Shown here one piece after another: positions 1 to 64,000 of a stretch of DNA of 64,000 bases. The stretch spans positions 2,751,001-2,815,000 of the forward strand of contig NZ_CP050699.1 in assembly GCF_005116675.2 (NCBI RefSeq), given 5' to 3'. The position numbers and the translations under genes were made by a program. Position 1 is the stretch's first letter. Each line of letters begins with the position of its first letter. Origin of the DNA: Desulfosediminicola ganghwensis (GTDB lineage: Bacteria > Desulfobacterota > Desulfobulbia > Desulfobulbales > Desulfocapsaceae). Below the pieces are notes generated by a model, which saw only the letters and a list, made by a program, of their open reading frames with translations, was not told the origin of the DNA and did no database searches.

Positions 1-1
1 A

Positions 2-121
2 TGGAACCCACGTATCCTTCCGCATTCTTATGCAGGGTATGAGGACGAGTTCCGTGAGTACATGGTTGAAGCCGGTCTTCCTGTTGAGAAAGAGTTGCCT
101 CCTCAGAAGGATGAGGAATAA
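2..121 (+). CDS. dsrM: DsrM C-terminal end (partial)
   Basis: An open frame enters from the left edge and stops with TAA at 119-121, giving about 39 residues ending in an acidic/basic tail (ELPPQKDEE). The fragment is too short to identify by itself. The assignment to the cytochrome b subunit DsrM rests on position: the next four genes are dsrK, dsrJ, dsrO and dsrP in the order always seen for the dsrMKJOP operon of sulfate reducers, where dsrM comes first. DsrM would be the membrane subunit exchanging electrons with the quinone pool and passing them to DsrK on the cytoplasmic side. The gap to dsrK is 37 bp, consistent with one transcript. Confidence 0.7.
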   Translation, partial: WNPRILPHSYAGYEDEFREYMVEAGLPVEKELPPQKDEE

Positions 122-158
122 CAGATCTCCCAAACTTGCTTATAAGGAATAAATAGCG

Positions 159-1793
159 ATGTCAGTTCCAAAATTAGAACAATTATCAAAAAGCGTGGTG
201 AAGGGGCCATCCTTGGCAACTGGAGCGGTGCCGACCAAGGACTGGATGGAAATCCCGGTCGAGTTTAAGCCTGGAAATTACGCCTACCCCGCCAAAAAGG
301 AAAAAGTTGAGTACCTCAACAGCCAGAAAGGTCTCCATTTCCCGAATGCCCGTGAGTGGTCTCCTGAGGATGACGACTGGAAGCTGCCGGAAGACTGGAA
401 GGATATTATCCTCCAGGGCCTGAAAGAGCGACTGGACAAGTTCCGTTCCCTGAAGATCTTCATGGATTGTTGTGTACGTTGTGGTGCATGTGCCGACAAA
501 TGTCACTTCTTCCTCGGAACCGGTGACCCTAAAAACATGCCGGTACTTCGTGCAGAGCTGCTCCGCTCCGTCTACCGTAACGATTTCACCCTCGGTGGTA
601 AGATCCTCGGTAAGATGGTTGGTGGTCGAGAGATGACCGTAGGCGTCCTGAAAGAGTGGTTCATGTACTCGTATCAGTGTACTGAGTGTCGTCGCTGTTC
701 CGTATTCTGCCCGTACGGCATTGATACCGCAGAGATCACCATGATGCTCCGCGAGCTTCTGCACCTGGTAGGTGTCGGTATCAACTGGATTCTGGAGCCA
801 GCCTCCAACTCCAACCGTACCGGTAACCATATGGGTCTGCAGCCGCATACCTTCAAGGACAACGTTGACTTCCTCGTAGATGACGTTGAGAACCTGACCG
901 GCGTACGTCCGAACGTTACCTTCAACCGTAAAGGTGCAGAGGTTCTGTTCATTACTCCTTCCGCCGACGTATTTGCCGAGCCTGGTCTCTATACCGCCAT
1001 GGGTTACATGATCCTCTTTGAAGCGATTGGCCTGGATTACACCTGGTCAACCTACGCTTCCGAGGGTGGTAACTTTGGTCTCTTTACCAATAACGAGACC
1101 ATGAAGAAGCTCAACGCCAAGATGTATGCAGAGGCAGAGCGCCTCGGCGTCAAGTACATTATCGGTGGTGAGTGTGGTCATATGTGGCGTGTACTCCATC
1201 AGTATATGGACACCATGAACGGTCCGGCCGACTTCCTGGAAACCCCTGTATCTGCTATTACAGGTACCAAATTCCAGAACGCAGCCTCAACCAAGATGGT
1301 ACATATCACTGAGTTTACCGCCGACCTTATCAAGCATGGTAAGCTGAAGTTCGATAAGAGCCGCAACAGCCATGTCAAGGCGACTTTCCATGACTCCTGT
1401 AACACTTCTCGTGCAATGGGTCTTTTGGATGAGCCTCGCTACGTTCTTGATCATGTTGTCGACTGGGTAGAAATGCCGGAAGGAACCATTCGCGAGCAGA
1501 CTTTCTGCTGTGGCTCCGGTACAGGTTTGAACACCGACGAGATCATGGAACTGAGGATGCGCTCAGGTTTTCCACGTGCTAACGCGGTTCAGTATGTACG
1601 CGACAAGTTCGACGTCAACATGCTCTCCTGTGTATGCGCAATCGACCGTGCAACCCTGACTTCCCTGAATAACTACTGGACCCCTGAAGTAGGTGTCTGT
1701 GGTGTTTCCGAGCTTGTCGGTAACGCGATTGTTCAGGAGAACGAAGGCGAGAACCGCGCTAACCTCGATGAAGGTCTTCGCACGCTTGTGTGA
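159..1793 (+). CDS. dsrK: DsrK, HdrD-like iron-sulfur subunit of DsrMKJOP
   Basis: This is the cytoplasmic catalytic-type subunit of the DsrMKJOP complex, thought to pass electrons from membrane DsrM to the DsrC trisulfide in dissimilatory sulfite reduction. The 544-residue protein has two ferredoxin-type [4Fe-4S] motifs, CVRCGACADKC near residues 105-115 and CTECRRCSVFC near 174-184. Heterodisulfide-reductase-like cysteine-rich segments follow, including FHDSC and CCGSGTG in the C-terminal third, as expected for the HdrD/GlpC family. AAGGAA lies about 10 nt upstream of the ATG. DsrJ follows 31 bp downstream. The family assignment is firm; whether the organism reduces sulfate or oxidises or disproportionates sulfur cannot be decided from this operon alone. 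Confidence 0.95.
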   Translation: MSVPKLEQLSKSVVKGPSLATGAVPTKDWMEIPVEFKPGNYAYPAKKEKVEYLNSQKGLHFPNAREWSPEDDDWKLPEDWKDIILQGLKERLDKFRSLKIFMDCCVRCGACADKCHFFLGTGDPKNMPVLRAELLRSVYRNDFTLGGKILGKMVGGREMTVGVLKEWFMYSYQCTECRRCSVFCPYGIDTAEITMMLRELLHLVGVGINWILEPASNSNRTGNHMGLQPHTFKDNVDFLVDDVENLTGVRPNVTFNRKGAEVLFITPSADVFAEPGLYTAMGYMILFEAIGLDYTWSTYASEGGNFGLFTNNETMKKLNAKMYAEAERLGVKYIIGGECGHMWRVLHQYMDTMNGPADFLETPVSAITGTKFQNAASTKMVHITEFTADLIKHGKLKFDKSRNSHVKATFHDSCNTSRAMGLLDEPRYVLDHVVDWVEMPEGTIREQTFCCGSGTGLNTDEIMELRMRSGFPRANAVQYVRDKFDVNMLSCVCAIDRATLTSLNNYWTPEVGVCGVSELVGNAIVQENEGENRANLDEGLRTLV

Positions 1794-1824
1794 TAAATCC
1801 TGACCAGAACATAGGAGTATGACC

Positions 1825-2226
1825 ATGTTTAACAAACGTATAGTAATACCAGGACTGCTGATTTTCGTCCTTTTTGTCACGTTTCCCTTCTGGTACAACG
1901 GATTGTCCGCAGGTCCGATGCCAAAGCCTGAATTACCACCAGGAGGTGAAAAAGAGTGTGTTGCCCCAGCCAGTGAGATGCGTGCCAAGCATATGAAACT
2001 TCTCAATGAATGGCGCGATGCTGCGCTTCGCGAAGGCAAGCGTGATATGATCAACGTCAACGGCGTTGACTACCGTAGAAGCCTGCAGTTGGCATGTATG
2101 GAGTGTCACTCCAACAAAGAAAAATTTTGTGATGAATGCCACGTGTATGTTGACGTAACTCCAAAATGCTGGAACTGCCATATTACGCCCGCTGATATAG
2201 AAGCGAAGAATAAGGAGACGCACTGA
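1825..2226 (+). CDS. dsrJ: DsrJ, periplasmic triheme cytochrome c
   Basis: A 133-residue exported cytochrome of the DsrMKJOP complex. An N-terminal hydrophobic segment (roughly residues 8-24) acts as signal or anchor. Three CxxCH haem sites are visible: CMECH, CDECH and CWNCH, all in the C-terminal half. DsrJ is known for three haems with different axial ligands in the periplasmic module with DsrO. I start at ATG 1825 rather than the ATG two codons earlier, because AGGAG at 1813-1817 is 7 nt before 1825 but only 1 nt before the earlier codon. The stop overlaps the dsrO start (TGATG), implying translational coupling. Confidence 0.95.
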   Translation: MFNKRIVIPGLLIFVLFVTFPFWYNGLSAGPMPKPELPPGGEKECVAPASEMRAKHMKLLNEWRDAALREGKRDMINVNGVDYRRSLQLACMECHSNKEKFCDECHVYVDVTPKCWNCHITPADIEAKNKETH

Positions 2227-3038
2227 TGGATAATAACAGAAGAAAATTTCTGAAAATGGCTGGTGCCACTGCACTTGCTGGCATTGGCGCCCCGGCGGTC
2301 GTTAAGTTGACCTCGACCTCTGCGCATGCTTCTTCAGCAGCGCATGGAGCACCAGCAGTGGCAGCACATGCAGAAGGTGGAAGCGATGGTATCCGACTTG
2401 GCCTTCTCATCGATATGCGTAAACTCTACGGCAAGCCGGAGTTGATCGAAAAAGCCGTTAATGCATGTAACTCGCATCATAATATTCCAAAGATTGAGAG
2501 CAAAAAAAGCGAAATCAAATGGATCTGGCCTATGCCTTTTCCAAATGCTTTCCCTGAGCACTCGCACTATCACTACCCAAAGCAGGCCCAGGAAAATAAA
2601 TTTCCTGTGCTCTGTAACCACTGTGATAATCCACCATGTGTCCGTGTTTGCCCGACCCAGGCTACTTTTGTAGAGAAGGAAACCGGCATTGTAGCTATGG
2701 ATTATCATCGTTGTATCGGCTGTCGTTTTTGTATGGTCGGTTGTCCATACGGTGCACGTAGCTTTAACTGGTTTGACCCGCGTGAACACATTGAGAAGTA
2801 CAATCCAGAATTCCCAACCCGTATGCGCGGTGTTGTAGAGAAATGTACTTTCTGTGATGAGCGTCTTGCACGTGGTCTTGAGCCTGCGTGTGTTGAAGCT
2901 GTCAAGGAAAGCGGCGCTTTTGTATTCGGTGACTTGAATGACCCGAATTCAGAGATCCGCCAGATCCTAGACAAGGAGCCTACGATCCAGAGAAAGCCTG
3001 CTCTGGGAACCAAACCGTCAGTCTTTTACATAGTGTGA
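2226..3038 (+). CDS. dsrO: DsrO, Tat-exported ferredoxin subunit
   Basis: A periplasmic iron-sulfur subunit of DsrMKJOP that should relay electrons between DsrJ haems and membrane DsrP. The N-terminus carries a twin-arginine signal (NNRRKFLKMAG) followed by an Ala-rich hydrophobic stretch and an AHA-type cleavage region near residue 35. Downstream are several 4Fe-4S cysteine clusters of the DMSO reductase B-subunit type: CNHCDNPPCVRVC, CIGCRFCMVGC and CTFCDERLARG with a later Cys. The length of 270 residues is usual. It starts on the last base of the dsrJ stop, and dsrP begins 7 bp after its own stop. Confidence 0.95.
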   Translation: MDNNRRKFLKMAGATALAGIGAPAVVKLTSTSAHASSAAHGAPAVAAHAEGGSDGIRLGLLIDMRKLYGKPELIEKAVNACNSHHNIPKIESKKSEIKWIWPMPFPNAFPEHSHYHYPKQAQENKFPVLCNHCDNPPCVRVCPTQATFVEKETGIVAMDYHRCIGCRFCMVGCPYGARSFNWFDPREHIEKYNPEFPTRMRGVVEKCTFCDERLARGLEPACVEAVKESGAFVFGDLNDPNSEIRQILDKEPTIQRKPALGTKPSVFYIV

Positions 3039-3045
3039 GGTCGTC

Positions 3046-4224
3046 ATGATAGAAAAAGCGTTGAAAGGCAATAGTGCCTACTGGATGTGGCTCGCTTTCC
3101 TGAGCGCATTCATTGCAGTTGGAGCTTTCTGCTACTACCGGCAGTTCACAATTGGTATGGGACTGACCGGTATGGGACGTGACCTCTCCTGGGGTCTCTA
3201 TATTTCTCAGTTTACCTTTCTGGTTGGTGTGGCTGCTGGTGGATTGATGCTGGTTCTCCCATACTATATCCACAACTACAAAGTTTTCGGACGTATCACT
3301 ATTCTTGGTGAGTTTCTCGCCATTGGTGCGCTGATTATCTGTCTGATGTTCATCCTTGCCGATGTTGGTCAGGTAGATCGTGGTTTGAACATGATTTTCT
3401 ACCCAACCCCTAATTCCATGTTGTTCTGGGATATGTTGGTACTGTGGGGTTATCTTATTCTCAACGTGATCTGTGGTTGGGTTATTCTTACCGCTGAGCG
3501 CAAGCAGGTTGCTCCACCGAAATGGGTTTATATCTTCGTATATATTTCCATTCCGTTTGCTGTTTCCATCCACACCGTAACCGCGATGCTGTATATGGGT
3601 CTGCCAGGTAAACATCTCTGGTTGACTGCGATTACCGCACCACGATTCCTCGCTTCCGCGTTTGCGGCCGGACCTGCCATCATCGTTATTGCATGTCTTG
3701 TCATGAAGCGTGTTGCTAATTTTGATGCTGGTAAAGAGGCGATCAGTAAGCTGACCACCATCATTATGTACGCAGCGATTATTAACGCGTTCTTCATGCT
3801 GCTGGAATTCTTTGTGGGCTGGTATTCGAACATTCCGGGTCATAAGCACTCCCTTGAGTACCTCTTCTTCGGTCTTGAGCATCACGGGCATGTGTATAAT
3901 AACCTTGTTCCTTTCATGTGGACCGCGACATTCCTCTGCTTTGGTTCACTTGCAGTCTTCGGTTACATGAAGATTACCAAGGTGTACAACGAGGCACTGA
4001 TTGGGCTTGCCTGTGCGGGTACCTTTGTCGCTCTTTACCTTGATAAGGGACTTGGCTTCCTCTTTGGTGGATTGGTTGTTAGCCCACTCGAAGAGATCAA
4101 CGAGTACTACCCGACTGCTAACGAAATTGGTATTACGCTCGGTATCTGGGCTGCAGGTATCCTGATCGTAACCATCCTCTACAAAATTGCAGTGGGTGTA
4201 GAGCACGAGGTAGAAGGACACTAA
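3046..4224 (+). CDS. dsrP: DsrP, NrfD-like membrane subunit
   Basis: An integral membrane protein of 392 residues with about ten hydrophobic segments spread over its whole length, matching the NrfD/PsrC-type quinone-interacting subunit of the DsrMKJOP complex. The first helix begins around residue 13 and the last spans roughly 360-382, with a short charged C-terminus. It likely exchanges electrons between the menaquinone pool and the periplasmic DsrO/DsrJ module. GAGG 5 nt before the ATG is the ribosome-binding site. It is the last gene of the operon: a strong intrinsic terminator begins 19 bp after its stop. Confidence 0.95.
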   Translation: MIEKALKGNSAYWMWLAFLSAFIAVGAFCYYRQFTIGMGLTGMGRDLSWGLYISQFTFLVGVAAGGLMLVLPYYIHNYKVFGRITILGEFLAIGALIICLMFILADVGQVDRGLNMIFYPTPNSMLFWDMLVLWGYLILNVICGWVILTAERKQVAPPKWVYIFVYISIPFAVSIHTVTAMLYMGLPGKHLWLTAITAPRFLASAFAAGPAIIVIACLVMKRVANFDAGKEAISKLTTIIMYAAIINAFFMLLEFFVGWYSNIPGHKHSLEYLFFGLEHHGHVYNNLVPFMWTATFLCFGSLAVFGYMKITKVYNEALIGLACAGTFVALYLDKGLGFLFGGLVVSPLEEINEYYPTANEIGITLGIWAAGILIVTILYKIAVGVEHEVEGH

Positions 4225-4242
4225 TCGTCTTCTTTTACATAT

Positions 4243-4276
4243 AAAAAGCCCCCGAGAAATCGGGGGCTTTTTTTTT
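4243..4276 (+). terminator. Intrinsic terminator after dsrP
   Basis: The arms AAAAAGCCCCCGA (4243-4255) and TCGGGGGCTTTTT (4260-4272) form a 13-bp perfect stem closed by a GAAA tetraloop and followed by a run of T to 4276. It is placed directly after the dsr operon and before the next independent gene. Confidence 0.95.
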
Positions 4277-4345
4277 GCCTGAAATTTGGTATATTGTGCA
4301 AAATGTGCGTAATGGCGAGTAATTATTCTGCAGAGAGAGGTGGCG

Positions 4346-4987
4346 GTGAACACAAAACGGGTACTGATCGTTTACTACTCATTTTCGGGACAAACCCAGT
4401 TGCTGATACAAAAACTGGTTAATGGCCTTGAAAAGGAAGGCGTTGAGGTGGTATTGGAGCGACTGGAGCCTGTCGTTCATATCACTTTTCCTTTTCTGAC
4501 ATGGAAGAAAATGGCGGATGTGATGATTTCATCGTTTTTTCGACGACATGTGCAAATATTTCCAGTGGACCATTTGGTAGACCGGAAATGGGATTCAGTG
4601 ATACTTGCCGGGCCTACCTGGTCATATAATCCAAGTGGTCCCATGCTTGATTTTCTCGACAGGTATGGCAGGAAACTACTTGCCGACACAACTGTAATAC
4701 CGTTTATCTCATGTCGGTCATACTGGAGGGTTCACTACTGGGGGCTGAAAGCAATTCTGAAAAACTTCGGGGCCAGGGTCAAATCCCCAATAGTGTATCT
4801 TCATTCGAGCTCGGAACCATGGCGTACCATCGGGCTTTTCCTGCAGTTGGTCGGTCGCCTGCCCCGTTTAGAATCTTCCTGGTTCAGGAAACGTTATCCT
4901 CGATATGGTCACAGTAAAGAACAGTACGAGGATGCCATAGAACGGGGGCGTGAACTGGCAATTGAACTGGCTGAGAGATCCGAATGA
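4346..4987 (+). CDS. Flavodoxin-like / NADPH-dependent FMN reductase-type protein
   Basis: A 213-residue protein with a flavodoxin-type phosphate-binding start: a beta strand RVLIVYYS followed by FSGQTQ, equivalent to the T/S-x-T-G-N/Q-T loop binding FMN. A second landmark is AGPTWSYNPSGPM, the conserved G-P-x-W family loop beside the flavin. I choose GTG 4346, since GAGAGAGG at 4333-4340 sits 5 nt upstream; the in-frame GTG at 4340 overlaps that site. It is monocistronic: preceded by the dsr terminator and followed by a convergent gene. The likely role is FMN-dependent electron transfer or quinone/disulfide reduction; partner and substrate are unknown. Confidence 0.75.
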   Translation: MNTKRVLIVYYSFSGQTQLLIQKLVNGLEKEGVEVVLERLEPVVHITFPFLTWKKMADVMISSFFRRHVQIFPVDHLVDRKWDSVILAGPTWSYNPSGPMLDFLDRYGRKLLADTTVIPFISCRSYWRVHYWGLKAILKNFGARVKSPIVYLHSSSEPWRTIGLFLQLVGRLPRLESSWFRKRYPRYGHSKEQYEDAIERGRELAIELAERSE

Positions 4988-5087
4988 TGAGCCTGTGAGT
5001 TTTTGCTGTCAAAGACTCATTAAAAAAGTTTCAGAACTGATGATCTTTTTCGCGCAAACGCATCAAGGCCGGCGCTGAGGTTCGATA

Positions 5088-5882
5088 CTACGGCCACTCA
5101 CCTTTGAGGTAGAGATCGAAATAAAAATGTATGGTTGGTGCGTAGAACAGATACACCAGACCTGCCAGCGAGAGAAAAGGCCCGAAAGGGATTTTGGTCT
5201 TACCGCCTTTCTTCTGAATGAGCATTGCGGCAATACCGACTATTGAGCCGGAAAGCGAGCTTGCGAAGAAAATAAAGGGCAATGACTGCCAGCCCAGAAA
5301 TGCACCGAGCATGGCCAGTAACTTGATATCGCCACCACCCATGCCATCTTGTTTTCGCCAGATGAAATAGAGCAGGGCAATAGCATAGAGAACGCCGCCG
5401 CCTGCAAGTATGCCTATCAGTGAGTCAGACCAGCTGACATAGGGATTGACCAGAGAAAATAGAAAGCCGAGCACAATACCTGGCAGGCTGATTACATCAG
5501 GTATGATCTGCAGGTGAATGTCTATATAAATAATAGCCAGCAAGGCTGCGCAGAAGATAAAATAACCGGCCGCGGCAACGGAAAGGCCGAATTTGGCGAA
5601 AACCGCCATTGAGAGCACTGCCATCAGAATTTCCACCACCGGATATTGCAGCGAAATTTTTACATCGCAGTGACGGCACTTTCCGAGTTGGACAATATAG
5701 CTCAGAACAGGTATATTCTCATACCATGCGAGTGAATGTTTACATACAGGACAATGTGAAGCGGGAAATACGATTGACGCATCTTCTTCTGGCAGGCGCA
5801 GAATAACAACGTTCAGAAAGCTTCCTACAATAGCACCCAAAAGTGCCGAAAACACCAGTATCATCGGGTCGGTTACAACCAT
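5088..5882 (-). CDS. pilD: Prepilin peptidase / N-methyltransferase (PilD/GspO family)
   Basis: A membrane aspartic peptidase that cleaves the leader of type IV pilins or type II pseudopilins and may methylate the new N-terminus. The 264-residue sequence starts with a helix containing GAIVGSFLNVVILRLP. Next comes the zinc-binding pair CPVC (near 44-47) and CRHC (near 69-72). The two catalytic aspartates lie in YIDIHLQIIPD and in GGGDIKLLAMLGAFLGW. About seven to eight hydrophobic segments are visible. GAGG lies 6 nt before the start. Its natural clients in this window are the type II secretion genes at the right end; the shorter CpaA-type enzyme at 46.1 kb probably serves the Flp pilin instead. 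Confidence 0.95.
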   Translation of the reverse strand: MVVTDPMILVFSALLGAIVGSFLNVVILRLPEEDASIVFPASHCPVCKHSLAWYENIPVLSYIVQLGKCRHCDVKISLQYPVVEILMAVLSMAVFAKFGLSVAAAGYFIFCAALLAIIYIDIHLQIIPDVISLPGIVLGFLFSLVNPYVSWSDSLIGILAGGGVLYAIALLYFIWRKQDGMGGGDIKLLAMLGAFLGWQSLPFIFFASSLSGSIVGIAAMLIQKKGGKTKIPFGPFLSLAGLVYLFYAPTIHFYFDLYLKGEWP

Positions 5883-5946
5883 TCACAGCCTCATTTCATA
5901 AACAGTAATCTGAAGTATCTCAAACCAAAAAAGAGCAGACGTAACT

Positions 5947-6738
5947 ATGCCACAATATCAGGAAAAAACAATAGTTACCCGTGTAGAGCACTTGTCGGAT
6001 GAAAACGTCCGGCTAACACTCAAAGCACCGCAGATAGCCAGTGCTTGCAAACCGGGTCAATTTGTCATGATTCGTGCCGCTTTAGGCAAAGATCCGCTAT
6101 TGCGGAGACCGTTTTCAATCCATCAGGCTGATTCCAGCGGTCATATCCAAGTGTATTTCAAGATTGTCGGCCGTGGAACAGATCTTCTTGCTCACCTGAA
6201 AGTGGGAGAAGAGGTTTCAGTACTGGGGCCACTCGGCAAGGCTTTCACCATCGATAAAGACCGACCGGTTTGTCTTGTCGGTGGCGGCCTGGGCATTGCA
6301 CCAATGCTCTATCTCGCCAAAGAGATCAGTCGCAGTAAGACAGGTTCTACCAATGGAGATCTGGTGATACTTGGCGGCCGTACAAAAGGTGAGGTTGAAC
6401 CTGTAATGGCTGACTTTGATGAAATCGGCATTCGTACTCTTGCAACCACGGATGACGGTTCCTACGGCACTAAAGGTTTTGTGACCGAACTTCTCAAAAG
6501 TTCTGACTTGCCTGCAAACACGCAGGTGTATGCCTGCGGGCCTGAGCCTATGATGGGTGCTGTAAGCCTCTGGTGCGAAGAACAGAAACTCGCCTGCCAG
6601 GTATCAGTCGAAAGTGTCATGGCTTGCGGTATGGGTGCCTGCCTGGGCTGTTCCAGACCTGTCGGCGATGGTAAATATGTTCATGTCTGTCTGGATGGTC
6701 CGGTTTTTGATGCAAGGGAGCTGAAATGGAATTCGTAA
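5947..6738 (+). CDS. pyrK: PyrK, dihydroorotate dehydrogenase electron-transfer subunit
   Basis: This subunit carries FAD and a [2Fe-2S] cluster and lets class 1B PyrD use NAD+ as electron acceptor in pyrimidine synthesis. In 263 residues it shows the FAD motif RRPFSI (about 57-62), the NAD-binding loop GGGLGIAPM (about 116-124) and the C-terminal cluster site CGMGACLGC followed by a fourth Cys in VHVCLDG. The last 13 bases overlap pyrD, as usual for this pair. The start ATG lies 64 bp from the divergent pilD start, so a pyrimidine-operon promoter probably sits in that short gap; no attenuator was recognised. Confidence 0.95.
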   Translation: MPQYQEKTIVTRVEHLSDENVRLTLKAPQIASACKPGQFVMIRAALGKDPLLRRPFSIHQADSSGHIQVYFKIVGRGTDLLAHLKVGEEVSVLGPLGKAFTIDKDRPVCLVGGGLGIAPMLYLAKEISRSKTGSTNGDLVILGGRTKGEVEPVMADFDEIGIRTLATTDDGSYGTKGFVTELLKSSDLPANTQVYACGPEPMMGAVSLWCEEQKLACQVSVESVMACGMGACLGCSRPVGDGKYVHVCLDGPVFDARELKWNS

Positions 6739-7685
6739 ATACCAGAGGCCCCGAATCCGGTGAGCCGGATCTGCGTGTAAAAATTGGCAGCCTGGAGCTT
6801 GCCAACCCGGTTATGACAGCTTCGGGAACATTCGGCTATGCCAGTGAGTTCGAAGAACTGATGAATCTGCAAAAGCTGGGAGCGGTGATAGTCAAGGGGA
6901 TCTCTCTTGAGCCGCGACCGGGAAATCCGCCGCCACGAATTGTGGAGACTGCCTGCGGTATGCTGAATGCGATTGGTTTGCAGAACGTCGGTGTCGATCG
7001 CTTTATTACAGAGAAAATGCCGTATCTCCATGGCCTTAATGTTCCTGTGATCGTCAACATCCTCGGTGGCTCGATTGAAGAATACCGGGAGATCACCAAA
7101 CGGCTCGAAGGCGTACCAGGGGTGGCGGGTATAGAGGTCAACATCTCCTGCCCAAACGTCAAAGAAGGCGGAGTTGCCTTCGGTGGCGATCCTAAGATGG
7201 CCGCAGCAGTAACTACTGCGGTCAAAGAGGTGTGCTCTGTTCCGGTGATCGTCAAGCTCTCTCCCAATGTAACAGATATCAAGGAGATGGCTTACGCTGT
7301 GCAGGAGGGCGGTGCCGACTCAATTTCCCTGATCAACACCTTGATCGGTATGGCCATTGATCTGAAAAAGAAGCGGCCTGAGCTGGCAAATGTCATTGGC
7401 GGTCTTTCCGGGCCGGCCATCAAGCCTGTTGCCTTGCGAATGGTCTTTGATGCGTCACAGGTTGTTTCCATCCCGCTTATTGGTATTGGCGGGATCGAAT
7501 CGGCAGAAGATGCCTTGGAATTCATGCTCGCCGGTGCCAGTGCGGTGCAGGTCGGGACAGCGAACTTTGTTAATCCCAGAGCGAGTGAAGATGTGGTTGA
7601 CGGTATCCGCGAGTATGTTCTGGAAGAAAAACTCGACTCAGTCCGGGAGATGATTGGCGGATTGAGACTTGATTGGATCAGATAG
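6726..7685 (+). CDS. pyrD: PyrD, class 1B dihydroorotate dehydrogenase
   Basis: Catalyses oxidation of dihydroorotate to orotate, the fourth step of UMP synthesis. The 319-residue TIM-barrel protein has the class 1 signatures MTASGTFGY near the N-terminus, VEVNISCPNVK-type active-site loop carrying the catalytic Cys of class 1B enzymes, and the FMN-phosphate region GIGGIESAEDALEFMLAGA near the C-terminus. AGGGAG lies 6 nt upstream of ATG 6726 inside pyrK. Pairing with pyrK confirms class 1B. The aroD gene follows closely, so pyrimidine and shikimate genes appear to share a transcript. Confidence 0.95.
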   Translation: MEFVNTRGPESGEPDLRVKIGSLELANPVMTASGTFGYASEFEELMNLQKLGAVIVKGISLEPRPGNPPPRIVETACGMLNAIGLQNVGVDRFITEKMPYLHGLNVPVIVNILGGSIEEYREITKRLEGVPGVAGIEVNISCPNVKEGGVAFGGDPKMAAAVTTAVKEVCSVPVIVKLSPNVTDIKEMAYAVQEGGADSISLINTLIGMAIDLKKKRPELANVIGGLSGPAIKPVALRMVFDASQVVSIPLIGIGGIESAEDALEFMLAGASAVQVGTANFVNPRASEDVVDGIREYVLEEKLDSVREMIGGLRLDWIR

Positions 7686-7745
7686 GGCCAACGGGCACCT
7701 GCCTTGGATTTAGAGCAAATGGGTGATAAAGGGATGGGAGAGGAA

Positions 7746-8438
7746 ATGCAGTCCGGTGGTCTGATTTGTGTAGCGATCGGTAAAGGTTCGGTGGCAGAGG
7801 CCATTGCCGCAGCTGAGATTGCCTCAGTTGAGGCCGATGTGGTGGAGATCCGGGTCGATGCTCTAGCTGATCCGGTAATTGAACCATTCCTTACCCGGAT
7901 AGATCGCCCTCTGCTCTTTACCTGCAGGCCGGATTGGGAAGGCGGCTTTTTTGCCGGGCCTGAAGAGAGCCGTTTGGCACTCCTGGAGGAGGCGGTGAGT
8001 AGAGGGGCTGCTTTTATTGATCTTGAGTTGAAGGCTCCGCAAAGCTCTTTTGATCGTTTGCTGACCGGCCTGCAGGCATCGTTTACCAAGCTCATCGTCT
8101 CTAATCACAACTTCGAGTCGACCGGTTCCAGAGAGGAGCTGCTGGATATTCTCACCGCTATGAAAGATAAAGGTGCGGATATCGGTAAGATCATCACCAC
8201 TGCCACGAACTTCAGCGATGTGCTGCGTGTATTGCAGTTGCAGGAGGATGCCCGCAAAATCGGTTTGCCGCTGATTGCTTTTTGCATGGGCCGCGCCGGA
8301 GTCATCAGCCGTTTAGCCACACTGGAGCTTGGTGGCTTTATGACCTACTGTGCACCGGACGATGGTGCAGGCACGGCGCCGGGGCAGATCTCAGTGACGG
8401 ATATGCGTCGCGCCCTGAAGTCCCTCTCGATCGATTGA
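7746..8438 (+). CDS. aroD: AroD, type I 3-dehydroquinate dehydratase
   Basis: Third step of the shikimate pathway, syn-dehydration of 3-dehydroquinate through a Schiff base. Type I landmarks are the strand VVEIRVDAL, the HN of IVSNHNFEST supplying the catalytic His, and the Schiff-base Lys in IGKIITTATNF. Several in-frame starts exist (TTG 7704, ATG 7719, 7734 and 7746). I prefer 7746 because GGGAG at 7736-7740 lies 5 nt before it and the product then begins just before the first barrel strand (about 230 residues, the usual size). It sits between pyrD (60 bp upstream) and aroE. Confidence 0.9.
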   Translation: MQSGGLICVAIGKGSVAEAIAAAEIASVEADVVEIRVDALADPVIEPFLTRIDRPLLFTCRPDWEGGFFAGPEESRLALLEEAVSRGAAFIDLELKAPQSSFDRLLTGLQASFTKLIVSNHNFESTGSREELLDILTAMKDKGADIGKIITTATNFSDVLRVLQLQEDARKIGLPLIAFCMGRAGVISRLATLELGGFMTYCAPDDGAGTAPGQISVTDMRRALKSLSID

Positions 8439-8483
8439 ACCCCTGATAACCATTCAGCAAATTGTAATAACCCGGAGTCGTAA

Positions 8484-9329
8484 ATGAATATATCCGGCAA
8501 AACCAGAGTATTCGGCATAATCGGTAACCCTGTCAGTCACTCCCTGAGTCCGCTGATGCATAACGCGGCCTTTGCGGAACTTAGTGAGGATTGTGTTTAT
8601 GTACCTTTCCCGGTGGAAGATCTGCCCGCTGCAATTCGAGGTATGAAAGGTCTCTCCATTTGTGGCGCAAGTGTCACCATTCCCCATAAGGAGAATGTGA
8701 TTCAGCATTTGGATGAAGTTGATCCGGTAGCGGCAAGAATAGGGGCGGTCAATACGCTTCGCCTTGTTCAGGTCGAAGGCCGGAAAGTTCTTTGCGGGTC
8801 TAATACGGACTGGATTGGTGCCAACAGGGCATTGCAGGAAAAAATTGATTTAAAAGGTAAGCGCATCATCATCCTCGGGGCCGGTGGTTCCGTTCGGGCT
8901 CTGGGCTTCGGTTTCAAGGAAGCGGGCGCAGAGATTGTGCTGTGCAGCAGAACAGAGTCCCGTGGCAGGGCTCTGGCTGATGTTCTCGGTTGTGGTTGGT
9001 GCTCTCTTACCGAAGTGACGGAGTTGCAGGGAGATATACTGGTCAATGCGACCTCTGTGGGCATGGCTCCGAATACTGACGCGAGTCTGGTGCCGGTGCA
9101 GGCCCTGGCTGGTTATGCGGTGGTGATGGATATCGTTTATTCTCCTTTGACGACCAGATTACTCAGGGAGGCGGCCGAGGCAGGCTGTATCACGGTAAAT
9201 GGTCTTGAGATGTTGTTGTATCAAGGTGTAGCCCAGTTTGAACTCTGGACCGGCAAGACCGCACCCGTTGCAACCATGCGCCGGATACTTCTTGAAGCAA
9301 CAGGAAACAGTGAGACCAAAAACATTTAG
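8484..9329 (+). CDS. aroE: AroE, shikimate dehydrogenase
   Basis: NADPH-dependent reduction of 3-dehydroshikimate to shikimate. The 281-residue sequence opens with IIGNPVSHSLSPLMHNAAF, the shikimate-binding segment. It continues with GASVTIPHKENV containing the catalytic Lys, the NTDWIG loop, and a dinucleotide-binding GAGGSVRALGFG. Length and motif order are typical. GGAG precedes the ATG by 6 nt. It lies 45 bp after aroD and 58 bp before aroA, in a pathway-ordered run. Confidence 0.95.
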   Translation: MNISGKTRVFGIIGNPVSHSLSPLMHNAAFAELSEDCVYVPFPVEDLPAAIRGMKGLSICGASVTIPHKENVIQHLDEVDPVAARIGAVNTLRLVQVEGRKVLCGSNTDWIGANRALQEKIDLKGKRIIILGAGGSVRALGFGFKEAGAEIVLCSRTESRGRALADVLGCGWCSLTEVTELQGDILVNATSVGMAPNTDASLVPVQALAGYAVVMDIVYSPLTTRLLREAAEAGCITVNGLEMLLYQGVAQFELWTGKTAPVATMRRILLEATGNSETKNI

Positions 9330-9387
9330 AATATGAGCCCGAAAGGGTTCGGCTGAAGTTACTGTACGGATAAATAAAGGAATTATC

Positions 9388-10659
9388 ATGATTGAAATAA
9401 CACCTGTTCAAAAGATAGATAAGACTGTGACCTTGCCGGGCTCCAAAAGCCTCACCCAGCGAGCGCTTATTGCGGCCGCTCTGGGTAACGGCACCAGCAC
9501 GCTTATTGGGCCACTGGTCAGCGAAGACACCGACTACTCATCAAAAGCACTTGGCCAGATGGGAATGACCATCACCAAGGGCGACGGTGTCTGGACAGTC
9601 GAAGGTGGCGGTGGAAAAATTCAGCCCAGTGATGAGCCGATTTACCTTGGCAATAATGGTACAGCAACACGCTTTCTCACCTCTGTAACCGGCCTGGGCC
9701 ACTCAACTTTCATTATTGATGGTGACGAACGTATGCATGAACGCCCCATTGATCCGCTGATGAAAGCTCTGCAGGGGTGGGGCGTTGACATTGCTTCTAT
9801 CAATAACACGGGCTGCCCGCCACTGCGTATTCAGGGCAGCGGTTTGAGCGGTGGTGAAACTGTTCTCCCAGAGGGCAAGTCAAGCCAGTACCTCTCCTCA
9901 CTCCTGCTGGTGGCACCTTATGCTGCTCAACCAGCTACTTTGAAAGTTGAGGGTGAGGTTCTTTCCAAGCCTTATGTGGCGATGACTCTGGCGGTTATGG
10001 CGGATTTCGGTATCATGGTTGAGGCGGCACCTGACTTCTCATCCTTTACCATTCCCCAGGGCTGTTATAAAGCGCAGGATTATAAAGTTGAGGGTGATGC
10101 TTCCAATGCTTCCTATTTCTGGGCTGCAGCAGCCGTGACAGGCGGTAAGGTGACCGTGAGCAATGTGCCGGTCCCTTCCCTGCAGGGTGATGCAATGCTG
10201 GTACCTCTGCTCGGCCGCATGGGCTGTGAGGTCGCAAAGGCAGGTGATGGTATAACAGTTTCCGCTTCCCGCCCGCTGGAAGGGATTACGGTCAATATGG
10301 GGGATATGCCCGACGTGGTGCCGACTCTGGCAGTGGTTGCGGCTTTCGCTCAGGGAAAAACCGAAATCACCAACATTGCCCATCTCCGCATCAAAGAGTG
10401 CGACAGACTTACAGCCACGGTGACCGAGTTGACCAAGATGGGTGCCACGGTTGAAGAGTTTGAAGACCGGATGATTATCCATGGTGACGGCGGTAAAAAC
10501 CTGCATGGCGCCGATATCGAAACCTATAAAGATCATCGGATGGCGATGTGCTTTGCCGTGGCCGGACTCCGGGTACCTGGCGTAAAGATCCACGGTGAGA
10601 ACTGCGTGGCAAAATCATTCCCTGATTTCTGGGAACGCTTCGCCTTGCTGCAGAAATAA
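9388..10659 (+). CDS. aroA: AroA, EPSP synthase
   Basis: Transfers enolpyruvyl from PEP to shikimate-3-phosphate. The 423-residue protein has the N-terminal signature PGSKSLTQRALIAAALG, the LGNNGTATRFL loop that contacts PEP, and the C-terminal segment YKDHRMAMCFAVAG. Gene length and two-domain symmetry are normal. AAAGGAA lies 6 nt upstream of the ATG. It is the last gene of the pyrK-pyrD-aroD-aroE-aroA run; aroB, aroK and aroC are not in this window. Confidence 0.95.
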   Translation: MIEITPVQKIDKTVTLPGSKSLTQRALIAAALGNGTSTLIGPLVSEDTDYSSKALGQMGMTITKGDGVWTVEGGGGKIQPSDEPIYLGNNGTATRFLTSVTGLGHSTFIIDGDERMHERPIDPLMKALQGWGVDIASINNTGCPPLRIQGSGLSGGETVLPEGKSSQYLSSLLLVAPYAAQPATLKVEGEVLSKPYVAMTLAVMADFGIMVEAAPDFSSFTIPQGCYKAQDYKVEGDASNASYFWAAAAVTGGKVTVSNVPVPSLQGDAMLVPLLGRMGCEVAKAGDGITVSASRPLEGITVNMGDMPDVVPTLAVVAAFAQGKTEITNIAHLRIKECDRLTATVTELTKMGATVEEFEDRMIIHGDGGKNLHGADIETYKDHRMAMCFAVAGLRVPGVKIHGENCVAKSFPDFWERFALLQK

Positions 10660-10701
10660 TTGCCAGTGTTCTGCTGAGTTGTCTCAGCAACAGGGGAAAT
10701 T

Positions 10702-10741
10702 AAAAAGGGGTTGTCTCAGGTTTTGAGACAGCTCCTTTTTT
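10702..10741. terminator. Bidirectional terminator between aroA and the SAM hydrolase gene
   Basis: A-tract, then GGGG-TTGTCTCA, a short loop, TGAGACA-GCTCC and a T-tract form a long imperfect stem between convergent genes. The A run on the left and T run on the right suit termination in both directions. Its right edge touches the minus-strand stop codon of the next gene. Confidence 0.85.
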
Positions 10742-11579
10742 ATTTCAGATCAGAGAGTGAAACATAAATTGTATCACCTGTGTTTGCACTGAGCAGCTTG
10801 CAGGCCGATCCTCCATTCACAGCGATCTCAAGGTGAAAGTGGCTATCGAAGTGCGCCAGTACATCACCCTCCGGGGCTGCTGAATAGCTGCCGCTTAAAC
10901 CGTTGATCGTGGTGTTGCCGAGATGTATTTTGAGACTGCCCTTATCCAGTAGTGGCTGTACATCATCAGCCGTCAGATTGGTACAGAGATTACCAAATCT
11001 GTCGATATGTACTATTTCGCCGACAGCGGAGTCTGCTCGAAGTTCTTTTTGGGGTAACGGCAGGATAGTGCAGGAACTCAGTTCAATCTCGCTGCCGACC
11101 ATGGATAGAGGTGTACCGGATGCCAGAGCGGCTGCTACCGGTGCCATGATGTCACGACCGTGAAAGGTGGTGCTGATTTGAGGTAAAAAGAGCTTTTTAT
11201 TGGTCACCTGGTAGACCCGTACGGGATCAGTGCGGGGTGATGCGCTTTGCAGTATCCGGGTAAACACGCCATTATCGGGACCTATGAAAATATGTTGTTG
11301 GTTCGTGATGGCTATAACCCGGCGATCAGAACCAACGCCGGGATCAATCACCGCAACATGAACAGTTCCTGAGGGAAAATACCGGCAGGCTCTAGCCAGC
11401 AACCAGGAAGCGCAATGAATATCCTGGGCGGGAATGGTGTGGCAGATATCAATGAGCTGAACTGTTGCGGGCGGGGAGAGTCTGGAGAGAATTACTCCCT
11501 TCATTACCGCAACATATTCATCGTCTGTACCGAAATCAGTGGTTAGGGTTATGGCCCGGCAGCTAGTTGTGATTGCCAT
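10740..11579 (-). CDS. SAM hydroxide adenosyltransferase (SAM hydrolase, DUF62 family)
   Basis: A 279-residue member of the family related to fluorinase and chlorinase, whose common bacterial members hydrolyse S-adenosylmethionine to adenosine and methionine. Diagnostic features are TLTTDFGTDDEYVAVMKGV at the N-terminus, HVAVIDPGVGSDRR in the middle and IGPDNGVFT after it, all around the SAM pocket. The stop codon lies in the shared terminator and the gene starts 27 bp after mltA ends, so it appears to be the last gene of a minus-strand envelope operon. The link to cell-wall genes is not explained by its known activity. Confidence 0.9.
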   Translation of the reverse strand: MAITTSCRAITLTTDFGTDDEYVAVMKGVILSRLSPPATVQLIDICHTIPAQDIHCASWLLARACRYFPSGTVHVAVIDPGVGSDRRVIAITNQQHIFIGPDNGVFTRILQSASPRTDPVRVYQVTNKKLFLPQISTTFHGRDIMAPVAAALASGTPLSMVGSEIELSSCTILPLPQKELRADSAVGEIVHIDRFGNLCTNLTADDVQPLLDKGSLKIHLGNTTINGLSGSYSAAPEGDVLAHFDSHFHLEIAVNGGSACKLLSANTGDTIYVSLSDLK

Positions 11580-11606
11580 AGAATAATCAAGTTTCGGGTA
11601 GTTGAT

Positions 11607-12845
11607 CTAATGAGATGTTGGAATATCAGATACTGCCGGGAAACCCTTCTTAATAAAAAGGTAGAGTTTGCCGGGCTGTCTCATTACACCGGCTGCGTGT
11701 TTGGCATAGTGCCCGGAACCCATAAAGAGGTCTACGCGACCAGGGCCCTCTATTGCGGCACCGCTGTCCTGTGGCAGTACAAATCGCTTATCCGGAACCC
11801 AGGCAACCACCTCGCCGCCATCGTTTAAAATCGGTACGGTGCTACTCAGCCAATAGAATACTCCGGTCGATAGCAGGGACTGGTCTAAAGCGATAGATCG
11901 GCCGGCAGTGAGCGGCAATCCCAGGCTTCCGTTTGGCGGGCCATCATCACCCCAGTTAAAAAAGATGATTCTGGGGTTGTAGTGCAGCACCCGCCTTTGT
12001 TCCTCCGGGTGATGAGCAAGATACTGTTTGATGTTGGGAGTGGAGGAGTTGTGGAGTTCAAGCTTACCCTCATCAACCAGCAGCTTACCGATGCTTTTGT
12101 AACCATGACCATTATGCCCGGCAAAGCGAACAGACCTGATACTCCCATCTGGCAGTGAAATCCTCCCAGACCCTTGTATCTGCAGAAAAAAGGCAGAGAC
12201 CGGATCGGCAAGATAAACCAGCTCAGAGCTGGCCAGCACGTTGGAACCTTCAATTTCAGCCCGGGTCCAGAAGGGGAGGAAAGCATTATTCTTTCCGATT
12301 CTACCTACTTCAGTTTGCCCTGTGTTGCTTTTCCTGGATACCAGGGATGGTGGTGGGGAATAGATGGGGAACCTGAATTTGGGTGTTTTTTGTAGGCTGC
12401 CCTGGATTACCGGTTCGAAGTAGCCGGTAACGAGCATAGTGTTTCCAGGGCCAGACCTCCGCCCGGTGGATTGATAAATCTCAAATCTTTCAATCAGCTT
12501 CCGGTTGAGTTGTTCGGCGCCACTGGCATTTTCTATGAGCGTGATGAACTCATCCAACGATGAGATCAGCCAGTTGCGGGAATAGCTCAATCCATAAATC
12601 TTTGCAGTATGGTCGACTGGCAGTTGGGCAAGATATGAACGATGAATCCGTGCGGCGGTAAGGAGAGATTCCTGTGAATCGTCGTCGGTGAAGACCGGCA
12701 CATCCCCTGGGGCAACAGGCTGTATTGCTGCAAAAACCTGAGCAGCGTGCCAGGGCACACAGAGCGAAAGAAAGAGTAACAATAAATAACAGCGCACAAT
12801 TAAAATAATATCTCTCCGATTGTCAGGGAAAGTTTGAAATATCAT
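11607..12845 (-). CDS. mltA: MltA-type membrane-bound lytic murein transglycosylase
   Basis: Cleaves the glycan strands of peptidoglycan with formation of 1,6-anhydro ends. An N-terminal hydrophobic segment (about residues 18-38) is a signal peptide. The MltA insert domain follows, with VTGYFEPVIQGS, and the C-terminal 3D domain carries the catalytic Asp in the GRVDLFMGSG segment near residue 378. The usual lipobox cysteine is not obvious, so the protein may be periplasmic rather than a lipoprotein. It lies 13 bp after mltB and 27 bp before the SAM hydrolase gene on the same strand. Confidence 0.9.
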   Translation of the reverse strand: MIFQTFPDNRRDIILIVRCYLLLLFLSLCVPWHAAQVFAAIQPVAPGDVPVFTDDDSQESLLTAARIHRSYLAQLPVDHTAKIYGLSYSRNWLISSLDEFITLIENASGAEQLNRKLIERFEIYQSTGRRSGPGNTMLVTGYFEPVIQGSLQKTPKFRFPIYSPPPSLVSRKSNTGQTEVGRIGKNNAFLPFWTRAEIEGSNVLASSELVYLADPVSAFFLQIQGSGRISLPDGSIRSVRFAGHNGHGYKSIGKLLVDEGKLELHNSSTPNIKQYLAHHPEEQRRVLHYNPRIIFFNWGDDGPPNGSLGLPLTAGRSIALDQSLLSTGVFYWLSSTVPILNDGGEVVAWVPDKRFVLPQDSGAAIEGPGRVDLFMGSGHYAKHAAGVMRQPGKLYLFIKKGFPAVSDIPTSH

Positions 12846-12858
12846 CAGGTGAGTTATG

Positions 12859-13998
12859 TTACCTGGTCATAGCCTGAGCGAAATGAGTAACTATCATGGC
12901 ATATCTGTTTGAATGATTCCAGGCGGTAATGGCCTGAAAATTCGGGTAGCCGGCATAGTACTGAGGGGTTTTACCAAAAAAAGGATTAGGTTGAAACTCA
13001 ACAACAACCAAAGGTCTGTTGTCAGGGGATGGAGGGAGCTCGACTCCCTGGGCGTCCTGTATTTCCTGTCGTGGTAGTCGGCCTCTGCGACCTGCTTCAA
13101 GAGCCTCTTTAAGATTGTCTGTGTTGAGTTCGTTGCCTATGTTCACTATAACGGGTGCATCCAGCACCCAGTGATGGCGGTGCAGATAATTGGCAATGGA
13201 GGCAAGAATATCGGGGATCGAGTCGAAGATATCAGGCTTGTCGTCATCATCAAAACTGACAGCATATTCCCTGAAACTGGAAGGAATGAACTGTGGCTGA
13301 CCAAAGGCACCAGCATACGATCCCATTACGGACCGGGGGCTAAGCCCGTACTCCCTGCATAACAGCAGAAAATTGACAAGTTCATCCCTGAAGAATCCGG
13401 ACCTTCTCGGATAGTTGCTGAACAGGGTGTTTAAAACACGAAAAACTTCATGTTTTCCCTGTCGCTGACCAAACCTGGTTTCAATACCCCAGATGGCAAT
13501 CAGGTATTCCCTGTCGACACCGTAACGTGCTTCAATTGCATCGAGCAACTCACGATGCTCTTCCAGCTTTTCTTTTCCCGCCTGTATTATCGCAGGGGTG
13601 GCCAATAATGCCAGATACTTGAGGTAGGGGCGTGATTCCACCTGGTCACTGATCAGGTTCAGGGCCGCCTGGTCTATAGTGAGGCCGGAGAAGAGACTGG
13701 CCAGTTCAATTCTGTCAAAGCCGTGATCGTTGGCTAATTCGTCAAAAAGCTTCCGGTAATCAGCTGTGTCAATGTTGATGATAACATCGTCGGTACCCGG
13801 TGCCGACTCAGGTGGGTTTTCTGTTGCCTGGGATACCCCGGCAGATAAATGCCCGGCCAGCGGCTTGAAAAAATATCCGCCGATAAGGCAAAGGCAGGCA
13901 ACGGCCACAGCAACAAGCAGACGTAGTCTGTGAGGTGGCCTGGTACTCTTCGATAATGCGCTTTTTTCCAGCATGGGCTGTTTGGTTTGACGGGTCAC
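12859..13998 (-). CDS. mltB: MltB-type lytic murein transglycosylase
   Basis: A 379-residue periplasmic peptidoglycan lytic enzyme. A transmembrane or signal segment is seen at about residues 25-45. The SLT_2 domain shows the catalytic Glu in IWGIETRFGQ, the substrate groove GAFGQPQFIPSSF and SIANYLHRHHW. The annotated start is a GTG 13 bp after the preceding DHH gene; an ATG eight codons further in is an alternative and neither has a clear ribosome-binding site. It lies in tandem with mltA, so two hydrolases of the same bond type are co-transcribed beside lptD. Confidence 0.9.
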   Translation of the reverse strand: MTRQTKQPMLEKSALSKSTRPPHRLRLLVAVAVACLCLIGGYFFKPLAGHLSAGVSQATENPPESAPGTDDVIINIDTADYRKLFDELANDHGFDRIELASLFSGLTIDQAALNLISDQVESRPYLKYLALLATPAIIQAGKEKLEEHRELLDAIEARYGVDREYLIAIWGIETRFGQRQGKHEVFRVLNTLFSNYPRRSGFFRDELVNFLLLCREYGLSPRSVMGSYAGAFGQPQFIPSSFREYAVSFDDDDKPDIFDSIPDILASIANYLHRHHWVLDAPVIVNIGNELNTDNLKEALEAGRRGRLPRQEIQDAQGVELPPSPDNRPLVVVEFQPNPFFGKTPQYYAGYPNFQAITAWNHSNRYAMIVTHFAQAMTR

Positions 13999-14011
13999 AC
14001 CATCACCGGAA

Positions 14012-14974
14012 TCAAGGATACGTGCTGTTAAATTTCTCTATAAATTGGTCAAGCATCTCAGCGGGAAGACTGTTGATTCCTGCAGCGGCCTCACGGCCTC
14101 CGCCTGTCGGGAACTGCTTACAGAGTTGAACAGCATCGCGTTTGTCATTCAGTGGCGCGCGGACGCTGATGCGTAGACTGTTGTCGCTGTTCTCTGTTAT
14201 CAGGGCATGGGCGGCATCCATCTTCTCCCGAGCCTTGAGGTTGGCAAAAACACCTGAAACGCGCCTTGCCCAGGCCTCATCGGGGAAGAAGTAGAGTCTG
14301 TTTTGGCCCGTGTTGGGATATTCCCTGACGGCCATTGCACGCTCCATATCGTTCCGGAAACCGTCCCGAAGTCGGCCAAGCTCTGGAGATTCGCTGTGGA
14401 ATGCCAGAGGATCGGTGTATTTCGATACTGCCCTGTATAACTCGGCGGGCTCGAAATGCAGATCAGCTATGTCTGCACCATAACCGTTGTAGTTCAGAAG
14501 CTCGCCAATTTCACGAAGCGAATTGATTTGCAGCTCCTTCAATCCAAGACTCGCCGAAAGCTTTTCTGCCTGGACGTGCAGGTTATCTCCATAGGCGCCG
14601 CAAACAGCCCAGGCGGCGAAACGGTCGCTGAGCAGTTTATTGACTATGAGCGAAGTGCAGGTATCTGCAGAGAGGTCGATGTGTGCTGTCAGCAGCGGAT
14701 TGTCGGGGATCGGTTCGGCGGCGTGATGGTCTATATATTGGATGGTGTTGTTGCGCGCCAGGAGTTCAAGCAGACCGTCCCTGTTGCTGTCCAGGGAAAC
14801 ATCGAGCACCGTAATCATGGCGTCTTCGGTCTCGGCAAGCTCGGGCTTGGCCAGAAGCTTGATGTCTCGTTTCACACCGGTAATACAGACAGCCTCAGGC
14901 TGAGGTTCGGCAAGACGGAGTTGGTGCAGGGCACAAATCCCGTCACCGTCTCCGTTAAAAATATCAAAATACAT
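14012..14974 (-). CDS. DHH/DHHA1 family phosphoesterase-like protein
   Basis: A 320-residue protein resembling the DHH superfamily (RecJ, NrnA, PDE-type nucleases). It starts with FDIFNGDGDGICALHQL, where D-x-D-G-D is the first metal motif; IQYIDHHAAEP is the DHH signature; and FPTGGGREAAAGIN near the C-terminus is the DHHA1 substrate-binding GGG motif. Its substrate cannot be told from sequence; oligonucleotides or a cyclic dinucleotide linear product are possible for this family. It lies between lptD (34 bp upstream, with a small CCAACG/CGTTGG hairpin at 14988-15003) and mltB. Confidence 0.85.
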   Translation of the reverse strand: MYFDIFNGDGDGICALHQLRLAEPQPEAVCITGVKRDIKLLAKPELAETEDAMITVLDVSLDSNRDGLLELLARNNTIQYIDHHAAEPIPDNPLLTAHIDLSADTCTSLIVNKLLSDRFAAWAVCGAYGDNLHVQAEKLSASLGLKELQINSLREIGELLNYNGYGADIADLHFEPAELYRAVSKYTDPLAFHSESPELGRLRDGFRNDMERAMAVREYPNTGQNRLYFFPDEAWARRVSGVFANLKAREKMDAAHALITENSDNSLRISVRAPLNDKRDAVQLCKQFPTGGGREAAAGINSLPAEMLDQFIEKFNSTYP

Positions 14975-15007
14975 TGCGTCCTCTAATCCAACGTTATCGT
15001 TGGGCGA

Positions 15008-17347
15008 TTACATGTCAACCCTGAACGGGTTGCCGAGATTAGCCAGGCTGAAGGTGACCATGAAACGGGTGTCTTCAGGTGTATACTTGGTCTGGAACTC
15101 GATACCCCAGCATTTTGCCAGATAAAGGAGCGATACATTTGCCTCATTCGTCTCGTCTTCAGCGAGCGATTGTTCGACCTCGATTTCGGCGTACCAGTTA
15201 TAGAACAGTTTGGCATTTATTGTGCCGTTCAGCTGTTCAACATCTTCTCCTTCAAGGTAACTGTAATCAAGGCTGAAAAAATCTCCTCTGCGATTGATGT
15301 AGCTACTCTCCACACTGTGTCGAACGAATCCGTCACCGTAGACATTATAGTCGGTTTCGTATTTCAGATAGGTTCTGGTGGTCGGCCTGAAGGCCAGGCG
15401 CAGGGTAACATCCGAGAAGGGTTCGTCCACCACCTCGTTGGCGAAGTTGCCGTCGTTGGTGTCGGTGAAGTCGTAGCTTTGAAAAATTTTCAGGTAGCCG
15501 AGTTCACGTTCTTTAGCGCCGCTGTAAATGTGGAAGAAGTTGTCGACACCATAGGTGATCTTGTTCTCTTCAAGAACCCGGTCGACATCGTCGAAGTCAG
15601 GGAGGTCATCCTGGTTGACATCTGTGACATAGTTATATTTGATATACGGGTACACCTGGTGATCAAAGGCTGAGTACGTTTCACCGGAGAGTGGGAATTC
15701 CCTCAGGAGGGTGGAGCCAATTTCCATTTCAAAATCAGCCAGTAACCTGTTTTCGGTACTGCCGTAATCGTTGTCGGGATCGCCATCACCATATTCTTCA
15801 ATCACATAAAAGGTATTGCGAACACCAAGTTCTGCCCGCGACTCCAGGTATTGAGACAGTGGTATCGGGGTGCTGATCGCCGGGCGAATGTCGAAGCGAT
15901 GCGCTCCCACACCATCTTCCCGGTAATAATTTACATAGTCCGCATCCCATTTAAAGCTGGTAATGGTGTTGGTGATGGGCACCAGCCCTGCGAATTTAAT
16001 TTCGGGAAGCTTCCACAATGGAGTGGGGTCATCTTTTTCTTCCCGAACATCGTTGATGACCAGAAAGTTGCCCTGCAGAGACATGCCGTCCCAGCTCTTC
16101 TGGAATTTGAGGGTGTTCTCCCGGGTGTCATCGGTGCGGTTTTCAAACCCTCGCCCGTAGGTGTCGAGAAAACGTTTGTCGCTATCGTCAAAGCCGGTAT
16201 AACCGCTCTTGAACTCGGTGAGATAATCACGATCGGAGACTATATCGATATCAAGGCGGGAATTCCAGCCGTCGCCAAAACCATGGTCTGCCTTACCGCG
16301 AATCCAATAGCGATCGCTGTTGTCGTGGGTATAACCTGTGTCGGTATAATAATCGGAGGTGAAGTCGCTGTCAGAGAGGTCATCGTTGAGGTAGTTGCCG
16401 ATGATCTCACCTTTACTGTCCTGGGCCAGGGTATAGCGAAACTCAACTCCCGACATCAGACCGCGATCTTCGAAAAACTCGGGTATGAATGTCATATCCG
16501 TGTATTCGTTAATAGCCCAGAAAAAGGGGATGCCGATGCTGAAACCACCGGCGTTTGAACTGGAGATCTCGGGCAGCAACAAGCCGGACTGACGTGTTTC
16601 CTTTACCGGTACCACCAGATATGGCGAGTACATGACGGGAACGCCTTTGATATTAAACTTGGCATGTTTCAATATCGCATAGCCGTCCTGCTTTACCGTG
16701 GTATCAGCAGCAGAAAAGCTCCATGGCGGATTTTCATCATCTTCGATATCACAGGTAATAACCCATCCGTCGGCAATGTGGTATGTGTTGAGGCCGGTCT
16801 TTTCGACAGCTTTACCCTCAAGATGCAGGTCATCTTCTTTTCTTTTGATGACCGCTTCTGTGAACGTTCCCGTTTCCGTCTCGAGCCGGATAACACCTTC
16901 ATCGGCCAACAGGGTATCATCCTTGCCGATGACTTTGACGTTTCCCTTGGCCTTAATGGTTTTTGCATCAACGTCGTACGTGAGCCAATCCGCCTCTATC
17001 CGGAGAGCAGTTTCATATTGCTCACCCCCCTTGACCTGTTCATCGATCTCACCGGCTGTGACTGCTTTCGGGGCAGGTTCACCAAGAAGTGTGGACCAGT
17101 CGGTCACCTTCTCTTTTGGTTTTAAAGTCTTAGGTGGAAGTTTGACACGCTTTTCCAGAACGATATTGCCCTCAGCGACTATGCTGCTTGGATCCTCATA
17201 CCTGATTATCCTGTCAGCAGAAATATCCCACTCTGCGGTAGATACTCCTTCGGCAAGGAGTATGGCAGGTGCAAGCAACAGGGATGGGATGGCCAGCGCT
17301 GTAAACACAGCTCTTCGAACAGAGCCTTTTACAGAAGAGGATGTCAC
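15008..17347 (-). CDS. lptD: LptD, LPS-assembly outer-membrane protein
   Basis: The outer-membrane translocon that inserts lipopolysaccharide into the outer leaflet together with LptE. The protein has an N-terminal signal peptide, an OstA-like beta-jellyroll region (about residues 40-220, with runs such as ADWLTYDVDAKTIKAKGNVKV), then a long barrel rich in alternating hydrophobic and aromatic strands to the C-terminus. I start at GTG 17347 rather than at the longer in-frame ATG at 17425, because AAGGAG lies 6 nt before the GTG and the signal peptide then sits at the very N-terminus (779 residues). It is the first gene of the minus-strand envelope run. Confidence 0.9.
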   Translation of the reverse strand: MTSSSVKGSVRRAVFTALAIPSLLLAPAILLAEGVSTAEWDISADRIIRYEDPSSIVAEGNIVLEKRVKLPPKTLKPKEKVTDWSTLLGEPAPKAVTAGEIDEQVKGGEQYETALRIEADWLTYDVDAKTIKAKGNVKVIGKDDTLLADEGVIRLETETGTFTEAVIKRKEDDLHLEGKAVEKTGLNTYHIADGWVITCDIEDDENPPWSFSAADTTVKQDGYAILKHAKFNIKGVPVMYSPYLVVPVKETRQSGLLLPEISSSNAGGFSIGIPFFWAINEYTDMTFIPEFFEDRGLMSGVEFRYTLAQDSKGEIIGNYLNDDLSDSDFTSDYYTDTGYTHDNSDRYWIRGKADHGFGDGWNSRLDIDIVSDRDYLTEFKSGYTGFDDSDKRFLDTYGRGFENRTDDTRENTLKFQKSWDGMSLQGNFLVINDVREEKDDPTPLWKLPEIKFAGLVPITNTITSFKWDADYVNYYREDGVGAHRFDIRPAISTPIPLSQYLESRAELGVRNTFYVIEEYGDGDPDNDYGSTENRLLADFEMEIGSTLLREFPLSGETYSAFDHQVYPYIKYNYVTDVNQDDLPDFDDVDRVLEENKITYGVDNFFHIYSGAKERELGYLKIFQSYDFTDTNDGNFANEVVDEPFSDVTLRLAFRPTTRTYLKYETDYNVYGDGFVRHSVESSYINRRGDFFSLDYSYLEGEDVEQLNGTINAKLFYNWYAEIEVEQSLAEDETNEANVSLLYLAKCWGIEFQTKYTPEDTRFMVTFSLANLGNPFRVDM

Positions 17348-18203
17348 AATATGCTCCTTATGAAGGTTTGACGGTTGAGTACTGCTCTTTTTTTTGTAAG
17401 CAGTGCCTGGTGGCAAACATGTCATGTATTATATACGGGTAAAAAAAGACGTACTGCTCTGATTTCATCATAAAACACAGGCAGAAGTAAATACTGGAGT
17501 GTACGTTTCTCGCATTTTTGTGTCAAGTTTAAAGTCGGAGATTTGGGCTTGATAATGGAGGGGAATTGTTTTACTTTTATATTTGCTAGGGTTCAAAAGC
17601 GAACCAAGCCCCCGTCTTTTGCGTTTTTCGCCCTGTCCTTGTAACTTCTCCGGTGGTTGTAACTTCGTTATTGCGACAAAGTGGACCTAGGGAGTATTAT
17701 CAGGGTACTCATATGAATAAGAGTGCGGCCACGCAAAAGGAAAAGGCCTTGTAAAGATTTCTTCCGGATACAGCCTCGCAGAAAGATTTAGTTGAAAATC
17801 TCTGGGGTTGTCGCCGAAAGCATAAATGAACGACCGGGAAAATGTAACGATATCTGATGGGAATAAAGCTCAGATGGCAGCCCGGGAAGAGATTTAAGGA
17901 TTTCTTCGAAGAAGGTAATTAGATTGGAGGCAGGCCAAGCCTGTTACGTCGATAACTATCCAGATACTCAATTCGCCGGGTTGCTCCCCAGGCGATGGGC
18001 ATGAAGTAGTGCTCACAAGACGTGACAGAATGCCAGCCGGAAGCACGACCGGATTATCACCCGTTTTACCGTGATAATGTCGTGATAATATGAGATTCTC
18101 TGATGCGTGACAGTTCAGCTTTGAAACTGCATGATGGCGTAGCAGGGGAGGAACTCCGCAAATATTGGCTCATGGTCGATAGTTTTGTGGATAAAGGATA
18201 CAG
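17348..18203. other. 856-bp region without a clear gene between lptD and RNase E/G
   Basis: This divergent intergenic region has no convincing coding frame. It must contain the lptD promoter on the minus strand and the leader of the RNase E/G gene on the plus strand. A 13-codon frame starting ATG 17710 region (MNKSAATQKEKAL) exists but has only a weak AGGG upstream. Sequence between about 17640 and 18180 is rich in short self-complementary pieces (for example GAGTA...TACTC near 17690-17710). I checked by eye for tmRNA, RNase P RNA, SRP RNA, cobalamin and GEMM cores and recognised none. Confidence 0.5.
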
Positions 18204-20954
18204 ATGACAGATCAAAAAAAGAATGACGGGAAAAAATCAACACGTAAAATTAAAGCAACTACAGGTGCATGGTGGAAGACAATCGTTGAGGATGAGCCGG
18301 AACAATCGGCTCCCGCGGTAACCAGTAAAACTGAAGTTGCGCCAGATGTGGGTCAGGCAATTGCACCTGATAACAAAGCTGAAGATGTACCCGTCAGAAA
18401 AAAGACACCGGCAAAATCTATTTCGGGAGCAGCAGAAGACAAAGCTGGTTCCACTCCAGTGCAGGCAGAAGTAGAGCAGGTAAAAAAGCCGCGTCCACGT
18501 AGAGCTCCGCGCAGGAAAAAAACAGAAGAACCAGCCCAACAACCCCTCGCTGAACAACCGGAATCAACAACTCCGGCCCCGACAGCCGTGCCAGTCGAAG
18601 CGAAATCGGCAGATGCTGATACTGCTGCGCCTGCTGCCAGAAAACCCGCTAGAAAAAGATCCCCCCGCAAAAAGAAAACTGTTGCCGAAGACATACCTGA
18701 ATCCACGGCAGGATTGCCTGTCTCTGCTGCAAGCAGAGAGATGGTGGCAGTCACTGATGCTGTAACGGTGGAGACTGTGCCGGTTGATGCAAAAGATGCG
18801 GGAAAAGAGGCCGAAGGTGCAGATTCACAGGCTGCCAAGCCTGAGGCTGCGAGTTCCGGCCGCAGAAGGGCGCCGCGCAGGAAAAGAGGCCCTGCTGCCA
18901 AAGACACCGGCGAAGCAGGAACGGCTGGGGAGGGCGGTGATTTGGCTGCAGCCGATGCAGCTGCCGGCTCGCCGACTGAAGCAAAACCTGCAGCGGAAGC
19001 AGAAACAGTCAAACCTGCCAGACCACCGCGTAAACGCGCGCCGAGAAGGAAAAAACCGGTTGTAGCAGAAGAGCGCAATCAGGAGCAGGAGCAGGAGCAG
19101 GAGCAGGCTGAGCCGGTCTCGGTTGAAGATGTCTCGACTGAAGAGTCCGCCGAGGCAGTTGCCGCTGAAAGTGATCAGGAGCCGAAAAGGAAAAGCGGAC
19201 AGCGCCGATCCCGTGGCAGAAGAGGACGGGGCCGACAGGCCAAAGAGGCCGGAGCTGAAGCAAAAGAACAGGATGTCGAAGGAGAAACAGGCGAGATCGA
19301 GCTTGAAACAAGATCAGCAGACAGGCAGGACTTTGCTGAAGACGAGGATAGCGACGAAAGAGACTTTGAGCTTGATTCAGAGGATGGCGAGCTGGCCGAG
19401 GGTGACGATAAGAGCGATCTGGTTCTCAAGCTTTTGATAAATGCCGAGGAACCTGAAGAGTGCCGTTTGGCGCTGCTTGAAAATGGACGTCTCGAATCCA
19501 TCCATGTCTCGACAATCAACCGGGCTCAGACCAAAAATAATATCTATAAAGCCAGAATTGTCGCAATCGAGCCGAATCTGCAGGCAGCCTTTGTTGATTA
19601 TGGCACAGAGAAAAACGGCTTTCTGCCATTCAGTGAAATTCACCCTGAATATTATAGACAGGAGTTGCCGGATCATATACAGAAACTGGTTGATACCCAC
19701 CACTGGAAAAAGCTGAGCATCACTGATGTTGTTGAAAAAGGCCAGGAAGTAATGGTCCAGGTGGTTAAGGAAGAAGTTGGCAAAAAAGGTGCCAACATGA
19801 CAACCTACCTGTCGCTTCCCGGCCGCAGTGTGGTACTCATGCCGGGATCAGATTCTTCCGGTATCAGTCGTAAGATCTCCGGTGAGGAACGTCGCAGCAA
19901 GTTGAGAAAGGCTATGACCGCTCTGGAAATTCCAGAGGGTATAGGCTGGATTGTACGTACTGCCGGTGTCGACATCACCAAGACAGCCCTGAGCCGTGAC
20001 GTGGGGTACCTGCTCCGTCTCTGGGAAGAAATAAAGAAGAAGGCACAAACTCTCGAAGGTGTGGGGCAGGTTTATGAGGATCACCAGTCCGTACTCCGTT
20101 TCCTGCGTGAGCACTTCGATCCGGCCATTGATGAGATCCTGGTTGATGCCAAGGATGCCATGGACCAGGTGAAGGAATTCGTCTCCTTGCTGCCTTCTGC
20201 CCAGCGTAACGTCAAAGTTCGTATGCACAAAGGGTCTCGTCCGATCTTCAACCAGTACAGTGTCGAAGATCAGATCGAGTCGATCTACCAGCCGAGGGTA
20301 AACTTGCCTTCAGGTGGCTCCATTGTCATCGAGCCCACGGAAGCGTTGGTGTCCATTGATGTTAACTCCGGCTCCACCAGTAAAGGTAGGAACTTCGACC
20401 AGTCTATTTATCAGGCGAACATGGAAGCCGCCGGTGAGTTGGGCAGGCAGCTGCGTCTACGAGATCTTGGCGGACTTATCGTGGTCGATTTTATCGATAT
20501 GCGGAACAAAAAGCATATTCGGGACGTTGAACGCAGGGTTAAGCTTGCCATGCGCTCTGACAAGGCTAAAGTTGATTTCAGCCGTATCTCGAAGTTTGGC
20601 CTGATGCAGATCTCCCGCCAGAAACTCGGCTCCCCGATAGAGGCTGGTAATTATCGGGTTTGCAGTCACTGTAGAGGTCGGGGAACTGTGCGGTCGGTTG
20701 AGACTCTTGCGCTTTTTTATCTGCGCCGAATCCAGACCGGTGCGAGCCGCAGGCATGTCGCAAAGGTGGAATGCCACTTCCCGCTCGATGTTGCCCAGTA
20801 TCTGCTTAACAACAAGCGCCATGAGATCCACGAGCATGAAACACGCTATAATACCGAGATTGCAATTCTGCCTGATCCGTCTATGACTCCTGTCGAAAAT
20901 GAAATAATCCTGCACAAGGCAGAAAAAGAGGAGGACGGCAAAAAACAGGCTTGA
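18204..20954 (+). CDS. rne: Ribonuclease E/G with long basic/acidic N-terminal extension
   Basis: An endoribonuclease for mRNA decay and rRNA/tRNA processing. Of 916 residues, about 1-405 are low complexity: Ala/Lys/Arg/Glu-rich with five basic patches of the type APRRKK (near 99-106, 147-158, 219-228, 273-284, 328-344) and a QEQEQEQ run from tandem GAGCAG. The catalytic half begins near LKLLINAEEPEECRLALLENG (about 408). An S1-like RNA-binding fold follows with AAFVDYGTEKNGFLPFSEI, then metal-binding Asp in VSIDVNSG and VVDFIDMRN, and a Zn-link Cys pair in VCSHCRGRG. It ends soon after the catalytic core, so it lacks the C-terminal scaffold of enterobacterial RNase E; the extension may replace it. 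Confidence 0.9.
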   Translation: MTDQKKNDGKKSTRKIKATTGAWWKTIVEDEPEQSAPAVTSKTEVAPDVGQAIAPDNKAEDVPVRKKTPAKSISGAAEDKAGSTPVQAEVEQVKKPRPRRAPRRKKTEEPAQQPLAEQPESTTPAPTAVPVEAKSADADTAAPAARKPARKRSPRKKKTVAEDIPESTAGLPVSAASREMVAVTDAVTVETVPVDAKDAGKEAEGADSQAAKPEAASSGRRRAPRRKRGPAAKDTGEAGTAGEGGDLAAADAAAGSPTEAKPAAEAETVKPARPPRKRAPRRKKPVVAEERNQEQEQEQEQAEPVSVEDVSTEESAEAVAAESDQEPKRKSGQRRSRGRRGRGRQAKEAGAEAKEQDVEGETGEIELETRSADRQDFAEDEDSDERDFELDSEDGELAEGDDKSDLVLKLLINAEEPEECRLALLENGRLESIHVSTINRAQTKNNIYKARIVAIEPNLQAAFVDYGTEKNGFLPFSEIHPEYYRQELPDHIQKLVDTHHWKKLSITDVVEKGQEVMVQVVKEEVGKKGANMTTYLSLPGRSVVLMPGSDSSGISRKISGEERRSKLRKAMTALEIPEGIGWIVRTAGVDITKTALSRDVGYLLRLWEEIKKKAQTLEGVGQVYEDHQSVLRFLREHFDPAIDEILVDAKDAMDQVKEFVSLLPSAQRNVKVRMHKGSRPIFNQYSVEDQIESIYQPRVNLPSGGSIVIEPTEALVSIDVNSGSTSKGRNFDQSIYQANMEAAGELGRQLRLRDLGGLIVVDFIDMRNKKHIRDVERRVKLAMRSDKAKVDFSRISKFGLMQISRQKLGSPIEAGNYRVCSHCRGRGTVRSVETLALFYLRRIQTGASRRHVAKVECHFPLDVAQYLLNNKRHEIHEHETRYNTEIAILPDPSMTPVENEIILHKAEKEEDGKKQA

Positions 20955-20994
20955 AGTATGAATTAAACTGGGGTATATATCCTCCACTTCTGTC

Positions 20995-21071
20995 GCACCA
21001 GTAGCTCAGCTGGATAGAGCAACGGACTACGAATCCGTAGGTCGGGCGTTCGAATCGCTCCTGGTGTACCA
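20995..21071 (+). tRNA. tRNA-Arg (anticodon ACG)
   Basis: The cloverleaf is complete: acceptor GCACCAG with CTGGTGT, D arm GCTC/GAGC, anticodon stem ACGGA/TCCGT with loop CTACGAA (anticodon ACG, reading CGN Arg), T arm GGGCG/CGCTC with TTCGAAT loop, discriminator A and encoded CCA at 21069-21071. Its 3' half is duplicated perfectly at 29626, marking it as an integration site. It lies 40 bp downstream of the RNase E/G gene. Confidence 0.95.
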
Positions 21072-21082
21072 GTTATTAAAGG
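21022..21082 (+). repeat. Left attachment-site repeat (in tRNA-Arg)
   Basis: These 61 bp match 29626-29686 exactly. They run from the anticodon stem of tRNA-Arg through CCA and 11 bases beyond. The bases outside differ at both ends (A versus C before, C versus G after), which fixes the repeat borders. Confidence 0.9.
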
Positions 21083-21117
21083 CGGTTAGGTCATTTTGGC
21101 TTAACCGCCTTTTTTTG
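21078..21117 (+). terminator. Terminator after tRNA-Arg (island-derived)
   Basis: AAAGGCGGTTA pairs with TAACCGCCTTT across a 13-nt loop and is followed by seven T. It differs from the GGGGTT-type terminator at the right repeat, so this copy probably came with the island and the right one is the original tRNA terminator. Confidence 0.85.
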
Positions 21118-21120
21118 TTG

Positions 21121-21139
21121 GTTACATGCCGTTTACATG
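21121..21139 (+). repeat. Left arm-like repeat of the island
   Basis: GTTACATGCCGTTTACATG contains two TTACATG words 11 bp apart. A near-identical copy in the same orientation, with one difference, occurs at 29482-29500 inside the other island end. Paired short repeats near both att sites are what arm-type integrase binding sites look like. Confidence 0.55.
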
Positions 21140-21199
21140 GGACGGCACAAAAGGGGTCTACACCAAAGAAGGGGGATGGTCCTTCCATTCTCAGATCAG

Positions 21200-22436
21200 A
21201 TTGATCGAATTTCCAAAGTAGTCTAACCGCACAAAAGTCGTACTCTTAACCGATAATTACCAAAATTCCTAAACCCATATGCTCTTCTTTGAATAAGTTT
21301 CATCTTTCGATGAAAACCCTCGAGAATACCATTGCTTCTATAATATCTGAACATTCTTGCGATTGGCTCCAGCCAACTTGTAATCGTTTTTCCAAGAGTT
21401 CGCATAGGTTTTAAAGGACTCGCCTTCAGCATTTCAACTCGTTCCAGCAGTTCGGGGATAAGTTTTTTACAAGTGGTATGGTTTTTACCCTTATTTCTGC
21501 ATAATTCAGTCAAATCCTGAGTAAATTTCCAGAGACTTTCGATCGCCGGTTGCTGTTTAAAGTATTGTTCGAGTTTCTCGCGTTTCAGAGGTGTAAGATT
21601 CTGCTTCCTAGTGCACAACATACGAATCAAGCCACCTCGTCCCCAGGCGAGATTCTCCTCATCTATGAGTTTGCAAGCTTTGGCGAAGTGGTGATTTATT
21701 AGTTTGATAACGTGAAATCTATCTGTAACTATTTTTGCGTTAGGGAACCACTTTCTGACCATCTTTCGGTAGGGGGCGTGCATATCCATGCAAACAACCC
21801 GTACTCGTTCACGTCCACGAAGAGTCTTGAGAAATGACTCCAATTCAGCTTCACTACGCCCTGGCGCTACGTCAAAGACACTGTGTTTTTCAAGATTACA
21901 AAATGTAGTAACGAACCCCATGCGCTTGGTGAAACGATGTTCGTCCAGACCAAGATATCTGGGACAAAGCCGTTCGGATCGGTGACTGATGTTCTGCAGG
22001 ACCATCTGGTGATAAAACCGCTCTACAGTGGCGACGCTGATTCCACTCTCATAGGCCGCGTCCTTATTGGAATAGCCGCGATTGCATTTATAATACACGC
22101 TGCTTTTGAGTGGTTCTGTGGATCTATTCCATTTTTTGATACCGTCCATACGGCTATTAAAGTATCTACCGCACTGTTTACAGTGGAATTTGTGGCAGCG
22201 AATGTGGAGGGTGACAGGGTGTCCCTGTTGTGGAACACTTTTGATCTCTCGCCAGAAGCTTGCCTTGATCCTTTTGTTTGAGCTGTTGCACTTGGGGCAT
22301 AGCGTGTCTTTCTTATAAACAACCTCAAGGCGGGCTGGACGGTAACTGAGCACCTTTTTGATTGAAAATCCTGCCAGCCCGATTAATAATTTCTCCATAA
22401 ATTGATCTCCTTTCTTTGGTCGGAAATTTGATCAAT
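21200..22436 (-). mobile_element. ISL3-family insertion sequence
   Basis: A single-transposase element. The proposed terminal inverted repeats are ATTGATCGAATTTCC at 21200-21214 and its near complement GGAAATTTGATCAAT at 22422-22436 (one mismatch). The transposase fills nearly the whole interval. I see no clear 8-bp target duplication, so either the ends are slightly off or one flank has been lost. Confidence 0.75.
21223..22398 (-). CDS. ISL3-family transposase
   Basis: The 391-residue protein has the ISL3 layout: an N-terminal zinc-binding region with CPKCNSSNKR and CHKFHCKQCGRYF, a helix-turn-helix region around residues 85-130 (GYSNKDAAYESGISVATVERF), and a DDE catalytic domain beginning with YLGLDEHRFTKR. 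The next catalytic region is VCMDMHAPYRK, followed by IVTDRFHVIKLIN. The closing region near NGILEGFHRKMKLIQRRAYGFRNF supplies the Glu. It appears intact and could be active. It occupies the position next to the left attachment site where an integrase gene would normally be found. Confidence 0.9.
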   Translation of the reverse strand: MEKLLIGLAGFSIKKVLSYRPARLEVVYKKDTLCPKCNSSNKRIKASFWREIKSVPQQGHPVTLHIRCHKFHCKQCGRYFNSRMDGIKKWNRSTEPLKSSVYYKCNRGYSNKDAAYESGISVATVERFYHQMVLQNISHRSERLCPRYLGLDEHRFTKRMGFVTTFCNLEKHSVFDVAPGRSEAELESFLKTLRGRERVRVVCMDMHAPYRKMVRKWFPNAKIVTDRFHVIKLINHHFAKACKLIDEENLAWGRGGLIRMLCTRKQNLTPLKREKLEQYFKQQPAIESLWKFTQDLTELCRNKGKNHTTCKKLIPELLERVEMLKASPLKPMRTLGKTITSWLEPIARMFRYYRSNGILEGFHRKMKLIQRRAYGFRNFGNYRLRVRLLCG

Positions 22437-22442
22437 TTATGA

Positions 22443-22474
22443 GGCATACCATAATAGTTTGGTATGCCTTTTTT
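22443..22474 (+). terminator. Intrinsic terminator beyond the ISL3 element
   Basis: GGCATACC (22443-22450) pairs with GGTATGCC (22461-22468) over a 10-nt loop and is followed by six T. On the plus strand it would stop transcripts coming from the IS region before the HTH gene. Confidence 0.75.
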
Positions 22475-22667
22475 ATCTCTGAGGATTTTTTATCCCCCTT
22501 CTTTGAGGGAGAGCCGTACTTTTTCTGTTTTTTCTACCTTCCTGATCGGATATTGCCTGACAGGTCAGCCCTCTTGCCTTTACCCACGAAAATAAGATTC
22601 GGCTTATTTTCTACGTTTCCATAAAGAAGAAATCTTTTTCCACAATTTTAAATTATGAAGGCAAGTT

Positions 22668-22976
22668 ATGGGCAAAACTACCAACAATCAGCACGTGGAC
22701 ATCGAAAAAGAACAGGATGAGACGCTGAAAAAAATTATCTACGAAGCAGTTCTGGTTGCATTCAAGCATGATCGATCATTGGCCCTAGATCGCAATTACG
22801 AACCGTACAAGGAGAAAGAGGCGGCCAAACATTTAGGAGTCCAACCACAAACCATGGCAGCATGGCGGCATCAAGGCATTCGCCCCAAATATATCAAGGT
22901 GGGCTCAAATGTCAGGTATGAGCGCATAGATCTAGACGCCTGCAAAGAAAAGAAGAGGGTAAAGACGATCTATTAA
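22668..22976 (+). CDS. Excisionase-like helix-turn-helix protein
   Basis: A 102-residue basic protein with a C-terminal MerR/HTH_17-type winged helix: YKEKEAAKHLGVQPQTMAAW, then a wing GIRPKYIKVGSNVRYERIDLDA, the arrangement shared by phage excisionases and AlpA-like regulators. The first 45 residues are charged and helical. GAAGG lies about 10 nt before the ATG. It is followed after 65 bp by the remains of a primase-polymerase gene, the standard order in small integrative elements, so I infer a replication or excision control role. Confidence 0.75.
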   Translation: MGKTTNNQHVDIEKEQDETLKKIIYEAVLVAFKHDRSLALDRNYEPYKEKEAAKHLGVQPQTMAAWRHQGIRPKYIKVGSNVRYERIDLDACKEKKRVKTIY

Positions 22977-23041
22977 AATAGAGACGAAACGACAGGGGGT
23001 CACTCGGCGTGGGCACCTTGTTGGTCAATAAGGAGATAGAT

Positions 23042-23880
23042 ATGACGAAACCTCAAAAAGAACCGCAGCTCAGGCAAGCTGTGACTACCCTAATGAATCT
23101 GGATTTCTCTGTTTTGCCGGTCAATGGCTATGACCACCCTGAAAAGCCGAAAGCGCAGATATTGTCTTCCTGGCGGTAATATCAGAAGGAGAGGCTTGAT
23201 CCTGGCAAGGTTGCCTCAGTTTTTCAGGAGGGATGCAGCCTGGCAATAATATGCGGTGCGGTATCGGGGAACCTTGAGTGTCTGGATTTTGACTCCCCTG
23301 AGTTGTTTCCACATTTTCTCAATATGCTTGAAGAGGTAACTCCTGCACTTGCTGACAGTTTGATACAGGTTCGAACTCCCTCTGGAGGTTTCCATTTACT
23401 TTATCGTTGCGAAGTGAAGGTGGATGGCAATCAGAAGCTTGCCATGTCTGAGGATGGCAAAAAGACCATCATCGAAACAAGGGGGGAAGGCGGCTATTTC
23501 CTTACTGCCCCTTCTCCAGGTTATAAAGGGCTCAAAATGATTTTTCGGGAATGCCGACTATCTCTGTCGATGATCGGGAGTTGCTGCATACATTGGCGAA
23601 GTCGCTCTCGGAAGAGATGGGTCGGGAAACCGAAGGGAGACGGGCGACTCAACCTAAGAATTGCAGGCCCGGTGATATCTTCAATCAGATCCACTCTCAA
23701 GATATTCCTGATATGCTCAAAATAAGGGCTGGAAAGATGCTGGTCGGGTGGCCAAGGGTGGCAGCTATTGGGCAAGGCCGGGTAAGGACAAGGGGACCCA
23801 TTCTGGAATTACGATGTTCCGAGAGTGGAGGTAGGGGGGAGAGAGCTATAGATGTACTGTGTGGGTTGGGCAGTGTATGA
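23042..23880 (+). pseudogene. Broken primase-polymerase (bifunctional DNA primase/polymerase) gene
   Basis: AAGGAG lies 7 nt before ATG 23042. Frame 2 reads LDFSVLPVNGYD, then meets TAA at 23177, and continues in the same frame with CGAVSGNLECLDFDS (the D-x-D metal site of the archaeo-eukaryotic primase Prim-Pol fold) and TPSGGFHLLYR. The frame shifts near 23540 to VDDRELLHTLAKSL and again near 23745 to GGSYWARPGKDKG. At least three lesions are present, so the gene is dead. Such proteins start replication of phage satellites and integrative plasmids. Confidence 0.8.
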
Positions 23881-24380
23881 AGGTCCCTGAAAAAAATCTG
23901 AGGAAGCAAAGAAAACGGCATCTAGGAGTATTTATGAGGATTTGGGGGCCACTGCACCCCACAAGGTATGGACCTGAGGAGACATCCCGCAAAAGAACTT
24001 GTATACGATTGTTTTGATATGATGAATGACAGAATGGAGTACTCTGCCTGAACCGCTCACCACTGGCGACAGCGATTGGCTATAGAGATCACAGGAATAC
24101 CCTAGGGTTTTCTGCCTTGGGGGGGGCCGATAGTGTCGTGGTATCAATCATGGTGCCTGACAATATCGTGCCACTAGGATGGAAAGCTGAGCCCAGAAAT
24201 CTGGTTAGCCTCAGGTTTGGAGAGACATTCGTAGTGTCAGGTAGAGGTTGGCACTCACTCGTTTAAGAGATATACAGAATAAGGTCAAATTGACCTTGGC
24301 ATTTTATGTGCCGCAATGTTCCCTTGACTCGAAGTAATCTAATTACGTATAAGTATATAAGTATGCTATACAAAAAAGAT
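23881..24380. other. 500-bp region with no recognisable gene
   Basis: No coding frame with family resemblance or a credible start is visible on either strand. The first part probably continues the decayed primase gene. The last 100 bases become AT-rich, fitting a promoter just before the riboswitch aptamer, although I cannot name -35 and -10 boxes with confidence. Confidence 0.45.
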
Positions 24381-24447
24381 AAACTCAAACCTGCCGTGAG
24401 GCAGGGACGGCAAAGCTATGGACTTGCAACCGACAGCCGAGCTGCCT
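24381..24447 (+). promoter_or_regulatory. GEMM (c-di-GMP-I type) riboswitch aptamer, variant
   Basis: The sequence shows the GEMM layout in order. CTCAAACC enters a hairpin with stem CCTGCC (24390-24395) and GGCAGG (24400-24405) closed by the GNRA loop GTGA. Then comes the joining segment GGACGGCAAAGC (24405-24416) and a second arm starting TATGGACT and closing with CAGCCGAGCTGCC (24434-24446). Known aptamers of this class bind c-di-GMP or cGAMP. The joining segment reads GACGGCAAAGC where the common form is GACGCAAAGC, an extra G next to the ligand pocket. The next plus-strand gene is the secreted protease at 25236, separated by transposase remains. Confidence 0.8.
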
Positions 24448-24513
24448 AATTTTACAAGGTAGTCCAGTCTATTAATTTAGGATGCGTACAGATCATTTAC
24501 TTTAAGTGAATAC

Positions 24514-25167
24514 TCAACCGCCTAGAAGGCGGCTTTGTGAACTTATGGTAAAAGTGTCATCGCGGGATCGCTGCTGTAAATTTTGTGTCGCAATGTATTG
24601 CATGATCACATCATCAATTATTAACCCATAAGCTGATAAGCGGACATGCAATTCAGCATCTACAAAAGCTATATTTCCGATATTGCTTTCTTTATGAAGA
24701 CGCCACTGTACGGCAATCAATGACCATCTTAATACATTGCCGGAGCGGGCTATGAAATATCCGCAAGCCCACAATTAACGACCCCCAAATTGTTTTGATA
24801 AGCGCCTGTTTACTGAAAGTAATTTTCGTGAGGCTTTGCCTTTATTAAGACGAAACCTGATTAGACGACATCAACCAAGACTCTCCAAAACGCTTTGTGA
24901 CCGTATTTACGCAGATTAGTTATCTGGTAGTGTCTGGTAATCAGTTTTGTTCTTAAGAAGACGCGTTCTTCTTAATAATCCTTCTCACAAGCTTACTGAC
25001 AGATAAATGTGACGGAATCGATAAAAATAAATGCACATGATCTTTGGAGACGTGACCTTTCAATAATTCAATATCGCAAGAGATTTACAAATTTCTCTCA
25101 TCAAGTCACGAGTTCGGACGGACACTTCTCCAAAGAGAACCGGTTTACGATATTTTGTAATACCGAA
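24514..25167 (-). pseudogene. Remnant of IS200/IS605 transposase tnpA
   Basis: Read on the minus strand, pieces of a Y1 HUH transposase appear in order. TKYRKPVLFGEV starts near 25165; a frame change leads to LLKGHVSKDHVHLFLSIPS (the HVH metal site), then about 110 bp of unrelated sequence. KGKASRKLL and SKQFGG follow, a stop, then LWACGYFIARSGNV. A further extra stretch of about 33 codons precedes IDDVIMQYIATQ. The N-terminus is missing. A perfect hairpin CCGCCT-AGA-AGGCGG at 24518-24532 near the far end resembles the subterminal hairpins of this family. No tnpB is present. Confidence 0.8.
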
Positions 25168-25235
25168 TAAAGTACTCGCCTCGGAGCGAGGGATTTTCGC
25201 CCATTCCCTGATCAGGACATTAAAGGAGAGCAGCC

Positions 25236-27929
25236 ATGAAATTTCCATTATCAAGTCTTTTATCTGTACGCTGTATCAATGTCTTTTTCCTAGCAACAAC
25301 AATGCTCATATCCCAAATCGCGTACAGTGTCGAAGTACAAATGGCCCCTTCACATCCTGGGGAAATAGGGTTGCAGAAAGCTGGCGCCATGGCCAAGGCC
25401 GGCCCGGCTCTCAACAAGGTTTTTGCGGAACACCAAGCCCATCTCAAGGCTCAGCCAAAGCAGCACTTTACTCCCGGCAATCCCTTCCTGCAGTACGCTC
25501 CCGGTAAAATTGTCATCGATGCAGTTGCGTCAGGAGATGGCAATATTCTTCTCCATGACTTGAAAGGGTTGGGACTTAAGCAGGGTGCCAGGGCAGGTCG
25601 CATTGTTTCGGGTTGGCTTCCTCTCGGGATCATTAAAAAGGCATTAGACCTGGAAAGCCTTCGTTTCATCTCAGCCTCCTATCGTCCAGTAACCAATGCG
25701 GGCGACGTCACAAGTCAGGGCGATGTTGCCATGTATGCTGACGAGGCCCGCCGTATCTACGAGCTCGATGGTGCCGGAATCACTGTGGGCGTATTGTCAG
25801 ACAGCTATGACCAACAAAATGGTGCTGCGGCTGATGTGACAAGTGGAGATCTTCCTGGCGGTATAATTAATCTCGACGATTCGGCAAGTTGCGGAAGCTT
25901 GCTTCCGGAACCCTGTACGGACGAAGGCAGGGCAATGATGCAGATCGTCCATGACGTGGCCCCTGGTGCCGGGCTTGCCTTCCACACAGCTTTTACAGGA
26001 ATGGCCAATTTTTCCCAGGGTATTCGCGATCTGGCGGAAACGGCTCCCGAAGGTGGTAACGCGAAGGTCATCGTTGATGACGTGATGTATTATGCTGAGC
26101 CGATGTTCCAAGACGGAATCATTGCCAAGGCTGTGGACGATGTCGTCGCTGGCGGCGCGGCGTATTTCTCCGCCGCAGGAAACCAGGCACGGAAAAGTTA
26201 TGAGCAGGACTATGTATCCAGCGGTGAACCTCTGAATATCGACAGCCTACTGTCAACCAGATTTGTCGGTATTTTGCACGATTTTGACCCTGGCGAATCG
26301 GTGGACTGGCTGCAGAGTATTAGTGTACTCAACGGCACATGCATTGTCGTCAGCCTGCAGTGGGATCAACCGTTTGGTTCTCTTGCCGGTGGAAACGGTT
26401 CGCAAAGTGACCTCGATATCTATTTGATTGATGGCGATGAGAGCAGCATGACAATCCTTGAGAAAAGTGACTCCGACAACGTCCTAAGTGGCGACCCTGT
26501 TGAGTTACTCCAGTTCTGCAATACTGCAAATTATTCCAACTTGAATCTCCTGATTTCATACTTTTTTGAACCTGATCCAGGAAGCAGTTACGATACCTGG
26601 GAACCGCCGATCCCAACATTTATGAAATACGTATATTTTGGCAGTATGACGGTCAACGAGTATGCAACCGACAGCAGTACATTGTACGGCCACGCAAATG
26701 CGGCCGGGGCTGAGGCGACAGGGGCAGCGTATTACATTGAGACCCCAATGTTTTATAATGATCCACCACTTCTTGACTACTTTTCATCGGCTGGCGGTAC
26801 GCCTATTTCGTTTTCATCCACTGGAAGCCGTCTGCCAACACCAGAGGTGCGGGAAAAACCCGAAATTGTGGCCCCCAATGGTGTTGATACCACCTTCTTC
26901 TATCCGACAAGTGACAGGAACAGCAATGGAATACCAGACTTTTCCGGCACCTCGGCAGCTGCCCCCCACGCTGCAGCTGTCGCTGCGCTGATGCTTGAGG
27001 CAAACATGATGGCCACACCCGACAGTATATACACAGCTCTAGAGCAAACTGCCGTCGATATGGAATCTACTGACTTTGACTTTGACAGTGGCTGGGGACT
27101 GGTAAAGGCTGATGATGCCGTTGACGCTATCCTGGTCAGCAACATTCCTCCCACAGCTAATTTTACTTATACAACCAACTATCTGAATGTCGATTTTACT
27201 GACCAAAGCACCGATGACGGCTCAATTGTGTCTTGGAACTGGAACTTTGGGGACTACGACACCTCAACCACTCAAAACCCGACTCACACCTACGAATCTG
27301 CCGGCAGCTACAACGTCACCCTTACAGTGACTGACGACGGTAGTGCTGCAGACAGTAACACCCAGGTTGTGCTGGTAACGACACCATCTGATTGCAACTT
27401 TGATGGAATCTGTGATGCCGGTGAAGATTGCAACAATTGTCCTGACGACTGCATCAGTGGTGACGGAGTTGCCGAATGCGGTAATGGTATCTGTGAGGCC
27501 AGCGCAGGCGAAGATTGTACTAGCTGTCCGGCGGACTGTAATGGCAAGCAGGTAGGGGCGGATAAGCGTCAGTTCTGCTGCGGTGACATCTACTCCACCC
27601 CTGGCACCAACCCCGTAAGCTGTGATGATGCCCGCTGTACGGAAGCCGGTTGGTTGTGCAGTGATGCACCACCTGTAAGTTACTGCTGTGGCACTGATGG
27701 CTGCACTGGCGCTGAAAATGGATTCAACTGTGCAGTTGATTGTGGTCTGACTGAGACAATTTGTAACGATGAAATTGATAACGATGAAGACGGTTACTTT
27801 GACTGTGACGACCCCGACTGTGATGGAGATGCGTCCTGCACAAGCTGTCGGCTCAGGGGCGAATCTTGCGCGGATGACAATGAGTGCTGCTCGACTGATT
27901 GCCACCCCATAAAAGGTACCTGCAAGTAA
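25236..27929 (+). CDS. Secreted S8/S53-like serine peptidase with PKD domain and cysteine-rich tail
   Basis: An 897-residue exported protein with a signal peptide at about 1-31. The peptidase region has TVGVLSDSYD (Asp189) and FSGTSAAAPHAAAVAAL (Ser573). The segment between, DEGRAMMQIVHDVAPGA, has Glu230 where classical subtilisins carry the HGT histidine, suggesting a sedolisin-like Ser-Glu-Asp triad. A PKD domain follows (about 640-718, with WNWNFGD and HTYESAGSYNVTLTV). The tail has over 30 cysteines, repeated GNGICE...CTSCPADC units, a MopE-like IDNDEDGYFDCDDPDCD, and a knottin-like C-terminus. Its upstream region holds a GEMM aptamer. It lies inside the tRNA-Arg island. Confidence 0.85.
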   Translation: MKFPLSSLLSVRCINVFFLATTMLISQIAYSVEVQMAPSHPGEIGLQKAGAMAKAGPALNKVFAEHQAHLKAQPKQHFTPGNPFLQYAPGKIVIDAVASGDGNILLHDLKGLGLKQGARAGRIVSGWLPLGIIKKALDLESLRFISASYRPVTNAGDVTSQGDVAMYADEARRIYELDGAGITVGVLSDSYDQQNGAAADVTSGDLPGGIINLDDSASCGSLLPEPCTDEGRAMMQIVHDVAPGAGLAFHTAFTGMANFSQGIRDLAETAPEGGNAKVIVDDVMYYAEPMFQDGIIAKAVDDVVAGGAAYFSAAGNQARKSYEQDYVSSGEPLNIDSLLSTRFVGILHDFDPGESVDWLQSISVLNGTCIVVSLQWDQPFGSLAGGNGSQSDLDIYLIDGDESSMTILEKSDSDNVLSGDPVELLQFCNTANYSNLNLLISYFFEPDPGSSYDTWEPPIPTFMKYVYFGSMTVNEYATDSSTLYGHANAAGAEATGAAYYIETPMFYNDPPLLDYFSSAGGTPISFSSTGSRLPTPEVREKPEIVAPNGVDTTFFYPTSDRNSNGIPDFSGTSAAAPHAAAVAALMLEANMMATPDSIYTALEQTAVDMESTDFDFDSGWGLVKADDAVDAILVSNIPPTANFTYTTNYLNVDFTDQSTDDGSIVSWNWNFGDYDTSTTQNPTHTYESAGSYNVTLTVTDDGSAADSNTQVVLVTTPSDCNFDGICDAGEDCNNCPDDCISGDGVAECGNGICEASAGEDCTSCPADCNGKQVGADKRQFCCGDIYSTPGTNPVSCDDARCTEAGWLCSDAPPVSYCCGTDGCTGAENGFNCAVDCGLTETICNDEIDNDEDGYFDCDDPDCDGDASCTSCRLRGESCADDNECCSTDCHPIKGTCK

Positions 27930-28064
27930 GGGATGTTTCTTTTACAATGATCCAGAGCTGATAATGAACTGAACTCAGCGCAAATGTATTGCCTGGTGCT
28001 TATAAGGCCGGGCAATATGTTGTTTCATTGCATCGTGTCGCCAAGTAAAAGATGTATGAGGTAA

Positions 28065-28102
28065 AAGGTTAACCAGCAGCGGGCAGACTGCCGGTTAACC
28101 TT
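28065..28102 (+). terminator. Probable terminator after the protease gene
   Basis: AAGGTTAACC (28065-28074) pairs with GGTTAACCTT (28093-28102), with a smaller GGGCAG/CTGCC-type pairing inside, and is followed by a pyrimidine-rich CTCTT. A second hairpin, ATTGCCTGG/CCGGGCAAT, lies at about 27987-28016. Both lack a perfect T run. Confidence 0.55.
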
Positions 28103-28264
28103 CTCTTACGGAATAGCCTCCAGAGCCCGTCCATCGTCACTTCAGGAAAAAAAGCTACTGAAAAGTTGCGCCATTTCAGGCGAACCGGATGCACAATTGA
28201 TGTGGTAGCAATTTAATGGACACTTCGTTAAGAGTGAAATGTCAATTCTTAAGGGATGTTATCC

Positions 28265-28561
28265 ATGAACAAACGAACCAGAAGAAAATTTACAGATGAA
28301 TTCAAAGATGAGGCAGTTAACCTTATCACTGAACAAGGATATTCTATAGCTGAAGCTGCCAGAAACCTTGGAGTAAATGCAAATCTGCTAGGTAGATGGA
28401 AGAAGGAAAGAGAAAATCCAGCTGAAGAACCGGCAGAGGCAGGAGGAATGACAGCATTGCAAGCAGAACTCAAACGACTCCGCAAAGAGAATAAGCAGCT
28501 GAAGATGGAGCGGGAAATACTAAAAAAGGCAGCGGCCTTCTTCGCTAAGGAACAGGAGTGA
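28265..28561 (+). CDS. IS3-family transposase OrfA
   Basis: A 98-residue DNA-binding subunit. It begins [18 protein letters not shown], continues with a helix-turn-helix ([20 protein letters not shown]) and ends in a leucine-zipper-like coiled coil ([20 protein letters not shown]). I start at ATG 28265 since AAGGG at 28251-28255 is 9 nt upstream, while the ATG at 28256 abuts it. OrfB overlaps its stop, as usual for programmed -1 frameshifting in IS3 elements. Confidence 0.9.
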
Positions 28562-29430
28562 GGTATCAGTTTATTGATACCGAGAAGGAGGTTTATCCCA
28601 TCTCCTTGTTGTGCAATGTAATGCAGGTCAGCCGAAGCGGATTTTATTCATGGTCTTGTCGAGATAAGTCAAACAGGGAAAAGGATCGTGAGCGTTTGGT
28701 TCCCAAAGTCAAAGCGATTCACCGTGAGGTAAAAGGTTCTTATGGGGCTCGAAGGATCTCTGAAGAACTGACAATTGCTGGTGAGCCATGTGGCCGTGTC
28801 AAAGCCGCTACTCTCATGAAATTGGCTCAGGTGACGGCAAAACAGAAAAAGCGATTCAAAGCTACAACAGATAGTAAACACAATCTGCCGGTCGCCCCGA
28901 ATTTTCTGAATCGCAATTTTACTACATCTAGGCCAGAAAGCGTATATTATTCTGATATTACGTATATCTGGACTACAGAGGGTTGGTTGTATCTGGCTGT
29001 TATCATTGACTTGTTTTCCCGCAAAGTTGTTGGATGGTCACTTAACAAGAGAATGACTAAAAAGCTTGTTATCAATGCTTTGCAGATGGCCATTTGGCGT
29101 CGTCGTCCTTCGCCAGGCTTAATCTTTCATTCTGATCGTGGCAGTCAGTATTGCAGTAAAGATTTTCAGCTCTTACTCAGAAAAAATCAGATGAAATGCA
29201 GCATGAGTCGCAAGGGTGAGTGTTGGGATAATTCAGTTGCTGAAAGCTTTTTTGGTAGTCTGAAAACTGAGCGGATATTTGGTTCATACTATCTCACTAG
29301 GAAGCAGGCCAAGTAGGATGTAATTGATTACATCGAGATGTTTTACAACAGCAAAAGACGTCACTCTTATTTGGGGTATCTCAGTCCAAATGATTTCGAA
29401 AAAGAGACGGAGTTGAAGAAAGCAGCCTAA
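28558..29430 (+). pseudogene. IS3-family transposase OrfB, nonsense mutation
   Basis: The DDE integrase core is clear: [21 protein letters not shown] and [19 protein letters not shown] supply the D, D and E. The frame stops at TAG 29314-29316 just after RKQAK, but continues in the same frame with DVIDYIEMFYNSKRRHSYLG to TAA 29428-29430. One substitution therefore removes the last 38 residues. The frame opens with GTG 28558, overlapping orfA. The element is probably inactive unless the stop is read through. Confidence 0.85.
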
Positions 29431-29481
29431 GAAAAGTGTCCATTTTTACTTGACCACCTCATACATTTTTGGAGCAAATTT

Positions 29482-29500
29482 GTTACATGCCGGTTACATG
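29482..29500 (+). repeat. Right arm-like repeat of the island
   Basis: GTTACATGCCGGTTACATG matches 21121-21139 at 18 of 19 positions in the same orientation. It lies just outside the IS3 element and 126 bp inside the right attachment repeat. Confidence 0.55.
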
Positions 29501-29625
29501 AAAAACACCAAAAAAGATCAAATTAGCTCTAATTCTAGCCCTGGTCTTACCTCTCTAAGCTCACCTATGTCAATGTTAAATCATAATAAATTAATTTTTA
29601 AGTACTTTTGTAAAAATACCCACAC

Positions 29626-29686
29626 ACGGACTACGAATCCGTAGGTCGGGCGTTCGAATCGCTCCTGGTGTACCAGTTATTAAAGG
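29626..29686 (+). repeat. Right attachment-site repeat (tRNA-Arg 3' fragment)
   Basis: An exact 61-bp copy of 21022-21082. It begins in the anticodon stem and includes the T arm, acceptor 3' strand and CCA but lacks the tRNA 5' half, so it is not a gene. It marks the right border of the island. Confidence 0.9.
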
Positions 29687-29717
29687 GGTTGCAACCAATT
29701 GGTTGTAACCCCTTTTT
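29682..29717 (+). terminator. Original tRNA-Arg terminator
   Basis: AAAGGGGTTGCAACC pairs with GGTTGTAACCCCTTT over an AATT loop and is followed by further T. It is now separated from its tRNA by the island. Confidence 0.85.
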
Positions 29718-30016
29718 CTTTTTATTCTATGCCGGTTCTTGCCTGTCGTCGATTCTTGCCTGAAGAGACATAGAAGCCTCTCATAAGGCATTCAGCTTAC
29801 ACCAAATGCTATTTTCTCAGCGACCCCGGATAAGGTTATGATTTCTCATTTGCGACCTGAAGCCGAGGAGAACGCACGGCACTTGGGTTACGCATCTGCT
29901 ATGGAGTATTTAAGAACCATGGTGTAGCCTTAATTATAAAGGTGAAAATAGAGGTATTTCCGCGTCGACAGTAATTATCTTTCCCATCAGGATGGAGGAC
30001 AACTCAAGTTAGCCTC
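29718..30016. other. Intergenic region before the sigma-54 activator gene
   Basis: No recognised gene. A 29-codon frame with ATG 29838 (starting MISHLRPEAEENARHLGYAS) has AAGG close upstream, but no family is recognised and it may be a fragment. GGAGG about 20 nt before the regulator start is followed by a long AT-rich gap. Confidence 0.4.
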
Positions 30017-31723
30017 ATGAGAAAAAAAATCTTAGTGGTTGACGATGAAGAAAGCATTCGCCTTTCCTTCAGTGTGTTTCTCTCAGAAGAAGGTTATGAG
30101 GTCGGCACCGCCAGCAGCATTGAAGACGCAGTAGAGTTATTGAATAGCTGTATCTATGATCTGCTAATTGCCGATACAGGCACAGGTGTTGAGACAGGTG
30201 GAAACCTGCTGAAGACTGCAAAATTTTTACAACCTGCCACCCCGGTGGTGATGATCACCGATGATTCAGAAATTGAAGCTGCTGCAGAAGCATTTCGCAA
30301 TGGTGCGTTTGATTATATAATCAAGCCAATTAACCTCGACACTTTGCTGCGGGTCGCTAAAAAAGCCCTGAAGCATAGAGCCATTGAACACGAAAAGGAA
30401 CGCCGCAGGCTAAATTACGAAGCTGTTTTCAAAAGCGTAAAGGCCGGAATTATTACCGTAGACAGATCAATGATGATTACTGACATTAATGATGCGGCCG
30501 GCCGCCTTCTTGTTATTCGGCGTGATAATGCTGTTGGCAGGCATGTATCACGCTTGGCCAGTCACTGTGGCGGGAGATTTGTTCATATTGTCAAAGAGAT
30601 CCTGGAGCAGAAACAAGAGCTGAACGACAGATTCATCGAATGTCATTGCATGCGGAATCCCCGCCAGGTGATCAGTCTGGCTGCCTCACCATTGTTTGGT
30701 GCGAATGAGGAACTCTCAGGTTCGGTGTTGCTGGTTCGAGATGAAAGCAGCCATCATGAACTGAAGAGCAGCCGTAAGGATTGTCATGACCTGGAGCGAA
30801 TTGTCGGAAAGAGTGAAGCAATACGTCAAGTGAAGGCCCTGGTCCGGGAATTGGCAGATGTCCAGAGCACGGTACTGATAACTGGTGAGAGTGGTACCGG
30901 CAAGGGACTGGTGGCTGAGGCCCTCTACCGGCTCAGTAGCCAGTTTGATCGCCCACTGGTAAAAGTTAATTGTGCAGCACTCTCGGAAACACTGCTGGAA
31001 AGCGAGTTGTTTGGTCACGTCCGGGGCGCTTTCACCGGTGCTGTCGCCGATAGAATTGGAAGATTTGAGTTGGCTGATGGCGGTACTATCTTTTTGGACG
31101 AGATAGGTGAAATCTCACCGTGTATGCAGCTACGCCTTCTGCGGGTGATAGAATCAGGTGAGTTTGAGCGCGTTGGTGACTCAAAGACCGTCCAGATGAA
31201 CATGCGAGTAGTGGCGGCTACCAATCAGGAACTGACCCAAAAAGTTGAAGCAGGAGCTTTCAGGAAAGACCTGTATTATCGTCTCAAAGTTGTAGAAATC
31301 AAACTTCCTTCCCTCAGAGAGCGACTTAACGACCTCCCCCTTTTGATCGATCATTTCCTGTATAAGTTCAACCGACTCTTTTCCAGTAAAATAACTGGAT
31401 TGTCGACAAGCGTTTTGGATGTGCTCAGGTTGCATTCTTGGCCTGGCAACATACGTGAACTGGAAAATACTCTTGAGCATGCCTTCGTGCTCTGCCGGAA
31501 GGGTATCATCACAATGGACCACTTACCGCCGGGCTTTCGCCATATTGCCCGCAAAATAAATTCCACACTGGAAATAGGCGACGAAAAGATGGAGGCCGCA
31601 TGTATTCGTCGGGCCCTTGTCCATGCGGATTGGAATAAAACAAAAGCCGCAGCTATTCTTGGCGTAAGCCGTCGAACTATCTACCGCAAAATTGAACAGC
31701 ACAAAATCTTTCCCCTGAACTGA
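30017..31723 (+). CDS. NtrC-family sigma-54-dependent response regulator
   Basis: A 568-residue transcription activator. Residues 1-120 are a receiver domain with acidic pair DDEE (9-12), phosphoacceptor Asp53 in LLIADTG and Lys103 in IIKP. Residues 130-240 look like a PAS domain. The AAA+ domain has Walker A GESGTGKG (290-297), the sigma-54-contacting GAFTGA loop (337-342) and Walker B FLDEIGE. A Fis-type helix-turn-helix ends the protein (NKTKAAAILGVSRRTIYRKI). No histidine kinase gene is adjacent, so its partner lies elsewhere. Four palindromes begin 12 bp after its stop, ahead of two exported-protein genes that are its likely targets. Confidence 0.9.
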   Translation: MRKKILVVDDEESIRLSFSVFLSEEGYEVGTASSIEDAVELLNSCIYDLLIADTGTGVETGGNLLKTAKFLQPATPVVMITDDSEIEAAAEAFRNGAFDYIIKPINLDTLLRVAKKALKHRAIEHEKERRRLNYEAVFKSVKAGIITVDRSMMITDINDAAGRLLVIRRDNAVGRHVSRLASHCGGRFVHIVKEILEQKQELNDRFIECHCMRNPRQVISLAASPLFGANEELSGSVLLVRDESSHHELKSSRKDCHDLERIVGKSEAIRQVKALVRELADVQSTVLITGESGTGKGLVAEALYRLSSQFDRPLVKVNCAALSETLLESELFGHVRGAFTGAVADRIGRFELADGGTIFLDEIGEISPCMQLRLLRVIESGEFERVGDSKTVQMNMRVVAATNQELTQKVEAGAFRKDLYYRLKVVEIKLPSLRERLNDLPLLIDHFLYKFNRLFSSKITGLSTSVLDVLRLHSWPGNIRELENTLEHAFVLCRKGIITMDHLPPGFRHIARKINSTLEIGDEKMEAACIRRALVHADWNKTKAAAILGVSRRTIYRKIEQHKIFPLN

Positions 31724-31734
31724 CAATGTCGTAG

Positions 31735-31801
31735 TGTGACTGTGTCACAATAAAATGTGCCATGGCACGGACTGTGCCATGGCGGGAGTGTGACATGGCA
31801 C
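31735..31801. promoter_or_regulatory. Array of four palindromes, probable activator-binding sites
   Basis: Four related palindromes are packed into 67 bp. TGTGAC-TGT-GTCACA is at 31735-31749; GTGCCATGGCAC, perfect over 12 bp, is at 31757-31768; GTGCCATGGCGG is at 31774-31785; GTGACATGGCAC is at 31790-31801. Centres of the last three are 16-17 bp apart. They stand between the sigma-54 activator and the exported-protein gene at 32125, the position of upstream activating sites for such regulators. Assignment to this regulator is inference. Confidence 0.7.
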
Positions 31802-31923
31802 AGTCTAGGGGCAATGTCGTACCGGTAATTTCTCCAGGTTCTAACTCATAACTAAATCCTAACATTTTGTTGCATCACGCCTTCTTCGATATCAGCTTAC
31901 CATAAACGAAATTAAATCCCACC

Positions 31924-31939
31924 TGGTACACCTTTTGAA
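31924..31939 (+). promoter_or_regulatory. Weak candidate sigma-54 promoter
   Basis: TGGTACACCTTTTGAA resembles the -24/-12 consensus TGGCAC-N5-TTGCA, but has T for C in the -24 box and GA instead of GC at -12. Its distance of about 120-190 bp from the palindrome array is right for an enhancer-type arrangement. The -12 mismatch makes it uncertain. Confidence 0.3.
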
Positions 31940-31980
31940 TGGCTCTTAAGCAGTTACAAAGGAATCCCTGCAGAACTTGT

Positions 31981-32006
31981 ATGTGCCTCATATCTCAGAG
32001 GCACAT
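31981..32006. other. Leader hairpin before the exported-protein gene
   Basis: ATGTGCCTC (31981-31989) pairs with GAGGCACAT (31998-32006) around an 8-nt loop. It is not followed by a T run, so it is more likely a leader stability or regulatory element than a terminator. It lies 118 bp before the start codon. Confidence 0.45.
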
Positions 32007-32124
32007 GTCGCTCTAATGCTCTGTGCAGACGTTTCTCAAAGATACACGGAGACTTACAGCAGACCTGGAGATGACTTGGCGAGGTGTTCACAAAAAAGTT
32101 GAACAAATTAAAAAGAGGGGGGAT

Positions 32125-33990
32125 ATGAGAAAAATCCGATCGATTTCACTGATGCTGTTTGTACTCTGCTTCATAGTTCCAGCAATGGCAATAGCTGGCA
32201 AAGGCTTCATGGGAGGCAAGGGGACGGTTGTGGCTGATGAGCCACCTGAGGACACAGGGGGGGCGGGAGGATCCGAAGGTCCAGTCAACGATAAAAAATC
32301 CGATGCGGGCAAATTGTATGGAGATCTGTACAAGGTTTTGCGCCAGGCAGGGGGGGCGGGAGATACCAAACTGGTGCCGGACGGGGATGGGAATCTTGAA
32401 GTGGGATACAACACCATCGGTGGCGAGCCTGTTCTGACAGTTATTGATCCAGAAGACCTGGATGGGAGGGCCTCCATCCGTGAGGATTATGGTTGGTACG
32501 CAAAGCTCAATGCGGATGGGACGTATGAACTCGCCCAGTCTTCCTCCCCGGCCCTTTGTGTGCAGCCTGTGGCCAGCTATGAGCGGTGGGGGGATATCTC
32601 TTCAAAGACAGGGCTGACCAAAAACCGGCTGCCGCTGATCATCACCTACGACCCAACCTGGGGAAGGTCAGAGTGTGAGGTAGGGAAACTCACTGCTGAT
32701 CCTACTGTCAATCTGGCGACAGGTGAACTCACCCTCACGGTCGAACAGTACTTTATCAAGCCGGGTGGAACCTGGACGGATGCGGTTAATGGGACAGTCA
32801 CATATGCCAATGGCGTGCTCTGGACTGATCTCATTGAGGAGGTGCACTTTGGTCGTCTGAACCTGAGCAGGGCCCCTGAGGCAGTGCTGCAGTCCGCCTT
32901 TGACGAGGCGATCAACACTATCAACAGCCCGGACACAGTGGGTATTGAGCTTGATGCCGCAGGGCGGATTCTGCTGGAGAAAAATGTTTATGACGACATT
33001 CGTGTTGAGTCAAACGGTGAGCCTATGTTGCTCGGCACGATAAAAAAAGCGATCGACTCGCCTCTGGAGAATGTGGCTCTGTACCTGAAGCTCATGAAAG
33101 ATGGCCACCTGGTGACCCCGTCAGTTGAGCGGATGCCCATAGACCGCTCACTTCATGGGGGAATTCCGCTGTGGAAACTGCTGGAACTGGAAGACGGCCC
33201 GGCTGATGCCTCACTCAGGCCGACTATCGATATCGAAAAAATGGAAGCTTGGGGATTGAGCAACCTGGTGGATGTGTCTGCAGTAGACTACTACTCCTAT
33301 TACCAGTGTACGGGCGTTGATGATGAGCCAACAGCATGCTTGTGTCCGAGTTCTGACTCGGTAGAGACTGAACATGATGGTGAGGTAATGTGCGCTGATG
33401 TGGTTGACCGCCAGCTGGCTACCGCTGCCGTCTGCCCGGCGGATGAAACATGTTTTGGTCCATTTTACGGGATAACGGCTCCCGATGGTGGCGCACCTGA
33501 TGCTGCAGATCTCAGCTTCGCGGCAAGCTTTTTGGCCGCCGGTGCTGACAAAACCGGTGATATCAGTGTCGACATGATTGTGTACCTCAACTCCATCCTT
33601 GGAATCAACAAGGTGGTTGGCTACAGCAGTTATGATGATAATGGGGAACCGACAGGCGATGCAGTCAGCTATGAGGATAACCCCGTGTATTTCGATTTCA
33701 ACGTGGTCAGTAACTATTCTCGTGAAAATACCTTCGCGGCTCGTGGTGCCGGGGGCTTTGTCACAGTGCTGCAAGGGGAATCTCCGGATTGGAAGGAGAC
33801 TGGGGTCGAGATCACTGGGGCACAGTACGGGGAAGGAATTCCAATTTTCAATAACCTCGGCAAGGGGAGCGGTGGCTTCCCCAATGGGCAGCCGGCTGCT
33901 GACAATATCCAGGGCTTTACCCAGGAGGCGGACGATGACCTGAGCGTCATTGAATTTGTCCACACCTATCAGATTCCAGGATTGAGGTGA
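32125..33990 (+). CDS. Exported protein of unknown function, 621 residues
   Basis: No family recognised. I start at ATG 32125, where a typical signal peptide begins (MRKIRSISLMLFVLCFIVPA, cleavage after AIA) and AGAGGGGGG lies just upstream; an earlier in-frame ATG at 32023 adds a charged non-signal stretch. The mature protein starts Gly-rich, is acidic, has no membrane segment and carries a small cysteine cluster around residues 390-450 (QCTGV, CLCPSS, VMCAD, VCPADETCFGP). It looks like a secreted or periplasmic structural or binding protein. It follows the palindrome array and is paired with the next large exported gene; the two are likely co-regulated. Confidence 0.75.
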   Translation: MRKIRSISLMLFVLCFIVPAMAIAGKGFMGGKGTVVADEPPEDTGGAGGSEGPVNDKKSDAGKLYGDLYKVLRQAGGAGDTKLVPDGDGNLEVGYNTIGGEPVLTVIDPEDLDGRASIREDYGWYAKLNADGTYELAQSSSPALCVQPVASYERWGDISSKTGLTKNRLPLIITYDPTWGRSECEVGKLTADPTVNLATGELTLTVEQYFIKPGGTWTDAVNGTVTYANGVLWTDLIEEVHFGRLNLSRAPEAVLQSAFDEAINTINSPDTVGIELDAAGRILLEKNVYDDIRVESNGEPMLLGTIKKAIDSPLENVALYLKLMKDGHLVTPSVERMPIDRSLHGGIPLWKLLELEDGPADASLRPTIDIEKMEAWGLSNLVDVSAVDYYSYYQCTGVDDEPTACLCPSSDSVETEHDGEVMCADVVDRQLATAAVCPADETCFGPFYGITAPDGGAPDAADLSFAASFLAAGADKTGDISVDMIVYLNSILGINKVVGYSSYDDNGEPTGDAVSYEDNPVYFDFNVVSNYSRENTFAARGAGGFVTVLQGESPDWKETGVEITGAQYGEGIPIFNNLGKGSGGFPNGQPAADNIQGFTQEADDDLSVIEFVHTYQIPGLR

Positions 33991-34021
33991 TCGCTGGAAT
34001 ACGTCTCGCCATATCGGTCGA

Positions 34022-34058
34022 CCCGTGCGCTGCCGCCCTCTTGGCGGTGGTGCACGGG
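34022..34058 (+). terminator. Strong hairpin between the two exported-protein genes
   Basis: CCCGTGCGCTGCCGCC and GGCGGTGGTGCACGGG form a 16-nt imperfect stem around CTCTT. The following bases are only moderately T-rich (ATCTTTTCTG). It may be a terminator or a processing/attenuation hairpin that sets the ratio of the two products. Confidence 0.5.
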
Positions 34059-34202
34059 TTGCCATCAAATCTTTTCTGTTCGGCATAGAATTGTTGACAC
34101 CGCTCTATCGGTAGCAGGACTCTGATTGTATTGCGAACATGGAAGATGATCTATGCGGTACCGGTGATTGCTCTATTCATTCTTGCAAAAGGAGAAGATG
34201 CA

Positions 34203-37200
34203 ATGAGAAAACATCACATTATCTATGTATTGTTCGCAATATGCTTGCTCTTGTCGGCTCTTGTCAGCTTTGCGGCAAAGCCGGTTCCGGTACCTGACGG
34301 AACCGGCTTTTTGACCGGAAAAGTTTCGATTGCCGGTTCGAAAGTTGCGATTGAGGGGGCGGAAGTGACCGCGGTCGGTACGGATGAACCGAAGGTCGCT
34401 GTCACTGGGAGTGAAGGTACATACTCTATGTATCCCATTGCCGGTGACTACAACGTCACCGCCACGGCGGCAGGCTATAACAGCCAGACCTTCTCTGTGA
34501 CGGTCAGAGACGGGAGGAAATCCAAGGTCAACTTTGCACTATCTGAAGCAGTTGCTGTTACTGGCACCATCACCGGAAAAGTGACTGACGGAGATGGAAC
34601 TCCGATGGATGGAGTAGAGATTGCGACCAGTTCCGGTGGCTATGGCGACATAACAGAAAATGGTGGGGAGTTTTCCATGGTTGTGGCGGCCGGCGTCTAC
34701 GACCTCAACGCATCTCTTGCCGGTTATCAACCGGCAACACAGAGTGGTGTTACGGTGGAGGTAAACCAGACCGTGACGGTTGATTTTTCACTCAATGCGC
34801 TTCCTGCAGGGTTGAGCATCACCTCACTTACTGCATCTCCCGACTCATTCCAGGAGGCCTCCATTGCAGAAATCACGCTGACAGCTACTCTAACTGGCCA
34901 GGCCACCGAATATTCCTGGACACAACTTTCCGGCCCAAAAGTTCCCCTGGCTTCCGCTCAAACGACTGCAACCGCTGATGTCAGCGGCCTTGAGGTGGCC
35001 GCAGAGTGTGAACTGGTGTTCGAGCTGAAAGTAAGCGACGGGGCTGCTTGGACAGCTGAAACTGTTACGGTGCTGGTTCAACCAGTCGATATGCTGCAAT
35101 ACCCAGCACCGAATGTACAGCTCGGCGGATCAACCACCGCTGTTGCCCGCTTTCAATATGGAGGTGAAGAGTGGTGCCTGTTTAATATCGGTACAGCGCT
35201 CAAGGCAACTCCGGTCGGTATGAGCAAAGGAGAGGTTTACCAGATCATCCTGCCAGGCTTTGTTTATGACATTGAGATTATTGAGTACGAAGGTCTGACG
35301 TACGCTCTGATCGCCAATGGTAATGCCGGTGTGACCGTGGTCGATATTTCTGATCCTGCGACGATGGCGGTAAGGAGTGTTACGCCTGTCAACTTCTACT
35401 TTGATGATGTCATCTTCGCGGAGGGCGGCGGCGCCATTCTCTATGACAACATTTTTCAAAGCGATGCCGGGCCGGTCGTGGCCCTGGCCACGGATGGCCA
35501 GAACCTCTACATCGGCGATCACGATTTTGGCATCCACAAGACATCACTGTTGAATGTCTTCAATAATGCAACAGAGACTGCTGATGGCACATTACTTATC
35601 GACCAGGAGGTGTTGACCGTTCAATACGCCGGCGAGCATGCTTGGGGCGGTCCGATCTCGCTGAAAATGTACGGCGGCAAACTGTTTGCGGGCCTGGGTG
35701 CTCTCGGCATGGGTATTTTCGACCCCGAGACTTTGGAGCAAACCGGTCGCTACAATCTGTACATCGATGAAGCACGGATTGAGGATTATTTTGGGGGAAT
35801 GGCCCTGAGCCAGACAGTGCAGGGCGATCCGGATACCGGTGATCTCTATCTCGACGCCTTCACCGGCATGCCCGATTATCGACAGGTCAACTACGAGATT
35901 GAATCAATAATGCATGCCAATGCTGAGGGTGATACCCCCTGGGCCGACTTTGAGCGGGAGGGCAAATGGTACTACGAGGCGGTCGATGTCGATGTGGCCC
36001 AGCAAGATAATCGCACAATCGCCTATATCGCATATTCTCTCGGCGGCGTTATCGCAGTCGATGTTACAGGCTTCGAAAACTTCACGGCAGAAGGGTTTCA
36101 GAGCGTTCCCTACCTCGGTTATTTCGTAGCGGTACCGGCCAATGGTCCATATGATACCGGTTCCCAGCCATCCAGCCTGTTGCCCTATGAGGGGGCCGGG
36201 ATGTTGAAAGAATCCGGAGTATTGAGCGTCAACGTTCGAGACGACCGACTGTTTCTGACCGATCACTTCGCTGGCATGGTTATCCTCGAAGGTGCAGGTA
36301 GCCCGGAAAACTGGGTTGCAGATGGTGCTCCATTCAACAACGACACCGACAACATCCCAGGCAACAATGTGCCGGAATTTGAAGATGTCACCAGTTACGA
36401 TATGTCGCCATGGGATTTGACCGATAACGAATCCTTGCCCTGGGCGTATTATCAAGCGCCATGTGAACTGGCGACCCGGGAACTGGAAGGGCATGGCTAT
36501 GCTCTTGCCTTGATGGACAATATCGATCTCTACACTTCCGGGCAGATTGACGTGCTCGAATGCTCGACCGCCGGCGGCTTTGTTTTTGTTGATGTCACCA
36601 ATATCGAGGCAGAAGTGATGACCGATCGTTTCGAAATCGCGGTCTATTTCCCTTCAACCGACGAAGTTGGTGCGGCTCCCGATGGTACTGCCACCGACAC
36701 CATAGCTATCGGACATACTGACGGCATTACAGCAACCGATAATTACATCTATGTCTCAGACGGTCCTCACGGTATAACGGCTTGGAAAATCACGAATGAA
36801 TCAGGTTATCCAACTGATTCTGTTCATGTTGTCGGCAACACGATCCAGGATGAATATCCTGTTGAAGTCGATGGCGAGCTGATCTATCCAGCGTCACATA
36901 CGGTGCGCAATGTTATCGACCCGAGCGGAGATTACACCTGGGCGCTCTGCGTGGGAAACGGTATCCGCCGGGTGCCGATCGCTGACATCGAAGCGGGTTT
37001 GGGTGAGGTTGGCTCGCCCATGTTGATGAAATTGCATATCGACGACAGTTTCGAGCACAATGGCGATTGGGGAGTGGTGAAAAAACTCAACTTCCAGGAT
37101 CAGGCCTATGACCTGGAATTTCTTGGCAACTACGCCTACGTTGCGGATGGCACCAATGGCTTGACCGTCTATGACACTTCCAAGAATCCGACTGATGCTC

Positions 37201-37877
37201 ATAGTGGTTTTTTTGTCGGTAATATCGGCTACAACAAGGGAAGCCCACTTCTTGGCACCGCCTCGGGCATCGAACTCTGGACCGATCCTGCAACTAACAG
37301 ACTCTATGCTGTTCTTGCCTGCGGTCCCTATGGGGTTGGTGTTGTTGACGTTACTGATGTCAATAACATGCAGATTGTAAAAGTCTTCGAGCCAAAAAAA
37401 TATGAAGGCGATGATCTCGGCTCAGCTGACGGTCAGGCCATAGACCTTGAAGTCGTGGGTGATATAGCATACTACGGGTACGACAGCTTCGGTCTCGTTG
37501 CCTACAGCATGAATGACCTGATCAGCCCGTTACCGGCGGGGGTCGATCCAACCGAGCTTTTCAAAAAAGAAGCTGATGGGTCAGTCATTTACGACTACCG
37601 TCCGGAGTTCCTCGGTAAGTTTAAACTCCAGGAGGTTGTGGGTTATGAAGATGTTGATGGTGGCAGCGTTAAAATGACCTATACCCAGCAATCTGGAAAA
37701 CTCTATTTTTATACGGCATTCGGTCATTACGGAGTAGTCAAAATCGATTTCACCAACCCGGCCGAACCGGTGTTGCTGGATGCTATTTCGACGGCGGCAG
37801 AGTGTGTGGATGTTGAAATTTCCAATGGCCGCCTTTATGTGGGCGATCACGGTGGTGGACTCGTTTTGTTTAAATAG
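34203..37877 (+). CDS. Large exported protein: carboxypeptidase-regulatory-like domains plus LVIVD beta-propeller
   Basis: A 1224-residue exported protein with start chosen at ATG 34203, where AGGAG lies about 7 nt upstream and a signal peptide begins (HHIIYVLFAICLLLSALVS). Two CarboxypepD_reg-like beta-sandwich domains follow (about 33-110 with GTYSMYPIAGDYNV, and 120-200 with GVYDLNASLAGYQP), then an Ig/PKD-like domain (about 205-300). From about 310 to the end are repeated LVIVD-type blades: NAGVTVVDISDP, NGLTVYDTSKNP, YGVGVVDVTDV, YGVVKIDFTNPAEP. Few cysteines and no anchor are seen. Likely an outer-surface or periplasmic binding scaffold; substrate unknown. Confidence 0.8.
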   Translation: MRKHHIIYVLFAICLLLSALVSFAAKPVPVPDGTGFLTGKVSIAGSKVAIEGAEVTAVGTDEPKVAVTGSEGTYSMYPIAGDYNVTATAAGYNSQTFSVTVRDGRKSKVNFALSEAVAVTGTITGKVTDGDGTPMDGVEIATSSGGYGDITENGGEFSMVVAAGVYDLNASLAGYQPATQSGVTVEVNQTVTVDFSLNALPAGLSITSLTASPDSFQEASIAEITLTATLTGQATEYSWTQLSGPKVPLASAQTTATADVSGLEVAAECELVFELKVSDGAAWTAETVTVLVQPVDMLQYPAPNVQLGGSTTAVARFQYGGEEWCLFNIGTALKATPVGMSKGEVYQIILPGFVYDIEIIEYEGLTYALIANGNAGVTVVDISDPATMAVRSVTPVNFYFDDVIFAEGGGAILYDNIFQSDAGPVVALATDGQNLYIGDHDFGIHKTSLLNVFNNATETADGTLLIDQEVLTVQYAGEHAWGGPISLKMYGGKLFAGLGALGMGIFDPETLEQTGRYNLYIDEARIEDYFGGMALSQTVQGDPDTGDLYLDAFTGMPDYRQVNYEIESIMHANAEGDTPWADFEREGKWYYEAVDVDVAQQDNRTIAYIAYSLGGVIAVDVTGFENFTAEGFQSVPYLGYFVAVPANGPYDTGSQPSSLLPYEGAGMLKESGVLSVNVRDDRLFLTDHFAGMVILEGAGSPENWVADGAPFNNDTDNIPGNNVPEFEDVTSYDMSPWDLTDNESLPWAYYQAPCELATRELEGHGYALALMDNIDLYTSGQIDVLECSTAGGFVFVDVTNIEAEVMTDRFEIAVYFPSTDEVGAAPDGTATDTIAIGHTDGITATDNYIYVSDGPHGITAWKITNESGYPTDSVHVVGNTIQDEYPVEVDGELIYPASHTVRNVIDPSGDYTWALCVGNGIRRVPIADIEAGLGEVGSPMLMKLHIDDSFEHNGDWGVVKKLNFQDQAYDLEFLGNYAYVADGTNGLTVYDTSKNPTDAHSGFFVGNIGYNKGSPLLGTASGIELWTDPATNRLYAVLACGPYGVGVVDVTDVNNMQIVKVFEPKKYEGDDLGSADGQAIDLEVVGDIAYYGYDSFGLVAYSMNDLISPLPAGVDPTELFKKEADGSVIYDYRPEFLGKFKLQEVVGYEDVDGGSVKMTYTQQSGKLYFYTAFGHYGVVKIDFTNPAEPVLLDAISTAAECVDVEISNGRLYVGDHGGGLVLFK

Positions 37878-37902
37878 TCGTATCCGACTCAGTCCCCCCC
37901 CA

Positions 37903-37943
37903 GAAACGCTCCCTGCTCAATTTCCAGGGGGCGTTTCGCCTTT
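37903..37943 (+). terminator. Terminator after the LVIVD protein gene
   Basis: GAAACGCTCCCTG (37903-37915) pairs with CAGGGGGCGTTTC (37925-37937) around a 9-nt loop and is followed by GCCTTTAATG. It closes the sigma-54-associated unit. Confidence 0.8.
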
Positions 37944-38118
37944 AATGTAATGGAGGATGAGCTGAGTGAATGGCTGTTGCGAGACTTCGCTTCTCACTCT
38001 GTCCAGTTTGCTCAATCAAGGCCCATCCGCTATCATTGAACTAAATCACGATGTGTTGAATCGTAGAATTTGCACATTCAAACTCAGGCTTCACACCAAT
38101 GAGCATATGGGAGTTCTT

Positions 38119-38703
38119 ATGACCCACAGTGAGCAGAAAAATATAGAGGTGGTAGAGCGAGCCTTTGAAGAAGTTTGGAATGAGAAAAAAGCTGAAGCAA
38201 TACCGTTGTATTATGACCCAGACTACATTGCTCACTACGATAATGATGTTATCTCAGGACGAGATCTTTGGGAGGACAGGATTTACAGCAAGATTGTTGC
38301 CGCAATACCCGATTTCCACGTCGTTCTTGAGGACATCAAGGCCAGCGAAGACACTGTTGTAAGCCGCTGGAGAGCGACCGGTAAACAACAGACAGAATTG
38401 TTCGGAATAGAATCCCCGGGCCATAAGCTCAAGCTTTCAGGCATAGCCTGGACTAAGTTGAGGGATCAGCTGATGATCGAAACCTGGAACAGCTGGAGCT
38501 TGAGGGATTTGATTCAGCGGTTGCTAACCCAGGTGCAGGAATTGAGTGAGCTGGTTCCAATTTGTTGCTATTGTAAGAAAATACGAAATGACGAAGGGTT
38601 CTGGAAGCAGGTGGAGCTCTATCTGGAAAAGCATCTCGATATATCATTAACACACGGTATCTGTCCCGAGTGTTTTGCAAAGCTGGAGTTGCCGGAGGAA
38701 TAG
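38119..38703 (+). CDS. SnoaL-like protein fused to a Cys-rich signalling-type tail
   Basis: A 194-residue two-part protein. Residues 1-130 match the SnoaL/ester-cyclase (NTF2-like) fold: ERAFEEVWNEKKAEAIPLYY, IPDFHVVLEDI, VVSRWRATGKQQ and a closing WNSWSLRDLIQ. Residues 145-194 carry ICCYCKKIRNDEGFWKQVELY and HGICPECFAKL, a CxxC/CxxC module I know as a C-terminal appendage of PAS/GGDEF-type sensory proteins. A free-standing fusion to a SnoaL domain is unusual. I choose ATG 38119 because GGGAG lies 5 nt upstream; a longer in-frame version from 37966 has no good site. Function unknown. Confidence 0.75.
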   Translation: MTHSEQKNIEVVERAFEEVWNEKKAEAIPLYYDPDYIAHYDNDVISGRDLWEDRIYSKIVAAIPDFHVVLEDIKASEDTVVSRWRATGKQQTELFGIESPGHKLKLSGIAWTKLRDQLMIETWNSWSLRDLIQRLLTQVQELSELVPICCYCKKIRNDEGFWKQVELYLEKHLDISLTHGICPECFAKLELPEE

Positions 38704-39015
38704 CAAGGTTTTTTGGGCTCTTCTCTGACCAACCTCGCTGTCTTTAAAGTACACTCTCCCCAATTCACCCCTGACCGCATGGGGAGAGACGCTAACTGTT
38801 GCAACCTGTACTATCCCACGCGCAAATCAGCTGTGAAGGCATCTTTTTTCAATCAGTTTCTGCTACCAATAATTACCTGGCATTACACTGTTTGCCAGTC
38901 AGCCGGTTAACCTGAACACTGCTGAAGGCTGTTGCGTGGCTTACTTTCTCGGAGGTATCGGTACACCAGCCTCCTTACACCAGCTTCCTCTATCATCGAT
39001 GTTGGGATAAAGAAA

Positions 39016-40482
39016 ATGCGTCTGTCCCGCCCTTGGTTGCTCATACTTTCAATGCTCTTCTTCATCTTGGCCGGCCACTGCGCTGGTATTGTCGACGACA
39101 CAGCTTGTGAGCCACTGGGGAACGAAAGAACAATCATCATGAATGTGAACGTTATCCCCATGGACCGGGAAATTGTGCTGGCCAGCATGGACGTCGTGAT
39201 CTGTGGTGACAGAATTGTCAGCCTATCTCAAGCTGGAAAAACCACCATTCATGAAGGCGCAAGAGTTATTGACGGCACAGGGCTGTGGTTGATGCCAGGG
39301 TTTGCCGACATGCATATTCACCTGGGCCCTGCATGGTTCTCATCCGATTGGCCGGTGAACCCTCTCAAACTGTATCTGGCCCATGGAGTGACTACAGTTC
39401 GATGCCTGGGTCCCGAGCTGGATGAGAATGGCTCTGTTGACTATATTCTTTCCTGGCGCAGGAAAATCCACCAAGGGCAGCTGGCTGGTCCCACGATATA
39501 TTCCTGTGGGCCAATACTGTTTGGTCCCGTTACCAACCCCGAAGCTGCAGTTAACCGGCAGGTGGAGGTCGGATATGATTTGGTAAAACTCTACAGCTAC
39601 CTGACCCCAGGGGAGTTTGAGCGGGCTGTAGCAGCCGCAAGGAACCAGGGCATCTATACTGCGGGGCATGTGCCGATGATGGTTGGGCTGGACAATGCAC
39701 TGCAAGCTGGGATGAATGAGATCGCGCACATTGAAGAGTTGGCCTGGGAGTTCGGCCAAATTGATCGGAGTAGAAGGGATCTCAAGGGCGGTGAATGGAT
39801 TAGGTATGCAGGCAGAATGCTATACGCCTTTTTCAGAAACGATCTCAACTTTTCTATGGAGCAGATCATCAATAAATACCAGGAGCCGCTGCTGACCATT
39901 GCTGGTAAGGTCAAGGCCGCAGATGTATCTGTTAGTTCTACGCTTTTTCTAGACCAGATAATCATTGACAAATTGGCTGATCCTGAGGGGTTCCTGAACA
40001 GGCAGGAAGTGCGGCTGTTGCCCCTTTCGTACCAACAAAGAGTGGCACAGGGCAAGGATAAGCACCAGCTGATGTTCAAGGATTTCGAAGAATTCGCCAA
40101 ATTCAAAAGAAATCTCGATTTGGCCTTGCTCTGGGGGCTCAGAAAAAAGGGTGCCAGAATTGTTGCCGGTACTGACTCGGGGACCGGTGGCATGGGAGTA
40201 ATCCCGGGGCTATCTCTTCATCAGGAACTGCGAATAGTGGTGGATGCAGGGCACAGCCCGTATGAAGCCATCGCTATGAGCACAGTGGTCGCGTCACAAG
40301 TGACGGCGTCGATGACCGGGAAAGATGATTTCGGCATTATCACCCCAGGAAAGCGTGCTGACCTGTTGCTGCTCGGTGCCAATCCGCTCGAAGATATTGG
40401 GGCAATACAGGACATCCACGGGGTAATGGCTGCTGGTCGCTGGTATGATAAAGAGATGCTCAGCAACTGGAGAATGCAGTAA
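39016..40482 (+). CDS. Exported metal-dependent amidohydrolase
   Basis: A 488-residue amidohydrolase-superfamily enzyme (imidazolonepropionase/prolidase-like branch). An N-terminal signal segment (PWLLILSMLFFILAG) precedes a beta-sandwich part. Metal ligands are GFADMHIHLG (HxH), a Lys in YDLVKLYSYL that could be carboxylated, AGHVP, EIAHIEEL and the catalytic Asp in AGTDSGTGG. The C-terminal PGKRADLLLLGANPLEDI is the usual closing strand. I start at ATG 39016 so that the signal is N-terminal. The cysteine of AGHC has a poor lipobox. The substrate is unknown; this subfamily includes dipeptidases and lactonases. Confidence 0.85.
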   Translation: MRLSRPWLLILSMLFFILAGHCAGIVDDTACEPLGNERTIIMNVNVIPMDREIVLASMDVVICGDRIVSLSQAGKTTIHEGARVIDGTGLWLMPGFADMHIHLGPAWFSSDWPVNPLKLYLAHGVTTVRCLGPELDENGSVDYILSWRRKIHQGQLAGPTIYSCGPILFGPVTNPEAAVNRQVEVGYDLVKLYSYLTPGEFERAVAAARNQGIYTAGHVPMMVGLDNALQAGMNEIAHIEELAWEFGQIDRSRRDLKGGEWIRYAGRMLYAFFRNDLNFSMEQIINKYQEPLLTIAGKVKAADVSVSSTLFLDQIIIDKLADPEGFLNRQEVRLLPLSYQQRVAQGKDKHQLMFKDFEEFAKFKRNLDLALLWGLRKKGARIVAGTDSGTGGMGVIPGLSLHQELRIVVDAGHSPYEAIAMSTVVASQVTASMTGKDDFGIITPGKRADLLLLGANPLEDIGAIQDIHGVMAAGRWYDKEMLSNWRMQ

Positions 40483-40781
40483 AGCGCCTTTCATCAGAAA
40501 TCTTTAGATTTTATAATCTCCGCAATTATTAACTCTTCGAATTACCTCACATATGCTAACAATGGGAATTTGTGACAACTATAAAAAACTATAGTTAAGT
40601 TGAGGCGTTTAGGGTGTTAGGTTCGGGCCGTTCAAGGCCAGCTTTTGTTTCGATGATGCTATGTAGTTCATTGCAAGATAGGGGGCTTTGTTCGCACAAA
40701 CGTAAAATTTTGCAGTGTGTACCGTCCATTAGTGTTATTCGGTTAATCCATGTTATCTAGTCGCAAATAGGTGTAGTAGGT
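40483..40781. other. AT-rich stretch without a gene
   Basis: I see no coding frame or RNA here. It separates the amidohydrolase gene from transposase and PAP2 remnants and probably contains leftover insertion-sequence DNA. Confidence 0.4.
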
Positions 40782-40937
40782 CAAACTCAAAGCCCCAAGG
40801 GATTTGATATCTCAACTCTGTCTGAGCAGGAAATAGAGGATAGGATTTTATTGTTAAACCTAACGCCGAGAAAGGTACTTGGAGGGCTAACTCCCCTGGA
40901 AGCCTTTTTAGGTAAGAGTGTTGCACCTATTACTTGA
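40782..40937 (+). pseudogene. C-terminal remnant of an IS30-family transposase
   Basis: The frame reads QTQSPKGFDISTLSEQEIED, then LLLNLTPRKVLGGLTPLEAF and ends at TGA 40935-40937. The PKG, LN..PRK.LG..TP.E.F pattern is the conserved end of IS30 transposases. Everything before it is missing, and frames upstream are closed. Confidence 0.7.
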
Positions 40938-40941
40938 ACCC

Positions 40942-41350
40942 AGCTTTACACCGTTAATAGATAGACTTCAGTCACACAACCAGGTCCTTTTGGCAAGCAC
41001 CTCTTGGCTTGGGATTTGGGCGCTGAATACCCAAGAACTCCTTTTGGCAATGGTACGTATCCCATCAGGTGGGAACTGGTTCGGGCATATCTGCCATGCC
41101 AAGTATGCATGTATCGATAGCAGTGCTGATTGCCTTATCTCTTGACCATTTAAATAGGTTCATGGGGCTTCCCGGATGGTTTTACGTGTTTGTGATGCAG
41201 CTTGGTTCCGTTCACCTCGCCTGGCACTCGGCGATTGATGGCTGCGTCAGTATCTTATCAACTGCATTGATTGGGGGGGCCGTTGGTTGCTGGCAGAGCA
41301 CGGGCTATAAGCGAGAAGGGGGGAAAGGAGACAATCCATGGCAGATGTAA
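40942..41350 (+). pseudogene. Truncated, frameshifted PAP2-type phosphatase gene
   Basis: Frame 1 reads SWLGIWALNTQELLLAMVRIPSGG and, after a shift near 41065, frame 2 continues TGSGISAMPSMHVSIAVLIA and GSVHLAWHSAIDG. The two His motifs (MPSMH and HLAWH...D) are those of the PAP2/inositol-phosphorylceramide-synthase-like membrane phosphatases. The N-terminal half is absent, cut off beside the IS30 remnant, which suggests that IS activity truncated it. Confidence 0.7.
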
Positions 41351-41684
41351 CATAGCTTTGTGGCATAGACCAAATTTGGTGAAGTAATTATAGATAATAT
41401 TCTCACGGTAATCATTTCCTGAAAAATTCTTTTCTTTAGAAAATCAAGGCAACTAATTGGCATTTATCTGCATTTTGCCTGTTTTTCTCCTGTAGTGTAT
41501 GCTTTCAGCGTTAACATAAAATCTGTTCATCATTCAAATGGATACTACTCATTCCAGAAAGAAATACATGGGTGGTTTTCTATCGGAAATAACTATTTTA
41601 TTAATTGGGTAAAACCGAGTACATCTGTGGCGGTTCGCATTTACACATACTGAATAACCGATCAGATTTCCACGGAGGCAAGGC
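41351..41684. other. AT-rich intergenic region before the rhodanese gene
   Basis: No gene is visible. This must hold the promoter of the rhodanese pair. GGAGG at 41674-41678 is the ribosome-binding site for the GTG start at 41685. Confidence 0.5.
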
Positions 41685-43034
41685 GTGTCAAAGGTACCAA
41701 TGAAAATACTCTTCTATTCTACAATTGTTGCTCTAGCAATGATCATTCCGCTTCATGTGTCAGCAGCAATGCAGCATATAGATACCAAAAAGCTTCTTTC
41801 AATTCAGGAGAATCAAGACTGGCAAATAGTTGATTGCCGCTTAAACGATGCTTTTAACGGCTGGAAGCTCGATGGTGTTCAACAGGGAGGCCATATCCCG
41901 GGAGCAACTGATTTTTCTGCCAATTGGTTGAAAGTTGATGGCAAGGGCAAGAAGAAAGGGCTTCAAGACGCTCTCACGGCCAAAGGTATCAGCAAGGATA
42001 AGAACATCATACTCTATGATGCCAATGGCAAAGATGCAACCATGGTTGCGGAGTTTCTGGGGGCAAATGGCTATAACAACCTCCATTACTATAATATCAA
42101 TAACTGGCCGGCAGACCAACAGCTTACCAGATATGCCAACTATCACCTGATTGTCCCTGCGGTTGTAGTACATGACATAGTCGAAGGTAAAATCCCGGAG
42201 ACTTTTCCAGCTGATAAAAAGGTCAAGATCGTTGAGGCGAGCTGGGGCGAGGAGAAAACCTCATACGCCAAGGGACACATTCCTACTTCCTTTCATATCA
42301 ACACTGATCATATCGAGCCGCCGACCGCCACTGATCCGGTAATGTGGATGCTGGCAGATGATGATACCCTTACCGATTTTGCCCTGAATTTTGGCTTCAC
42401 CAAAGATGATGTGGTGATAGTTACCGGTGAAGAGCAGATGGCAGCCTATCGCGTCGCCCTTGTGCTTCGCTATATTGGTGTGGAAGATGTGCGTGTGTTG
42501 AATGGTGGTAACCAGGCCTGGACCATGGCAGGCTATGAGTTGGAGAAAGTGAGCCATAAGCCGGTACCGGTTGCAGATTTTGGCGGCCCAATTCCCGGCG
42601 ACCCTTCGGTGATCGACACCATCGAGGAGGCAAAGGCGGGGCTTCAGACCCCGGAGGCCTACACCCTGGTGGATAACCGAACCTGGGATGAACATGTTGG
42701 AAATATATCCGGTTACAGTTACCACAAGAGAAAAGGGCGTATTCCTGGCTCGGTTTTTGGTTATGCGGGTAAGAGCGATGCCTACTCCCTTGACTATTTT
42801 CGCAATCCTGATAAAACCATGCGCAACGCTGGCGAAATTCTGGCACTTTGGCAGGAGCAGGGCATAGATCCCGGTAAACGCCTGGCCTTTATGTGTGGAA
42901 GTGGTTGGCGTGCGGCTGAGATATTCTACTATGCCGATGTATTCGGCCTAAAAGATATCGGCGTTTACAGCGACGGCTGGATAGGCTGGAGTAACGCCGG
43001 AAACCCCTTCGAAACAGGCGAACCTACGAAGTGA
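41685..43034 (+). CDS. Periplasmic triple-rhodanese sulfurtransferase
   Basis: A 449-residue exported protein with a signal peptide at about 5-28. Three rhodanese-like domains lie in tandem: about 35-145 (VDCRLNDAFNGW, HIPGATDF), 155-285 (GHIPTSFHI, VLNGGNQAWTMAGYEL) and 305-445 (DNRTWDEH, GRIPGSVFG). Only the third has an active-site loop, CGSGWRA with Cys404, of the CxxGxR thiosulfate-sulfurtransferase type; the equivalents in the first (YDANGKDA) and second (VTGEEQMAA) lack Cys. GTG is the start, set by GGAGG 6 nt upstream. The stop overlaps the next gene by 4 bp. In a dsr-bearing organism, it may handle periplasmic thiosulfate or sulfane sulfur. Confidence 0.9.
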   Translation: MSKVPMKILFYSTIVALAMIIPLHVSAAMQHIDTKKLLSIQENQDWQIVDCRLNDAFNGWKLDGVQQGGHIPGATDFSANWLKVDGKGKKKGLQDALTAKGISKDKNIILYDANGKDATMVAEFLGANGYNNLHYYNINNWPADQQLTRYANYHLIVPAVVVHDIVEGKIPETFPADKKVKIVEASWGEEKTSYAKGHIPTSFHINTDHIEPPTATDPVMWMLADDDTLTDFALNFGFTKDDVVIVTGEEQMAAYRVALVLRYIGVEDVRVLNGGNQAWTMAGYELEKVSHKPVPVADFGGPIPGDPSVIDTIEEAKAGLQTPEAYTLVDNRTWDEHVGNISGYSYHKRKGRIPGSVFGYAGKSDAYSLDYFRNPDKTMRNAGEILALWQEQGIDPGKRLAFMCGSGWRAAEIFYYADVFGLKDIGVYSDGWIGWSNAGNPFETGEPTK

Positions 43035-43435
43035 AAGAAGACAAATTACTACATTATGGGGTCACCGCTTTGCAGGTGGCCCTTTTGCTTGTCCTCGTCG
43101 TGCTGGAGATTATGTCTGGTTATAAAGCAGGCCTGGCCCAGCACCTCTATTACAAAAAAATCTATTATGTTTCCCAATATTACCAGGGAGCACCACTCTT
43201 TCTGCACGGGCTGATGCTGCTTGCTCTGACCGTTTTCGCGTTGAAAGGATGCAAGCGGTATGCTGGGAAAATTTTCCCGAGCTTTTACAGATACCTCATT
43301 TTGCTGGTGGCATTTGTAATTTTCTTTATGTTGCCGGTCACCCGTGAGTTGAATATCTACACCCACGGATTGATGGTCCTGCAGCTCAGTATGGTGCTGG
43401 AAGTTGCCCGACTGATGTTGAGTAAAGTGAAATAG
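43031..43435 (+). CDS. Small four-helix membrane protein coupled to the rhodanese gene
   Basis: A 134-residue protein beginning with GTG inside the rhodanese stop (GTGA overlap). Four hydrophobic segments are visible (about 9-28, 53-72, 84-103, 107-127). A YYKKIYYVSQYYQG loop and conserved-looking His residues (H8, H38, H59, H112) might suggest haem or quinone contact, but no motif proves this. The tight coupling suggests that it is the membrane partner of the periplasmic sulfurtransferase. No family recognised. Confidence 0.7.
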   Translation: MKEDKLLHYGVTALQVALLLVLVVLEIMSGYKAGLAQHLYYKKIYYVSQYYQGAPLFLHGLMLLALTVFALKGCKRYAGKIFPSFYRYLILLVAFVIFFMLPVTRELNIYTHGLMVLQLSMVLEVARLMLSKVK

Positions 43436-44177
43436 ATAAGTAATTCTGCATAATGGTTGTTTTTGGAGTGGGTGGAGTGGCTAAGCAGTAATTGCCATTG
43501 CACCCAACTCTGGATTCTGACCGGCTAAATCCCCTCCATATTTCTTTGTCATTGGCAGAAAATGAATACCAGTAGATAGACAAACGACACGAAATATCTA
43601 ATGATTCCAGAATTTTTTACCATCAAAGTCCAATGTTTCACCTCTTCCGTCCGTCTCCTTTTACCTGATAATGTGCAGAAATTATAATTTACTGGCACAA
43701 GAAAAATAATCGCAAAAAAAATAAGCTTATTCTACATAACGCTTAGTAGCTAAATTTACAGATTGTTTTAGTGGAATATCACATTTTGATCAATAGGACT
43801 GTGCGTATCCGTAAATTTGAGAAACCCTATTAAATATTACGGTCGTCGGCCAATTTCCCCTCCTATCTTACAAAAACCTAACACTTTTCTAGCCTGCATG
43901 TGGAGTATGATTTTTAATTGACTCTAATTGTTTGTGCTGTTATATCTCAGTTTATACATGAAAAAGTGTCTTTCGTGAGATGTGCTTCCCAAAATCCCGA
44001 TAACGTATTTTAAGCTCCATTGGTATGGGGTTTTGCATCGTTGTTTCTTTAATAGATTGGTTTTCACAATTTCATGTGAAACCAGTGCATTATGAGAGAA
44101 CCCAGTTGCTTCTACCGTAATGACCAATAGAACTGTTGCTATTTGCATTGCAGAATATGTAATACAGTGGTGAGGAA
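43436..44177. other. 742-bp AT-rich region without a clear gene
   Basis: No convincing coding frame is seen on either strand. A 74-codon minus-strand frame (43924-44148) has no recognised family, a poor start and AT-biased composition. The region separates the sulfurtransferase pair from the Tad locus and likely contains the promoter of the ATPase gene at 44178. Confidence 0.45.
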
Positions 44178-45551
44178 ATGAGCCGTAAACTCAGCGATAT
44201 CCTGAAGTCGCAGCAGACGAAAGCAGCTCAAGATACGCCGGCAGCGTTCTTCCCCCGGGCTCCCAGGAGCCTTGAGGAAACAGGTTTGAACCGTATCCTT
44301 GTTGAGGACCTCATCTGCAAACTCCTGCTGGCCCATGGCTCGCTGAGCGGCCGGGAGATCTCCAGCCATATAGCATTGCCCCTGCAGATCATCAGCGATC
44401 TGCTTTACGAGTTGAAACAGCGGCTCATTCTCGCCTATCAGGATGTTGCAGGAGTAAGCGATTTCGACTACGTGCTGACCGAAACAGGCAGGGAAAAGGC
44501 GCTCCTCGCCCGGCAGCAGTCCGCCTATATGGGAGCCGCCCCTGTTCACTTTGCCGAATATCTCAAGTCAGTTGAAAACCAGCTCATCCAGAATGAGCAG
44601 CCGAATGAAGCTCAGTTGCGGCAGGCCCTAGACGGGCTGATTTTGCCGGAGAATTTCTACGGCCTGCTCGGCCCGGCAATCAACTCCGCCAAGGGGCTGT
44701 TTCTCTTCGGTGACCCGGGCAACGGCAAGACCGAGGTAGCCACACGTATTGCAGATTGCTATGCGGAGACGATCTATATCCCTAAAACCCTGCTGGTGGA
44801 AGGGCACTTGATCCAGCTTTACGATCCTCGTTGCCATATTCAGGTTGAGCCTGAGGTGGGCAGCGAGGAGAGTGAAAGAAAGCAGGACCAGCGCTGGCTG
44901 CATATTAAGCGCCCGGCGGTGGTGGTGGGCGGCGAGATGGATCTCGAATCTTTGGAGATCGGCTTTAATGCTCAAACCGGTATCTGCGAAGCCTCTTTGC
45001 AGCTGAAGGGCAACTCCGGGGTCTTCGTGGTGGATGATTTCGGCCGCCAGCGCATCGGGCCCGATAAAATTCTCAACCGCTGGATACTACCTCTTGAAAA
45101 AAGTATCGACTATCTCACCCTGCCAGACGGCAGCAAAGTGCAGGTGCCGTTCAACGCCTTCCTGGTCTTCTGCTCAAACTATGACCCGAGCAAGTTGCTG
45201 GAAGAGGCTTTCTTAAGAAAGATCCCCTACAAAATCCATATGGGTGATCCCGGCGAGAAAGAGTTTATCACCATCTTCCGCCAGAGCGCAGAGAAAATGG
45301 GCATAGAATACGACCCCAGTCTGGCTGAATACCTGATGAAGAATTATTTCCGTGACATCAGAAACATGCGTGGCTGTCATCCCAGGGATATCCTCCGGCA
45401 ATTGACCCACATCGCCCGCTATGAAAACAGGGACCCTGAGATGACACTGGCCGACCTTGATAAGGCCGTGCAGCTTTACTTCTCGGTGATGGATGGGAGT
45501 TTAAGTGCCGATGAGATGCAGGATTTTACCGGTGAGATAAAGCTGGAGTGA
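44178..45551 (+). CDS. AAA+ ATPase with N-terminal winged helix, head of the Tad locus
   Basis: A 457-residue cytoplasmic ATPase. Residues 35-110 form a winged-helix-like region (LICKLLLAHGSLSGREISSH). The AAA+ core has Walker A GDPGNGKTE (about 178-186), Walker B VFVVDDFGRQ (about 281-290) and a sensor-like NAFLVFCSNYDPS. The C-terminal part has the helical lid. It is not one of the canonical Tad motors (tadA) or localisation factors (tadZ); related ATPases are seen beside Tad loci, but I do not know a function. The next gene is flp, 257 bp downstream after two hairpins. Confidence 0.8.
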   Translation: MSRKLSDILKSQQTKAAQDTPAAFFPRAPRSLEETGLNRILVEDLICKLLLAHGSLSGREISSHIALPLQIISDLLYELKQRLILAYQDVAGVSDFDYVLTETGREKALLARQQSAYMGAAPVHFAEYLKSVENQLIQNEQPNEAQLRQALDGLILPENFYGLLGPAINSAKGLFLFGDPGNGKTEVATRIADCYAETIYIPKTLLVEGHLIQLYDPRCHIQVEPEVGSEESERKQDQRWLHIKRPAVVVGGEMDLESLEIGFNAQTGICEASLQLKGNSGVFVVDDFGRQRIGPDKILNRWILPLEKSIDYLTLPDGSKVQVPFNAFLVFCSNYDPSKLLEEAFLRKIPYKIHMGDPGEKEFITIFRQSAEKMGIEYDPSLAEYLMKNYFRDIRNMRGCHPRDILRQLTHIARYENRDPEMTLADLDKAVQLYFSVMDGSLSADEMQDFTGEIKLE

Positions 45552-45712
45552 GAAGTAGGACATGAAGTGTTAGGTGTGAGGGAAGAGAGATTCTAAAAGG
45601 CGAGAATGGATCTCTTAAAACGCCTTATCTTCTCTGACATCTCACAACGAAGATAAGGACTTATTTAATGTGTGCGTACAGGGTCTATCCACATTTCAAT
45701 ATTACTAAGTTC

Positions 45713-45774
45713 TTGAAAGACAGTCCGTCTTTCAAAAATGATGGCCAAGCAGAATAATGGAGCCATTGCTTGGC
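45713..45774 (+). other. Two stable hairpins in the flp leader
   Basis: TTGAAAGAC/GTCTTTCAA (45713-45721 with 45727-45735, loop AGTCC) is followed by GCCAAGCA/TGCTTGGC (45744-45751 with 45767-45774) with an ATGG/CCAT pair inside its loop. They end 34 bp before the pilin start. Such 5' structures could protect the abundant pilin mRNA or regulate its translation. Confidence 0.55.
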
Positions 45775-45808
45775 ATTAAACATTCAACCCAAAATTAAGG
45801 GGAAGATT

Positions 45809-45994
45809 ATGAAATGGTTAATGACAAAGGCAATTGATTTTATGAAGGAAGAGGACGGTGCAACCGCTATAGAGTACGGGCTGATCGCTGCGTTGATATC
45901 TGTTGTTATCATAGCTGCTTTGGTTATTGTCGGGACTCAATTGGATATAACTTTTGATACAATAGGCGCTGCCCTGACGACCGCGAACCCGTAA
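45809..45994 (+). CDS. flp: Flp-type pilin
   Basis: The major pilin subunit of the Tad pilus, 61 residues. The leader ends in Gly, with the prepilin cleavage site EEDG|ATAIEYGLIAAL and the Glu-Tyr pair typical of Flp pilins, followed by a hydrophobic helix to about residue 43. I start at ATG 45809 because AGGGGA lies 6 nt upstream; longer in-frame versions have no such site. A hairpin follows the stop. Confidence 0.95.
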   Translation: MKWLMTKAIDFMKEEDGATAIEYGLIAALISVVIIAALVIVGTQLDITFDTIGAALTTANP

Positions 45995-46003
45995 GCAATA
46001 GAA

Positions 46004-46046
46004 GAAATGGTGTGGGTGCTAAAGGAAGCAGCACCTGCGCCATTTC
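46004..46046 (+). other. Hairpin after flp
   Basis: GAAATGG...GGTGCT and AGCACC...CCATTTC form a long bulged stem of about 15 bp, directly after the pilin stop, with no T run. A position between pilin and assembly genes fits partial termination or mRNA processing that keeps pilin levels above the machinery. Confidence 0.6.
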
Positions 46047-46070
46047 AAGTACCGCGGTAAGACTTTAAAC

Positions 46071-46661
46071 ATGATGGGTGAGGACGTTTTTCAAATGCCC
46101 CTTAATATGCCGATATCTCTATATATTTTACTGGTGTTGTTGTTGTTTTTTTCTGTGGTAACCGATTTGAAATTGCGACGTATTCTGAATGTGGTGACCT
46201 TGCCAACACTTGCAATAGCGTTACTGCTGCATACGATGGATGGTGGGGTAGAAGGGCTCATATTTGGCGTAAAAGGCATGGGCCTCGGTTTTATCTGCTT
46301 TATCATCCCATATTTCATAGGGGCGATAGGCGCCGGAGACGTGAAGCTGATGTCTGCTGTTGGCACTGTTGTTGGTATTGATCATACTCTCTCGGCTATG
46401 CTCTTCATCGTATTAGCTGGGGGGGGGGTGGCCGTGGTCTTGTTGGTGCGTCGGAGAGCGCTAAGACAATCGCTCAGTCGCACCTGGATGTTTTTTATGA
46501 ACTTCGTGACCATGCGAGATTCATCAATTTTAAAATACGGTAAAGACGAACTCAGCCAGGAAGGCATGCCATTTGCTGTGGCGATCGCGGCGGGTGTCTT
46601 CCTGTATAGCATATATGTTTGGAGAACGACGGGAATGTTGCCGGTTCTGGGCCCGGTTTAA
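46071..46661 (+). CDS. cpaA: CpaA/TadV prepilin peptidase
   Basis: A 196-residue membrane aspartic peptidase for Flp prepilin. The two catalytic Asp lie in SVVTDLKLRRI (about 30) and GAGDVKLMSAVG (about 90). It lacks the N-terminal zinc-binding domain present in the longer PilD at 5.1 kb, as expected for the Tad type. Five or six hydrophobic helices are visible. The start at 46071 has no clear Shine-Dalgarno; ATG 46095 is an alternative. Confidence 0.9.
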   Translation: MMGEDVFQMPLNMPISLYILLVLLLFFSVVTDLKLRRILNVVTLPTLAIALLLHTMDGGVEGLIFGVKGMGLGFICFIIPYFIGAIGAGDVKLMSAVGTVVGIDHTLSAMLFIVLAGGGVAVVLLVRRRALRQSLSRTWMFFMNFVTMRDSSILKYGKDELSQEGMPFAVAIAAGVFLYSIYVWRTTGMLPVLGPV

Positions 46662-46712
46662 GGAGGAGCGGCATTTGGCAGTTGAAATAGGGTTTACGTG
46701 GAGGGGGGAGGT

Positions 46713-47582
46713 ATGAATAAGTCTGTTCGTCTGTTGTCCCTTTTAGTGGCATTGGCAGGTGCCGCCGTCATCAGTTTCGTGGTTTATCAGCGTATGGCCG
46801 GCAAGCCGGCGGTCCTGGCAATAAAGGAGAAGCAGGAGACGGTAAAAATAGCAGTAGTGGAGCATGACCTGAAACGCGGTGCTAAGATCACCACCCAGGA
46901 CCTGCGAATGGCCAATTACCTGGCCGAGTCTTTGCCCACTGGCCATTTTACCGATCTTACCGACGCGGTTGGCCGTATTGTAGTCAAGCCTATCCACACG
47001 ACCGAGCCTGTGCTGGAGTCGGCCCTGGCGCCGACCAGCCTTACCAAGGGCGGCATGGCCGCGGTGATAACTCCGCTCAAGCGCGCCATGGCGGTCAAGG
47101 TGGACGAGGTGGTCGGGGTTGCTGGCTTTCTCCATCCCGGCCACATGGTCGATGTGTTGGTCTCAATTGACAAGCCGGGGCAAAGACGCGATCAGATCAC
47201 CAAGACCGTGCTTGAGAATATCCCGGTTCTCTCCATCGGTACCCAGGCCCAGGAGCAGGAAGATAAATCTTCCAAGCGGGTTACGGTGGTTACCCTCGAG
47301 GTCACCCTGGAAGAGGGCGAGAAGTTGGCTCTGGCTGTCAACGAGGGGAGAATCCAGCTGGCCCTCCGAGGTTATACCGATGAAGAGAATATTCTCACTA
47401 AAGGCATCACCGTTGAATCTCTATTGAAATCCTACGCTACAGCCAGCAGCGCACCTGTAAAGGTGAGCAACGCGCCGGTCAAGGTAGCGGCTGCGCCTCG
47501 GCAGGCACGGCGAAGCGGGCAGCCTTTTGTGGTTGAGGTGATGAACGGCAATAGTGTCAGCAGAATTCAGATGAAGCGTTAA
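46713..47582 (+). CDS. cpaB: CpaB/RcpC, Flp pilus assembly protein
   Basis: A 289-residue periplasmic protein with a single N-terminal helix (SLLVALAGAAVISFVVYQ). SAF-like domain features follow: VEHDLKRGAKITTQDL, then VGRIVVKPIHTTEPVLESAL, and the CpaB core VGVAGFLHPGHMVDVLVSI. It is thought to stabilise or modify the secretin and pilus in the periplasm. A purine-rich AGGGGGG lies 5 nt before ATG 46713; the in-frame GTG at 46698 lies upstream of it. Confidence 0.9.
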   Translation: MNKSVRLLSLLVALAGAAVISFVVYQRMAGKPAVLAIKEKQETVKIAVVEHDLKRGAKITTQDLRMANYLAESLPTGHFTDLTDAVGRIVVKPIHTTEPVLESALAPTSLTKGGMAAVITPLKRAMAVKVDEVVGVAGFLHPGHMVDVLVSIDKPGQRRDQITKTVLENIPVLSIGTQAQEQEDKSSKRVTVVTLEVTLEEGEKLALAVNEGRIQLALRGYTDEENILTKGITVESLLKSYATASSAPVKVSNAPVKVAAAPRQARRSGQPFVVEVMNGNSVSRIQMKR

Positions 47583-47598
47583 TGAAAGGAGAGTTATC

Positions 47599-49059
47599 GT
47601 GAAAAGCACGACTGGAGTACCCGGAATGGTGGGTGTTTGTGCTGTTGCTCTTGTAATGCTCTGTTCGATATGGACAGGCATCTTGCCACCCGCCTCGATT
47701 GCAACTGCAGCTGAGATTGAGATTGATACCAAGAGTGGCAAGCCTATTAATCTGCAGATTAACAAACTCGGCAAGATCAAATCCCCCTGGCCGGTGGCCC
47801 GCGCCCATGTGGTCGACCCGGAGATCGCCGAGCTGGTCTACTCTAAAACCCAGTCGCCCTATTGGGTATTTGTCAGTGGCAAGTCGGCCGGCACTACTCA
47901 GCTCACCCTTTGGGGTGAGAAAAACAGGATGCTCGGCACGTATGAGGTGATCGTCAGCGCCGATACCACAGGTTTGAAAAAGACCCTTTATGAAATATTC
48001 CCCAATGATGATATCTCGGTCCGCTCATCAGGCGGCTACCTCACCTTGACCGGCACCGTTTCTGATTCAATGAAGCTCTCCAAAGTGCTTACTCTGGCAG
48101 AAGCTTATGCCCCTGAAAAAGTAATTAATCTGCTCCAGGTTGGTGGGCTCCAGCAGGTGATGCTGGAAGTGCGAATTGCTGAAATCTCCAAAACCACCGG
48201 TAAGGAATTGGGGGTGAACTTCGCGTGGGAGGGGGACGATAACTTTGCCTTGAGCCTTCTTGATAATTTGACCGCCATTCCTGAAGACGGTTGGCCGGGC
48301 AACCCTATAGAGGTGTCGAGTTCTGTGAACTCAGTACTTGGTTTTGTTACAGGCGACACTTTGATCGTGGCAATAGACGCCCTGCAGGAGGACGGTCTGA
48401 TGCAGATACTGGCGAAACCGACTTTGATTGCCCAGAGTGGGCAGAACGCCAGTTTCCTGGCTGGTGGTGAGTTCCCCTATCCGGTGGCGGACGGTATCGA
48501 CAGTATAACCTTCGAATGGAAACCCTTTGGCATTGGCCTCAATTTTACCCCCACGGTTTTAGGAAATGATACTATCTCCATGGTTGTCTCACCCGAGGTC
48601 TCCGACCTTGATTTCAGTACCACTGTCTCTTATGCAGGCTATGTGGTCCCGGCCATCGAGACCAGGCGCATGTCTACTGTGGTTGAACTGAAAGATGGAC
48701 AAAGCTTTGCTGTAGCCGGTCTTTTGAAAGATTATGTCAGTGAATCGATTGCTAAGTTTCCGATCCTGGGTGATATTCCAATTTTGGGAGCTCTGTTTCG
48801 TTCCACCAAATACCAGAAAGATGAGACCGAACTGGTGGTTATCGTCACCCCACATCTGGTGAAACCTGTGGATGGTGATGAGCTGCCCCTGCCCACAGAC
48901 TCATTTGTAGAACCCAATACCTTTGAGCTTTTGATGTTGGGTATGATGGAGAAACCGCAGTGGTCATCCAGCCAAAGTACTGCGTCTGCCTCGACAGATT
49001 TAGATGTCGAAGGGGCGGGCGTTTCAGCGAATGATTTTGGCTATATCCTGCCGGAATAG
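47599..49059 (+). CDS. cpaC: CpaC/RcpA outer-membrane secretin of the Tad pilus
   Basis: Forms the outer-membrane channel. The 486-residue protein has a signal peptide (about 10-42), a BON/pilus-domain N-terminal part (LGKIKSPWPVARAHVVDPEIAEL), N1-type VLTLAEAYAPEKVINLLQVG, and the secretin domain with VMLEVRIAEISKTTGKELGV and the conserved VPVLGDIP-like FPILGDIPILGALFRS near residue 390. GTG start with AAGGAG 7 nt upstream. A Thr/Ser-rich tail follows. Confidence 0.9.
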   Translation: MKSTTGVPGMVGVCAVALVMLCSIWTGILPPASIATAAEIEIDTKSGKPINLQINKLGKIKSPWPVARAHVVDPEIAELVYSKTQSPYWVFVSGKSAGTTQLTLWGEKNRMLGTYEVIVSADTTGLKKTLYEIFPNDDISVRSSGGYLTLTGTVSDSMKLSKVLTLAEAYAPEKVINLLQVGGLQQVMLEVRIAEISKTTGKELGVNFAWEGDDNFALSLLDNLTAIPEDGWPGNPIEVSSSVNSVLGFVTGDTLIVAIDALQEDGLMQILAKPTLIAQSGQNASFLAGGEFPYPVADGIDSITFEWKPFGIGLNFTPTVLGNDTISMVVSPEVSDLDFSTTVSYAGYVVPAIETRRMSTVVELKDGQSFAVAGLLKDYVSESIAKFPILGDIPILGALFRSTKYQKDETELVVIVTPHLVKPVDGDELPLPTDSFVEPNTFELLMLGMMEKPQWSSSQSTASASTDLDVEGAGVSANDFGYILPE

Positions 49060-49117
49060 CAATCCTAGGTCTCTTTTAAGTAGTATGGACTGACTGAGGA
49101 TACATAGGGAGTGAACG

Positions 49118-49402
49118 ATGAAAATATCTTTGGGAGTATCAGCTGTGGCAGTGGTCGGTTTCCTGACGTTAACCGGCTGCACAATCCATCCGACTCCGGT
49201 GGAACAGTTTTATGGAACTTCTTTCGAACTGGCAAAATTAAGCCAGATCGCCAACCCGGAAGCGGGAGTGGAGAGCGGTCCCCCGGTCGGGCTTGAAGGC
49301 GAGATCGGTGCCAGGGTGATAGACCGCTATAAAGAAGGGTTCGAAAGTGCAGCACTTGAAACTACCACTTACACCCTGAGTGTTGATGGGATTGGAATGT
49401 AA
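49118..49402 (+). CDS. Small lipoprotein in the Tad operon
   Basis: A 94-residue protein whose signal peptide ends in the lipobox LTGC (FLTLTGC, Cys about 22). AGGGAG lies 6 nt before ATG 49118. The remainder is a short polar region with no recognised domain. From its place between secretin and pseudopilin genes, a pilotin-like role for CpaC is a reasonable guess. It overlaps no other real gene; tadE follows after 25 bp. Confidence 0.8.
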   Translation: MKISLGVSAVAVVGFLTLTGCTIHPTPVEQFYGTSFELAKLSQIANPEAGVESGPPVGLEGEIGARVIDRYKEGFESAALETTTYTLSVDGIGM

Positions 49403-49427
49403 CCGCTTCCTACGGGGAGGGACTATC

Positions 49428-49901
49428 ATGCTTAAATCGGAATCCGGCGCCTCTGCTGTTGAATTTGCTTTAGTTTCACCATTACTCTTTGTACTCACTT
49501 TTGGCATCATCGAGTTCGGCCTGCTGCTATATGATTACGCCGTGATAACTAACGCCTCTCGGGAAGGAGCTAGGGCGGCTGTTGTATACCGGGAACCTAT
49601 TGTCAGTACTAAGGATATAACAGATATAGTAATCGCTTATGCTAATGAACATGGTCGCCTCATCAATTTGGGAGTAGCTGGGCCCAGTTCCTTGACGGAG
49701 GAGGATGTCGATGTGATTCCATTAGAAGAAGACCGCCAGGCAGCCAGGGACGCAGGAGGTAATACTTCTGTGGATGTCGAGGTACAAGTGAATTACACAT
49801 ATAATTTTTTAGTATTACCTGATCTTACAAAGCTTATTGGTGGCAATTTTGAAACAGCGTCTATTCCGCTTAAAGCATACACCAAGATGCGGATGGAGTG
49901 A
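49428..49901 (+). CDS. tadE: TadE-like pseudopilin
   Basis: A 157-residue minor pilin of the Tad apparatus. The N-terminus ESGASAVEFALVSPLLFVL is the TadE prepilin-like signature (G|ASAVEF), followed by IIEFGLLLYDYAVITNASREGAR. Start at ATG 49428 with GGGGAGGGA upstream. It precedes tadG by 18 bp. Confidence 0.9.
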   Translation: MLKSESGASAVEFALVSPLLFVLTFGIIEFGLLLYDYAVITNASREGARAAVVYREPIVSTKDITDIVIAYANEHGRLINLGVAGPSSLTEEDVDVIPLEEDRQAARDAGGNTSVDVEVQVNYTYNFLVLPDLTKLIGGNFETASIPLKAYTKMRME

Positions 49902-49919
49902 AGAAACAGGTCGAATATT

Positions 49920-51203
49920 ATGAATTCTAAAATAACCAAAAAAATCGGTAATGAATCTGGAGCAGTAGCAATTTATGTTGCCATTTTATTGCCTGTTCTG
50001 CTGATGGTCGCTGCATTTGGCATAGACATAAACCATGTTTTTGGCGTTCGCAATGAACTGCAAAACGCTGCAGACGCAGCGGCCTTGGCTGGCGCTATGG
50101 AACTCAATGACATCAATGGAGTACTTACAGTTGAGGATGCAAAACTTGAGGGCGAGCGAGTTGCAAAATTGCATTCTGCTGGCGGCCAAGCCGTATCAGA
50201 GATGGTTATCCAGACAGGTCATTGGTCCAACACTACAGGGATATTCACGCCAAGTGAAAATGATACTCAGTTGGAAAATTGGCAGGACATACCAGGTGAT
50301 CTTTTAGATTTAGATACAAATTTTATAAATGCTGTCAGGGCGCAGACGACTAGAAGTGACAGCCCGGCATTTTTCGCGAAAATATTCGGTATTGACAGCC
50401 TTGCAGTGACTAACGATGCAGTGGCATGGGTCGGGTTTAATGAACTCACAGTTAATTACCCTTATGCGATATGTGCCGATACAATTGGATGGGACGATAA
50501 CAATGATGATGTTCCTGATCCTGAATGTAATGTGGGCTCAGCTTCTAATGATCGAAATAATAAAGACGATGATTACGATCCAACATCAGAGACATCCATG
50601 TGGACTAATTTGGTACAGGATGAGATGTGTAGTGAAATTTCTACAAATGCGAACGAAATGAAGGAGCTGACAGCGACCTGTGGAGATGGGGCATGGTCGT
50701 TAAATAAACTAGAGCCAACTGGAGCAACAAATGGTGAAGTAGTACCGGCGTTTAACAATATGTATCAATGCTGGGAAAACTTTAGAGATAACAATGGCGA
50801 TATTCCATGGCAATTGGTGTTACCGGTGGTCGATTGCGATGATAGTAATACCTGCCCAAAGCTTTTGGGTGCAATTCAAGTCAGCATAGTATGGATGATT
50901 GATCAAGAGGGGCCAAACATGGATTATGTCCCCACAGAAATGGAGCACCCTTCTGATCCAGATGCGGGGACTCAAGCATGGACATGGAGATGTGACCCCT
51001 TGAGTGAAGGTCAATCACCGGAAACATGCTGGGCCGAATTTGTGGATAAATTTGGACTTAAAGATGTTTCAGGAGATCCGGCTGCCTATATGAAGCGAAG
51101 CGTTTACTTCATGACCACCTGTATGGAAGCTGAGCCTGAAGGAAATAGTAGTTTTAACCCTGCCTCAAAAATATTAGCAAAATATCCCAAACTTGTTGAA
51201 TAA
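49920..51203 (+). CDS. tadG: TadG-like protein
   Basis: A 427-residue protein with an N-terminal Tad domain: GNESGAVAIYVAILLPVLLM, then FGIDINHVFGVRNELQNAADAAALAGA, the family signature. The rest is an extended periplasmic part rich in Asp and Asn with about twelve Cys, possibly disulfide bonded. TadG is thought to anchor or prime the pilus. Its mature part has no recognised domain and its base composition is more AT-rich than neighbouring tad genes. Confidence 0.85.
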   Translation: MNSKITKKIGNESGAVAIYVAILLPVLLMVAAFGIDINHVFGVRNELQNAADAAALAGAMELNDINGVLTVEDAKLEGERVAKLHSAGGQAVSEMVIQTGHWSNTTGIFTPSENDTQLENWQDIPGDLLDLDTNFINAVRAQTTRSDSPAFFAKIFGIDSLAVTNDAVAWVGFNELTVNYPYAICADTIGWDDNNDDVPDPECNVGSASNDRNNKDDDYDPTSETSMWTNLVQDEMCSEISTNANEMKELTATCGDGAWSLNKLEPTGATNGEVVPAFNNMYQCWENFRDNNGDIPWQLVLPVVDCDDSNTCPKLLGAIQVSIVWMIDQEGPNMDYVPTEMEHPSDPDAGTQAWTWRCDPLSEGQSPETCWAEFVDKFGLKDVSGDPAAYMKRSVYFMTTCMEAEPEGNSSFNPASKILAKYPKLVE

Positions 51204-51266
51204 AACTGGAAGACCTCGGGGTGACGGTTTCCATAATCGCATGATAATTGAACATTGGTAAAGATT

Positions 51267-52430
51267 ATGAGCAGACAAGAAATCACACTGTCAATCCAGT
51301 TGGCGGTAAAAGCACCGGATGTCCATCGCGAACTGGTGCGAATTGTCGGGGAACTAGACCAGTTCAGTATTCAGGAGAGAGAGGATGCCGCCTGGGTTGA
51401 TGTCCTGGTGCTGGAGATAGGTCATGATCCGGCCGCGGAGTTCGAGACCATTCGCCTGTTGTTGAAGGAAAACGTGGTGGGAGCACTCTTTCTCACCGCC
51501 TCCGAGGCGACCACCGATCTGCTGTTGCCGGCCATGCGTGCCGGGGCACGGGAATTCTTTCAGCAGCCGATAGATGCTGCCGAGGTCAAGCAAGCGCTGG
51601 AAGCTGTTTTGCAAAAGCGTTTACGCGAGCTGAATCCAGGCAGCACCGTTTCAGAGAAAGGAAAGATATACAGCGTGGTCGGTGCAAAGGGTGGTGTCGG
51701 CACCACCACCTTCGCGGTGAACTTCGCCACCTCCATCCAGGCGCTCAATAAAGATCGTCTGGTGGCACTGATTGATATGAACCCCTTTACGGGTGAGATC
51801 CCTTTTTTTCTCGATCTCAAGACGGATACCGATTGGGAGGAGATCGGCCGTAACCTGAGCAGGCTGGATGCCCCCTATCTGCAGAGCGCTATGGCTCGCC
51901 ATTCCTCTGGTGTTTTTGTGCTGCCCGCTCCCCCGAAGCTGGATAGAGAGTTGAAGATGGCCACTGGATTCCTCTTCAAGCTGGTCAGTGCCATGCGGGA
52001 ATTCTTTGACGATATCGTCATTGATTGCGGCATGTCCATCTCCGGTGATGCGATGAAGATTTGTGAATATTCGGAATCAATTTATCTCATCTCCACCATG
52101 AGCATGCCCTGCATCATCAACGTGCGCAAGCTCCAGCAATCATTCGCATCTGCGGCGGGAGTCACCAACGGTAGACTGCAGGTTGTGGCCAACCGCTTCG
52201 AGAAAAAAGGCCAGCTGAGCCTGGCCGAGGCGAGCAAGCTGCTCGGTAGTGATATCGTCAACATTATTCCCAACGACTACCCCCTCACCATGTCTGCGGT
52301 GAGCAGCGGAAAGACGGTGGCCGAGGTTGCCAAGAGATCACAAGTTGCCAAGGCCTATAGAAAATTGGCACAATCAGTAACTGGTCCGCAGGTCGGCAAG
52401 GCGGGAGGGCTATTCGGGCTGTTCAGATAA
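51267..52430 (+). CDS. tadZ: TadZ/CpaE, pilus localisation ATPase
   Basis: A 387-residue ParA/MinD-superfamily protein that places the Tad machine. An N-terminal receiver-like domain (about 1-125) lacks the normal phosphoacceptor pattern. The ATPase part has the deviant Walker A VVGAKGGVGTTTFAVN, where T replaces the usual catalytic-loop K/S, as in other TadZ proteins. Switch-like IVIDCGMSISGDAM follows. I start at ATG 51267; the longer TTG version lacks support. Confidence 0.9.
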   Translation: MSRQEITLSIQLAVKAPDVHRELVRIVGELDQFSIQEREDAAWVDVLVLEIGHDPAAEFETIRLLLKENVVGALFLTASEATTDLLLPAMRAGAREFFQQPIDAAEVKQALEAVLQKRLRELNPGSTVSEKGKIYSVVGAKGGVGTTTFAVNFATSIQALNKDRLVALIDMNPFTGEIPFFLDLKTDTDWEEIGRNLSRLDAPYLQSAMARHSSGVFVLPAPPKLDRELKMATGFLFKLVSAMREFFDDIVIDCGMSISGDAMKICEYSESIYLISTMSMPCIINVRKLQQSFASAAGVTNGRLQVVANRFEKKGQLSLAEASKLLGSDIVNIIPNDYPLTMSAVSSGKTVAEVAKRSQVAKAYRKLAQSVTGPQVGKAGGLFGLFR

Positions 52431-52457
52431 TATTGAATCAACCAGAAAGGAAAGACA

Positions 52458-53843
52458 ATGGCGGAACTGAGGGAAATTCTCAAGAGTCTTGAAGAGCAGA
52501 ATGCACCTGCAGCAAACCAAGTGGAAGGAGTAGCGCCATTAGAGGATGTTGATCTCTCTGATGAATATTTTGAGTTGAAGGCTACAATTCACGATCGGCT
52601 CGCAAAAGTTATCGACCTCTCGCTGCTCGATGATATCGAGGAGTATCGCCTGCGACGGGAGATCAGTCGGGCAACGGAGACCATCCTTGATGACAATAGC
52701 ATCGAGACCATCCCCCTCAACGCCAGGGAGCGCGGTCGGCTGCTGAAGGAGATCGAAAACGAGGTTATTGGACTTGGCCCGCTGGAAGATTTGATGAGCG
52801 ATAGCTCCATATCGGACATCCTGGTAAATTCCTATAACTCGGTCTATGTTGAGCGATTCGGTAAACTGGAAAAGAGCAGGGTCCGCTTCAAGGACGATGC
52901 CCACCTGATGCGTATCATCGAGAAGATTGTCTCCGCCGTTGGCCGAAGAATCGATGAGATCTCGCCCATGGTGGATGCCAGGCTGGCGGACGGTTCCCGC
53001 GTCAACGCCATTATCCCCCCACTGGCACTGGATGGCCCGTCCCTCTCTATCAGGCGTTTCTCTGTAGACCCTCTGACCCTAAAAGATCTGATTCTTTTAA
53101 AAACAATGACCTCCACTCTTGGGGAACTGCTGAAATCCATTGTCGGGGCCAGGCTGAATGTGCTGATCTCCGGCGGTACCGGTTCGGGCAAGACCACTAT
53201 GCTCAACGTTATGTCCCAGTTCGTTTCTCCGGCTGAGCGCATAGTTACCATTGAGGACTCCGCGGAATTGCAGCTTAAGCAGGACCATGTCGTCCGTCTC
53301 GAGACCAGGCCGCCAAATATAGAGGGCAAGGGCCAGATCACCCAGCGCAACCTGGTACGAAACTGCCTGCGTATGCGGCCGGATCGCATAATCGTCGGTG
53401 AGGTGCGCGGGGCCGAGGCGGTGGATATGCTGCAGGCCATGAACACCGGACACGACGGTTCGCTCACCACTGTTCATGCCAATACCCCGGTGGATGCCCT
53501 GATGCGTATCGAGACCATGGTCAATATGGCCGGCTTCAACCTGCCCAGTGAATATATCAAGAAATATATTGCCTCGGCGGTGGATGTGGTCATTCAGGTC
53601 GAGCGCTTGATGGACGGCTCGAGGAAGGTGGTGAGCCTGCAGGAGATCACCGGTATGGAAGGAAATGTGATAACCATGCAGGAGATTATCTCCTTTGATC
53701 AGCAGGGGGTGGATAGTGAAGGCAAAGTAATAGGCCATTTCACCACCCATGGTATCAGGCCGAAATTTTTCGATCGTTTCCTGAGAATGGGTTTGCCGAT
53801 GCCAGACCTAGTGATGGAGGAATCGGAGGAGAGAACGAGGTAA
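52458..53843 (+). CDS. tadA: TadA/CpaF, pilus assembly ATPase
   Basis: The hexameric motor of the Tad secretion system, 461 residues. Walker [10 protein letters not shown] is at 239-247, the Asp box IEDSAELQL and Walker [17 protein letters not shown] follow, and the His box [14 protein letters not shown] is intact. A VirB11/CpaF-like N-terminal domain spans about 40-210. AAAGGAAAG precedes the ATG. It lies 4 bp from tadB. Confidence 0.95.
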
Positions 53844-53846
53844 CTT

Positions 53847-54806
53847 ATGGAATACGCCTTTGCAGCCGCACTTTTTTTTCTGCTCCTTATCATCTTCGAG
53901 TTGCTCTACTCGTTTTTCAACAAGGGTGAAAGCCGCCCTATCGACAGGGTGATGGAGCGCTATAGCCGGGGAGAATTGCCGGACGAGCAGGAACTCGATA
54001 TCCTTTATTATAGAAAATTCAGTGAAATTAAATTGTTGAATGCTATTCTCAGCGCAAGCCCAATAGTCCGCCGCCTTGATAGCCTGATGCAGCAGGGTGG
54101 GGTAAACATGCTTGTAGGTGTCTATCTGCTGCTGACTATGACAATCGGTGCGGTGACCTTTCTGCTCTGCTCAATGGTTTCCTTTCCGTCTGTGCTGAGT
54201 GCGCTTATCACTGGCCTTGCTATGCTGGTGCCTTTTCTTTATCTCAAATTTCGGCGTGCCAGAAGACGGAGCAAGTTTGAGGCCCTTTTTCCGGATGCCC
54301 TAGATCTTATGGGCTATTCCCTCAAGGCTGGGCATTCCATCGTCGCCAGTTTCAAGATGGTGGAAGAAGAGATGGCCTCACCGGTAGGTGAGGAGTTTGG
54401 CCGGGTGGTGGAGGAGTTGAATTTCGGTATGGGCCTCGATGCATCACTCAGAACCTTTTCCAAGAGAATCGACTCTACCGAGCTGCGCTTTTTCGCCACT
54501 TCGGTGATTATCCAGCGAGAGACCGGCGGAAACCTAGTCGAGATGATTGAAAAAATTTCTGAGGTGATTCGAAAGAAATTTCGTTTTCGCGAGAAGGTGA
54601 AGGCCTTGAGCGCCGAAGGCAAGCTCTCTGCAGGAATCCTGCTTGCATTACCTTTCCTGACTGGAGCGGCAATATTGGTGACCAGCCCTAAATACCTGAC
54701 CGTTTTGGCCAGTGACCCGATTGGCCCCTATCTCATCGGTATAGCTGTGACCATGATGTCCATCGGCACCTTTATCATGTATCGACTCGTGCAGCTAGAT
54801 ATGTAG
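53847..54806 (+). CDS. tadB: TadB, inner-membrane platform protein
   Basis: A 319-residue GspF-like membrane protein. The GspF domain lies at about 150-280 with FPDALDLMGYSLKAGHSIVAS and TSVIIQRETGGNLVEMIEKIS. Membrane helices occur at the N-terminus, in the middle (about 92-132) and at the C-terminus. It is co-transcribed with tadA and tadC, which together form the motor platform. Confidence 0.95.
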   Translation: MEYAFAAALFFLLLIIFELLYSFFNKGESRPIDRVMERYSRGELPDEQELDILYYRKFSEIKLLNAILSASPIVRRLDSLMQQGGVNMLVGVYLLLTMTIGAVTFLLCSMVSFPSVLSALITGLAMLVPFLYLKFRRARRRSKFEALFPDALDLMGYSLKAGHSIVASFKMVEEEMASPVGEEFGRVVEELNFGMGLDASLRTFSKRIDSTELRFFATSVIIQRETGGNLVEMIEKISEVIRKKFRFREKVKALSAEGKLSAGILLALPFLTGAAILVTSPKYLTVLASDPIGPYLIGIAVTMMSIGTFIMYRLVQLDM

Positions 54807-54863
54807 AGGAGTATGAAACGGTACCATGTTATGAAATAAAGAGTTCGGTAAGGAGAGGTTGTT

Positions 54864-55826
54864 ATGCTTGCCCAGAATCTGCCGTTGATATTGTCTGTCG
54901 CTACTTTCGTTACACTGATTGTGTTGTATGGCGCTGTGGTTTCGTTAGTTGGTGTTCGAAAAAAACGGAACCAGCTAATAAGTAGAACCCGTAAATGGAG
55001 CGGAGGAGCTAACTTACCCTGTGCTGATGAGTACCAGACATCTGGGCAGAGAACAGAGAAATCGCGGCTGCCCTTTGGTCTGTCCCGCTTGTCGCGCCGA
55101 TCAGGTCAGATTGGCGAGGGTGGTATTTATGCTAATACCCCGCTCTTTTATCAACGGGCCGGACTCTACAATCCCGGCGTCATTCGCCTGTATCAGACAC
55201 TTCGTTACCTGCTGCTGCTGGCACCTCTCTGCTATCCGCTCTTTGCACGTGTCGTTCTGCAGCGGCCTGTGGGCACCCAAATTGTCCTGGGCGCCGTGCT
55301 GGCTGGAGCTTTGGGCTACTATCTGCCAGTGTTTTGGCTTAGGGTGGTTGCCAATTACCGTAAAAAAGACCTGAACCGGAGTTTTCCCGACGCCCTTGAC
55401 CTGCTGATGGTCTGCATGGAAGCTGGGCTGGGCATCGACTCCGCTATTCGCAGGGTCTCCCGGGAGATCCATATTGCCAGCGCTGAACTTGCCAAGGAAT
55501 TGAAAATACTCTCCCTGGAATTGAAAACCGGTATGTCGAGGAATATTTGTCTGAGAAACCTGGCGCGCCGGACTGACCTGCCTGATATCGATAACCTGGT
55601 AAGTCTTCTTATTCAGGCGGAGAAGTATGGCACGGGTGTAGCCAACGCGCTGAGAATTCATGCGGAGGAGATGCGGCAGAGGCGGTACAGCCGGCTTGAA
55701 GAATTGGCCGCAAAGCTGCCGGTAAAGCTGGTTATTCCATTAATGATTTTCATATTTCCGGCCCTTTTCGTGGTTATTGCCGGTCCCGCAGCCATACAGG
55801 TGTTGCGGGTAATAATTCAGGGGTGA
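54864..55826 (+). CDS. tadC: TadC, inner-membrane platform protein
   Basis: A 320-residue paralogue of TadB with FPDALDLLMVCMEAGLGIDSA and LIQAEKYGTGVANALRIHAEEM in the GspF-like domain and a closing helix LVIPLMIFIFPALFVVI. Residues 36-80 are a polar loop after the first helix. It starts 57 bp after tadB; tadD begins 4 bp after its stop. Confidence 0.95.
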   Translation: MLAQNLPLILSVATFVTLIVLYGAVVSLVGVRKKRNQLISRTRKWSGGANLPCADEYQTSGQRTEKSRLPFGLSRLSRRSGQIGEGGIYANTPLFYQRAGLYNPGVIRLYQTLRYLLLLAPLCYPLFARVVLQRPVGTQIVLGAVLAGALGYYLPVFWLRVVANYRKKDLNRSFPDALDLLMVCMEAGLGIDSAIRRVSREIHIASAELAKELKILSLELKTGMSRNICLRNLARRTDLPDIDNLVSLLIQAEKYGTGVANALRIHAEEMRQRRYSRLEELAAKLPVKLVIPLMIFIFPALFVVIAGPAAIQVLRVIIQG

Positions 55827-55830
55827 AATC

Positions 55831-57363
55831 ATGAAACAGACAATATCCGGCCTGAAACGAAGATATCTGCTCGCACTTTTTTCCTTCATACTGTTGACGT
55901 TGCTGTTACTTGGCAGTTGCAGTGCCTATAACAGTGGGCTCGGTTATTTCGATATGCTTGATGATGAAAAGCATAGCCTGCGTAATAAACGGGCGGCCGA
56001 AAAGTTTTGGTCCTCCGTGCGACCCATGTCAACCCTTTCCGAGTCCCACTACAAATTAGGCCGTCACTACCAGAAGCAGGGCAGATACAAGCAGGCCATT
56101 GAGGAATTTTCCAAGGCCTTGAATGTAGACGCCCGCCTTTGCAAAGCGTATAACGGTATTGCCATGTCTTATGACGCCTTAAAAGAGTGTGATCTGGCAC
56201 ATAAAGCCTACGAACTGGCCCTGGGCTGCGACCCTGGGAAAGCATATATTTACAACAATTACGGGTACTCCAGCATTCTCTGCAATAAGCTGGAAAAGGG
56301 GACGGCCTTGCTGCTTAAGGCCGAAGAACTTTCCACCGGCAGTGAACAGATAAAGAATAATCTGGAGCTTGCCCAGCTTGCAACGACCCGGCAGCCAAAT
56401 GCAGATTGCAATATTTTACCGGCGGATGTCTCAGATGTGGATTTGGCTCAAGCCACTCCCAGAGAGCTGGCAACCTATCTTGCCACTGCAGCAGAGCAGA
56501 AAATTGAGCAGGAAAAAGTTGTAGCACAGAAAGCCGAGGCAGCCAAAAAAGCGGCTGAAGCTGATGAGGTGTCTCAGGATGCACCAGCACTGCTTGAACA
56601 ACCTTCTGTTGTATTTGTGCCCTCAGCAGGAGCAAACTTTCAACCACATTTACTGGTAGATGATTTTGAACCTCAAAAGACCGAAGAATTGACACTACCT
56701 GCTGACACAAGTGTTGCAGCGGTGAATACCGGTCATGCGATTAAGCCTGTTTTGAAAACAACAAGCAAATCTGCTGTTCCTCAGCCGGCAAAAGCGATGG
56801 TAAAAGTCGAAACCGAAAAAGACAAGGGTGTGGACATACCTGCTTTCGAGCCAAAGCCGGAAATGCTCATGCTGCCTGTTGATCCTCTGGCACCGGCTAA
56901 AGCTCCCGAGGTGCAGGCTAAATCACCAACATTGCCTGAAGAGACTGAAGTTGAAGATAAGTCACAGGCTTTTTTCAAAAAGACCGAAACCGGTGTGGAA
57001 GTCTCCAATGGCAACGGGGTAACCGGTATGGCCAGGAGAAGTTCAGAGTTGCTGGGTGACTACGGTTTTAAGGTACGTCGCATTACCAATGCCAGAAGTT
57101 TTCAGTTTGATAACAGCATAATCTATTACCGTGATGGCTATTTGGCAGTAGCGGAAGAATTATCACATTTTATACCAGGTGACCAGCAACTGGAACAGGT
57201 CGATTCACTTGGTAGATCTGCAATCGGTGTTCGAGTACTGTTGGGTAATGATATGGTGATGCTTGATTTTCCGGCCCATTTCACCCAGCTCAGTTATGTG
57301 CAACTGGAGGAAGGAAAACCGGGAGTCTGGAAAGATCTGGTAACACTTACCATGGACGAGTAA
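55831..57363 (+). CDS. tadD: TadD-like TPR lipoprotein with LytR C-terminal domain
   Basis: A 510-residue lipoprotein: signal peptide ending in LLGSC. TPR repeats lie at about 66-175 (YKLGRHYQKQGRYKQAIEEFSKALN and following), as in TadD assembly factors. A Lys/Ala/Glu-rich linker (about 200-385) leads to a LytR_C-type domain (about 390-480, GVEVSNGNGVTGMARRSSEL). LytR_C domains are usually linked to cell-wall attachment proteins, so the fusion may tie the pilus base to peptidoglycan. The gene is much longer than ordinary tadD. Confidence 0.85.
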   Translation: MKQTISGLKRRYLLALFSFILLTLLLLGSCSAYNSGLGYFDMLDDEKHSLRNKRAAEKFWSSVRPMSTLSESHYKLGRHYQKQGRYKQAIEEFSKALNVDARLCKAYNGIAMSYDALKECDLAHKAYELALGCDPGKAYIYNNYGYSSILCNKLEKGTALLLKAEELSTGSEQIKNNLELAQLATTRQPNADCNILPADVSDVDLAQATPRELATYLATAAEQKIEQEKVVAQKAEAAKKAAEADEVSQDAPALLEQPSVVFVPSAGANFQPHLLVDDFEPQKTEELTLPADTSVAAVNTGHAIKPVLKTTSKSAVPQPAKAMVKVETEKDKGVDIPAFEPKPEMLMLPVDPLAPAKAPEVQAKSPTLPEETEVEDKSQAFFKKTETGVEVSNGNGVTGMARRSSELLGDYGFKVRRITNARSFQFDNSIIYYRDGYLAVAEELSHFIPGDQQLEQVDSLGRSAIGVRVLLGNDMVMLDFPAHFTQLSYVQLEEGKPGVWKDLVTLTMDE

Positions 57364-57376
57364 GAGAGCAATTGCA

Positions 57377-58378
57377 ATGAGAAAGACAACTGTTTTGGGT
57401 AGTGAATGTGTATTATCCGGCATGGGACAACTGGTAAGAAGATACAATATCGCCCTCTGTGTTTCCCTGTTGCTGGTATTGTTGTTGACTGGTGGTTGTT
57501 CTGCGTTGCAGGATAAGAGTGCAGCGTTAAATCTGGAGCGGCAGATTGCCCGGCAGCAGGTGGCAAGGGAGATGGTCCATGACGTTTCTGTATCGGAAAA
57601 GCGCAGTGCCGCAGAGTATGAAGAGCTTGGTGACAGATATTTGCTGCGTCGCGATATAAGCCGTGCCTATCTCTATTATATGCGAGGGCTTGAGATTGAA
57701 CCGGAGCGGGTTTCCTTATTGGAAAAACAGGCAGCATTATTGTTGGCAAAGCATAAGTTTTTTGAAGCGGAAATCGTCTATCGAAAGCTGCTATCCATAA
57801 ACAGTGCCAGCGCAGTGGCACTTGAGGGGCTCGGCAAGGCACTTTTTGGCCAGAACAAATATGATACAGCCGCAGAAAACCTGCAGGCAGCTCTGGCAAT
57901 TACTGATGCATCCTGGGCCATTTATGAATATCTTGGCCTGATTGCCAGTCATCGGCAGGATTTCGATCTGGCTCGAAGCTGGTTCGCAAAGGCGATGGAA
58001 CTGCAGCCTGATGACGAAACTTTGCTGAATAATCTTGCTGTCAGCCATTATCTGAATGGTGATTATAAAGAGGCATTACGCGTATTCAGCACGTTGGCAA
58101 AAGCAACAGACGAGCGTAAAGTGCATAATAATCTGGCACTTACATATTTTAAACTCGGTTACTATGACCAGGCGATGACGGCCTTTAAAAGGGGCTCGAA
58201 GAGTGAGGCAGAAGCGTACAACAGTCTGGGCTATCAATATCTGGTAAACAGTCAGTTTTTGAAGGCAATAAAAGCGTTTGAAAAGGCGATCGACCTGAAC
58301 CCCAAATATTATGTTGCGGCTGAAAAGAATCTCACCACTGCCCAAAACGCATATGCCGCTGTTGGCGGGAATCTATAG
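57377..58378 (+). CDS. Second TPR lipoprotein of the Tad locus
   Basis: A 333-residue protein with an N-terminal signal ending in the lipobox LTGGC and then TPR units: YEELGDRYLLRRDISRAYLY, ALEGLGKALFGQNKYDTAAE, LNNLAVSHYLNGDYKEALRV and YNSLGYQYLVNSQFLKAIKA. It lies 13 bp after tadD and ends the operon at a strong terminator. Together with TadD it gives two TPR lipoproteins for pilus assembly. Confidence 0.85.
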   Translation: MRKTTVLGSECVLSGMGQLVRRYNIALCVSLLLVLLLTGGCSALQDKSAALNLERQIARQQVAREMVHDVSVSEKRSAAEYEELGDRYLLRRDISRAYLYYMRGLEIEPERVSLLEKQAALLLAKHKFFEAEIVYRKLLSINSASAVALEGLGKALFGQNKYDTAAENLQAALAITDASWAIYEYLGLIASHRQDFDLARSWFAKAMELQPDDETLLNNLAVSHYLNGDYKEALRVFSTLAKATDERKVHNNLALTYFKLGYYDQAMTAFKRGSKSEAEAYNSLGYQYLVNSQFLKAIKAFEKAIDLNPKYYVAAEKNLTTAQNAYAAVGGNL

Positions 58379-58410
58379 AAAAAAGAAATCTTTACGAAAG
58401 CTAATTATTC

Positions 58411-58452
58411 AAAAGACGGCCTTGCATGGAAGTGTTGCAAGGCCGTCTTTTT
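58411..58452 (+). terminator. Terminator of the Tad operon
   Basis: AAAAGACGGCCTTGCA pairs with TTGCAAGGCCGTCTTTT in a 15-16 bp stem with a short loop and T-rich tail. It is the only strong terminator between flp and this point. Confidence 0.95.
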
Positions 58453-58588
58453 GATTTCTGATTGCCCCTGATTTTTACTTTGTAAAGGTTCTGGTGGAGA
58501 GGTGGGTGTAAGGAAGCGCTTTTTTAGCTTTAAGCTGTTACCCCTATCCTCTTGTTCCTCTCACCTCACGTTGTAAATAGGAGCATTA

Positions 58589-58993
58589 TTACTTCCCGCC
58601 TTTCCCGCCACCGCCACCACCAGAACCACCACCAGAACCAGAACCAGAACCGCCGCCGCTGCCACCGCTTCCGCCGCCGGAACTACCGGAACCACCACCT
58701 GCAGAAGAACTACCACCCTGGTTGGGAGATTCCCCCATCTGGGTCTGATGCTCGTGCTGTTGACGATTACGGTTCTGGTTCATGGCAGGATCTGGATTGG
58801 CATTCGGGTCATCCGAAAGTTGGTATTGCGGACAGTCCGGGCTGTCGCAATCCTGCACGTGAAGCTTCTCCTTATCCTGTACATGGAGCTTATCCTTATC
58901 CTGTATCTGCTGCTTGTCTGCGGCAAACAGTGCGGTGGGGAGTGCCAGGCTGAGAACAGCCAGAACTGTAACTGTAATTTTTGCGTGTTTCAT
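58589..58993 (-). CDS. Secreted Gly/Ser-rich low-complexity protein
   Basis: A 134-residue protein. AAGGAGG 5-7 nt before the ATG is a near-perfect ribosome-binding site. A signal peptide (about 1-24, ending LFAA) is followed by an imperfect 8-residue repeat QDKDKLHV/QDKEKLHV, two Cys in DCDSPDCPQ, a Gln/Asn-rich part, and a C-terminal tail of about 50 residues that is almost only Gly and Ser with a final GKGGK. No family recognised. It may be an extracellular matrix or surface-coating peptide; it sits just beyond the Tad locus on the opposite strand. Confidence 0.7.
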   Translation of the reverse strand: MKHAKITVTVLAVLSLALPTALFAADKQQIQDKDKLHVQDKEKLHVQDCDSPDCPQYQLSDDPNANPDPAMNQNRNRQQHEHQTQMGESPNQGGSSSAGGGSGSSGGGSGGSGGGSGSGSGGGSGGGGGGKGGK

Positions 58994-59211
58994 CTTGTCC
59001 TCCTTGGGAGTGGAAATGAATTTACCGGATTATCTTTAACCGGATGAACGCGTAAACTGCATAGGATCGAATATCTGAAATTTTAGCCAATTTTTACTTT
59101 CCACTGATATCTATAGCACAAATAGCAAAGCAACTGCTATAGTTTGTTATGTTTTGATCCTGATTACAACTAATACATTCTATCCGCGTTTGTTCGAAAT
59201 GGGGAAGAGGA

Positions 59212-61137
59212 ATGAATATACGCCGGTTTCAGTTTATCGTATTCTCCTGTGTGGTTTCTACAGGGATCTTTTTTTATTTGTTTACCAGGGTTTCCCTGGA
59301 TGAGGTGCTGAGCGCCGTTGGTAACCTCGATCCCGCCTGGTTTGTCTACTTCCTGTTGTTTTCTCTCCTGATGAGCATCTTCAGGACGTGGCGATACCAT
59401 CTTCTGCTTGCAACTTCAGGTTTTCAGGTAAAGAAAATCCCACTGTTTCTGGTGACGCTGGTCCGAAATTTTTTCTCAGATCTGTTGCCGGCGAGATTCG
59501 GCACCCTGATCTACGTCTACCTGATCCGAACCAGGTTAAATGTTCCTCTTGCGCCAGCCGTATCGAGTTTTGCCTATGCCTTTATTTTTGATATCCTGGC
59601 ATTGGCGGTGATGCTGGCACCTGCCGTACTGCTGATCGGAGGTATAACTCAGTCGGGAAAAATCGTCCTCGTCGCAGGCGGAATCCTCGGTATAATCTGT
59701 ATTGTCATTGTCTACTGTATGCCTGGTTTGACCCTCTGGAGTGCGTATGCTATTGAGCGTCTAACTTTTATACCGCCAAGCTGGCGGAGTTGGCTGACAT
59801 CGGAGCTGCGTTCTCTGCGAGACCATTTGCTCAAGGTGCGGGAACAGGGCCTGTATTGGCACATTCTTGCACTGTCCCTTTGTGTGCGCCTCTGCAAGTA
59901 TCTTGGGCTTTATGTACTGCTTTTAGGGTTGGTGCTGCCTCTTGGTTATACTGTGGGCAATTTTCCCTTCCCCAATGTTTTTCTGGGGCTCTGTAGTGCC
60001 GAACTGGCTGCGAGTCTGCCAATTTCAGGAATTGCCGGCTTCGGTGCCTATGAAGGGGCCTGGGCCATGGTCTTTCAGATGCTTGGTTACAGTGAAAAGC
60101 TGGCGGTGTTGACGAGCATTTCCCATCATCTGATTACCCAGATCTACGGCTATAGCCTTGGCGGACTTGCTTTACTGGTGTTGGTGTTACCGTTTTTCAG
60201 GGAAGATGGAGATATGACAATTGTTCCAGGTAAGAGCAGCGCAGCAGTTGCCGGCCAATTGTTCTGGTTTAAATTTGTTGCCAGTGTTGCGGCTGCCGTG
60301 TTGATCTGTCTGTTTCTTTTGCCGGGTGGCGCCAAGACAGGGAGGCAGGCCAGAGCGGAACCAGTGCTGGGCGAGGCGGCAACCAGCAGTCTCTTGATAG
60401 CGGGTAAGGTGGTGTATCAGCGTGCAGATGGTATCTACATGACTGAGATCGATTCGGGGATAACCGAGAAGCTGGTTTCGGGAGGCACCTATCCGCGCTG
60501 GTCTCCTGATGGGGAGCAGGTTGCCTATGTGAGCGGCAACGACATTATGCTCTTTGATCAGAATGACAAAAAATCAAGGAAACTGGTGACCGCTGGCGAG
60601 GCGCGGGCAGTATGTTTTCGGGAAGATGGCAAGGCCGTACTTTTTACCGATGGTAAATCTGTAAGGGAAGTGGAAATCGCCACGGGCACAAACCGTACCC
60701 TCATCAAAGGCAATCGCTTCTTCGAGCTTGATATCGCCGCGGGCGGCAGCCAACTCACAGTGACAGAAAAATCCCTCACAGGCTATCGGGTTCGTATTTA
60801 CGATCTCAAGTCGTTTGAGGCAACAAGCGTTGCCAAGGGGTGTTCCGCTTCATTCTCGCCCAATGGTAAGCTGGTCACAGTAAACGGCGGTGACCATACC
60901 TTTGTGCAGCTTTACGGTGCTGAGGATCTGCAGGAACGTGGACGGATTCCGTCACCCCAGGGCCAGCGCTTTGATAACCAGTTCTGGTCGAACCACCGTG
61001 ACTGGCTGGTCTCCACAGTGGAGGGAAAAGCAACCAATATATACATTCATCACGTTCCAACGGGCAACTCCCGAAAAGTTACTGATTTCGGAGACTGCGA
61101 TCGTGCCGATCTGTTTGTAGTGTCAACTTCCTTGTAG
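59212..61137 (+). CDS. Flippase-like membrane protein fused to a TolB-type beta-propeller
   Basis: A 641-residue protein. Residues 1-340 match the lysylphosphatidylglycerol synthase transmembrane/UPF0104 family with about eight helices (FRTWRYHLLLATSGFQV; NFFSDLLPARFGTLIYVYL; ISGIAGFGAYEGAWAMVFQ). One more helix at about 350-375 leads to a periplasmic propeller, residues 395-641, with PD40 motifs YPRWSPDGEQVAYVSG and ASFSPNGKLVTV. The fusion suggests lipid or polysaccharide flipping linked to an envelope sensor or scaffold. The gene is monocistronic. No disruption is seen. Confidence 0.8.
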   Translation: MNIRRFQFIVFSCVVSTGIFFYLFTRVSLDEVLSAVGNLDPAWFVYFLLFSLLMSIFRTWRYHLLLATSGFQVKKIPLFLVTLVRNFFSDLLPARFGTLIYVYLIRTRLNVPLAPAVSSFAYAFIFDILALAVMLAPAVLLIGGITQSGKIVLVAGGILGIICIVIVYCMPGLTLWSAYAIERLTFIPPSWRSWLTSELRSLRDHLLKVREQGLYWHILALSLCVRLCKYLGLYVLLLGLVLPLGYTVGNFPFPNVFLGLCSAELAASLPISGIAGFGAYEGAWAMVFQMLGYSEKLAVLTSISHHLITQIYGYSLGGLALLVLVLPFFREDGDMTIVPGKSSAAVAGQLFWFKFVASVAAAVLICLFLLPGGAKTGRQARAEPVLGEAATSSLLIAGKVVYQRADGIYMTEIDSGITEKLVSGGTYPRWSPDGEQVAYVSGNDIMLFDQNDKKSRKLVTAGEARAVCFREDGKAVLFTDGKSVREVEIATGTNRTLIKGNRFFELDIAAGGSQLTVTEKSLTGYRVRIYDLKSFEATSVAKGCSASFSPNGKLVTVNGGDHTFVQLYGAEDLQERGRIPSPQGQRFDNQFWSNHRDWLVSTVEGKATNIYIHHVPTGNSRKVTDFGDCDRADLFVVSTSL

Positions 61138-61223
61138 TATGAGGCTCCCCCCAATCCCTAATACACAAATAGGAAAAACGTGCTTACCGCGTGCTCAGTC
61201 AGCAAGGTGTTGCGCTGACCTCT

Positions 61224-62063
61224 CTACTGGGTGGTGATGACCTGAAACCGGAGACCGTTAAAACTCAGCACTACGCCTTCCCAGGTGATCTCCTCAAGTA
61301 ACAATCCCTTGTCAATCCACTGGCCCTGGCGCTTGATCTGGTTATTGACAATAATCATCCGTTTTTCGGGCTGTTCTGAATAGGTATGGGCTGCAAAACG
61401 AAGATTGGGGATATCTGTGCGGACATCAGCCGGGAGTTCGCTTAAATAAGGCAGGCTGTCTCTGGGGATAATTTTTTCATCCGTGTTTTCAGAAGAAGTC
61501 TCTTTGGCCGGGGTAATGGGTGCAGGTTGCAGGGTTACATCCGGCTGTTGTATTGGCTGCTCCTTTGGCTCATCGGCAATGGAGGGCGAATTGCCAGTGG
61601 CTTGCCGGGCAATGGGTTGTTCGGTGATTTGGGTCTTTGGTGTGGGTTGTTCGATAATCTGGGTCTTCGGTGTGGGTTGTTCAGTAACCTGGGGCTTCGG
61701 TTCGGGTTGTTCAGTAACCTGGGGCTTCGGTACGAGTTGCTCAGTAACCTGAGTCTTCGGTGTCGATTGTACTATTTTTTGAGCCGTATTTTTTTGAACT
61801 GCCGGGATTTTCTCGGCGGCCGTCGCAGAATCTTTTGAGGTTATCTGCAGGGAGAAAGGCAGATAGGGAACGACATACCAAAAGATAGCGCCTGAGGATA
61901 CGACGAAGACTGTGGTCAGCAGCACAACCCACAACGTTTTGGGCTTTTTTTTCCGCCTTTTGCTGAACTCCGGATAGACCGAGTGTCGGCTCTGCAAGTC
62001 TGGGATGGTGCCCTGCTGCCGCTCGTTGTCAGATTTTTTCAGTGCATCAAGGATATAAGACAT
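61224..62063 (-). CDS. gspB: GspB-like type II secretion accessory protein
   Basis: A 279-residue protein: a cytoplasmic N-terminus MSYILDALKKSDNERQQG typical for GspB, one membrane helix (about 43-62), a periplasmic linker with five 10-residue Pro/Gln/Thr repeats, and a C-terminal GspB domain (about 205-279, LPYLSELPADVRTDIPNL...). GspB works with GspA to help the secretin cross peptidoglycan. It starts 6 bp after gspA ends. Confidence 0.85.
   Translation of the reverse strand: MSYILDALKKSDNERQQGTIPDLQSRHSVYPEFSKRRKKKPKTLWVVLLTTVFVVSSGAIFWYVVPYLPFSLQITSKDSATAAEKIPAVQKNTAQKIVQSTPKTQVTEQLVPKPQVTEQPEPKPQVTEQPTPKTQIIEQPTPKTQITEQPIARQATGNSPSIADEPKEQPIQQPDVTLQPAPITPAKETSSENTDEKIIPRDSLPYLSELPADVRTDIPNLRFAAHTYSEQPEKRMIIVNNQIKRQGQWIDKGLLLEEITWEGVVLSFNGLRFQVITTQ
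61611..61760 (-). repeat. 30-bp tandem repeat within gspB
   Basis: Five tandem copies encode PKTQVTEQLV, PKPQVTEQPE and similar 10-residue units in the periplasmic linker. Differences among copies are mainly in the third codon (T or P) and in V/I positions. The number of copies could vary between strains and set linker length. Confidence 0.85.
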
Positions 62064-62069
62064 ATTTTC

Positions 62070-63419
62070 TCACTGGTTGTCTGGCTGTCGTGAATTCTGA
62101 ATTATGCTTGAGTGCTCCAGGGTGGGAAAGTGTTTCGGAGGAGATACCTGTACGCTGTTGGGGAGTCCTGGTTGGTATACATCGGTGTCAACAGGTGCAT
62201 ATATTTCGGCTCTGGCTATCAGCACTCCCTGCTGTGCTTCCTGTTCTGCCGGTTGAACTGGTTTTGCAGCTTGTTGCCTGTCAGGAGTGACCTGCGCGTC
62301 AATTTGTTCGTTGGGTTGCTCATCTGGAGGACTGTTGGACAGTGGCGCAGTCTGTATTACCGCGGGGTTCACTGCCTGATTAGCAGGCTCTGTATCTGCT
62401 GCTTGTGCCGGTTTTTCCTCTGTTTCAGCTGCGCTTGCTGTTGCCTTGGCAGGCTCTTCAATCTCCTCGACATTTGCGGGCTGCGGTTCAACCGCGATCA
62501 GCTCCTTAAAAAACGGTGAGAAGTAGAGCATTGTGAGCAGCAGGCAAAAGACAACCATGAGACCGGCAATAGTCGCTGGTTCCCGAAAAACACTTCGCTG
62601 TCCGGTCTGCTGGGAAAAGACCTCTGAACCCGCCTTCCTGATAATATCGTAACTCACATGATCTTCGTTTTCCGCATACGCTCCGAGCAATGCACGGTCG
62701 CAGAGCACATTTATCCGGCGGGGGATTCCCCCTGTAATTCTGGCTATGTACTTGATTGCTTTAGGTGAAAAGAGCCGTTTGTTTTTGCCGTCGGCTACAG
62801 AGAGCCTGTGCAGAATATACGAGTGGACTTCTTCCGGGCTGAGCGGAGTGAGGTGATAGCGGCTGGTGACCCGTTGATTAAGCTGCGAGAGCTCCGGGCG
62901 TTCCAGGATATCACGTAACTCGGGCTGACCGATGAGTACTATCTGCAGAAGTTTCTGGGTGTTTGTCTCAAGATTTGTGAGCAGACGCAGCTGTTCGAGC
63001 ACATCCATGTCGAGGTTTTGCGCCTCGTCAATGATAATGGCGGTGGTGCGCCCTTTGGCGTAAGCCGTTAGCAGATGGCGGTTGAGCACATCCACGTAGG
63101 TTTTCATCGAGCCAGCATCGCCTTCCAGGAGAATTCCCAGTTCCTCGCAGATAGTTCGAAGCAGCTCGCTTGCGGTGAGTTTGGGGTTGAGGATAATAGC
63201 TACATCGGTGTGTTCAGGCAGTTGAGTGAGCAGACATCGGCAGACGGTGGTTTTGCCGGTACCCACATCACCTGTGAGCAGGATGAAGCAGCCGTCGCTG
63301 TTGATACCGTAGAGGAGATGGGCCAGAGCTTCCCGGTGCAGCTCACTCATGAAGAGGTAGCGGGGATTTGGAGATATTGCAAAAGGCTTCTCTTCCAGAC
63401 CAAAGTAGCGGGTATACAT
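62070..63419 (-). CDS. gspA: GspA/ExeA-type AAA+ ATPase
   Basis: A 449-residue inner-membrane ATPase for type II secretin assembly. It starts with YTRYFGLEEKPFAISPNPRY, the GspA signature. Walker A GDVGTGKT is at 50-57 and Walker B AIIIDEAQNL follows near 127-136. A membrane helix (about 286-304) is followed by a long Ala/Glu/Pro/Gln-rich periplasmic tail, where a peptidoglycan-binding domain is often found but is not obvious. It is divergent from gspF, 238 bp away. Confidence 0.9.
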   Translation of the reverse strand: MYTRYFGLEEKPFAISPNPRYLFMSELHREALAHLLYGINSDGCFILLTGDVGTGKTTVCRCLLTQLPEHTDVAIILNPKLTASELLRTICEELGILLEGDAGSMKTYVDVLNRHLLTAYAKGRTTAIIIDEAQNLDMDVLEQLRLLTNLETNTQKLLQIVLIGQPELRDILERPELSQLNQRVTSRYHLTPLSPEEVHSYILHRLSVADGKNKRLFSPKAIKYIARITGGIPRRINVLCDRALLGAYAENEDHVSYDIIRKAGSEVFSQQTGQRSVFREPATIAGLMVVFCLLLTMLYFSPFFKELIAVEPQPANVEEIEEPAKATASAAETEEKPAQAADTEPANQAVNPAVIQTAPLSNSPPDEQPNEQIDAQVTPDRQQAAKPVQPAEQEAQQGVLIARAEIYAPVDTDVYQPGLPNSVQVSPPKHFPTLEHSSIIQNSRQPDNQ

Positions 63420-63657
63420 GTCTATGTTATGTAAAGGAAAATGTGAAATCCGCAGTCGCTATAATCGTGTACCGGTCGGCGGTGATCCAGACCAGAGTGC
63501 GGATTAAAACCAAGTAGATGGTTGCCAGTATATTGTAAAAACATCAAATTTTCCATCTCTCTTTCTTTTTTATTGTAACTCTCGTCATAACCCCATAACA
63601 TGACCTTGAGGCCCATAGGATAAATTGAAATAGATCAGGAAAACAAAGAGCTAGTAA

Positions 63658-64000
63658 ATGCCGGTTTATGAGTATAAGGCACTCGACAGTGCCGGGAAGG
63701 ATGTCAAGGGTATCATAGACGCCGAAAGTGAAGCCCAGGCCCGCACAAAGCTGCGATCAGCCGGTACCTATCCCGTCTCGATTAAGCGAAGTAAGGGCCG
63801 CACCAGAGGGGCTGGCAGGAAAGGTTCCGGCATCGGCTTCTTCGAGCGGGTCCGTCCCGAAGAAGTGCTGGTGTTTACCAGGCAACTGGCGACTCTGGTA
63901 GGTGCCGGGATTCCCCTGGTTCCGGCACTGTCTTCCCTGATAGAGCAGACCAGCAATGCGGCGTTACAGAGGGTCATCGCGGAGATCCGCGAAAACGTCA
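63658..64000 (+). CDS. gspF: GspF, type II secretion platform protein (partial)
   Basis: The gene runs off the right edge after 114 codons. The N-terminus MPVYEYKALDSAGKDVKGII and FTRQLATLVGAGIPLVPALSSL are standard for GspF/PilC. AAAGAG lies upstream of ATG 63658. Its place beside gspA/gspB indicates that a type II secretion operon continues to the right; gspE is not seen before it. Confidence 0.9.
   Translation, partial: MPVYEYKALDSAGKDVKGIIDAESEAQARTKLRSAGTYPVSIKRSKGRTRGAGRKGSGIGFFERVRPEEVLVFTRQLATLVGAGIPLVPALSSLIEQTSNAALQRVIAEIRENV

Follow-up and report, generated by a model that had tools for sequence, protein, structure and literature searches.

The locus analyzed here raises the question of whether a GEMM-type aptamer with unusual letters in its ligand pocket, located in a mobile island upstream of a protease gene, is a riboswitch for another ligand, or a c-di-GMP riboswitch of an ordinary kind in the course of being lost. 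The window, i.e., the whole stretch of 64,000 nucleotides, was considered together with 38 genomes sampled from the genus, family and order, the own genome among them; c-di-GMP-I aptamers are present in 22 of these, with 91 matches in total. The aptamers examined comprised 74 of these 91, from 22 genomes; the remaining 17 all belong to a single genome (G031). Positions within the aptamer follow the Vc2 numbering, as mapped by us from the Rfam alignment.

Identity and descent of the aptamer

The sole c-di-GMP-I match in the window lies on the forward strand (Table 1) and was detected by cmscan with an E value of 1.9e-4 for the 64-kb window. The own genome (5.65 Mb, one contig) contains eight c-di-GMP-I matches, among which the window copy is the second weakest (E 4.1e-6). 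Its closest relative at the DNA level is a GEMM-I copy of a sister species (L018, genome G003); the two share 77.6% of their letters across 98 nt (E 5.8e-10), in an alignment that extends past the aptamer and into the terminator. Identity that runs beyond the aptamer, combined with the Rfam match, indicates that the homology is real. To judge by the sequence, the window RNA descends from the RF01051 family, its working membership being only putative.

The description of the element as GEMM-type in an earlier, sequence-only reading is borne out by the RF01051 score above the gathering threshold and by the homology to L018. In the covariance-model search proposed there, the RF01051 cut-off was passed; the variant model RF03167 (c-di-GMP-I-GGC), run with permissive settings, fell short of its cut-off of 59, at 45.7 bits. 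All of the GEMM-I landmarks had been credited to the element, and the joint GACGGCAAAGC, the GNRA-capped stem and the closing GCCGAGCTGCC are indeed present, but CU precedes CAAACC and G20 is lost. The textbook motif has GG at this site, and the copies of the lineage mostly have GC; the loss of G20, a ligand-contacting position, had been overlooked.

Table 1. Features of the aptamer, its island and the neighbouring genes, in window coordinates
Feature	Position	Strand	Basis
tRNA-Arg gene	20995-21068		Rfam scan; Arg from ACG anticodon by eye
attL-like direct repeat, 61 bp (tRNA-Arg 3' part and flank)	21022-21082	+	exact repeat
ISL3-family transposase	21223-22398	-	Pfam
Small HTH_17 protein, putatively excisionase-like	22668-22976	+	Pfam
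Broken Prim-Pol (primase/polymerase) gene, part	23303-23725	+	Pfam
Promoter-like TTGACT-18-TATAAG, adjoining aptamer upstream	24324-24353	+	by eye
c-di-GMP-I (GEMM-I) aptamer, probably decayed	24374-24449	+	RF01051, 40.4 bits (gathering 35)
C and T replacing G20 (ligand contact) and C21/G21 (pairs with 46)	24384-24385	+	alignment with relatives
Fully paired P2 stem, GUGA (GNRA) loop	24390-24405	+	Rfam alignment, pair check
Extra C between G46 and A47	24411	+	by eye; absent from the other 73 aptamers
Decayed terminator overlapping 3' aptamer strand	24435-24478	+	homologous to the intact terminator of L018
IS200/IS605 relic	24504-25197	-	Y1_Tnp pieces, copies in genome G008, translation
S8 peptidase (897 aa, open frame) carrying a PKD domain	25236-27929	+	Pfam
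Transposase pair (HTH_Tnp_1; rve), IS3-like	28256-29316	+	Pfam
attR-like direct repeat (61 bp) at the right island end	29626-29686	+	exact repeat

The pocket in the lineage and in the window copy

Position 20 is G in 65 of the 74 aptamers, A in seven, U in one and C in one, the last being the window copy. At position 21, 49 copies have C, 22 have G, two have U and one has A. By eye, C21 is accompanied by G46 and G21 by C46 throughout the 74 aptamers, with one G21/G46 mismatch (L239). The commonest form in the lineage is GCCAAACC...GACGGAAAG, in which the pair beside the pocket is flipped to C21-G46, and GACGG is the form most often seen. Across the class, a pattern with G20 in the normal frame and both positions of the pair left free matched in 85 of 257 genomes, and among the matches listed the free positions can, by eye, form a pair. 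The flipped pair is frequent in the class (49/74; e.g., L002, L003, L004, L005 and L014).

An unusual extra G had been singled out as the departure from the motif. This letter is half of the flipped C21-G46 pair and part of the commonest joint of the lineage, GACGGAAAG, and was rejected as a novelty; measured against the lineage, the additional letter is a C (24411). The pocket is thus altered, as had been claimed, but by other letters: G20 is replaced by C (24384), C21 by U (24385), and the C at 24411 is additional. Both C20 and the extra C occur once among the 74 aptamers, in each case in the window copy, and the U21-G46 pair is shared with one other copy, L234.

In the excerpt of PMC4744006, G20, A47 and C92 are given as ligand contacts, and mutation of G20 in Vc2 is stated to lower binding 30,000-fold; for the double mutant G20A_C92U, an excerpt of a simulation paper (PMC9049102) quotes 4900 nM versus 0.011 nM. 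In the window copy the first of these contacts is C, and A47 is present with the extra C just before it. The UGCC stretch, which we take to hold C92 on our Vc2 mapping, is unchanged.

The state at position 20 in cGAMP riboswitches is A, which is seen in seven copies of the lineage (L006, L016, L215, L221, L237, L239 and L240), and U20 is seen in L233; both types of signal may coexist in the lineage. Four copies of the own genome, including G000:C1:1454077-1454150, score above the RF03167 (GGC) cut-off and, in our own mapping, read A at position 47 where the consensus has G. The Rfam GGC label may be misleading for these four.

Scaffold and expression platform

Standard pairs account for 18 of the 20 in the window copy, with 21-46 as U-G, and the two broken pairs compare with 0-4 in 39 relatives. 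P2 and outer P3 are well preserved, and two of the three inner P3 pairs are broken. Two of 29 conserved columns are changed, or three if G20 is counted (G in 35 of the 39 relatives, marginally below the 90% conservation line), in addition to the extra C; in a leave-one-out comparison, the relatives show 0-5 such changes. The scaffold is ordinary and no worse preserved than those of the relatives. A consensus promoter scan, which requires a T at the end of the second hexamer, returned no promoter. The ordinary scaffold and the surviving promoter-like site upstream (Table 1) speak against decay; they imply that it is recent, or else that something is still under selection.

In relatives of the same type, the 3' strand of the aptamer also serves as the 5' terminator arm, and such an overlapping terminator was found in 45 of 49 C21 copies versus 2 of 22 G21 copies. 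The threshold applied (-10 kcal/mol or lower, and at least five T among the 9 nt that follow the stem), which was set post hoc with the output already seen, was passed by 46 of the 51 other non-G21 copies and by 2 of the 22 G21 copies; the five that failed were L008, L029, L232, L237 and L240. The window copy also fails, with seven pairs, -7.1 kcal/mol, three T in 9 nt and no U tract, and thus lacks a working overlapping terminator of the C21 form. When the stretch is folded alone, the local fold z score is -0.04, compared with -6.70 for L018. The terminator letters are AAGGCAGTCCGGCTTTTTTTTT in L018 and AAGGTAGTCCAGTCTATTAATTT in the window, where the stem is shortened and the U tract lost; as read from these letters, the window terminator is a worn-down version of that of L018. 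No other expression platform was seen in the stretch downstream of the aptamer.

Two further observations concern other copies. L008 (G000:C1:3123794-3123891), the weakest c-di-GMP-I match of the own genome (39.9 bits), carries no terminator, lies near a frame that by eye resembles the end of a multicopper oxidase, and is perhaps another decayed copy. L226 and L227 (G007:C69:5305 and 5685) are near-identical GEMM-I copies in tandem, 380 bp apart, each with its own terminator.

Searches for relatives sharing the variant

No aptamer with C20 in the normal frame was found in 257 genomes of the class. The pattern CAAACC N6-16 GGACGGCAAAGC, which holds the extra-C string, matched only the own genome among these 257; elsewhere, it matched 16 stretches in viral contigs and at least 120 in genome contigs, where about 80 chance matches are expected in the genome collection by our estimate. 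Among the best 45 of 141 pattern matches, nine GEMM-like loci were recognized by eye and hairpin energy, all of which are titled Clostridia and have G21. Rfam models gave 12 matches on these nine loci, of which 11 were c-di-GMP-I (six at the pattern and five at neighbouring aptamers).

The eleven letters GACGGCAAAGC thus also occur in good clostridial c-di-GMP-I aptamers, in which Rfam places a one-base bulged G and the G21-C46 pair is kept; position 20 in these is mostly G, with A in two L146 matches and in L198. The string by itself is therefore no mark of a new pocket, and the window copy, being without G21, differs from the clostridial aptamers that carry it. Four of them (L206, L094, L184 and L202) have joint letters identical to those of the window copy but keep G20, G21 and C46, where the window copy reads CU at the first two. 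A family sharing the variant was accordingly rejected: none was found in the class (257 genomes), and the clostridial look-alikes among the best 45 of 141 matches keep G21. The short pattern AAACTCAAACC was also set aside as uninformative, occurring in 211 of the 257 class genomes, about as frequently as its reversed control. The variant that had been suggested to mark a separate ligand class was seen once, and in no relative searched.

Comparison with known systems

The window copy shares with the C21-G46 form of c-di-GMP-I (RF01051) the P2 stem with its GNRA loop, P3, the CAAACC and AAAGC joints and the closing strand. A terminator overlapping the 3' strand is common to both, though decayed in the window. 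The copy differs from this form in C20, U21, the extra C before A47, the two broken inner P3 pairs and the lack of a U tract. The c-di-GMP-I-GGC family (RF03167) belongs to the same Rfam clan as RF01051, but its consensus has CGAA where the window copy has GCAAA. The 3',3'-cGAMP (GEMM-Ib) variants of Geobacter, which have A20, are changed at the same specificity position as the window copy. The latter departs from them in having C rather than A there (24384), together with an insertion, and none of the relatives searched shares this combination. According to an excerpt of PMC9481103, the cGAMP variants differ by one key pocket nucleotide, which is left unnamed there.

The island and the protease

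An integrated element had been proposed, and the exact 61-bp repeat of the 3' part of the tRNA-Arg gene on both sides of the aptamer supports this, delimiting an island of 8.6 kb. No integrase gene was found among the island proteins scanned with Pfam, which represent part of the island frames. An element GTTACATGCCG(T/G)TTACATG is present near both ends of the island (21121 and 29482), and these repeats are possibly integrase arm sites.

The aptamer is adjoined by a broken IS200 and a broken Prim-Pol gene, a context of decay. The right end of the IS200 relic, at 24504, corresponds to the end of a 587-588-bp element, which is identical in three compared copies of genome G008; its left end was not found. 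Pieces of the transposase lie in different frames (24965-25072 and about 25063-25197); their Y1_Tnp matches cover positions 12-39, at 17.4 bits and so short of the cut-off (23), and positions 41-77, at 32 bits. A DNA search of the spacer against the own genome gave, beyond the spacer itself, matches of 29-33 nt only.

The downstream gene on the same strand is an S8/PKD protease, as had been noted; the protease domains are present, whereas its secretion is judged from the N-terminus by eye. The gene begins 786 nt past the aptamer, with the IS200 relic in between, while the own genome has seven other copies, and for six of these the next ORF (at least 80 aa) begins about 50 to 200 nt past the aptamer, L008 giving no clear reading. 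No full-length relative of the protease was found in 24 genomes, and the majority of the matches covered the PKD part. The nearest relative (G004:C2) has 41% identity over 158 residues plus a C-terminal piece, and its contig contains no c-di-GMP-I match. The protease may once have been a target of the aptamer, an old link that the relatives neither show nor exclude. In view of the decayed terminator, the intervening relic and the length of the gap, the proposed cyclic-dinucleotide control of the protease is unlikely.

Probable decay of a c-di-GMP riboswitch, and alternatives

These findings are best explained by a decaying c-di-GMP-I riboswitch of the usual kind of the lineage, probably inert, and not by a new ligand class, a reading that we hold with considerable confidence. 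From their anatomy, the intact relatives would be ON switches, in which ligand binding holds the 3' strand in the aptamer and transcription continues. In the window copy, G20, a ligand contact, is replaced by C, the pair next to it is reduced to a weaker U-G, and the extra C stands beside A47; half of the terminator stem and the U tract are gone, and an IS200 that inserted about 55 nt past the aptamer has since decayed, leaving the next gene at its present distance. Both ligand binding and regulation have probably been lost.

A c-di-GMP riboswitch that, though weak, continues to work in spite of these changes is improbable, yet the least so of the alternatives: the RF01051 cut-off is passed, nine of the 91 matches found in relatives have lower scores, L234 has the same U21-G46 pair, and Vc1 retained some binding, not fully eliminated, after a change of its G20 equivalent (excerpt of PMC4744006). 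Against it, G20 and the terminator are both lost, with no other expression platform seen downstream. A working riboswitch that controls the protease through a changed pocket (C20, extra C) and another ligand would accord with the good preservation of P2 and outer P3 despite the altered pocket, and with the standing of position 20 as a known specificity position, occupied by A in 7 of the 74 lineage copies. It is nevertheless quite unlikely, given a variant found once and in no relative searched, the absence of a working terminator, the relic and distance before the protease gene, and the nearest relatives of that gene. Slightly less probable still is a single-copy new specificity in a mobile island, with the GEMM-I scaffold kept and the pocket (C20, U21-G46, extra C) rebuilt for a ligand that is neither c-di-GMP nor cGAMP; the support for such a new ligand class would be the changed pocket itself and nothing further. 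Chance resemblance of a non-homologous sequence to GEMM-I, which the modest Rfam score of 40.4 bits might suggest, is refuted by the genome-scale E value and by the identity to L018 beyond the aptamer, and we give it hardly any weight.

The decaying riboswitch would thus represent a clear case of such an element caught in the course of loss, with intact relatives in sister species for comparison. It also carries a caution: an Rfam score above the threshold, together with a single letter at odds with the textbook motif, is not enough to establish a new ligand class, and the normal form of the lineage and the expression platform need to be checked before such a class is claimed. Should the pocket bind a ligand after all, the specificity position would admit C as well as G and A.

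A neighbouring operon

We considered whether the operon at 32023-37877 had lost this aptamer as its leader and rejected the idea: nothing in the window corresponds to the leader in G003, and the gene is located beyond the island. No GEMM-I element was found at 29600-34300 of the window. The gene at 34131-37877 has an ortholog in G003 (75% identity over 1225 aa), which is located about 400 nt behind a GEMM-I copy with a terminator (L033). The control of one gene may thus differ between species of a genus.
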